A DNA stretch of 20,165 bases from positions 1 to 20,165 of the IMG/VR virus record IMGVR_UViG_3300032087_002061, one strand, 5' to 3'. The translations under genes and the position numbers were made by a program. Numbering within the stretch: position 1 is the stretch's first letter; every line of letters begins with the position of its first letter. Below, in pieces: positions 1-20,165 of this stretch. Source of the DNA: a virus. Under the pieces are notes generated by a model. That model did not search any database. It was given only the letters and a program-made list of their open reading frames with translations, and was not told where the DNA came from.

Positions 1-301
1 TTGTACCATCTGACTTAAAAACAGGAGTCAACCCGTCTTCAAATGTTTCATCGTCAGTTACAGCCGCATCTTGAATATCACCATGAAACTGAGACATATC
101 AATCGAGTTATGCACATCAGTAGGAAGCGTCGCAATATACTCAGATCCATCGCGCCGCTTGATGCCGCCTTGCGGTTGGATCGTGACATTCTGCGCCGTA
201 TCCAGCGCATTGTAGTATTGCTGTAAATCAATCCTGGCGTTTATCTTTGGATCGATCTCACCGGATGTGAAGTTACTTTGTACAGTAACGATCCGGCTCA
301 T
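1..301 (-). CDS. Tail tubular protein B / tail nozzle (partial, N-terminus only)
   Basis: This is the first 100 or so codons of a gene that continues beyond the left edge. The ATG overlaps the stop of the preceding tail gene (ATGA, 298-301). Translation begins MSRIVTVQSNFTSGEIDPK and continues with a stretch reading INARIDLQQYYNALDTAQN and then PQGGIKRRDGSEYIA. This N-terminal pattern (F-x-S-G-E-I-D-P, then R-x-D-L-x-x-Y, then P-x-G-G-x-x-R-R-x-G) is typical of the tail nozzle protein of podoviruses (T7 gp12-type and relatives). In that family the protein forms the lower part of the tail tube through which DNA leaves. Its position directly after a tail tubular protein A gene supports the call. 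The C-terminus cannot be seen. Confidence 0.8.
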   Translation of the reverse strand, partial: MSRIVTVQSNFTSGEIDPKINARIDLQQYYNALDTAQNVTIQPQGGIKRRDGSEYIATLPTDVHNSIDMSQFHGDIQDAAVTDDETFEDGLTPVFKSDGT

Positions 302-915
302 CCGCGTACTCCGATCAATGCGTAGTCGGTGAACACCTCATTCTGCTTTGTGCCGCCGTCAATGTTGGCAGCGACTCGGAAGTAACCGCCACGCATATTC
401 TCAGCCACTGTGCCAACAGCAATCTGCCGCCAGTATTCAGCCTTGGTAATCTGGTCTGTTACCGTCTCAGCGATGTGCCAGGTCAGCATATACTTCAATA
501 GCTGGATGAAGTATGCCGGTAGGTCGAACTCCTCCGGCTCAAACTGGTAATCAATAACAATCGTTTCCTGGTTTGTAATCAACGTCTTGTTGAGAATCTC
601 CCAGCCGCCTTGCAGTGGTTGCGCTCCGGTTTGCGTTGAGTTGAACACAGCGCGAACCCCAGAGATGCGTTGCGTATCTGTTGGAAGATTGTAAGCGTAT
701 TTGTATTCATTGATTGGCGCTGTACCCCTAGAGAGCTGCACCTTATTGATAGTGAATGACCACGGGTACATTGCCAGAGTCATCACCTTGATATCGTCAT
801 AGAGCCGGTCGCAGACAATGCCTACATCCGTCCCAGAGAAAGTGGTAATCGGAGATTCGCCCAGCATTACCAAGGCGTCCGAACAAATTGAAAGTTTGGT
901 ATCACCTGATGCCAT
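298..915 (-). CDS. Tail tubular protein A (adaptor/gatekeeper, T7 gp11-like)
   Basis: The protein is 205 residues, close to the usual size for T7 gp11-type proteins. These form a ring between the portal and the tail nozzle. Family-like features are the N-terminal S-x-A-L-x-x-L-G-E-x-P-I pattern (residues 11-23), a central YPWSF motif near residue 50 followed by KVQLSR, and a mixed alpha/beta C-terminal half with YFIQLLKYML (about 135-145). The start ATG follows GAGGTGACGC. It lies after a terminator that separates it from the capsid pair, and its stop overlaps the start of the nozzle gene, so the two tail genes are translationally coupled. The call rests on motif and context recognition. Confidence 0.85.
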   Translation of the reverse strand: MASGDTKLSICSDALVMLGESPITTFSGTDVGIVCDRLYDDIKVMTLAMYPWSFTINKVQLSRGTAPINEYKYAYNLPTDTQRISGVRAVFNSTQTGAQPLQGGWEILNKTLITNQETIVIDYQFEPEEFDLPAYFIQLLKYMLTWHIAETVTDQITKAEYWRQIAVGTVAENMRGGYFRVAANIDGGTKQNEVFTDYALIGVRG

Positions 916-930
916 GCGTCACCTCATTAG

Positions 931-954
931 AAAAGGGGCTGCCGAAACAGCCCC
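931..954 (-). terminator. Rho-independent terminator between capsid unit and tail genes
   Basis: A perfect 7-bp stem, GGGGCTG (935-941) and CAGCCCC (948-954), with a 6-nt loop, is followed on the minus strand by TTTTC (934-930). It lies 8 bases past the stop of the capsid-adjacent gene and before tail tubular protein A. The short U-tract suggests partial rather than complete termination, which would lower tail transcripts relative to capsid. Confidence 0.75.
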
Positions 955-961
955 GATTCGT

Positions 962-1240
962 TTAGTCGCCGTCAGTTGCCGCTAATGTTGTGCCGTCTGT
1001 AACGTCTACAACACCACCAGAATTAGAAACAACATATACCAAAGTAACAACAGCGGTTGAACCTGTTGAAGTTACGCAGTGAATGATGTCTCCCACCTCA
1101 AGTGTGTCTGACAGAGTGTTAAAATACCCAGAGGTATTTACATCAGCAATCGCATCGGTAGTTTTGTACCCATACATAGATGGAGCATTACCACGCTTTG
1201 CTGCCGAGTAGGTCGTAAAACCAGTTGCTGAATAAGCCAT
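962..1240 (-). CDS. Small capsid-adjacent protein, candidate head decoration or fibre protein
   Basis: The protein is 92 residues, rich in Thr, Ser, Val and Gly and poor in charge. It has a central GYKTTDAIADVNTSGYFN stretch followed by LEVGDIIHC and a beta-rich, Thr/Val-rich C-terminus. Small proteins with an A-D-x-x-A-x-V-N-x-x-G-Y-F ... L-x-x-G-D-x-I pattern often sit next to the capsid gene in podoviruses. Their role is usually unassigned and a decoration or stabilising role is plausible. The gene starts with ATG 8 nt after a very strong AAGGAGG site that overlaps the capsid stop region, so it should be made in large amounts with the capsid protein. No catalytic motif is visible. The function is an inference from position, size and composition. 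Confidence 0.6.
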   Translation of the reverse strand: MAYSATGFTTYSAAKRGNAPSMYGYKTTDAIADVNTSGYFNTLSDTLEVGDIIHCVTSTGSTAVVTLVYVVSNSGGVVDVTDGTTLAATDGD

Positions 1241-1253
1241 TGTCTATGCCTCC

Positions 1254-2093
1254 TTATGATTCTTGGCACTGGACTTTGACGATACCTTCATCGTCAATTG
1301 CCACTGCGCCAGCAGAGAACATTGATGCCACCAAGAATGATGTCTTCTCAGCAATATAATCAACGCGAGACTGCTGTCCCATGCCAATTCCAAGACCAAT
1401 TGCATCGCGGTGGAATGCCAGACAAGTGCGCTCACTTGAAGCGAGTGTCAATCCACCTTCGTCGCGGTCGCCAATAGTAATGAACTTGAAGCCCATATAT
1501 GTGTCGATCTCGCCTGTGACTAGCGCCTTTACAGAAGCGTAGTCAGAAGATGTTGCCTTTTCTTCACCAAGCAAGCCAGCCAAGTTGTTTGCATGGATAA
1601 TCATACAGCGACCATCAGACGGCACATTGTTTGCATCCAATAACTTCTTAGCTTCACGCAGCTTTGCAATGTTCAAGTTAGTGTCTGTGCCACCCTCGTT
1701 TTCATCGACAGTTAATGTCGTTGATGAAGCGTTGAGCGCATCAAGAACCACCTGATCCATACGACGTGCGATAGCGCCAGATACAACCTGAACAAGCTCT
1801 TGGCGCTCGTTGAAGTTGACCTTCTGCTGGTTAAAAATGTCTGAGTATTCCGCAGCAATATAGTCTTCCATCGTCGCAGTCACTTGTGAGTATGTGACGT
1901 TGAGTGGAGTGACATCAGTCTGTGGAACGCGAATAGTCGCTGATCCCTTGCCAATCTTAGGGAACTTGACTGTAGAGCCTTCGACACCATTGCGCTCGCG
2001 GGTAACACCAGCCAGGAGACGCTGTCCCTGGTACGCCTGTTTTACCTCTGAGTCGAACAGCGTAACAAAGGCATTAGAAATTGAAACTGCCAT
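1254..2093 (-). CDS. Major capsid protein
   Basis: The protein is 279 residues. It follows scaffold in the gene order and is flanked by terminators, as expected for the most abundant virion protein. The N-terminal part (FVTLFDSEVKQAYQGQ, then GSTVKFPKIGKGSATIR) and the following segment with D-Y-I-A-A-E-Y-S-D and R-x-E-L-V-Q-V-V-S-G-A-I-A-R-R-M-D resemble podovirus coat proteins with an HK97-type fold. The E-Y-x-D-I-F and long helix after it fit the spine helix region. No N-terminal protease or cleavage signal is obvious. The start ATG follows AGAGGAT, and a 156-nt leader with a bulged hairpin lies upstream. The product call is strong from context; the exact coat family needs a profile search. 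Confidence 0.85.
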   Translation of the reverse strand: MAVSISNAFVTLFDSEVKQAYQGQRLLAGVTRERNGVEGSTVKFPKIGKGSATIRVPQTDVTPLNVTYSQVTATMEDYIAAEYSDIFNQQKVNFNERQELVQVVSGAIARRMDQVVLDALNASSTTLTVDENEGGTDTNLNIAKLREAKKLLDANNVPSDGRCMIIHANNLAGLLGEEKATSSDYASVKALVTGEIDTYMGFKFITIGDRDEGGLTLASSERTCLAFHRDAIGLGIGMGQQSRVDYIAEKTSFLVASMFSAGAVAIDDEGIVKVQCQES

Positions 2094-2132
2094 TGTTTCT
2101 ATCCTCTATTACAAATTTTAAGGGTAAAACCT

Positions 2133-2169
2133 GTGACGGTTATCCTGATGGGCCGCGTAATCAGGTCAC
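2133..2169. repeat. Bulged inverted repeat in the capsid leader
   Basis: CCTGAT (2144-2149) pairs with ATCAGG (2160-2165), and after a 6-nt bulge GTGA (2133-2136) pairs with TCAC (2166-2169). The structure lies in the 156-nt untranslated stretch between the scaffold terminator and the capsid gene. It has no U-tract, so it is not a terminator. It may be a leader-RNA hairpin or an operator. The same stretch holds a TATATT hexamer on the minus strand (2207-2202) that could be a -10 box, but I see no matching -35. Confidence 0.4.
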
Positions 2170-2219
2170 CGGCTCAAGAATATGAGTTGTCGGTTGGGTC
2201 GAATATAACAGATTATTAG

Positions 2220-2246
2220 AAAAAACAAAGGGGCCGTAGCCCCTTT
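2220..2246 (-). terminator. Rho-independent terminator after scaffold gene
   Basis: A perfect 8-bp stem, AAAGGGGC (2227-2234) and GCCCCTTT (2239-2246), with a CGTA loop, is followed on the minus strand by G and then six T (2225-2220). It begins 3 bases after the scaffold stop codon. It should stop or reduce transcription coming from the packaging and portal genes, so the capsid gene downstream probably has its own promoter. Confidence 0.85.
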
Positions 2247-2249
2247 CAA

Positions 2250-3029
2250 TTAAGCCTCGCCAAAGAACTCCATAAACTTTCGCTCGACTTGCTGGGTGTA
2301 ATGCATATCCTTGCCATACCGAGGATCTGCAACCATAGCGTCCAGATCCGCTTTACTCATTGCGCCAGACTCCTGCACCTCAATCGCCGGAATCGATTTC
2401 TCCCCGTAGGAATCACGTATCTTGTTAATAGCTTTTACAAAATCCGCTGATTGCGCGGCGTTCGTTAAAGCCTCGGTTTCCTCAGATGTCAGTACGCCTG
2501 ACGATTGCAGTTTTCCAAGCCACTGCGACGTGGATTGTAACACCTTGTCTGCATTCTTGCCGAGCTTATCCATCTCGCGCTGTACATCAACCTCGATGCT
2601 TCCAAACATCTCGCCCATGTTTTCCATGTACATCTTGCTAATCTGGTCAAACTGGTCCTGGCTCAGACCACTTTCCTTGGCGAACGCAGTAAAGCTAGTC
2701 AGCAGCGGATCGTCGTCCGGCACACCTTCCAACGCCGACATATCATAGTTGCCGTCCTTTGGAGCCTTGTGCTTACCGGATGACATCTTGGAACGCAGTT
2801 CAGTGTATGACTTGGCTAGCCCTTCCAGGTCTGGGCCGTCATCTGATGACCAGAACTGATCGAGTCCTTCCATGAAGTCAGGGCGCTCACCCCACTCAAA
2901 GTCCGACTCAACAGGCTCAGTCACATCGCCTTCCATGTGCGGCATAGCTTCCGGTTCTGCGTCTTGCTCTGGTTCAGGTGTTACCGAAAGTAACGATTCC
3001 TGTACTTCTGATTCGGCTGTTTCGCTCAT
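2250..3029 (-). CDS. Capsid assembly scaffolding protein
   Basis: The protein is 259 residues and strongly acidic at its N-terminus (many Glu/Asp and Pro within residues 1-50). It has a predicted helical middle (SQDQFDQISKMYMENMGEMF region) and a C-terminal segment ending in a basic helix with RKFMEFF. This composition and its place between portal and major capsid genes match podovirus scaffolding proteins (T7 gp9 type). These form an internal core that directs procapsid assembly and then leaves. The start ATG overlaps the stop of the upstream Bbp19-like gene (ATGA) and has GAGGACG upstream. No protease domain is visible. The call rests mainly on gene order and composition. Confidence 0.8.
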   Translation of the reverse strand: MSETAESEVQESLLSVTPEPEQDAEPEAMPHMEGDVTEPVESDFEWGERPDFMEGLDQFWSSDDGPDLEGLAKSYTELRSKMSSGKHKAPKDGNYDMSALEGVPDDDPLLTSFTAFAKESGLSQDQFDQISKMYMENMGEMFGSIEVDVQREMDKLGKNADKVLQSTSQWLGKLQSSGVLTSEETEALTNAAQSADFVKAINKIRDSYGEKSIPAIEVQESGAMSKADLDAMVADPRYGKDMHYTQQVERKFMEFFGEA

Positions 3030-3286
3030 GCGTTACGTCCTCTCTCGATACGTTTGATGATTTCTCGGACAATAGAGTTCTGTCCTTCTCGTGCAAACCC
3101 GTGTGACGGGTCTTCGCCTGGATACCATGACGGCACATCAACTGTGACCGCCTTCAGGTATGCCAGAACTTCTTGACCAGCTTCGGTCGAAAAGCAGCGC
3201 ACAAAGTTTGTGTCCAGATCATGCGCTTTCTGATCGACCGGAAGCGTACTGGTGTCGGCCTCTCTCAAGCCGTCCCATCCTTCCAT
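3026..3286 (-). CDS. Bbp19-like small structural protein
   Basis: The protein is 86 residues. Its core reads NFVRCFSTEAGQEVLAYLK, then a short loop with proline and tryptophan, then FAREGQNSIVREIIKRIERG. The F-x-x-x-F-x-T-x-x-G-x-x-V-L ... R-E-G-x-x-x-I-V-x-x-I pattern is that of the Bbp19-like phage domain, named after a Bordetella phage BPP-1 protein encoded next to the portal. Its role is not established; it is probably virion- or assembly-associated. It starts at an ATG that directly follows the portal stop (TAAATG) with AGGAGG upstream, and its stop overlaps the scaffold start, so portal, this gene and scaffold form one coupled set. Confidence 0.7.
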   Translation of the reverse strand: MEGWDGLREADTSTLPVDQKAHDLDTNFVRCFSTEAGQEVLAYLKAVTVDVPSWYPGEDPSHGFAREGQNSIVREIIKRIERGRNA

Positions 3287-4864
3287 TTATGCCTCCTGTG
3301 GCATTGCTCCTGGTTGTTGTTGCATCGCCGCCATCTGCTGTTGCATTTCAGCAACAATCTGCTGACGCTCCTGCCTGTTATTCAGAATCTTCTGTGGCAC
3401 ACCCATCTTCTCGGCAATGTAATCAATCAACTCATCCTGGTTTAGCGCAACCTGACCAACTGGACCGGCAGCCTGTGCCAACTGCGTGAACTGCAAGACC
3501 TTCTCCAGATCTTCCATGTTCTGCGCTTGAGCCAGCGGCGCAGTTGGTGTGATCTTCACCTCAAGGCCATCGACCTTCAATGGCAGATCAATCAGCGCCT
3601 TTTCATCCATCACATAGAGGATGCGTCGCACCAGTGGACCCATCGCCTCAGTAATCAAACGCCCATAGGCTGATCCGAGGTTCTGCGCCAGTTCCTTCAT
3701 ACGCTGCACAATCTCTGTCGCACTACGCGCCGACATATTGTCTGGCGGCAACGAATCATCCAGCAGCATCTTCTTGATGTTCATCACCAGATCATTGATG
3801 ACCAACTGCGAGACGTTGAAGTCGGTAGCCGAGCGCAATGGGCGCAAAGACTCACCTTGTGCGCCACCGTTCCGGGCAACAGGGATAATCGCACCAGGCA
3901 CGATGCGTATCGTCTGTGGATTCAGGACACCGTCATCGGCTGCTGTATACACGCCCGACACCGCGAGCGATGCGTTCTTGAGTACCAGCTCCTTGACCTT
4001 ATTCAGTGTCTTGATGTCCGGGATCGCCGTAACTAATGGACCGCGACCATAGACTTCACCAGGCACTTTCATAAACCGCGCAACGATCCACGGCGATACC
4101 GTCATAGTGCGGTACACAAGTTCCGCATTGACTTGCAGCGACTTGGTGCCGTCCTCTGATTTATCCTTCGGCCAGATCAGGTGATAGCAGTAGATGTTCT
4201 CTGTCGGGTTAAAGACTGTCGCCTCAACCAGATCAATCTCGACTTCAGGCTTGTCCTGTATCTGCTTGACCAATCGCTCTGGGATGTCGGCATCCGGCCA
4301 CTGACGCTGTATCGCTTCCCCACGTATCCGCATCTTACGATACACGTTATCGATTGTGCCGTGTGGACCTTCCTCAAGAGACACCAGATATTGCGGTACA
4401 GGCGTGAAGCGCACCGGAGAATCATCATCACCTGGTTGTACCAGCATGACGGCAGTGCCGACGCAAAGATCAAGCAAGAACTCAGAGATCGCCAGATCAA
4501 AGTTGGTCTGCCGTACCACAGCAAACATCTTCTCAGCATAGACCTCTAGCGCCTCGGCAATCTCAGCCTTTCGATCAAGCGGTATGTCCGCGCCAGGTTG
4601 CAACGTACACCACGCACGATACGGCGGGAACAGCGCTGATTGAATACGGTTGGCAAAACGCTGTGTTGAGTTGATCGCAGTTGCGTCGAACACGCGGGTC
4701 ATCTTGTTCTGACCTGGAGTCTTGCCTTCGTAGAATCCTGAGTACAGATTGCGCTGCGGGAGCGCAAACTCATAACACTCCTCATAGATCGTGCGCCATT
4801 CTTCCTTACGTGCGTCAGCCTTTTCCTGGCGCTTCAGGATTTCTTGAGGAGTGATACGTGCCAT
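3287..4864 (-). CDS. Portal protein (head-to-tail connector, T7 gp8-like)
   Basis: The protein is 525 residues, the usual length for podovirus head-to-tail connectors. It has an N-terminal helical segment (RQEKADARKEEWRTIYEECY), then residues reading FDATAINSTQRFANRIQSAL and FPPYRAW near 60-85, a pattern typical of this family. A central region near residue 260-300 contains YGRGPLVTAIPDIKTLNK, another hallmark (G-R-G-P followed by D-I-K-x-L-N). The C-terminus is Gln/Met/Ala-rich. Twelve copies normally form the ring at one capsid vertex that takes in DNA during packaging and joins the tail. The start ATG lies just after a 43-aa gene with AAAGGG upstream. Confidence 0.92.
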   Translation of the reverse strand: MARITPQEILKRQEKADARKEEWRTIYEECYEFALPQRNLYSGFYEGKTPGQNKMTRVFDATAINSTQRFANRIQSALFPPYRAWCTLQPGADIPLDRKAEIAEALEVYAEKMFAVVRQTNFDLAISEFLLDLCVGTAVMLVQPGDDDSPVRFTPVPQYLVSLEEGPHGTIDNVYRKMRIRGEAIQRQWPDADIPERLVKQIQDKPEVEIDLVEATVFNPTENIYCYHLIWPKDKSEDGTKSLQVNAELVYRTMTVSPWIVARFMKVPGEVYGRGPLVTAIPDIKTLNKVKELVLKNASLAVSGVYTAADDGVLNPQTIRIVPGAIIPVARNGGAQGESLRPLRSATDFNVSQLVINDLVMNIKKMLLDDSLPPDNMSARSATEIVQRMKELAQNLGSAYGRLITEAMGPLVRRILYVMDEKALIDLPLKVDGLEVKITPTAPLAQAQNMEDLEKVLQFTQLAQAAGPVGQVALNQDELIDYIAEKMGVPQKILNNRQERQQIVAEMQQQMAAMQQQPGAMPQEA

Positions 4865-4865
4865 T

Positions 4866-4997
4866 TTAGTACCCTTTCTTTACGCCCTTAATCTTACCGG
4901 CGTTAGCCGACGCATGAAAAACAGCTTGGCCTTTTTTCTTGCCGTACTTCTTTTTCATAGCACCCATGATCTTCTTGCCCTTCTCTGTCATTGGCAT
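4866..4997 (-). CDS. Small basic phage protein (43 aa)
   Basis: Read directly from the DNA. It begins MPMTEKGKKIMGAMKKKYGK, runs through KKGQAVFHASANAGKIKG, and ends KKGY. Short lysine-rich proteins with the pattern T-x-K-G-K-K-I-M-x-x-M-K-K-x-Y-G-x-K-K-G-x-x-V-F-x-A-S are common next to portal or terminase genes in podoviruses and siphoviruses. Their function is not known. A strong AAGGAG lies 7 nt before the ATG, within the last codons of the preceding gene, and its stop is next to the portal start. The pI should be very high, so nucleic-acid contact or virion packing is possible but unproven. Confidence 0.8.
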   Translation of the reverse strand: MPMTEKGKKIMGAMKKKYGKKKGQAVFHASANAGKIKGVKKGY

Positions 4998-4998
4998 A

Positions 4999-5268
4999 TC
5001 AAGACTCCTTGTGTCTACGCGCAAAGGCTCTGGCCTCTGCTGGTGATGAGAAACCCCAGCGCTTGAGCGCTAGGGCATAGCGAGTCGGACGACCTTTCTC
5101 GTCCTTCATCTTTGCATTCATTCCTGCAAACCTAGCAGCAAAAGATATACGGCGCGGGTTTGTGCCTTTCTTGAGTTGTGGCTTGAGATCGCCACCATCT
5201 TTGGCTTCAAAGTGTCTGCGTCCAGCTTCAGTCAAACCGCCCTTGGCGCTCTTGTGTTCCTTACGCAC
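4999..5268 (-). CDS. Small basic protein, DUF6321-like
   Basis: The protein is 89 residues and rich in Lys and Arg. It has an N-terminal KGGLTEAGRRHFEAKDGG segment, then LKPQ, then RRISFAARFAGM, and a C-terminal RPTRYALALKRWGF. The order K-G-G-L-x-x-x-G, L-K-P, R-R-x-S-F-x-A-R-x-x-G-M, P-T-R-x-x-x-A-L-x-x-W matches small phage proteins I know as DUF6321; function unknown. The most likely start is GTG at 5268, inside the last codons of the upstream gene, with AGGAAG upstream. It lies in a run of small basic genes between the GNAT-like protein and portal, so a virion or assembly role is a reasonable guess. Confidence 0.7.
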   Translation of the reverse strand: MRKEHKSAKGGLTEAGRRHFEAKDGGDLKPQLKKGTNPRRISFAARFAGMNAKMKDEKGRPTRYALALKRWGFSSPAEARAFARRHKES

Positions 5269-5494
5269 GATACTTCCTCACCTTAGCTGCAATCTTTTTA
5301 GGCTGTGGAACAGAAGAGCCAGTACCGCCGCCCTTCCTCTTCGCTCTCGATGTAGCCGCATATTCCTGTGGGGACAACGCCTTGATCGCCGCCTCCGGCA
5401 GATAGCGCTCGCCTGTGTCACTGGATCGTTTGCCCGACTTTGTGCGCCACTTCTGTTTGCCCCACTTCAGCAAAGACATCTGCGGTTTTTTCAC
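5261..5494 (-). CDS. Small basic phage protein with KWRTKSG motif
   Basis: The preferred start is GTG at 5494, which overlaps the upstream stop as GTGA. It gives 77 residues beginning MKKPQMSLLKWGKQKWRTKSG. Other parts are RYLPEAAIKALSPQEYAAT and a C-terminal QPKKIAAKVRKYRA. The pattern K-W-x-x-Q-K-W-R-T-x-x-G ... R-Y-L-P-x-A-A-x-x-x-L-S-P-x-E-x-A-A-T ... Q-P-K-x-I-A-x-K recurs in small unassigned phage proteins near portal genes. A longer reading from 5560 would overlap most of the neighbouring gene and is less likely. An internal ATG six codons in is an alternative start. Confidence 0.7.
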   Translation of the reverse strand: MKKPQMSLLKWGKQKWRTKSGKRSSDTGERYLPEAAIKALSPQEYAATSRAKRKGGGTGSSVPQPKKIAAKVRKYRA

Positions 5495-5661
5495 GACGTG
5501 TATCCACCGCCCTTGGCTTTGTACTTTTTGGCAAGCAACTGCGCTTTTCTCGCTGACCACTTACCGGCTGGCGTACCCTGCACGTTCGATGCTTTGATGC
5601 GCTCAAACATCCGCTTACGCATCCCAGGCTTGGTATAGTTACCGGCTGCGTTGACTGCCAC
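5491..5661 (-). CDS. Small basic phage protein with WSARKAQLLAKKYK motif (GTG start)
   Basis: Read from the DNA: 56 residues starting at GTG with AVNAAGNYTKPGMRKRMFE, continuing GTPAGKWSARKAQLLAKKYK, and ending KGGGYTS. The block Y-T-K-P-x-x-R-x-R-x-x-x-x-I-K-A-S ... G-x-W-S-A-R-K-A-Q-L-L-A-x-x-Y-K ... G-G-G-Y is a very common small phage protein pattern, found beside the family of the next gene. Its function is unknown. The GTG shares one base with the upstream TAG stop, and its TGA overlaps the downstream GTG, which supports a coupled operon. It shows no membrane segment and is strongly positively charged. Confidence 0.75.
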   Translation of the reverse strand: MAVNAAGNYTKPGMRKRMFERIKASNVQGTPAGKWSARKAQLLAKKYKAKGGGYTS

Positions 5662-5933
5662 TACAGGCCACCGAGACGACGTGCCAGACCACCTACCAGA
5701 CCACTACGCTCTGGAGACAATAATGACCTTGCACCTCTTGCCCCACGTCTTGCGCGAACAGCGGCTGACCTTTCCGCTGCTGCAGCTACCGCTTCACGGC
5801 GCTCGCCAGCAATGTCTTTAGCTGCTGTCTCAGCTTGCTTCCGAGCAGTTGCTGTTTGCTGAACAGGCGGCTTACCAGAAATGATTTCTCTTGCTGGCTT
5901 AATAACTTCTCTAATGACCGGCGCGTTACTCAT
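5661..5933 (-). CDS. Small Ala/Arg-rich protein with RSLLSPERS motif
   Basis: The protein is 90 residues. It has a Pro/Val N-terminal tail, a long Ala/Glu/Lys/Arg helix (about 30-62, likely coiled-coil) and a C-terminal stretch RARRGARGARSLLSPERSG ending in a Gly/Leu/Arg tail. The C-terminal motif is shared with the neighbouring upstream gene (RARRTGGMRSLLSPMRS), suggesting duplication or a common docking signal. Its start overlaps the upstream stop region. Short helical proteins with R-R-G-R-x-S-L-L/I-L-x tails occur in the structural modules of podoviruses, where some are minor virion components. The specific role here is unknown. Confidence 0.65.
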   Translation of the reverse strand: MSNAPVIREVIKPAREIISGKPPVQQTATARKQAETAAKDIAGERREAVAAAAERSAAVRARRGARGARSLLSPERSGLVGGLARRLGGL

Positions 5934-6159
5934 AGTTGACTCCTGATAATCCCATCTGTGGCGTTGAACGCATTGGACTCAATAGTGAACGCATACCGCC
6001 TGTGCGCCGCGCTCTCATGGTTGCGGCCAAACGACGACGCTCTTCGGCCTCTTCCGCTTCGACACGCGCTTCTTGCTTTTCCAGTAACTCTTCCTGGCGT
6101 TTCATTGCTGCTTCCTGCGCTGACGTATCAGGCATGGAAGGCTTCAATACATTAGTCAT
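5926..6159 (-). CDS. Small charged helical protein with RSLLSPMRS motif
   Basis: The start chosen is ATG at 6159, preceded by GCGAGG, giving 77 residues beginning MTNVLKPSMPDTSAQEAAMK. It has a long Glu/Arg-rich helix (about residues 16-48) and then RARRTGGMRSLLSPMRS and a short polar tail. The helix is likely a coiled coil. It overlaps the GNAT-like gene by 8 nt and the next gene by 8 nt. The shared C-terminal motif with the next gene is the main clue; the two may bind the same partner or form a pair in the virion. No enzyme motif is seen. A start four codons earlier is possible but lacks a better binding site. Confidence 0.65.
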   Translation of the reverse strand: MTNVLKPSMPDTSAQEAAMKRQEELLEKQEARVEAEEAEERRRLAATMRARRTGGMRSLLSPMRSTPQMGLSGVNYE

Positions 6160-6643
6160 AGAACCTCGCATACACTAAACTATCCGACCCATCGGGGGCG
6201 TACTGCTTCAGTGTCGCCTCAAACTGAAAGTCCAAAAGACGCGCCCAGGCGACAGCCTCTTTGTGGGCTACTGATACCATAATATGAAGCCGACGTAAAT
6301 CAAAGGCCGGTCCAACATTCTCAAAGAATCTTTTGGCACCCTTAGTCAGCTGCATTTTACGCTTCTTGATCCCGACTGTATCCACCATCAACCAAGCCTC
6401 TGCAACGCCTGGATACAACTGCATCACACCAAACATCGCCAGACAGCGCCCGTCTCCGATCACGGTCCACCCACATCCCATGTTGCCGATCGCATCAATC
6501 TGTTCGTCATAGGTCAGTAGCAGATTCTTGTTGCGCTCGGCATCGGGATACAGCTTCATCAACTGAAACTGGGACGCATTACAAGGTACAACGCGCACAT
6601 TAGGTACATTGATCCATCGATACACGTCATCACAGGTCACCAT
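6152..6643 (-). CDS. GNAT-like acetyltransferase-fold protein (T7 gp13-type position)
   Basis: Starting at ATG 6643, which overlaps the terminase stop (ATGGTGA), the protein is 163 residues. The middle has WTVIGDGRCLAMFGVMQL and EAWLMVD, and the C-terminus reads RRLHIMVSVAHKEAVAWARL followed by DFQFEATLKQYAPDG and ARFYD. The series V-x-x-x-H-x-x-A-x-x-W-A-x-x-L-x-F-x-x-E-x-x-x-x-x-Y-x-x-D-G is a GNAT signature. Similar proteins lie near T7-type virion genes, where they are annotated as acetyltransferases or internal virion proteins. Whether it still binds acetyl-CoA is unclear: I do not see a clean R/Q-x-x-G-x-G/A loop. A longer reading upstream would lie inside terminase and is rejected. Confidence 0.75.
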   Translation of the reverse strand: MVTCDDVYRWINVPNVRVVPCNASQFQLMKLYPDAERNKNLLLTYDEQIDAIGNMGCGWTVIGDGRCLAMFGVMQLYPGVAEAWLMVDTVGIKKRKMQLTKGAKRFFENVGPAFDLRRLHIMVSVAHKEAVAWARLLDFQFEATLKQYAPDGSDSLVYARFYD

Positions 6644-8232
6644 ATTGAGAACTCGGTGTTCGCCTGGTACTGGCCCTTGGCTCCTGCTGCACCGTAGCGC
6701 CCACCATAGCCTCGGGTCATTACCTTGTGTTCGCCACCTCCGAGCATTAGATACCCGAATGCGTCTCCGACGTGCGAGTGTTCGTTTTTGTTTGGTGCGT
6801 CTCTGAATCGTTCCTGCCCTCCACTCATTGCAACACGCTTGAAGTGATAGCCACCAGCTAACGACTTCCGCAATCGCTGACAATCCTTGTGTACCTGTAA
6901 CCCAGCCTTACGATCAATAAACCGATTCATGGGCATCGCTCCCGCTTCACGGCGCACCTGAAAGTCGTTTGATGCCGTAGGCCGTGCATTCAGGCCAAGC
7001 GTCTTCAGATGATCGAATGCAGTCACCTCAAAGATCTCATCGCGCTTTGATCCGGCAGGGTCGCCCCACACCAGGATATCCATCTTGGGATAATGCACGT
7101 TGATCTCATTCAACAGAATCAGGCCGAATCGCTCAAGGCCCATGTCCTCGGTCACGATCTCGCGCAGCACATTCCATCGGCCAGAAGGTAACCGCTGACC
7201 GAATACCGCCGCAGGAGTCAAACCAAAGTCGAGGCCGATGTGTATCGGCAGTGTCGGATCGACCTGGATATCGTCTGCCGACATCACCGAGTCATCGAAC
7301 TCCGGCCACACCGGACGGCCCTCCTGTACATACACATACTGACCACCGGCATAACAGCGAATCCAATCAAGCCCTTTGCCGCCGAGCTGCTGATCGTAAT
7401 AACCAGGTGGTAGGTTGTTGATGTTCTCGGCCTTGGGGCTGACCTTCCAGAACTTACCCGCCGCAGGAACTGCGTCCGGGTCTTCGCTGGACACCTCCAT
7501 CACGCCGCCGGGTTGTTTGAAGAACTCCCACTTATAGCGACCCCTGACCGGCTCCTTCTCTGCGAGACGATGCCACCAGTGATCGTCGTCCATCGGGTTG
7601 GTGTCCATCCAGATACCGCGCCAGGGACATCCGCCATTGCCTTTGGTCGGGAATCGCCCGACACGGTGTGTCAACCCCTGCACCACAGCTAACGGCAACT
7701 CTCGCGCCTCGTTGACCCATGCGCCGGTTAGCTCCAGAGACAAGAGCTTACGCACGTCCTTGGGTTGATCGAGCGCCATGAAGATCACCTCACAATCAAT
7801 ACCGGCTGCGTCACCGCGACTCGGTAGCTTGATGTGGTGACTGATGGGCGGCGACCAGCGCATCGGCCCCCAGATGTTCTCCGGGAATAGCTCAAGCCAT
7901 GTCTTGATGGTTGTAGTGCGTAGCTCTGGGTATGAGTTCCGCACGATGACGAACCGAGAGTAGCGGATGCCGTCCTTTGGTGATGGCGGCTGTTTGACGG
8001 CGCGTAGCATGATCTCAGCGGCGCAGCCATACGACTTGCCTGACCCGACCGGACCCATCAGGCCACGCACAAACGAATCATCATGCAAAAACTTCCAGGT
8101 TGTCGGCGCACCTGAGAAATCCAGATTCAGCCCGCCTAGCGCCTCGTCAGGAGAGATCTTCTTGTTGGTCGGCGCTCTTCGGCGTCGGGTCGACCTCTGG
8201 CTCTGATCCGTCGCTTGTTTCGCTCTCGCCAT
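6637..8232 (-). CDS. Terminase large subunit (packaging ATPase/nuclease)
   Basis: The protein is 531 residues. An N-terminal ATPase carries Walker A GPVGSGKS (60-67) and a Walker B-like segment GAWVNEARE after SLELT. The C-terminal nuclease half has IHIGLDFGLTPAAVFG (first catalytic Asp), LVWGDPAG and HVGDAFGYLM (later acidic residues), so both activities look intact. It cuts and pumps phage DNA into procapsids through the portal. The N-terminus is Arg-rich (RSTRRRR). Its only plausible start, ATG at 8232, lies 86 nt inside the small terminase gene with no clear ribosome binding site, so expression may depend on translation of the small subunit. I find no ATG, GTG or TTG between 8232 and the end of that gene that would shorten the overlap. 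Confidence 0.93.
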   Translation of the reverse strand: MARAKQATDQSQRSTRRRRAPTNKKISPDEALGGLNLDFSGAPTTWKFLHDDSFVRGLMGPVGSGKSYGCAAEIMLRAVKQPPSPKDGIRYSRFVIVRNSYPELRTTTIKTWLELFPENIWGPMRWSPPISHHIKLPSRGDAAGIDCEVIFMALDQPKDVRKLLSLELTGAWVNEARELPLAVVQGLTHRVGRFPTKGNGGCPWRGIWMDTNPMDDDHWWHRLAEKEPVRGRYKWEFFKQPGGVMEVSSEDPDAVPAAGKFWKVSPKAENINNLPPGYYDQQLGGKGLDWIRCYAGGQYVYVQEGRPVWPEFDDSVMSADDIQVDPTLPIHIGLDFGLTPAAVFGQRLPSGRWNVLREIVTEDMGLERFGLILLNEINVHYPKMDILVWGDPAGSKRDEIFEVTAFDHLKTLGLNARPTASNDFQVRREAGAMPMNRFIDRKAGLQVHKDCQRLRKSLAGGYHFKRVAMSGGQERFRDAPNKNEHSHVGDAFGYLMLGGGEHKVMTRGYGGRYGAAGAKGQYQANTEFSIW

Positions 8233-8620
8233 CGTCTAATACCTCATAGGTTGTTACTTCTGGACCCTTTAGATTGATCCCCAAAATACTTGGTCGGCTA
8301 TCGCTATCACTGTTCGGCTCGTGCAGACCGTGATACCTGGCGAGTACGCGCAGGGCCGAGAGCTTGTCATGCATCTCGACCTCAATCGCGTTTCCGTACT
8401 GGTTGGGCGTGACCCTCACCTTCTTGATCGATTTCTGTACGTGTACCGGAATGTCTTTCGACGCAAGTAATGTCATCCCGCCAGACTGCGTCCACTGGAG
8501 TACGTCAGTGACGTTGGACGCAGCAATCGCTTGTAGCTCCTGTTTGACGGCTTCCTTCTCATCATCAGAGCCGATTGCGAGTATCTTACGCGCCTCGCGG
8601 ACAGTGATCTTTCTGGTCAT
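8147..8620 (-). CDS. Terminase small subunit
   Basis: The protein is 157 residues. It has a helical N-terminus, then VTDVLQWTQSGGMTLLASKD, a section with VQKSIKKVRV, and NAIEVEMHDKLSALRVLARYHGL. The combination D-V-L-x-W ... L-x-x-S-x-x-I-P ... I-K-x-V-R ... V-x-x-H-D-K-x-x-A-L-x-x-L-x-x-x-x-G-L is typical of phage small terminase proteins, which bind DNA and regulate the large subunit. The C-terminal 45 residues are acidic and probably disordered; the last 86 nt are also read as the large-subunit N-terminus. Its ATG overlaps the stop of the DUF3310 gene. Confidence 0.85.
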   Translation of the reverse strand: MTRKITVREARKILAIGSDDEKEAVKQELQAIAASNVTDVLQWTQSGGMTLLASKDIPVHVQKSIKKVRVTPNQYGNAIEVEMHDKLSALRVLARYHGLHEPNSDSDSRPSILGINLKGPEVTTYEVLDDGESETSDGSEPEVDPTPKSADQQEDLS

Positions 8621-8865
8621 AGCTTTCTCTGTATCTCGTCCTGGAACTCGGCGTCCTCGATCTCAGCAATCATGTCATTGATATACCACATCGCTTTCTT
8701 GAGATCAGTCTTGCCGCCTTTCTCCTTCCAGCGCCACAGGTATTTGATGGCGTTACCAGTGCAGTAGGCTTGATCGCCTGTAAGATTCTGCACTGCTGCC
8801 TTGATTGCGTCGATACACTCTATGCCGTCTCGCTGATAGTGATCTGGGTTGATGGGGTCGGTCAT
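8617..8865 (-). CDS. DUF3310 protein
   Basis: The protein is 82 residues with the classic DUF3310 layout: INPDHYQRDGIECIDAI at the N-terminus, then GNAIKYLWRWKEKGG and DLKKAMWYINDMI. The conserved N-P-x-H-Y, E-x-I-D/E-x-I, G-N-x-x-K-Y-x-x-R, K-x-G-x-x-D-L-x-K-A-x-x-Y residues are all present. DUF3310 is widespread in tailed phages and is sometimes named a nucleotide kinase-like protein, but its activity is not well settled. The start has GGAGAA 8 nt upstream. The 245-bp non-coding stretch before it probably carries the promoter or origin for this side. Confidence 0.9.
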   Translation of the reverse strand: MTDPINPDHYQRDGIECIDAIKAAVQNLTGDQAYCTGNAIKYLWRWKEKGGKTDLKKAMWYINDMIAEIEDAEFQDEIQRKL

Positions 8866-9110
8866 TTTATGTTCTCCAGCCGATTTCTAAAAAATTTTGC
8901 GCGACCTCCCCCTATACAGCGCGACGGGGGTAGGGGGGCAAGGGTGCCTCTTTTTTGACGCGGGCTGCCATCCACAGGGTTTACGGGCGATCTGGCGATT
9001 GTGCAGTGCGACGATTTAACATAATAACAATTATGCGTCATGGTGCAGTGCGGTAAGTTATTGATATACATAGTATTCGTTTTTGCTGTGGATAACTTCA
9101 TGGTAATTGC
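8866..9110. other. Intergenic region, candidate replication origin or control region
   Basis: I see no convincing gene in these 245 bases. They hold an exact consensus DnaA box, TTATCCACA on the minus strand (9087-9095), and a second weaker box in opposite orientation (8968-8976, CCATCCACA, 7 of 9). There are also two copies of GTGCAGTGCG 42 bp apart (9001 and 9043) and an AT-rich stretch (about 9010-9085). A G-rich run at 8926-8944 (GGGGG, GGGGGG and GGG separated by 2 nt) could form a quadruplex. It lies directly downstream of the helix-turn-helix replication-type gene. Origin function is inferred from these marks and location. Confidence 0.45.
9001..9052. repeat. Direct repeat pair GTGCAGTGCG
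   Basis: Two identical 10-mers, 9001-9010 and 9043-9052, are exactly 42 bp apart (four helical turns) in the non-coding region next to a DnaA box. The bases around them differ (ACGATTT versus GTAAGTT), so the match is not part of a longer duplication. They could be binding sites for the neighbouring helix-turn-helix protein. Confidence 0.5.
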
Positions 9111-9794
9111 TCATTTATTGTACAGCGCAGACCACCTTGCGACCTGATCCAGGTTCATCGGTGGGGTGCGTCCAGAGCGCAGCGCATCCTTGGTCATCGA
9201 CACAGTGGCATCACGCACCTGATCGACTGTAACTCCTTGATCGTAAAGGACTTTTGCGTGTCTGAAACTCTGATCTGGCAGCCGACTGACGCCAGATGTG
9301 GCCTCGACCGCCTTCTTGAATGCGTGTGCGAGTATCTGATAGTCAGTGTTTGAATCCCCTTGAACCCCTGTCTGCATATTTGTTTCGGCTGGCTTTATCT
9401 CTTCATCAGGATCGTCAGAGATAATGCGTGACGGTGCCCAGAACTGTTCGTTGGTTGGGATTGGATCGTTACCTTCCCACAACACCTGGTATCGATTCAC
9501 CTTACCTCGACTACGCCGCTTGATGTGCTTCGGATACGGCCTCGGCTCAAGCAAGCGCACGTAGCCCAGCTCCTTGAGTATTCTCATGGTCCTGCATACC
9601 CAGACGCGGCCTACGCCTAAGTGACGCGCTATCGTCGTCTGAGAAGGCCAACACACGCCGTAACTGTTCGTATACATACCTAGACACGCCAGGATCTTTA
9701 TATGCGGCCCAGTGAGTCTCTCGTCCTGCATAGCTCTCGCAGGGATGATCGAGTAGCGCCGAATGTTGGGCTTATCTTTAAAAGGGGATTTCAT
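9111..9794 (-). CDS. Helix-turn-helix replication protein, candidate initiator
   Basis: The protein is 227 residues. The N-terminal domain (about 8-95) has RYSIIPARAMQDERLTGPHI, then YGVCWPSQTTIARHLGVGRV and MRILKELGYVRLLE. This is a winged-helix fold of the HTH_36 or lambda O N-terminal type: S-Q-x-T-I-A-x-H-L-G is the recognition part and G-Y-V-R the wing. The C-terminal part (150-225) is helical, with LPDQSFRHAKVLYDQGVTVDQVRD, and resembles DnaD-like or helicase-loader tails. Such proteins usually bind the phage origin and load the helicase. Its first five codons are shared with the last codons of the upstream gene. The start is ATG at 9794. The initiator role is inferred. Confidence 0.7.
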   Translation of the reverse strand: MKSPFKDKPNIRRYSIIPARAMQDERLTGPHIKILACLGMYTNSYGVCWPSQTTIARHLGVGRVWVCRTMRILKELGYVRLLEPRPYPKHIKRRSRGKVNRYQVLWEGNDPIPTNEQFWAPSRIISDDPDEEIKPAETNMQTGVQGDSNTDYQILAHAFKKAVEATSGVSRLPDQSFRHAKVLYDQGVTVDQVRDATVSMTKDALRSGRTPPMNLDQVARWSALYNK

Positions 9795-10287
9795 CGTCTA
9801 CCTGTTCCTGGTTATGTTTGAACTGAATACTGGTTAGCTCGGCGCTGGGAAACTTGGCCTTGATCTCATTTGCTGTCTTCAATCCATCGGCCTCGATCAC
9901 TGTGACGATCTCTTCCAGCATGTACACCACCGGATCTTTGCCCTTCATCAACGGGATGACTCGCTGCATATCAAGACGATCATTCACAAAGTAATAGTTT
10001 CGTCCCGCAATCCTCGCTTGCAGATAAAAGACATCGCTCACCCCTCCCGCTTCACGGAGCTGGTTATCAATCGCCTTCAACCCTTTGACCAGATTCTCAC
10101 ACGCCTTGATCTTTTCATCAGGGTCACTGATCGTCAGATATCTCTCCCTGGCGTTCTGATACTTCGCCGCAATCTCAGGTGTGGTCATCTTGAACCAGGC
10201 ATACCAACCCCACTTCTTGTTCATCTCATTCTCGGCTACCATGAACGACTCAATAGCAGCTTGAACTTTCTTGCTCCACTCTCTCAT
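9778..10287 (-). CDS. Unknown replication-module protein with SSB-like C-terminal tip
   Basis: The protein is 169 residues. I do not recognise a family. The N-terminal two-thirds are helical and rich in Lys/Glu, with KWGWYAWFKM near residue 25 and a long helix around IKACENLVKGLKAIDNQLRE. The middle has YLQARIAGRNYYFVNDRLDM. The protein ends DDEIPF, nearly identical to the DDDIPF tip of bacterial SSB, which recruits helicase, primase, RecO, exonuclease I and others. There is no OB-fold pattern, so it is probably not an SSB. It lies between the helicase-primase and the helix-turn-helix protein, just past the CGGACA array. ATG at 10287 follows GAGG. A role in bringing host or phage replication proteins together is an inference. 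Confidence 0.65.
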   Translation of the reverse strand: MREWSKKVQAAIESFMVAENEMNKKWGWYAWFKMTTPEIAAKYQNARERYLTISDPDEKIKACENLVKGLKAIDNQLREAGGVSDVFYLQARIAGRNYYFVNDRLDMQRVIPLMKGKDPVVYMLEEIVTVIEADGLKTANEIKAKFPSAELTSIQFKHNQEQVDDEIPF

Positions 10288-10307
10288 CTTTCTACCTCGG
10301 ACGAACG

Positions 10308-10539
10308 CGGACAGGATTCGGACAGACGGACAGAACTATATGTTCTGTCCTGTCCGTCCGCGCCCCGTCCCTGTCGCACTTTTTGTCCGTCTGTTGTCCG
10401 CGCTTGTCCGCAATCCTCTACAACCCGCGTCATTGCTGGATTCCTTCGTTGTCCGTTTTGTCCGAATCGTGTCCGACCTTGTCCGTTTCCCGAATCCACT
10501 CGATTCTCTTGGAGTTGGCGCGGACAATGACAATGTCCG
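10308..10539. repeat. CGGACA/TGTCCG hexamer array (13 copies), iteron-like
   Basis: CGGACA occurs on the plus strand at 10308, 10319, 10327 and 10521, and its complement TGTCCG at 10351, 10384, 10395, 10405, 10450, 10459, 10470, 10480 and 10534. That is 13 exact copies in 232 bp, where about 0.1 is expected by chance. Many neighbours are 8-11 bp apart, so the sites lie on one face of the helix. Orientation switches at a perfect inverted repeat (10328-10350). The array covers the gap between the helicase-primase and the next gene and runs into the helicase-primase 3' end. This is what a multi-site operator or an origin iteron cluster looks like; the binding protein is unknown. Confidence 0.75.
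10328..10350. promoter_or_regulatory. Perfect inverted repeat at the centre of the hexamer array
   Basis: GGACAGAAC (10328-10336) and GTTCTGTCC (10342-10350) are perfect 9-bp arms around TATAT. The array copies to the left read CGGACA and most copies to the right read TGTCCG, so this is the symmetry point. There is no T-tract after it on either strand, so termination is unlikely. The AT-only centre flanked by binding-type repeats suits a dimeric protein site or a melting point. Confidence 0.6.
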
Positions 10540-12367
10540 CACTTTCGAGCGCCTCAATCGACCTCTTCCATGCCTTCCTTGCCCGATCTTTGAGACGCGG
10601 ATCACTGATATCCAGCTCCTCTTTTTCGGCCATCCAAAACACAAAACTATCTCTGGCAACCTCGACACTGATGACATCATTTCGGTCTGTTGCGTCGCGT
10701 AAACAATTCATCGCCTTGAGCTGAGTCTCATTGAGCGTCGTTTTACCGGCTGCAACTTCATCTGCCGTCAATCGCTTCAGATAAACAGAAGTCTCTCCGC
10801 CAATCGTGCCGACCTCCGCACTCTGCATCTCAAAGAAATAATCCTCTGCTGGCTCTGCGTCCTTTTGCTTCTCTGTGGTCACCGTAATCTGTGCGCCAGA
10901 CTTTTTGATCTGGATCGACGTATCTACGGCTCCGAGTAGTGCGCTTGATCCCCTCATACCCTTTGAGCCGTCCTTACCGCTGTGGTGTATGCCAATCAGC
11001 GCCGTGTTGTACGTTTGCTTGAGTACGTCGCATGACTTCACAAACTTGCCGATGTCCGTCGCTGAGTTTTCATCTGCGCCGAGCAATGCTCTTGCTACTG
11101 TGTCCACAACGATCAGGCTGAAGCCTCCAGCTCGCTCTTCAAGCACCTGTATGGTTGCCTTCAGCTTCTCGACCTCTGCCGGATTGGTGAAGTCCACAGC
11201 GGTCGGCAGGACGTGAAACGGTAGCTGCTTCTCATCAACCTTTGCGCCGCGATTCTCAATCCATGCCTTGACCCGCTTGCCGAGGCCTCCTACACCTTCT
11301 CCTGCGATGTAAAGCACTGCGCCTTGCTTGACCTCCATCTCATGAAACTGATGCCCTGTTGCGACGCAGAGAGCGACATCAAGAGCCAGGAACGTCTTAC
11401 CGCATCCTGGTGGCCCGTACATCACACTGAAGCCATGCTCTGTGAACAGACTGTCAACCAAAAACTTAATTGGTGGCATCGCCATCAGCTCACCAATCGC
11501 CATTGTCTTGAACGTCTCAATCTGGTCTGGCTCGATCTCTCCGGGGTCTGGCACTGGCTCTGTGATGAGCGCTGCCTTGTTCACCAGCGCAAAGAGCTGA
11601 TGCTTTGTTTTACCCGTGTCGAGCCAGTCAACGATGTCGCCCTTGGGCGGTAGTTGATCGCTGAGATCAAGTAACTTGATTTGGGATGCAACGCCGATCA
11701 GCGTGTTGATGACCTTCGCGCCGTGCTTCACACCCACTTCATCATTGTCCGGCATGACGACGACACGTCTACCCTTCAGCCACTTGCTGTGCGCCTCGGT
11801 CCATTGTCCACTACCGCCATTATTTGTAGTTGCCAACACACCGATCTCATTGAGTCTGTCGGCAGCCTTCTCACCCTCCACAATAAATACCGGCTTATCC
11901 TTGTGATGCAGGATGGCAGGAAGATGATACGGAATCCGGTCAATACCTTTGAGGTTTCTGATCCAACCTCCTTGACCATCCGGGCGTTGCTGACGAAACG
12001 TCTTACTGCCGTCTTGAAAGTCGGTACGTACCACCTGGTATTCCAGGACACCGTGATCTCCAATATAGTCGTACACCGTAATTTCATCTCTGTCTCGCTT
12101 CTGAAACTGTGGGTCTTTCTCCATGCCGAACTCACGCTCCAGTGCGTCGGCTATGTTGCCGTTGATCTGTGGCCTTGCGAGTTTGTACAAATCAACAAAA
12201 CCACCCGACTCGCCTGTCTCGTGGTCCTGAAAGACTCCTTTCTCTGTATCGACGCTCTTCGACCCGTGTGTGCCGAACCTGAGTTCGCTGCCGTGGGACA
12301 TCTTTTTATTTGGTTCGCCCCACAACTCTTTCGCAATCACGCCGATGTGTTCTGCGTATTTACTCAT
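10430..12367 (-). CDS. TOPRIM primase / RepA-type helicase fusion
   Basis: The protein is 645 residues with two enzyme parts. The N-terminal primase-like half has a TOPRIM domain with KPVFIVEGEKAADRL and, further on, RRVVVMPDNDEVGVKHGAK; the Glu and the D-N-D pair are the metal-binding residues. The second half is a RecA-fold ATPase of the RepA/AAA_25 type with Walker A VMYGPPGCGKTFLALD (near 320), Walker B SLIVVDTVARAL and a HHSGKDGSKGMRGSSALLGA sensor segment. It should prime and unwind DNA at the fork. I do not see an N-terminal zinc-binding domain. The last residues (after WIR) come from the hexamer array and read like a low-constraint tail. A terminator precedes the gene. Confidence 0.88.
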   Translation of the reverse strand: MSKYAEHIGVIAKELWGEPNKKMSHGSELRFGTHGSKSVDTEKGVFQDHETGESGGFVDLYKLARPQINGNIADALEREFGMEKDPQFQKRDRDEITVYDYIGDHGVLEYQVVRTDFQDGSKTFRQQRPDGQGGWIRNLKGIDRIPYHLPAILHHKDKPVFIVEGEKAADRLNEIGVLATTNNGGSGQWTEAHSKWLKGRRVVVMPDNDEVGVKHGAKVINTLIGVASQIKLLDLSDQLPPKGDIVDWLDTGKTKHQLFALVNKAALITEPVPDPGEIEPDQIETFKTMAIGELMAMPPIKFLVDSLFTEHGFSVMYGPPGCGKTFLALDVALCVATGHQFHEMEVKQGAVLYIAGEGVGGLGKRVKAWIENRGAKVDEKQLPFHVLPTAVDFTNPAEVEKLKATIQVLEERAGGFSLIVVDTVARALLGADENSATDIGKFVKSCDVLKQTYNTALIGIHHSGKDGSKGMRGSSALLGAVDTSIQIKKSGAQITVTTEKQKDAEPAEDYFFEMQSAEVGTIGGETSVYLKRLTADEVAAGKTTLNETQLKAMNCLRDATDRNDVISVEVARDSFVFWMAEKEELDISDPRLKDRARKAWKRSIEALESADIVIVRANSKRIEWIRETDKVGHDSDKTDNEGIQQ

Positions 12368-12377
12368 GTGTCACCCC

Positions 12378-12403
12378 AAAAAAATGCCCCCATTGCTGGG
12401 GGC
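12378..12403 (-). terminator. Rho-independent terminator/attenuator before the helicase-primase
   Basis: A perfect 7-bp stem, GCCCCCA (12386-12392) and TGGGGGC (12397-12403), with a TTGC loop, is followed on the minus strand by A and then seven T (12384-12378). It lies between the ssDNA-binding gene stop and the helicase-primase start, only about 10 nt from the latter. It should let the upstream two genes be transcribed more than the helicase. Confidence 0.85.
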
Positions 12404-12409
12404 TGAATA

Positions 12410-12955
12410 TCAGAACTTCCAATCATCGTCGTCCGATGGTGCCGGTTGGGGTTCCGGCTGGGGTTCTGGGGTGACCTCCTGAACAGGAGCTGGTTGTGCC
12501 TCGGGCTTGTCTTTCCAACCCTTCAGCTCAAACTCTGGTACGCGGGTCGTACCCTTACCAATCGACACAGCCTTGGCACCATTAAATGCAACCATTGCCA
12601 TCTTGCCTTGGTTACTTGCCGCGCCGTTATGTACTTGCGGCCAAACATTCTCAAGACCCATCTTTGGTCCTGATCCTGTGCTGGTCCACTCTCTCCAACC
12701 GTAGTCGGACAGGTAAATCATCACGCTAAAACCGCGTTTGAAGTCTTGTCCTGGGTTTGGAGCCTTGACTCCAGGGCGCTCATCCCATACCCACTCAGGC
12801 GCTTGCCCTTCCATGATCTTTCCCCAGCCGGTCTTCAGACTGTCTGGGTCAATCCCCATCCCCTTGAACTCGATCTCGTCACCGTCGACATACCACGCAT
12901 TGACCGATGGCTTGAAGCGGAAATACTCCGCAGTTGAATCGCTAAGTCCTAGCAT
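12410..12955 (-). CDS. Phage ssDNA-binding-type protein with acidic aromatic tail
   Basis: The protein is 181 residues. The folded part (1-140) has a short beta-rich start with FRFKPSVNAWYVDGDEIEFK, then PGQDFKRGFSVMIYLSDYGW and a final beta stretch. Residues about 146-172 are a Pro/Gln/Glu-rich linker, and the protein ends SDDDDWKF. A folded domain, a flexible Pro/Gln linker and an acidic tip with a final Phe is the layout of SSB-type proteins, including T7 gp2.5 and bacterial SSB. Such proteins coat unwound DNA and recruit partners through the tip. The OB fold is not proven from sequence alone. It starts with GAGGAGAA upstream, overlaps the nuclease stop, and precedes the helicase-primase. 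Confidence 0.65.
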   Translation of the reverse strand: MLGLSDSTAEYFRFKPSVNAWYVDGDEIEFKGMGIDPDSLKTGWGKIMEGQAPEWVWDERPGVKAPNPGQDFKRGFSVMIYLSDYGWREWTSTGSGPKMGLENVWPQVHNGAASNQGKMAMVAFNGAKAVSIGKGTTRVPEFELKGWKDKPEAQPAPVQEVTPEPQPEPQPAPSDDDDWKF

Positions 12956-13352
12956 TCTCTTCTCCTGTTTCTCTGACTATGCCGCACCACAGCTCAAAGC
13001 TGATCTGTGCGACGCTGTTGATGTCATGTTGCTCATAGCAATCATGACCAGGGCCAAGCCAGTTGATGTACACCTGGATTGGCTTCCTGTCTTGCTTCAC
13101 AAAGAGGGCGGGACGCAAGCCTTTGACGGCCGCTTGTGCTTCACACTGAAGCCAGAAGAGCTTGATGTCTGCTGGTTTGACAGTTGCGTATCGCTTGCAT
13201 TCGATAGACCAACCCGGCACACCAGACAGATCGTCACCGCCCTGCTGGTATTGCTCCAGGTTGCGCTTGCACTCATACCCAAGATGATCTCGGATCAGGC
13301 TTGCGACCTCTCTCTCAAACGTCGCACCCTTGCGTCGGGACATTGCGCCCAT
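12942..13352 (-). CDS. PD-(D/E)XK nuclease, Holliday junction resolvase-like
   Basis: The protein is 136 residues. Catalytic residues are arranged as E (FEREVASLIRDHLG, about 13-26), then GGDDLSGVPGWSIECKRYAT (about 38-57), giving E ... D-L-x-G ... E-C-K. The G-x-D-L ... x-E-C-K layout is typical of small phage nucleases of the resolvase group. Its role is probably cleavage of branched DNA during replication and recombination, or breakdown of host DNA. ATG at 13352 has AGAGGAT upstream; a second ATG three codons in (MSRRKG) is an alternative. It is the first gene of the minus-strand replication block, divergent from the plus-strand operon. Substrate choice cannot be read from the sequence. 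Confidence 0.75.
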   Translation of the reverse strand: MGAMSRRKGATFEREVASLIRDHLGYECKRNLEQYQQGGDDLSGVPGWSIECKRYATVKPADIKLFWLQCEAQAAVKGLRPALFVKQDRKPIQVYINWLGPGHDCYEQHDINSVAQISFELWCGIVRETGEENART

Positions 13353-13420
13353 AGTTATCCTCTTTGTTTACGTATCGCACACCTTAATCCGAGAAAGTTT
13401 ACCCCTCAAGAAAAAAAGTG

Positions 13421-13450
13421 TTGACTTGGTTGGAACTTATGGTCTACATT
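13421..13450 (+). promoter_or_regulatory. Sigma70-like promoter for the rightward operon
   Basis: TTGACT (13421-13426, 5 of 6) and TACATT (13445-13450, 4 of 6) are separated by 18 bp, with an A-run just upstream (13410-13417). It sits 45 nt before the first gene of the plus-strand operon, in the only divergent gap of the window, so host RNA polymerase could transcribe this operon early. I see no clear promoter on the opposite strand. Confidence 0.65.
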
Positions 13451-13494
13451 CAGATCTGGCTTCGGCCAACGGGGAAACCTTTAGGAGAGAGAAA

Positions 13495-13812
13495 ATGGAA
13501 ACATTAGCAAACAACGCAGCTTGGGAAGCACTAGTAGAAGATCTTGAAAATCTTGAAAATCAGGCATGGGAAATTGCTTGTGAAGAGTTCAACGGTTGGA
13601 TTCAGTTGGGCGGTGATCCTTCACGTTGTGTTCAGGATTTTGTTGGTTCTCACGGTACAACAGAGATCATCGAGTCATATGAAGAGGACGCTGCGCGCTT
13701 ACGCGCAGAGTCTTCTGACTGCATTTTCCCAGCTGTTTTGCCAGAAGTCGCAGAGCGCACAGCTCAAGCCTGGAATCGTTTCCGCGCCGTCATTCGGGGG
13801 GAGGCCGCGTAA
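13495..13812 (+). CDS. Unknown acidic protein, first gene of the rightward operon
   Basis: ATG at 13495 has AGGAG 7 nt upstream and gives 105 residues; a longer reading upstream would cross the promoter and is rejected. The protein is acidic and mostly helical: METLANNAAWEALVEDLENL, then WEIACEEFNGWIQLGG, later EVAERTAQAWNRFRAVIRG. No family is recognised. Small acidic proteins made first from an early phage operon are often inhibitors of host enzymes, and some mimic DNA, but nothing here proves that. It has no signal peptide or membrane segment. The gene's last bases provide the ribosome site for the next gene. Confidence 0.75.
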   Translation: METLANNAAWEALVEDLENLENQAWEIACEEFNGWIQLGGDPSRCVQDFVGSHGTTEIIESYEEDAARLRAESSDCIFPAVLPEVAERTAQAWNRFRAVIRGEAA

Positions 13813-13973
13813 TGGAGCTACACATTGGAGCCAGAGTCTCACTCGCCGGAGGCCAGATCTCCGGCACTGTTTTGTCGTACAGCTCAAAGGCTGTGCGTAT
13901 CCGCACTGACGGCGGCAAGAAAATCGTCGTCCCAATGAAACTTATCGAAACAATTCAGGAGTCGTTTGTATGA
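13812..13973 (+). CDS. Small beta-rich basic protein (53 aa), unknown
   Basis: Read from the DNA: MELHIGARVSLAGGQISGTV, then LSYSSKAVRIRTDGGKKIVV and a tail ending ESFV. Alternating hydrophobic residues and glycines suggest a small beta barrel (KOW or SH3-like), with I-G-A-R-V ... G-T-V ... V-R-I-R-T-D-G-G-K. Such folds often bind nucleic acid or protein. GGAGG lies 7 nt upstream of the ATG, and its stop overlaps the next start (ATGA), so it is part of the coupled series. The function is not known. Confidence 0.65.
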   Translation: MELHIGARVSLAGGQISGTVLSYSSKAVRIRTDGGKKIVVPMKLIETIQESFV

Positions 13974-14104
13974 TCGAGGCATTTGTTTTCGCTGTTGTGG
14001 TCGTTGCTGTGACCATAACATTCAGCGCGTTGGCTTACCTGGCTGACGTTTTACTGCGACGCAAGACCGGACGCGGGATCGTGCCAGAGGATTACTACAA
14101 ATGA
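13970..14104 (+). CDS. Single-pass small membrane protein (44 aa)
   Basis: Read from the DNA: it begins MIEAFVFAVVVVAVTITFSA and continues LAYLADVLLRRKTGRG, ending in EDYYK. Residues 3-27 form one clear membrane helix, followed by a positive patch (RRKTGR), so the N-terminus is probably outside and the C-terminus in the cytoplasm. It overlaps the previous gene and the methyltransferase start by ATGA junctions. No family is recognised. It could be an early membrane-acting factor such as a superinfection-exclusion or host-takeover protein, which is a guess. Confidence 0.65.
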   Translation: MIEAFVFAVVVVAVTITFSALAYLADVLLRRKTGRGIVPEDYYK

Positions 14105-15210
14105 GGTACGGCTCTGTCTGTTCTGGCGTTGAAGCTGCAAGCGTTGCATGGGAACCACTTGGATTTGACCCAGTATTCTTTTCTGAGATCGAGCCGTTTC
14201 CTTCGGCTGTTCTTTCACACCACTGGCCGTCGGTTCCAAACCACGGCGACATGACACAATTTGAAGGTTGGAATTATGAGCAAGGATCAATTGACATTCT
14301 GGTCGGGGGAACTCCCTGCCAGTCTTTCAGCGTGGCGGGGCTTAGAGGAGGCATCGCTGACTCAAGAGGGAACCTCGCACTCACTTATTGCAGGATGGTT
14401 GATCGATTGCGTCCTCGATGGTGCGTTTGGGAAAACGTGCCTGGTGTCTTGTCATCAGGAGGAGGACGGGACTTTGGCTCCATCCTCGGGGCGATGGCTC
14501 AACTCGGGTATAGCTGTGCGTGGCGAGTGTTGGACGCTAAGAACTTCGGAGTGCCACAAAGACGCAGAAGAGTGTTTCTTGTCGGATGTTCTTCAGGAGA
14601 CTGGCGAGATCCTGCCTCGGTACTATTTGAGTCCGGTTGCGGCGGCAGGGATTTTGAAAAGAGCAGAAAAGAGAAACAAGAGGATGCCAAAAGAACTAAA
14701 GGAAGCATTGCTTACGACAAGCAAAGGCTTGGTGAGTACGGGTCAGGGAATGTAGCAAGTACAATCGCTGCGAGAGATTATAAAGATGCAACTGATTTAG
14801 TGGTACACGCAAACAATGTAGCGCCATCAATCACTTCATCTGGTCCACCTTATTCTCGTACTGGTAATGAGCGTGTCGAGTGTGATGCGCTTGTAGTGCA
14901 GTCAAAATCAGTGCATGAAGATCAGCAAGCTGATGTTCGCTTGCAAGATTGTTTCAATGCGGTCACAACAGGTGGCGGCAAACCAGGGCAAGGGTATAGC
15001 TGTCTGTTCAACCCGAGCTCCAACTATAAAGTACGCCGCCTGACTCCAGTAGAAGCAGAGCGATTACAAGGATTCCCTGACGGGCACACCGACATCGGTT
15101 GGAAGGGTAAGCCGACACCTGACTCGCACCGTTACAAGGCGATGGGTAACTCAATGGCGGTGCCTGTGATGCGTTGGATAGGACAACGAATTAAGGAGCA
15201 TGACGCATGA
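14101..15210 (+). CDS. DNA (cytosine-5) methyltransferase
   Basis: The protein is 369 residues and all key C5-methyltransferase motifs are present in order: motif I SVCSGVEAAS (5-14), motif IV GGTPCQSFS (69-77) with catalytic Cys73, ENV (111-113, motif VI), QRRRRVFLV (153-161, motif VIII), RRLTPVEAERLQGFP (312-326, motif IX) and GNSMAVPV (349-356, motif X). The stretch between about 175 and 305 is the target-recognition region. It transfers a methyl group from S-adenosylmethionine to cytosine, probably protecting phage DNA from restriction. No cognate restriction enzyme is seen nearby, so it looks like an orphan phage enzyme. Codons 59-218 also encode a second protein in the +1 frame. Confidence 0.95.
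   Translation: MRYGSVCSGVEAASVAWEPLGFDPVFFSEIEPFPSAVLSHHWPSVPNHGDMTQFEGWNYEQGSIDILVGGTPCQSFSVAGLRGGIADSRGNLALTYCRMVDRLRPRWCVWENVPGVLSSGGGRDFGSILGAMAQLGYSCAWRVLDAKNFGVPQRRRRVFLVGCSSGDWRDPASVLFESGCGGRDFEKSRKEKQEDAKRTKGSIAYDKQRLGEYGSGNVASTIAARDYKDATDLVVHANNVAPSITSSGPPYSRTGNERVECDALVVQSKSVHEDQQADVRLQDCFNAVTTGGGKPGQGYSCLFNPSSNYKVRRLTPVEAERLQGFPDGHTDIGWKGKPTPDSHRYKAMGNSMAVPVMRWIGQRIKEHDA
14276..14755 (+). CDS. Overprinted gene inside the methyltransferase (159 aa)
   Basis: An ATG at 14276 with GAAGG 8 nt upstream opens a 159-residue frame, +1 relative to the methyltransferase and entirely inside it. It begins MSKDQLTFWSGELPASLSAW. Later parts read EDGTLAPSSGRWLNSGI, WTLRTSE, ETGEILPRYYLSP and AAAGILKRAEKRNKRMPKEL. 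I recall unassigned proteins in other phages with D-Q-L-T-F-W-S-x-E-x-P-A-S, D-G-T-L-x-P-S-S-x-x-W-x-N-S-G, S-L-S-D-x-L-E-T-G-D-x-P-x-R-Y-Y-L-S and G-I-L-R-R-A-E-K-R-G-K patterns, lying over or beside cytosine methyltransferases. This one matches closely, which random frame reading would not give. The C-terminal part may be a helical DNA- or protein-binding segment. Function unknown. Confidence 0.7.
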   Translation: MSKDQLTFWSGELPASLSAWRGLEEASLTQEGTSHSLIAGWLIDCVLDGAFGKTCLVSCHQEEDGTLAPSSGRWLNSGIAVRGECWTLRTSECHKDAEECFLSDVLQETGEILPRYYLSPVAAAGILKRAEKRNKRMPKELKEALLTTSKGLVSTGQGM

Positions 15211-15428
15211 TCCGCACCATGTATCAAATGATTTACTTTGCAGGGGCCGAGCATCAGATCAAGTTCACCGACACGTCAGTTAATGACCCAGACGAAATGC
15301 CTGGTCTGCAACTGATCGACATAGACGGTCTCGATCAGCATCAACTTTCACCTGAGCTGTGGCAATACGCCACGCAGCAGATGGACCCAAACACAGCACT
15401 AACAGAAGAGGAAATGTTCCGATGGTAG
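15207..15428 (+). CDS. Small acidic protein between methyltransferase and exonuclease
   Basis: The protein is 73 residues, acidic, beginning MIRTMYQMIYFAGAEHQIKF and ending in TEEEMFRW. The middle has DPDEMPGLQLIDIDGLDQHQ. No family is recognised and no membrane segment is visible. It overlaps the methyltransferase stop by ATGA and the exonuclease start by 7 nt, so translation is coupled on both sides. It may be a cofactor of the exonuclease; this is based only on position. Confidence 0.65.
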   Translation: MIRTMYQMIYFAGAEHQIKFTDTSVNDPDEMPGLQLIDIDGLDQHQLSPELWQYATQQMDPNTALTEEEMFRW

Positions 15429-16369
15429 GGAAGGTCACAACAATCCAGAAGATGAGCGCGAGCCGTCTTCCGAACATCATGGGATACAGCCCGTGGTCCA
15501 CGCCCAATGACGAACTGGACATCACGATCCGCGCTCGCAAGGAAGGTGTCGATCATTACGACACTCAGATTGGTGAGGCCGCTGACTGGGGCAATGAGTT
15601 TGAGGATCAGATACTACGCACTGCTTCACAGCGCCTTGGGCTGAAGAAACTCAAGCTGAACTACCCAGAGCCGTACATCTATAAAGATCTGCTCCAGGCT
15701 TCTCTGGATGGCGGCGCAATGGCTGATGGCCTGGTCATCAATACCGATGTCACCAATCACATCTACGTGATGAACTCAGATGACACGATCACACTGGAGG
15801 GAAAAGGCGTTCTGGAAGCCAAGCTCACTCGCGTCGCTCCAAGGGATGTTCCTGATCCCTACCGTGGTCCGATACAGTTACAGGGACAAATGCTCTGTAC
15901 GGGCGCTCAGTGGGGCGTGATCGCTACTTTGTACCAGGGAGTCGAGTTGTACATCTACGTGTACAAGGCTGATTATGAAATGCAGAAAAAAATCATCATG
16001 GCGTGTTCTGACTTTGAGCGCAGGGTACGTGATGAGGATTGGTATCCCGCCATGTCAGCGACTGAGGCTGCTGATATGAAGGGCGACGCACCAGACGATG
16101 TCGAGATGGATGCGGATGACGATCTCAAGGAAAGGATCGAGCGTCTGGCGCACATCCGCACAGAGCTGAAGGCGTATGAAGCACTGGCCTCTGACCTACA
16201 GCTTGACATCATGAATGCGATGGGCGAGGCGAACATCTGTCATGCAGGACAGTACAAGATCACCTGGCCGGTGCGTAAGGTCAAAGCAAAACCGGCACAA
16301 GTCAAAGAAATCCCAGCGGTCGAGGAACACTGGGCCAGAGCAAAGACACTGAAGCTGGAGGAGTTATGA
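15422..16369 (+). CDS. YqaJ-type recombination exonuclease
   Basis: From ATG at 15422 (inside the stop of the upstream gene) the protein is 315 residues. YqaJ/lambda exonuclease features are seen in order: MSASRLPNIMGYSPW, then WGNEFEDQILR (first Glu), LQASLDGGAMADG (Asp), GVLEAKLT (E-x-K catalytic pair), IQLQGQMLCTGAQWGVIATL (conserved Gln) and a C-terminal helix after YVYKADYEMQKKI. The family digests one strand of duplex DNA from an end and works with an annealing protein. No annealing protein (Beta, RecT or Erf) is obvious in the window. The C-terminal 90 residues (RIERLAHIRTELKAYEALAS) form a likely coiled coil. A longer start at 15359 lies within the upstream gene. Confidence 0.9.
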   Translation: MVGKVTTIQKMSASRLPNIMGYSPWSTPNDELDITIRARKEGVDHYDTQIGEAADWGNEFEDQILRTASQRLGLKKLKLNYPEPYIYKDLLQASLDGGAMADGLVINTDVTNHIYVMNSDDTITLEGKGVLEAKLTRVAPRDVPDPYRGPIQLQGQMLCTGAQWGVIATLYQGVELYIYVYKADYEMQKKIIMACSDFERRVRDEDWYPAMSATEAADMKGDAPDDVEMDADDDLKERIERLAHIRTELKAYEALASDLQLDIMNAMGEANICHAGQYKITWPVRKVKAKPAQVKEIPAVEEHWARAKTLKLEEL

Positions 16370-16563
16370 GTGATTTAATATTCGGTGAACTGGTGTATTG
16401 CACCGAGAAAGAAGAAGCGTTTGTGCGATTGAATAACACGTTTGTCAGGTTTAGCGGCGACGTTATTTTAATTGACTCTTTGATTGATTGTATTCATTCA
16501 TTGGAACAGACAAAAGAACTTGAGATGCAAGCCGGTAGAAAAAAAGCAGGAGATGTGCAATGA
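16366..16563 (+). CDS. Small unknown protein (65 aa), AT-rich gene
   Basis: It begins MSDLIFGELVYCTEKEEAFV and has VRLNNTFVRFSGDVILIDSL, then a helical IHSLEQTKELEMQAGRKKAG. No family is recognised. The gene overlaps the exonuclease stop and the next start by ATGA. Its DNA is visibly richer in A and T than its neighbours (the stretch around 16460-16500 in particular), hinting at separate origin. There is no signal peptide or membrane segment. Confidence 0.6.
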   Translation: MSDLIFGELVYCTEKEEAFVRLNNTFVRFSGDVILIDSLIDCIHSLEQTKELEMQAGRKKAGDVQ

Positions 16564-16793
16564 GTTTATGTTTTATTGGAGAGAATGAGGATGGAGTTGT
16601 TGTTTCAGTTGTGCCAATTTCAGCAGTCAAATCCATAAAGCCATCAGGTAGTGGTTTGTATGAAATGAATTTTATTGATGGCACTGAGGATTATTTATCG
16701 TCTTATTCGGTCAACACGCTTGATATCGGCATGAGTCTGCTCGAAACAACTGTTTATGAGGTAAGAAGAAGTTATGACCAGGCAACAGATTGA
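16560..16793 (+). CDS. Small unknown protein (77 aa), AT-rich gene
   Basis: It begins MSLCFIGENEDGVVVSVVPI and continues with a beta-rich stretch including SGLYEMNFIDGTEDYLSS. It is acidic and ends in a helical tail (YEVRRSYDQATD). No family is recognised. Like the gene before it, it is AT-rich and linked by ATGA overlaps; its 3' end overlaps the next gene by 20 nt. The two probably entered the operon together. Confidence 0.6.
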   Translation: MSLCFIGENEDGVVVSVVPISAVKSIKPSGSGLYEMNFIDGTEDYLSSYSVNTLDIGMSLLETTVYEVRRSYDQATD

Positions 16794-17028
16794 AGTCATC
16801 GTGGCGATGTACAAAGAGGATTGCTCTTATTCTGAGATCGCCAAGGTTGTGGGTAAGACTGAGCCAATGGTGAAACACTGGGTCAGGAACAATCGTGGCG
16901 CATACGCACTGGACCGGCGCAGAAACCTAGCAGAGAAAGCAAACAACCCGCTGTCCTCTTCAACATGGAGTGACAGCAAGTGGAACTTACGGCTCGGATT
17001 AGAATTCATCAAAAGGAGATGGGCATGA
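16774..17028 (+). CDS. Small helix-turn-helix DNA-binding protein
   Basis: The protein is 84 residues. Residues 1-40 form a likely helix-turn-helix: TRQQIEVIVAMYKEDCSYSE, then IAKVVGKTEPMVKHWVRNN. This is a resolvase- or sigma-like pattern in which S-Y-S-E-I-A-K-V-V-G-K-T is the turn and V-K-H-W-V the recognition helix. The rest is basic with W-S-D-S-K-W near the end. It may regulate phage transcription. It overlaps both neighbours, and its stop region carries the next gene's AAGGAG. Confidence 0.65.
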   Translation: MTRQQIEVIVAMYKEDCSYSEIAKVVGKTEPMVKHWVRNNRGAYALDRRRNLAEKANNPLSSSTWSDSKWNLRLGLEFIKRRWA

Positions 17029-17216
17029 CAATGACGGTAAAAATTGAGATACAGGGTAAGCCGGAAGACTTCCAAGAACTCTTTGTGCCGAGTGATCGAC
17101 AGCAGGAGTTTCTGGAGATGACCTTTGATGCGTACACAGAAGCACTCAAACAGCTTGTCTGGAAACAGATTGATCCACACAACTTTACGGGGTTAGCTGA
17201 TGCAAAGAAAAGATGA
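17025..17216 (+). CDS. Small unknown acidic protein (63 aa)
   Basis: ATG at 17025 is preceded by AAGGAG with 6 nt spacing and overlaps the upstream stop (ATGA), so this start is preferred to earlier ones. The protein begins MTMTVKIEIQGKPEDFQELF, then has a helix with EFLEMTFDAYTEALKQLVWK and ends in DAKKR. A beta strand followed by one or two helices is likely. No family is recognised. Confidence 0.6.
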   Translation: MTMTVKIEIQGKPEDFQELFVPSDRQQEFLEMTFDAYTEALKQLVWKQIDPHNFTGLADAKKR

Positions 17217-17412
17217 TGCCGCGCTAGAGTTTATCAGAGGATACATCTCAGAGAGAGGCTACGCTCCGAACTTCGTGGAGATTATGGAAGCGGTCGGAGA
17301 GACATCCAAGGCTGGTATCACCAGGGTCATCAACCGACTCGCAGCGGAACAAAAGATCAGCCGAGTTCCTGGTGTTGCTAGATCAATTACCGTGGTAGAC
17401 TCAAGAGACTAG
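17200..17412 (+). CDS. LexA-type winged-helix DNA-binding protein (stand-alone)
   Basis: The protein is 70 residues, the size of the LexA DNA-binding domain alone. It reads ALEFIRGYISERGYAPNFVE, then IMEAVGETSKAGITRVINRL and RVPGVARSI. This follows LexA's I-x-x-x-x-x-x-x-G-Y-x-P-x-x-x-E-I ... G ... S ... V-x-x-x-L-x-x-L ... I-x-R-x-P-G-x-x-R-x-I. The C-terminal protease and dimerisation domain is missing, so it cannot be cleaved by RecA-type signals. It might bind SOS boxes or phage operators as a repressor. It is the last gene before the strong terminator. Confidence 0.75.
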   Translation: MQRKDDAALEFIRGYISERGYAPNFVEIMEAVGETSKAGITRVINRLAAEQKISRVPGVARSITVVDSRD

Positions 17413-17441
17413 CACTCTCTCATACCACGCTAGTTCCCTCA

Positions 17442-17485
17442 CCCGGTTAAGCTACCGGGTTGGCCCCTCCCCAGGGGCCTTTTTT
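17442..17485 (+). terminator. Double hairpin terminator at the end of the rightward operon
   Basis: The first hairpin is CCCGGT (17442-17447) with ACCGGG (17454-17459). The second is GGCCCCT (17462-17468) with AGGGGCC (17473-17479), loop CCCC, followed by six T (17480-17485). The second is a textbook intrinsic terminator for plus-strand transcription. The convergent HNH gene ends inside it. On the minus strand it lacks a downstream T-tract, so it should work in one direction only. Confidence 0.92.
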
Positions 17486-18015
17486 ATGAGTTGCATCTGT
17501 ATCTTTGATTGTTCGTCTTGGTTAAACCTTGATGCCTTGCGCCGGTTCTGTGCCTTGGTAAGTATCTGCATATTGAGTGGCACTGAGAGTCCGCATACCT
17601 GGCTATGAATCAGCGGGATGATGTGATCGACCTCGTGCTTCACACCGCTGTCAATCGTCAGCATCTGCGCCTCCAGATACATCCTCCTGATCTCGGTCAC
17701 GCCCTGTGGAGTTGCGACGCGAGACTTGCGCTCAAAGTGTCTGCGTAACTTGGCTGCGCGTTTGTGTGCGCGGGTGTGGTAATACTTGATCGCATTCTTG
17801 CGCTTCTTTTTCTTGTATGCCTCATCGCCGTAATCAACCCAGTAGTCTTTCTTGGTACGCTCACGGTTTCGGATACGCAAACATTCACGGCAGTTCTTGT
17901 TTGAAGCAAAGCGTTCCGAGAGATGTCCGTGTTTACATGGTCTTCCAGTGTAGTAATACGTGACACCTTGTCTGAGCGCCTCTGACTGAGTCGCCGGAAA
18001 CTTCCTTTTCTCCAT
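17452..18015 (-). CDS. HNH homing-type endonuclease
   Basis: The protein is 187 residues. The N-terminal part has CKHGHLSERFASNKNCRECL, with C-x-x-G-H ... C-x-x-C forming a likely zinc-binding site; a very basic helical middle follows (KKKKRKNAIKYYHTRAHKRA). The C-terminal HNH motif is KHEVDHIIPLIHSQVCGLSV with LNMQILTKAQNRRKA; E-V-D-H-I-I-P-L, then N, then the last Lys/Asn fit the fold. Such enzymes nick or cut DNA and often spread as free-standing homing genes or act in packaging. It sits alone between the terminator and the lysis genes. Its last ten residues (KKAPGEGPTR) are encoded by the opposing terminator. The start has only a weak binding site. Confidence 0.88.
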   Translation of the reverse strand: MEKRKFPATQSEALRQGVTYYYTGRPCKHGHLSERFASNKNCRECLRIRNRERTKKDYWVDYGDEAYKKKKRKNAIKYYHTRAHKRAAKLRRHFERKSRVATPQGVTEIRRMYLEAQMLTIDSGVKHEVDHIIPLIHSQVCGLSVPLNMQILTKAQNRRKASRFNQDEQSKIQMQLIKKAPGEGPTR

Positions 18016-18028
18016 TGACTCGTCTCAT

Positions 18029-18421
18029 TCAGTAAGACCAGATCGTCGGGCGTGGGAATCCGTCGTCTGTATTCAGATCGTCCAAATGAATGAATCGAGC
18101 AGATCCTTTCTGCTGAATACCAATGCCGGTGAAGCCATGCCCCAGTGCGGCGCATAAAAAATTGTATGCGTCTTCGCCTTGTATAGCGATATCAGCGGCT
18201 CTTCCGCTTGCGTGAGCGCCTGGGCTCCTGCCGCTGGCTATCTTCTTCGCCTCGATTGGATGGGCGGTACACCTGTACCCGCTGGTCACCGTCATCGGCT
18301 GACCCCAATCGGCTCTGAGACTTGTCAGCCGGTCCATGAACTCGCTGTGCATACCGTCTGCACCGCACCCACATTGACATCGCATCTCATCCTGTGAAAA
18401 GTATGGTGAACTCCAACTCAT
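18029..18421 (-). CDS. M15-type peptidase endolysin
   Basis: The protein is 130 residues, small for an endolysin but the usual size of a single-domain Peptidase_M15 enzyme. The zinc site is S-P-G-A-H-A-S-G-R-A-A-D (about 86-97) with His and Asp, and a later H in SARFIHLDD. YFSQDEMRCQCGCG at the N-terminus and MTVTSGYRCTAHP in the middle are typical. It cuts peptide cross-links in peptidoglycan, normally after the holin opens the inner membrane. It has no signal peptide and no separate wall-binding domain. Its ATG overlaps the holin gene stop (ATGA). Confidence 0.88.
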   Translation of the reverse strand: MSWSSPYFSQDEMRCQCGCGADGMHSEFMDRLTSLRADWGQPMTVTSGYRCTAHPIEAKKIASGRSPGAHASGRAADIAIQGEDAYNFLCAALGHGFTGIGIQQKGSARFIHLDDLNTDDGFPRPTIWSY

Positions 18422-18786
18422 TTCTTTTTCTTCTCCATAAATCCTTCGACGGCTCCACCGCCAAAATAGAAACCTAAGATAATCAGCATTGCATAGTTGA
18501 TACTAAATTGCTCCATCACCTTGGTCACTGCGTCGGGATCACCCTGTCCAGAGATCGTCATCGCTAGGACCAGGACGTAGCTACCCAAGAATGTTAGCCC
18601 AAACATCAGAGCCAGGTATCGCTGCGCTAACTTGAACGGCGCGTATGCCTGGAGTAGATCTGTCTTGGCTTTGGCCTTGGCCTGTATCTCTTCCTCTGTG
18701 GACGTATGCATATTGTCGATCAGATCCAGACCTTTCGAGATCACGTCCCCTGAGCCGAGCATCTTTGATATCACACCGAGCATCAT
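18418..18786 (-). CDS. Holin, 3-TM GTA-type
   Basis: The protein is 122 residues. A soluble N-terminal helix carries DLIDNMHTSTEEEIQAKAKA, followed by LAQRYLALMFGLTFLGSYVL (membrane helix) and NYAMLIILGFYFGGGAVEGF (membrane helix), then a Lys-rich end. This is the pattern of the holin family found in gene transfer agents and many phages (GTA_holin_3TM). It forms holes in the inner membrane at lysis time. GGAGG lies just before the ATG pair at 18786 and 18783. It is followed by the peptidase gene with a 4-nt overlap. Confidence 0.85.
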   Translation of the reverse strand: MMLGVISKMLGSGDVISKGLDLIDNMHTSTEEEIQAKAKAKTDLLQAYAPFKLAQRYLALMFGLTFLGSYVLVLAMTISGQGDPDAVTKVMEQFSINYAMLIILGFYFGGGAVEGFMEKKKK

Positions 18787-18965
18787 GCCCCTCCTATATC
18801 TTGATTTGTCTTGATGCAGATTGCATCGTAGTTAATCTTGGGTTGCGGCGCAGTAAGCATGAACAGCGTATGTGCTTCGATGCACTGCACCTCTGTTGCG
18901 TAGGCGTTTACCGGGTTGACGTAATACATATCAGCGTCCAGGAAGATCACAAATAGAATCCACAC
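18783..18965 (-). CDS. Small membrane-anchored lysis-cassette protein (60 aa)
   Basis: The best start is GTG at 18965, just after the upstream stop and with AAGGGG about 9 nt before; a TTG start 21 nt earlier lies inside the upstream gene. It gives MWILFVIFLDADMYYVNPVN, then ATEVQCIEAHTLFMLTAPQP. A short hydrophobic N-terminus followed by a soluble part with one Cys would suit a membrane-anchored or exported small protein, perhaps a spanin-like partner. No family is recognised, and the single Cys is not a proper lipobox. Its stop overlaps the holin start. Confidence 0.55.
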   Translation of the reverse strand: MWILFVIFLDADMYYVNPVNAYATEVQCIEAHTLFMLTAPQPKINYDAICIKTNQDIGGA

Positions 18966-18966
18966 C

Positions 18967-19437
18967 CTATCGCCCCTTCGCCGCAATGATCGCGAGCAGT
19001 AGCCATATACCTAGACCGACAACCAGACAGCCAGCAAGTACAGCAGCAGTAATAATAAGTCCGTCCTTGATGGCTTTTCTCTTAGCCAGCTTGCGAGCCT
19101 GTTCACGTTTGCGCTGGTTCTCCCGCATCTCCTTGCGAGTCTGCATAAACTTTTGGTAGTCGGCCCAAAGGTTTCCCCTCCCGCCCCAGATCATCAGATT
19201 GCGTATCTCTGTTTCACGCTGGCGTATATCTTCTAAAGCCCAAAACGCCTGTTCGTCTCCGTCCTTGGCGTTCTTTTCCAGCTCTTCTTTTGCGTCGCTT
19301 AATCTTGTCAGGTCTTTGCCAAGACAGGAGCCGACACTTCGGATGTCATTGACGTTTGAGCATAGTTCTCGGATAGAGCCTATAGCCTCGTTTGCTGCCT
19401 TTACAGCACTGATTGCGAGGCCAATCTCGGCAAACAT
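18967..19437 (-). CDS. Coiled-coil protein with C-terminal membrane anchor
   Basis: The protein is 156 residues. The N-terminus is weakly hydrophobic (MFAEIGLAISAVKAANEAIG), the middle is helical and highly charged (ALEDIRQRETEIRN, then RKEMRENQRKREQARKLAKR, a coiled-coil pattern), and residues about 128-152 form one membrane helix (LIITAAVLAGCLVVGLGIWL). Proteins of this shape, a basic coiled coil with a tail anchor, are found beside holin genes in podoviruses with no assigned function. It may help holin timing or spanin-like bridging. The gene ends 2 nt before the next start. Confidence 0.65.
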   Translation of the reverse strand: MFAEIGLAISAVKAANEAIGSIRELCSNVNDIRSVGSCLGKDLTRLSDAKEELEKNAKDGDEQAFWALEDIRQRETEIRNLMIWGGRGNLWADYQKFMQTRKEMRENQRKREQARKLAKRKAIKDGLIITAAVLAGCLVVGLGIWLLLAIIAAKGR

Positions 19438-19632
19438 TTACGTCACCTTCATCAACACAGCGACAAGCATCGCTATGATGCTACCCGCTGCACCGATCAT
19501 CACCGCCTCGATTCTTTTTATTCGGAGGATAGTTTCTTTCCAACGCTCACCGCAGACAGCCTCGTGAGCTTCTAAGCGCGTCTCAATGCTATCAATCCGC
19601 TTGTGCGCGGAGGCCACGGTGCGCTTATCCAT
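19438..19632 (-). CDS. XhlA-like tail-anchored lysis protein
   Basis: The protein is 64 residues from ATG 19632 (GTG at 19635 is an equal alternative; both overlap the upstream stop). A helix reading HKRIDSIETRLEAHEAVCGE, then RWKETILRIKRIEAVM, is followed by one membrane helix (AAGSIIAMLVAVLM). The pattern R-I-D-x-I-E-x-R-L ... C-G-E-R-W ... R-I-K-R-I-E with a C-terminal anchor is like haemolysin XhlA-type small phage proteins, which sit in the membrane and assist lysis. TGGAG precedes the start. Confidence 0.7.
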   Translation of the reverse strand: MDKRTVASAHKRIDSIETRLEAHEAVCGERWKETILRIKRIEAVMIGAAGSIIAMLVAVLMKVT

Positions 19633-19940
19633 CACTCACTCCAGGGCATACCAACAGCAGACGTTGGATTCTTGTCTTCCTCGATCTTAGCCTGAAGTGC
19701 AGCTTCAATCTCATCGACTTTCTCCTGTCCACCCAGAGCCTCAGTGACCCAAGCCTTGACTGTTTCTTCAGTCAGATCGTCATAGGCAATGAAGCCTTCA
19801 GCATTTGGATCACCAGCAACAGAGACTGTGCCATAGGCTCCTTTGCTGTACTCACCGTCTACCAGGTCAAAGCGGTAGTGAATGTTGTACACAACACCGG
19901 ATGGTAGTGTGCGTTCAAGTTGTGCGATTGTGAGTTCCAT
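19632..19940 (-). CDS. Small late-region protein, DUF7936-like
   Basis: The protein is 102 residues: MELTIAQLERTLPSGVVYNI, then HYRFDLVDGEYSKGAYGTVS, YDDLTEETVKAWVTEALGG and EIEAALQAKIEEDKNP. The order V-x-x-I-H-Y-R ... D-G-x-Y ... G-x-x-x-V and L-T-E-E-x-V-x-x-W-V is common in small phage proteins near tail and lysis genes that I know as DUF7936. Its role is not known. It should be a beta domain followed by an amphipathic helix. The next gene ends 2 bases before this start; the lysis genes follow. Confidence 0.7.
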   Translation of the reverse strand: MELTIAQLERTLPSGVVYNIHYRFDLVDGEYSKGAYGTVSVAGDPNAEGFIAYDDLTEETVKAWVTEALGGQEKVDEIEAALQAKIEEDKNPTSAVGMPWSE

Positions 19941-19942
19941 GA

Positions 19943-20165
19943 TTACTCCTGATTATTTAAAAAGGTCTGGTAGTTCGCCTTCACAGCGTCCGTGAACACT
20001 GCTGTTGCAATCGCTTGTACTTCCGCAGATTCACCAGAGATATCTGCGTCAGGTGTTAATACGTGTCGATGGTACGATGATGATATCACTTCACCGTCCT
20101 CTACGATCCTGGTTGCTGTGCGTACCTGAATGACCTTGTGATCGCTGACTGCGACTGTCTCGATC
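19943..20165 (-). CDS. Small late-region protein (partial, C-terminus only)
   Basis: Only the last 73 codons are in the window; the start is beyond the right edge. The visible part reads IETVAVSDHKVIQVRTATRI, then VISSSYHRHVLTPDADISGE, then AEVQAIATAVFTDAVKANYQ. The pattern Q-V-R-T-A-T-x-I-x-E-x-G ... Y-H-R-H-V-x-x-P-x-D-x-x-S-G-E-x-x-E-V-Q-A-I-A is a recurring small phage protein found beside the neighbouring family. It ends at TAA 19943 with CAGGAG forming the next ribosome site. Its function is unknown. Confidence 0.75.
   Translation of the reverse strand, partial: IETVAVSDHKVIQVRTATRIVEDGEVISSSYHRHVLTPDADISGESAEVQAIATAVFTDAVKANYQTFLNNQE

Follow-up and report, generated by a model that had tools for sequence, protein, structure and literature searches.

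A CGGACA repeat array at the 3′ end of a phage primase-helicase gene as a candidate iteron-type replication origin

The repeat array and its surroundings

The window analysed here, 20,165 bp in length, is a whole IMG/VR virus record and possibly a genome fragment. A gene on its minus strand (10430..12367) encodes a 645-aa primase-helicase with a TOPRIM-like segment, an RSF1010-RepA-type helicase domain and a predicted C-terminal winged helix, as judged from Pfam, PDB profile and Foldseek matches. The RecA-fold helicase domain (residues ~293-467, 10967..11491, minus strand) was delimited with Pfam, where the protein matches AAA_25 (PF13481; E 4.5e-38, 131.3 bits against a gathering cut-off of 27). 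Among solved structures, RSF1010 RepA (1g8y) was the closest by profile comparison (E 3.9e-10), and the TOPRIM segment (residues ~162-223, 11699..11884, minus strand) matched PDB 2i5r (E 6.6e-4). By fold, Foldseek relates the protein to T7 gp4, Twinkle and RepA, the first two giving the best whole-length matches.

The C-terminal winged-helix domain (residues ~547-624, 10496..10729, minus strand) is predicted in two AlphaFold2 models, with helices at 547-558, 568-582 and 590-609 and strands at 613-615 and 622-624. The assignment comes from these models and from middling scores (Z 7-10) against the winged-helix domains of ORC, MukE/F and LexA, a common fold that indicates no function alone; a Foldseek search with this domain gave no match below E 0.001. 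Helix 590-609 (10541..10600, minus strand) is the predicted recognition helix and includes K598, whose codon lies at 10574..10576 on the same strand.

The next gene after the array, also on the minus strand, encodes a 169-aa protein (9778..10287) with no Pfam or PHROG match. It is followed by the gene for a 227-aa HTH_36 protein (9111..9794, minus strand), which resembles phage replication-initiation proteins according to Pfam and PHROG and lies two genes from the array, the array itself being at the helicase gene. The record also carries a portal-like gene (PHROG head-tail adaptor), terminase-like genes (weak Pfam matches) and, on the other strand, a cytosine-5 DNA methyltransferase gene (14101-15210). 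A terminator-like hairpin with a T-run is found at 12386-12403 on the minus strand, between a 181-aa gene and the helicase gene. An Rfam scan of the window retrieved no RNA family.

Thirteen copies of CGGACA/TGTCCG are located between positions 10308 and 10539. The plus-strand copies are at 10308, 10319, 10327 and 10521; the minus-strand copies are at 10351, 10384, 10395, 10405, 10450, 10459, 10470, 10480 and 10534. The shorter word GGACA/TGTCC occurs 14 times in the same interval. Since 11.5 copies of the hexamer are expected in the whole record (21 are present), about 0.13 would be expected per 232 bp. No other hexamer exceeds 7 copies per 232 bp anywhere in the window, and the top one, GGACAA, overlaps CGGACA. 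The maximum for CGGACA was 4 per 232 bp in 200 dinucleotide shuffles of the window and 3 in 2000 shuffles of the 232-bp stretch alone. A word scan of the window revealed no second distant repeat block. The initial annotation had counted the same thirteen copies, put the chance expectation at about 0.1 and described two runs spaced by 9-11 bp (10384/10395/10405 and 10450/10459/10470/10480), all of which was reproduced here.

The same annotation had placed the array beside a RepA-type helicase-primase. The type of helicase stands; the array, however, overlaps the gene rather than merely adjoining it, since six of the thirteen copies (10450..10539, minus-strand gene) are inside coding sequence, in the last primase-helicase codons. 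The other seven lie in the 142-bp gap 10288-10429, three of them 10-11 bp apart just past the stop codon (10384..10410, minus strand). Most of the gene-internal copies fall in the protein tail ETDKVGHDSDKTDNEGIQQ, a segment of low predicted confidence in AlphaFold2. Six copies in the terminal codons, most of them in a low-complexity tail, could make the array a by-product of this repetitive tail (TDK/SDK codons) or of another coding constraint. Such an origin for the repeats has a negligible probability, given that seven copies are non-coding, that copies occur on both strands and that many relatives have most, if not all, of their array past the stop codon.

An inverted-repeat scan identified the palindrome GGACAGAACATATAGTTCTGTCC at 10328..10350, with 9-bp arms and a 5-nt centre, which reads GGACAGAAC-ATATA-GTTCTGTCC and marks the point where the copies switch orientation. 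Copies 10308, 10319 and 10327 are on one side of it, and copy 10351 and all later ones are on the other. The orientation flip at a perfect inverted repeat, pointed out in the initial annotation, is thus real without being absolute, the pair 10521 (plus) and 10534 (minus) being divergent. An AT-rich unwinding stretch was sought at the array and not found, AT content being 41-46% in the array vs 48.5% for the record. Cumulative GC skew reaches its minimum at a junction of divergent gene blocks (13407), 3 kb away from the array, and so lends no support to the array as an origin; GC skew in the record mostly follows gene direction.

Relatives keep the position and change the word

A search for a DNA pattern of three spaced TTGTCCG words retrieved at least 119 viral stretches, in about 25 of which a homologous helicase gene ends at the cluster or close to it. 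Many of the pattern loci were period-11/12 runs inside reading frames with no helicase, and these were kept out of the evidence. Since this search selected on the repeat itself, relatives were then sampled by protein similarity only; an alignment of 14 diverse helicases (A1) proved too diverse for the locus search. In the first protein-sampled set of 118 non-redundant loci, 46% repeated a single hexamer at least six times within the 250 bp around the helicase stop, vs 1-3% in four control stretches. In a larger set, 122 of the 234 non-redundant relatives among the matches listed carried one and the same hexamer at least six times between −350 and +400 of the stop, roughly half of them having fewer than six; the control stretches gave 2/235 and 7/199. 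Sixteen of the 338 loci searched for this set had first been found by repeat or came from cultured phages or plasmids.

The repeated word varies by lineage. When words were grouped by average linkage (single linkage had chained unrelated words together), 41 word classes were obtained for 119 helicases, among them CGGACA, CGGGACA, CGTGACA, CGTTACA, ATCACA, TCGCACG, TGCAACC and GTAAGGT. Mapped on the tree of the catalytic core, these classes require at least 60 changes of word, or at least 38 if only classes with two or more members are counted.

The concerted nature of the change can be seen in L126, whose helicase is 66% identical to that of the window and whose eleven copies all read CGAACA. 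They are at −89, −77, −35, −25, −14, +30, +40, +51, +84, +108 and +115 relative to the stop. The corresponding offsets in L123, which has a helicase 100% identical to the window's, are −110, −97, −56, −46, −35, +19, +29, +40, +73, +97 and +105. The spacing agrees within each block and the word differs throughout. A relative with 63% identity (L128) has retained CGGACA at near-identical spacing, and one with 61% identity (L130) has CGCACA at different positions. The initial annotation had suggested looking in related phages for conserved spacing despite changed sequence, which is what L126 displays, and had regarded relatives lacking any repeat as evidence against its reading; the opposite was observed, with the array kept there and its word changed.

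Perfect inverted repeats with arms of at least 8 near the helicase stop were found in 57 of 123 arrays vs 6 of 107 controls, with a median centre at +68 in the relatives' arrays. Words in the majority and reverse orientation numbered 246:97 to the left of these palindromes, a figure that is partly so by construction because the left majority of an array defines the "same" orientation, and 64:118 to the right; it is the right-hand count, with its reversal, that carries information. Many palindrome centres in the relatives take the form CCCC-TATA-GGGG. L206, L209, L205, L172, L176, L203 and others have CCCC-TATA/TTAA-GGGG palindromes about +50 to +240 past the stop, together with unrelated words. 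The recurrence of this centre suggests an element independent of the array word.

Within the fetched stretches, 45 of 57 arrays had no gene for the HTH protein nearby and 36 of 57 had none for the 169-aa protein. The array goes with the helicase, not with its neighbours, across very different neighbourhoods. This bears on another reading, in which the repeats are a parS-like partition centromere or a packaging site. Some centromeres are short repeats about a helical turn apart that are bound by winged-helix proteins such as TubR, and TubR is among the weak Foldseek matches of the C-terminal domain. The constancy of the helicase gene in changing surroundings speaks against a site of this kind, as does the fact that no partition ATPase-type neighbour was recognised by Pfam or PHROG among the genes tested, and we regard it as very improbable.

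The layout is also present in cultured phages, including Rhizobium phage RHph_N65 (GCGGAGA, 12 copies), Idiomarinaceae phage 1N2-2 (GGTACA, 11), Alteromonas phage XX1924 (GGTTCA, 12) and Roseobacter phage CRP-406 (GCTGGA, 8). It is absent beside the related helicases of Microcystis phage Mae-JY30, Vibrio phage 1.210, Mycobacterium phage Wanda and Caulobacter phage GB2A. In L047, L054 and L077, CGGACA-type clusters lie not at the end of the helicase gene but some 550-630 bp further downstream, and the array can therefore sit one gene further on. At the contig end of L017 (positions 1-130), eleven GGACA copies follow each other at an almost exact 11-bp spacing, and no helicase is visible nearby.

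Covariation of the word with neighbouring proteins

Partial Mantel tests were used to relate the similarity of array words to the distance between proteins, taken in sliding windows; relatedness was corrected through catalytic-core distance only, and 300-1000 permutations were made. Under this correction, windows over the predicted recognition helix (residues 581-611) gave the strongest covariation with the array word, with partial r from −0.33 to −0.39 (p 0.003), vs about −0.11 for windows some thirty residues upstream and about 0 for TOPRIM. In the first set, the RecA domain was also correlated with the word, more weakly (r −0.19). When only DNA past the stop codon was considered, r was −0.39 (89 loci), so the covariation is not due to repeats overlapping codons. 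Linkage is likewise a poor explanation, since the gene for the 169-aa protein, which borders the array on its other side and served as a linkage control, does not covary with the word (r +0.15, 28 loci).

The initial annotation had named the products of 9111-9794, 9778-10287 and 10430-12367 as candidate binders. Covariation makes the C-terminus of the last of these, the helicase, the likely one; covariation and gene presence together led us to judge the HTH protein and the 169-aa protein unlikely. The HTH protein deserves separate attention, as the array could be an iteron origin bound by this protein in the manner of lambda O, with subsequent recruitment of the helicase. Lambda O does bind iterons, and both the HTH_36 domain and the replication-initiation proteins matched in PHROG are in line with such a role. 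Yet in 15 loci the partial r was −0.08 (p 0.20) for the HTH protein and −0.14 (p 0.08) for its HTH domain, vs −0.64 for the helicase C-terminal domain in the same loci, and, as noted above, most arrays have no such gene nearby. Recognition by the HTH protein is thus quite unlikely.

At the level of single residues, position 598 is K or R in 34 cases where G is the base 5′ of ACA/AAA, the exceptions with G being three near-identical CGTGACA loci with Q, a row that aligned poorly and a gap. With another base at this place, the residue is M, M, M, V, V or A in 6 of 7 aligned loci. A hand-computed Fisher test, a statistic that does not include relatedness, gave about 1.6e-4. In L308 the helix has N where L307 and others have R, and the word is CGGGAAA instead of CGGGACA. 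The relation between residue 598 and the word may represent a recognition code. A simple helix-word picture is contradicted by L269 and L281, whose C-terminal domains are 79% identical and whose words are very different; their specificity must therefore lie outside the aligned helix or elsewhere. Both of these loci have dense arrays at +20 to +260 past the stop (CGGGTACC and TTGCGGCCA, respectively).

A putative origin and its known counterparts

The array probably serves as an iteron-type replication origin, situated where the gene for its own initiator ends and bound by the C-terminus of the primase-helicase. The array, its kept position, the concerted change of its word, the winged-helix prediction and the covariation of word and helix were all obtained by computation. 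What we infer is binding, palindrome opening, helicase loading, priming and the start of replication at the array. In the proposed mechanism, the winged-helix domain would bind each CGGACA copy through helix 590-609, and copies about one helical turn apart would align several subunits on one face of the DNA. Inverted copies around the central palindrome would put the helicase on both sides of the point that opens; the helicase domain would then unwind the DNA, and the TOPRIM domain may prime.

The initial annotation had left the choice between an iteron origin and a cooperative operator. The first of these gains support from the comparison, in which relatives keep an array with a changed word. 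As an operator, the array would allow the helicase C-terminus or another protein to repress or time downstream transcription with no role as an origin. Operator arrays are common in phages, this one lies between genes of one operon-like block, and covariation with the helicase C-terminus reveals recognition, not its outcome. A purely regulatory operator is nevertheless unlikely. A promoter and terminator scan detected no promoter-like or terminator-like site within the array, the putative reader is a replicative primase-helicase, which points to replication, and the same layout in E. coli PICIs belongs to a tested rep-ori (PMC6092414).

Beyond this locus, we lean slightly towards a wider proposal: in many tailed phages, a T7-gp4-like primase-helicase would find its own origin with no separate initiator, the recognition helix of its C-terminal winged-helix domain (notably residue 598) would set the word, word and helix would have switched together repeatedly, and related replicons would be mutually blind. 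Were this the case, position alone, beside an easily recognised gene, would be enough to locate the origin in a large group of uncultured phages and in some plasmids. The reader is encoded next to the sequence it reads, and the two would have changed dozens of times; natural variants could therefore reveal the rule that relates helix residues to DNA words, which short DNA and a small domain would suffice to test. A layout described as unique to phage satellites would be extended to phages that stand alone and to another helicase family, and one would have to ask how a helicase of a type that is usually loaded onto single strands can start from double-stranded repeats.

As to known systems, T7 gp4 and Twinkle are the nearest whole-length counterparts by fold of the window protein, which differs from them in its additional C-terminal winged helix and the adjacent array; to our knowledge, T7 gp4 does not bind origin iterons. 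The helicase of phage P4 alpha belongs to SF3. P4 alpha and its ori/crr differ from the window in word and helicase family, and by the second distant repeat block not seen in the window. The resemblance lies in a single polypeptide that acts at repeats and unites primase and helicase with origin binding by a winged helix, as described for P4 alpha in PMC4234260. RSF1010, whose RepA is the solved structure closest in sequence to the window's helicase domain, uses three separate proteins, of which RepC binds the iterons (PMC4234260); compared with RepA/RepB/RepC, the one protein of the window appears to carry all three roles. The pRN1 origin is 3′ of its primase-helicase (PMC4234260). In SCCmec, the C-terminal domain of Cch2 binds short AAGTG iterons downstream of its own gene (PMC7581432), with the differences that its helicase is D5-type, the iterons are three, the primase is separate and the element is not a phage.

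The initial annotation knew of no named system with this hexamer, whereas a Rep-ori of such a kind exists in SaPIs and PICIs (PMC6092414, PMC7581432), with EcCICFT073 and SaPIbov1 as examples. PICI origins are directly 3′ of the initiator gene and consist of two sets of short iterons around an AT-rich region; a plasmid is maintained by the EcCICFT073 rep-ori, and this maintenance fails when rep is missing and is poorer when ori is missing (PMC6092414). The C-terminal domains of SaPI Rep and Cch2 recognise iterons directly downstream (PMC7581432). At the EcCICFT073 locus of CFT073 we found an array of GGTAGA (11 copies) 3′ of the D5-type rep gene, and other E. coli rep genes in the same setting have GGTGAA (10 copies, D5), GGGTTA (10, DUF927) and AAGTGGG (7, AAA_25). 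Arrays thus accompany all 4 E. coli rep genes of this setting that were examined, one of them AAA_25 like the window's. In the E. coli loci L298, L304, L305 and L306, a DUF4222 gene is followed, always at the same place, by a rep gene of the AAA_25, D5 or DUF927 family, and each of these rep genes has an iteron word of its own on its 3′ side.

The window array is likewise immediately 3′ of its putative initiator gene, at the helicase stop (10308-10539), and its iteron blocks flank the ATATA-centred palindrome, with AT content below the record mean. It differs in that an AT-rich stretch between the iteron sets is absent, in the portal-like and terminase-like genes of the record and in the protein, which is of the TOPRIM and RepA/T7-gp4 type, whereas Rep of EcCICFT073 belongs to the D5 type and a further E. 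coli allele to the DUF927 type. Lacking the AT-rich region and having the appearance of a stand-alone phage, the window is not classed here as a PICI module. The iteron-origin reading, with the helicase itself as the likely reader, is well supported by comparison, and the array would work like a SaPI/PICI Rep-ori. The open-access literature yielded nothing direct on the CGGACA repeat or on such helicases with adjacent iterons. The Rep-ori layout is known mostly with other helicase families, and here it accompanies a T7-gp4/RSF1010-RepA-type helicase in stand-alone tailed phages. What appears to be new is the occurrence of this helicase family outside satellites, the spread of the layout across tailed phages, and the finding that word and recognition helix have repeatedly switched together.

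Follow-up and report, generated by a model that had tools for sequence, protein, structure and literature searches.

The window analyzed here is a virus record of 20,165 bases that carries terminase, head-tail connector, primase/helicase, RusA-like, and RecE-like genes together with a gene for a C5-cytosine DNA methyltransferase. A 159-codon open reading frame lies entirely inside the methyltransferase gene in the +1 register, which raises the question of whether this stretch encodes one protein or two and, if two, what the second protein does. A sequence-only reading of the window had proposed a conserved overlapping pair, in which one sequence makes both the methyltransferase and a companion. 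We analyzed the pair in the window and in viral and bacterial relatives.

Methyltransferase gene and nested reading frame

We assigned the product of the 0 frame (alpha) to the C5-cytosine DNA methyltransferases on the basis of its match to PF00145 (2.7e-58) and the ordered motifs I, IV, VI, VIII, IX, and X, which were read from the sequence in a single frame. The nested frame (beta) spans motifs IV, VI, and VIII of alpha. The features of the locus are listed below in window coordinates.

14101–15210, plus strand: alpha, C5-cytosine DNA methyltransferase, 369 aa (Pfam DNA_methylase 2.7e-58, residues 2–365; TIGR00675 dcm 3.2e-56)
14252–14254, plus strand: in-frame TGA, upstream limit of the +1 frame, which is open from 14255
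14263–14267, plus strand: Shine-Dalgarno-like GAAGG, 8 nt before the beta ATG at 14276
14276–14755, plus strand: beta, nested +1-frame gene, 159 aa (phrog_16143 4.1e-8; open-frame statistics)
14314–14322, plus strand: alpha motif IV (PCQ), within the overlap, from the sequence
14431–14439, plus strand: alpha motif VI (ENV), within the overlap, from the sequence
14519–14710, plus strand: conserved C-terminal segment of beta, residues 82–145, alignable from P1 to Streptococcus phages
14554–14571, plus strand: alpha motif VIII (PQRRRR), within the overlap, from the sequence
14627–14731, plus strand: predicted helical hairpin of beta, residues 118–152 (AlphaFold2, pLDDT about 90)
15031–15081, plus strand: alpha motif IX (VRRLTPVEAERLQGFPD), in the alpha frame beyond the overlap, from the sequence

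The position, register, and length of the 159-aa frame, its ATG with GAAGG at 8 nt, and all of the beta protein motifs quoted in the sequence-only reading were present. A RusA-like resolvase gene precedes the methyltransferase gene on the opposite strand (12942–13352) and a RecE-like exonuclease gene follows it (15419–16369), which places the alpha/beta pair within a recombination/replication module.

Start signal of beta

At the position of GAAGG in the window, the relatives mostly carry AGGAG(T), and in 51 of 54 relatives a start codon (ATG or TTG) follows a sequence that shares at least 4 of 6 positions with AGGAGG. The start usually lies directly before the beta motif QLTFW, and the Shine-Dalgarno and start region is often AAGGAGTGG within the methyltransferase's own codons. 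The conserved Shine-Dalgarno sequence and start codon support a predicted internal initiation of beta. Alternatively, beta might not be a separate protein, and the +1 frame might be reached by ribosomal frameshifting from alpha to give a fusion of the alpha N-terminus and beta. Similar layouts are seen in mycobacteriophage alphas and at loci L186, L233, L347, and L150 (motifs IX–X in a +1 ORF). Frameshifting is nevertheless very unlikely in view of the start signals conserved directly before the QLTFW at the beta N-terminus and the in-frame stop found directly upstream of the beta start in some relatives.

Evidence for dual coding of the overlap

The main sample consisted of 80 viral loci fetched with the alpha protein only, a query that is blind to the +1 frame. 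All 80 contained a homologous +1 ORF in the same register, which was roughly 45–81% identical and had no stops over the matched stretch. Near-duplicates were removed, and the remaining 54 non-redundant loci were scored over window codons 60–199 against a null in which synonymous codons were permuted within each gene, so that the protein and the codon usage were preserved. The +1 frame was open in 54 of 54 relatives, whereas about 1.1 were expected, and 0 stops were observed compared with 233 ± 11 expected (other alternative frame, 387). Stops in close relatives, which the earlier reading had said would speak against the gene, were therefore absent from this set. For the window alone, codons 60–199 remained open in 8 of 300 synonymous shuffles.

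The same-codon probability at conserved residues was 0.60 in the overlap (expected 0.33; p = 9e-16), whereas the values on either side were 0.41 and 0.38 (expected 0.36 and 0.34). Synonymous freedom is lost exactly within the overlap and not outside it, and the reduction in synonymous change that had been set as a check on the proposal is a sharp drop.

The variabilities at codon positions 1/2/3 were 0.22/0.17/0.57 upstream of the overlap, 0.37/0.28/0.61 downstream of it, and 0.50/0.36/0.37 in overlap codons 160–217. In this distal part the third positions of alpha are less variable than the first, which indicates that the constraint there falls on the hidden frame. The BLOSUM score over codons 160–217 was 2.13 for beta and 1.73 for alpha, compared with 0.01 for shuffled sequences. 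The nearest relative (L020) was 68% identical to the window in alpha and 80% identical in beta over codons 160–200; the differences there comprised 14 at first and 3 at third codon positions. Among seven P1-type dmt genes, the variable sites at positions 1/2/3 numbered 21/12/12 in the second half of the overlap, compared with 3/3/17 before the overlap and 79/61/127 after it. A codon-phased pattern of this kind would not be expected from RNA structure or nucleotide bias. The overlap had been described as the part of the methyltransferase least free to vary; this description holds for the first part, which contains motifs IV–VIII, but not for the distal part (codons about 160–217, the linker after motif VIII), which is variable in alpha and better conserved in the +1 frame.

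The openness and conservation of the +1 frame could in principle merely echo a conserved methyltransferase protein or a nucleotide bias, since alpha is well conserved over motifs IV–VIII, frame-shifted copies of conserved proteins look alike, and the shuffled +1 BLOSUM score lies slightly above zero. As a specificity control, we examined 27 full C5 methyltransferases from bacterial genomes, of which 23 were without the beta family and 4 matched it. All 23 contained 1–11 stops in the +1 frame, and none matched the family significantly (a single marginal hit, E 0.04). Encoding a C5 methyltransferase is thus not enough to produce the +1 gene. The 4 matching controls were prophage-type genes from genomes that had entered via the beta family. 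An artefact of this sort is contradicted by the 23 negative controls, the codon-permutation null, the reversed codon-position variability, and the variable linker in which beta is more conserved than alpha, and we regard its probability as practically negligible. The conserved overlapping pair proposed from the window is thus borne out by the open frames, the synonymous drop, the reversed variability, and the bacterial controls. On these comparisons the stretch is almost certainly dual-coding for alpha and beta, and the substitution patterns demonstrate purifying selection on beta.

Distribution of the nested family

The sequence-only reading had linked the beta motifs to unassigned phage proteins next to or over other cytosine methyltransferases, and a family lying over such genes was recovered by tblastn, by profile searches, and through matches to phrog_16143. 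The tblastn search with beta gave 83 phage records, and more were obtained with other family members as queries. The phages bearing beta include P1 and P1-like phages and phages of Vibrio, Mycobacterium, Caulobacter, Roseobacter, Pseudanabaena, Streptococcus, and Clostridioides. Beta lay in the +1 frame of an annotated methyltransferase in 14 of the first 14 loci examined. With the C-terminal profile alone, genome_contigs gave 522 matching stretches and viral_contigs at least 598. Judging from these matches, hundreds of phages, P1 among them, share the nested arrangement, and beta is found across many phyla in both phages and prophages.

All 265 +1-family ORFs from the loci collected at that stage, a set that includes 160 loci sought with beta alone, were overlapped by a methyltransferase ORF. 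The frame relation of beta to alpha was +1 in 299 of 300 cases, the single frame-0 case being L150. A single enterobacterial family was covered with 295 genomes; 21 of these gave matches at E ≤ 0.01, the strong ones being nested except at L358, the sole exception to nesting, where beta overlaps a truncated alpha. With L358 excepted, no clear standalone copy of beta was found in genome_contigs, viral_contigs, phages, P1-like plasmids, or the 295 enterobacterial genomes. The sequence-only reading would have taken a lack of homologues outside methyltransferase genes as evidence against the gene. Essentially every copy was indeed nested; this does not refute coding, and it fits a partner that is useful only with the enzyme.

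Sequence and structure searches with beta

No significant Pfam, NCBIfam, or PDB family match to beta was obtained in sequence and fold searches. Beta matched the phrog_16143 HMM, as did 19 of 19 family members at E ≤ 0.01. This PHROG (139 aa), labeled "DNA methyltransferase", appears to hold the nested beta protein; its label describes the overlapped gene, whereas the beta protein itself has no methyltransferase motif. The helical hairpin was the only confident part of the AlphaFold2 model of beta (pLDDT below 65 elsewhere), and a second run, on another member of the family whose alignment was deeper, again gave only the C-terminal hairpin with confidence. A Foldseek search of the predicted model against the PDB returned nothing significant. 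The top match in the viral library (E 1.1e-3) was an unnamed 81-aa protein of Mycobacterium phage Thibault, which is probably an annotated piece of the nested-beta family, and the second match (E 0.055) was a methyltransferase entry. A weak match of beta to the PADLOC model MTase_II (PDLC03324) was set aside because this 408-position methyltransferase model also matches ordinary C5 enzymes.

Comparison with known methyltransferases

The pair resembles M.EcoHK31I, which has a large and a small polypeptide, the small one reportedly encoded inside the gene of the large one in an alternative frame; beta of the window likewise lies wholly within alpha, in the +1 frame. M.EcoHK31I (YGGCCR) was described as a two-polypeptide C5 methyltransferase by Lee, Kam and Shaw (1995), and its motif IX is present only in the small polypeptide (PMC3404938). 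The window differs in that motif IX (15031–15081) is in alpha and beta has none, and beta therefore does not supply motif IX. The window pair would be a variant of the M.EcoHK31I type in which the large polypeptide keeps motif IX, and the small subunit of M.EcoHK31I and beta of the window are likened by their described layout.

The nested orf14 of Streptococcus phage MM1 1998 (DQ113772) is annotated in GenBank as "C5 methyltransferase beta subunit", with no functional evidence given. Both orf14 and gp40 of Streptococcus phage P0091 share the position, the +1 register, and a homologous C-terminal segment with beta of the window, whereas the streptococcal betas are without the last helix-like part (RRAEKRGK...) of the window type.

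M.AquI (CYCGRG) is a split C5 methyltransferase of two polypeptides, the second of which comprises the distal variable region and motifs IX–X (PMC3404938). The likeness is that two polypeptides belong to one C5 enzyme; in contrast to M.AquI, motifs IX and X of the window are in the alpha frame, and beta duplicates no part of alpha. The mycobacteriophage relatives L005 and L312–L314 look M.AquI-like in addition.

The m5C enzyme of pneumococcal phage SpSL1 methylates RCGRC in vivo, as determined by bisulfite sequencing (PMC6755750), whereas the SpSL1 sequence record writes the site as RCRGC. We detected an unannotated beta in the m5C gene of this phage (L469:1404–1898; family profile 2e-28, streptococcal-beta profile 1e-62). 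Since the enzyme is active and its gene carries beta, a locus of the nested-beta type is active. The dmt gene of P1 also carries a nested beta, and the P1 record gives cytosine activity only as "perhaps".

Proposed function of beta

In the mechanism that we propose, the 0 frame would give a complete C5-cytosine methyltransferase (alpha), and ribosomes would start at the internal Shine-Dalgarno sequence and ATG (14263/14276) of the same mRNA to give the 159-aa beta from the +1 frame. Beta would bind alpha as a small subunit and be needed for, or strongly improve, folding, DNA binding, or activity, and the alpha-beta pair would methylate the phage DNA and shield it from host restriction. By sequence and by analogy, beta is probably a subunit of the alpha enzyme that functions like M.EcoHK31I beta, because the MM1 1998 annotation and the M.EcoHK31I precedent point in this direction and beta occurs together with alpha in essentially every locus found. 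We infer the physical alpha-beta partnership, the requirement of beta for activity, and the anti-restriction purpose. Several findings count against a subunit role. Alpha already has every catalytic motif, so that beta is not obviously needed; beta has no fold match and is mostly predicted at low confidence; alpha is intact at L354, a rare exception with an in-frame TGA in the C-terminal segment of beta; and the short and long nested-beta families, the latter described below, give no significant match to each other.

Beta might instead be a real protein with its own job, such as inhibiting a host restriction or defense enzyme or timing methylation, which arose by overprinting and stays in the enzyme gene because escape is difficult. 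The purifying selection on beta, which is in places stronger than that on alpha, the open beta frames in mycobacteriophages L005, L312, and L313, in which the alpha ORF stops after motif VIII, and the lack of a recognizable methyltransferase motif or Pfam domain in beta agree with such a role. A useful independent protein should, however, sometimes occur duplicated elsewhere, and no clear standalone copy was present among the 265 ORFs; the further enterobacterial and plasmid loci behaved likewise, with the one exception overlapping a truncated alpha. The precedents of M.EcoHK31I and the MM1 annotation also favor a subunit, and an independent role appears possible but less likely. The suggestion in the sequence-only reading that the companion regulates the enzyme or counters host restriction gained no particular support, and a subunit role after M.EcoHK31I, a precedent absent from that reading, is better supported.

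A literature search on overlapping genes in phage cytosine methyltransferases did not find this arrangement described. One characterized enzyme and a few annotations were known before; the spread of the family, its presence in P1 dmt, and an alpha complete with motif IX were not found described in the literature searched. The balance of evidence tilts somewhat toward the view that this widespread and essentially always nested family in motif-complete phage C5 methyltransferases is a new auxiliary subunit, acting on activity or specificity and distinct from a displaced motif IX, or an independent protein. The same-strand dual-coding region of 150 codons is shared by P1 and by phages of Streptococcus, Mycobacterium, Caulobacter, and cyanobacteria. 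Its support as an overlapping gene in bacterial viruses is strong, and most annotations examined miss beta. If the proposal is true, an unnoticed second product would have accompanied P1 Dmt and many other phage C5 methyltransferases that have been cloned or annotated. Any cloning or deletion of alpha takes the enclosed beta with it, so that past work could not separate the two. The question of whether the orphan C5 methyltransferases of phages truly work as single proteins, the cytosine activity of P1 being one example, is directly testable now.

A second, longer nested family

We found a second nested family, phrog_1008, at L380–L384 and L389–L468. In 80 of 80 viral loci it was a +1 ORF nested in a C5 methyltransferase ORF of divergent sequence. 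The ORF length was 220–390 aa, mostly 260–390 aa (once 789 aa). By the tests used for the short family, this region was also dual-coding, with 72 of 72 non-redundant loci open over about 312 codons compared with 0.42 open expected. The third positions are nearly frozen where beta encodes LNPAHSRWLMGFPPEW, a segment that resembles motif IX. In carrying a segment like motif IX in its beta, phrog_1008 corresponds to the layout published for M.EcoHK31I, whereas the window type is shorter and without motif IX. PHROG 1008 matched some short betas (best 2.8e-6), and an hhalign comparison of the short and long profiles was not significant. Both families overlie the same alpha motifs, and the similarity between them may be induced by this.

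Loci with unusual frames

The alpha ORF stops after motif VIII in the Omega-like mycobacteriophages L005, L312, L313, and L314 and also at L186, L233, L256, L347, and L128. Motifs IX–X of these loci are in a second ORF, usually +1, consistent with a split enzyme, a frameshift, or decay. In Schatzie (L314), an HNH gene is inserted within the methyltransferase, and the annotation gives the intron boundaries as undetermined. At L150:2662–3939, beta is continuous with motifs IX–X, the C-terminal part of the methyltransferase itself, in a single +1 ORF. A methyltransferase entry of 521 aa in the viral structure library can be aligned with beta and is possibly of the L150 kind.
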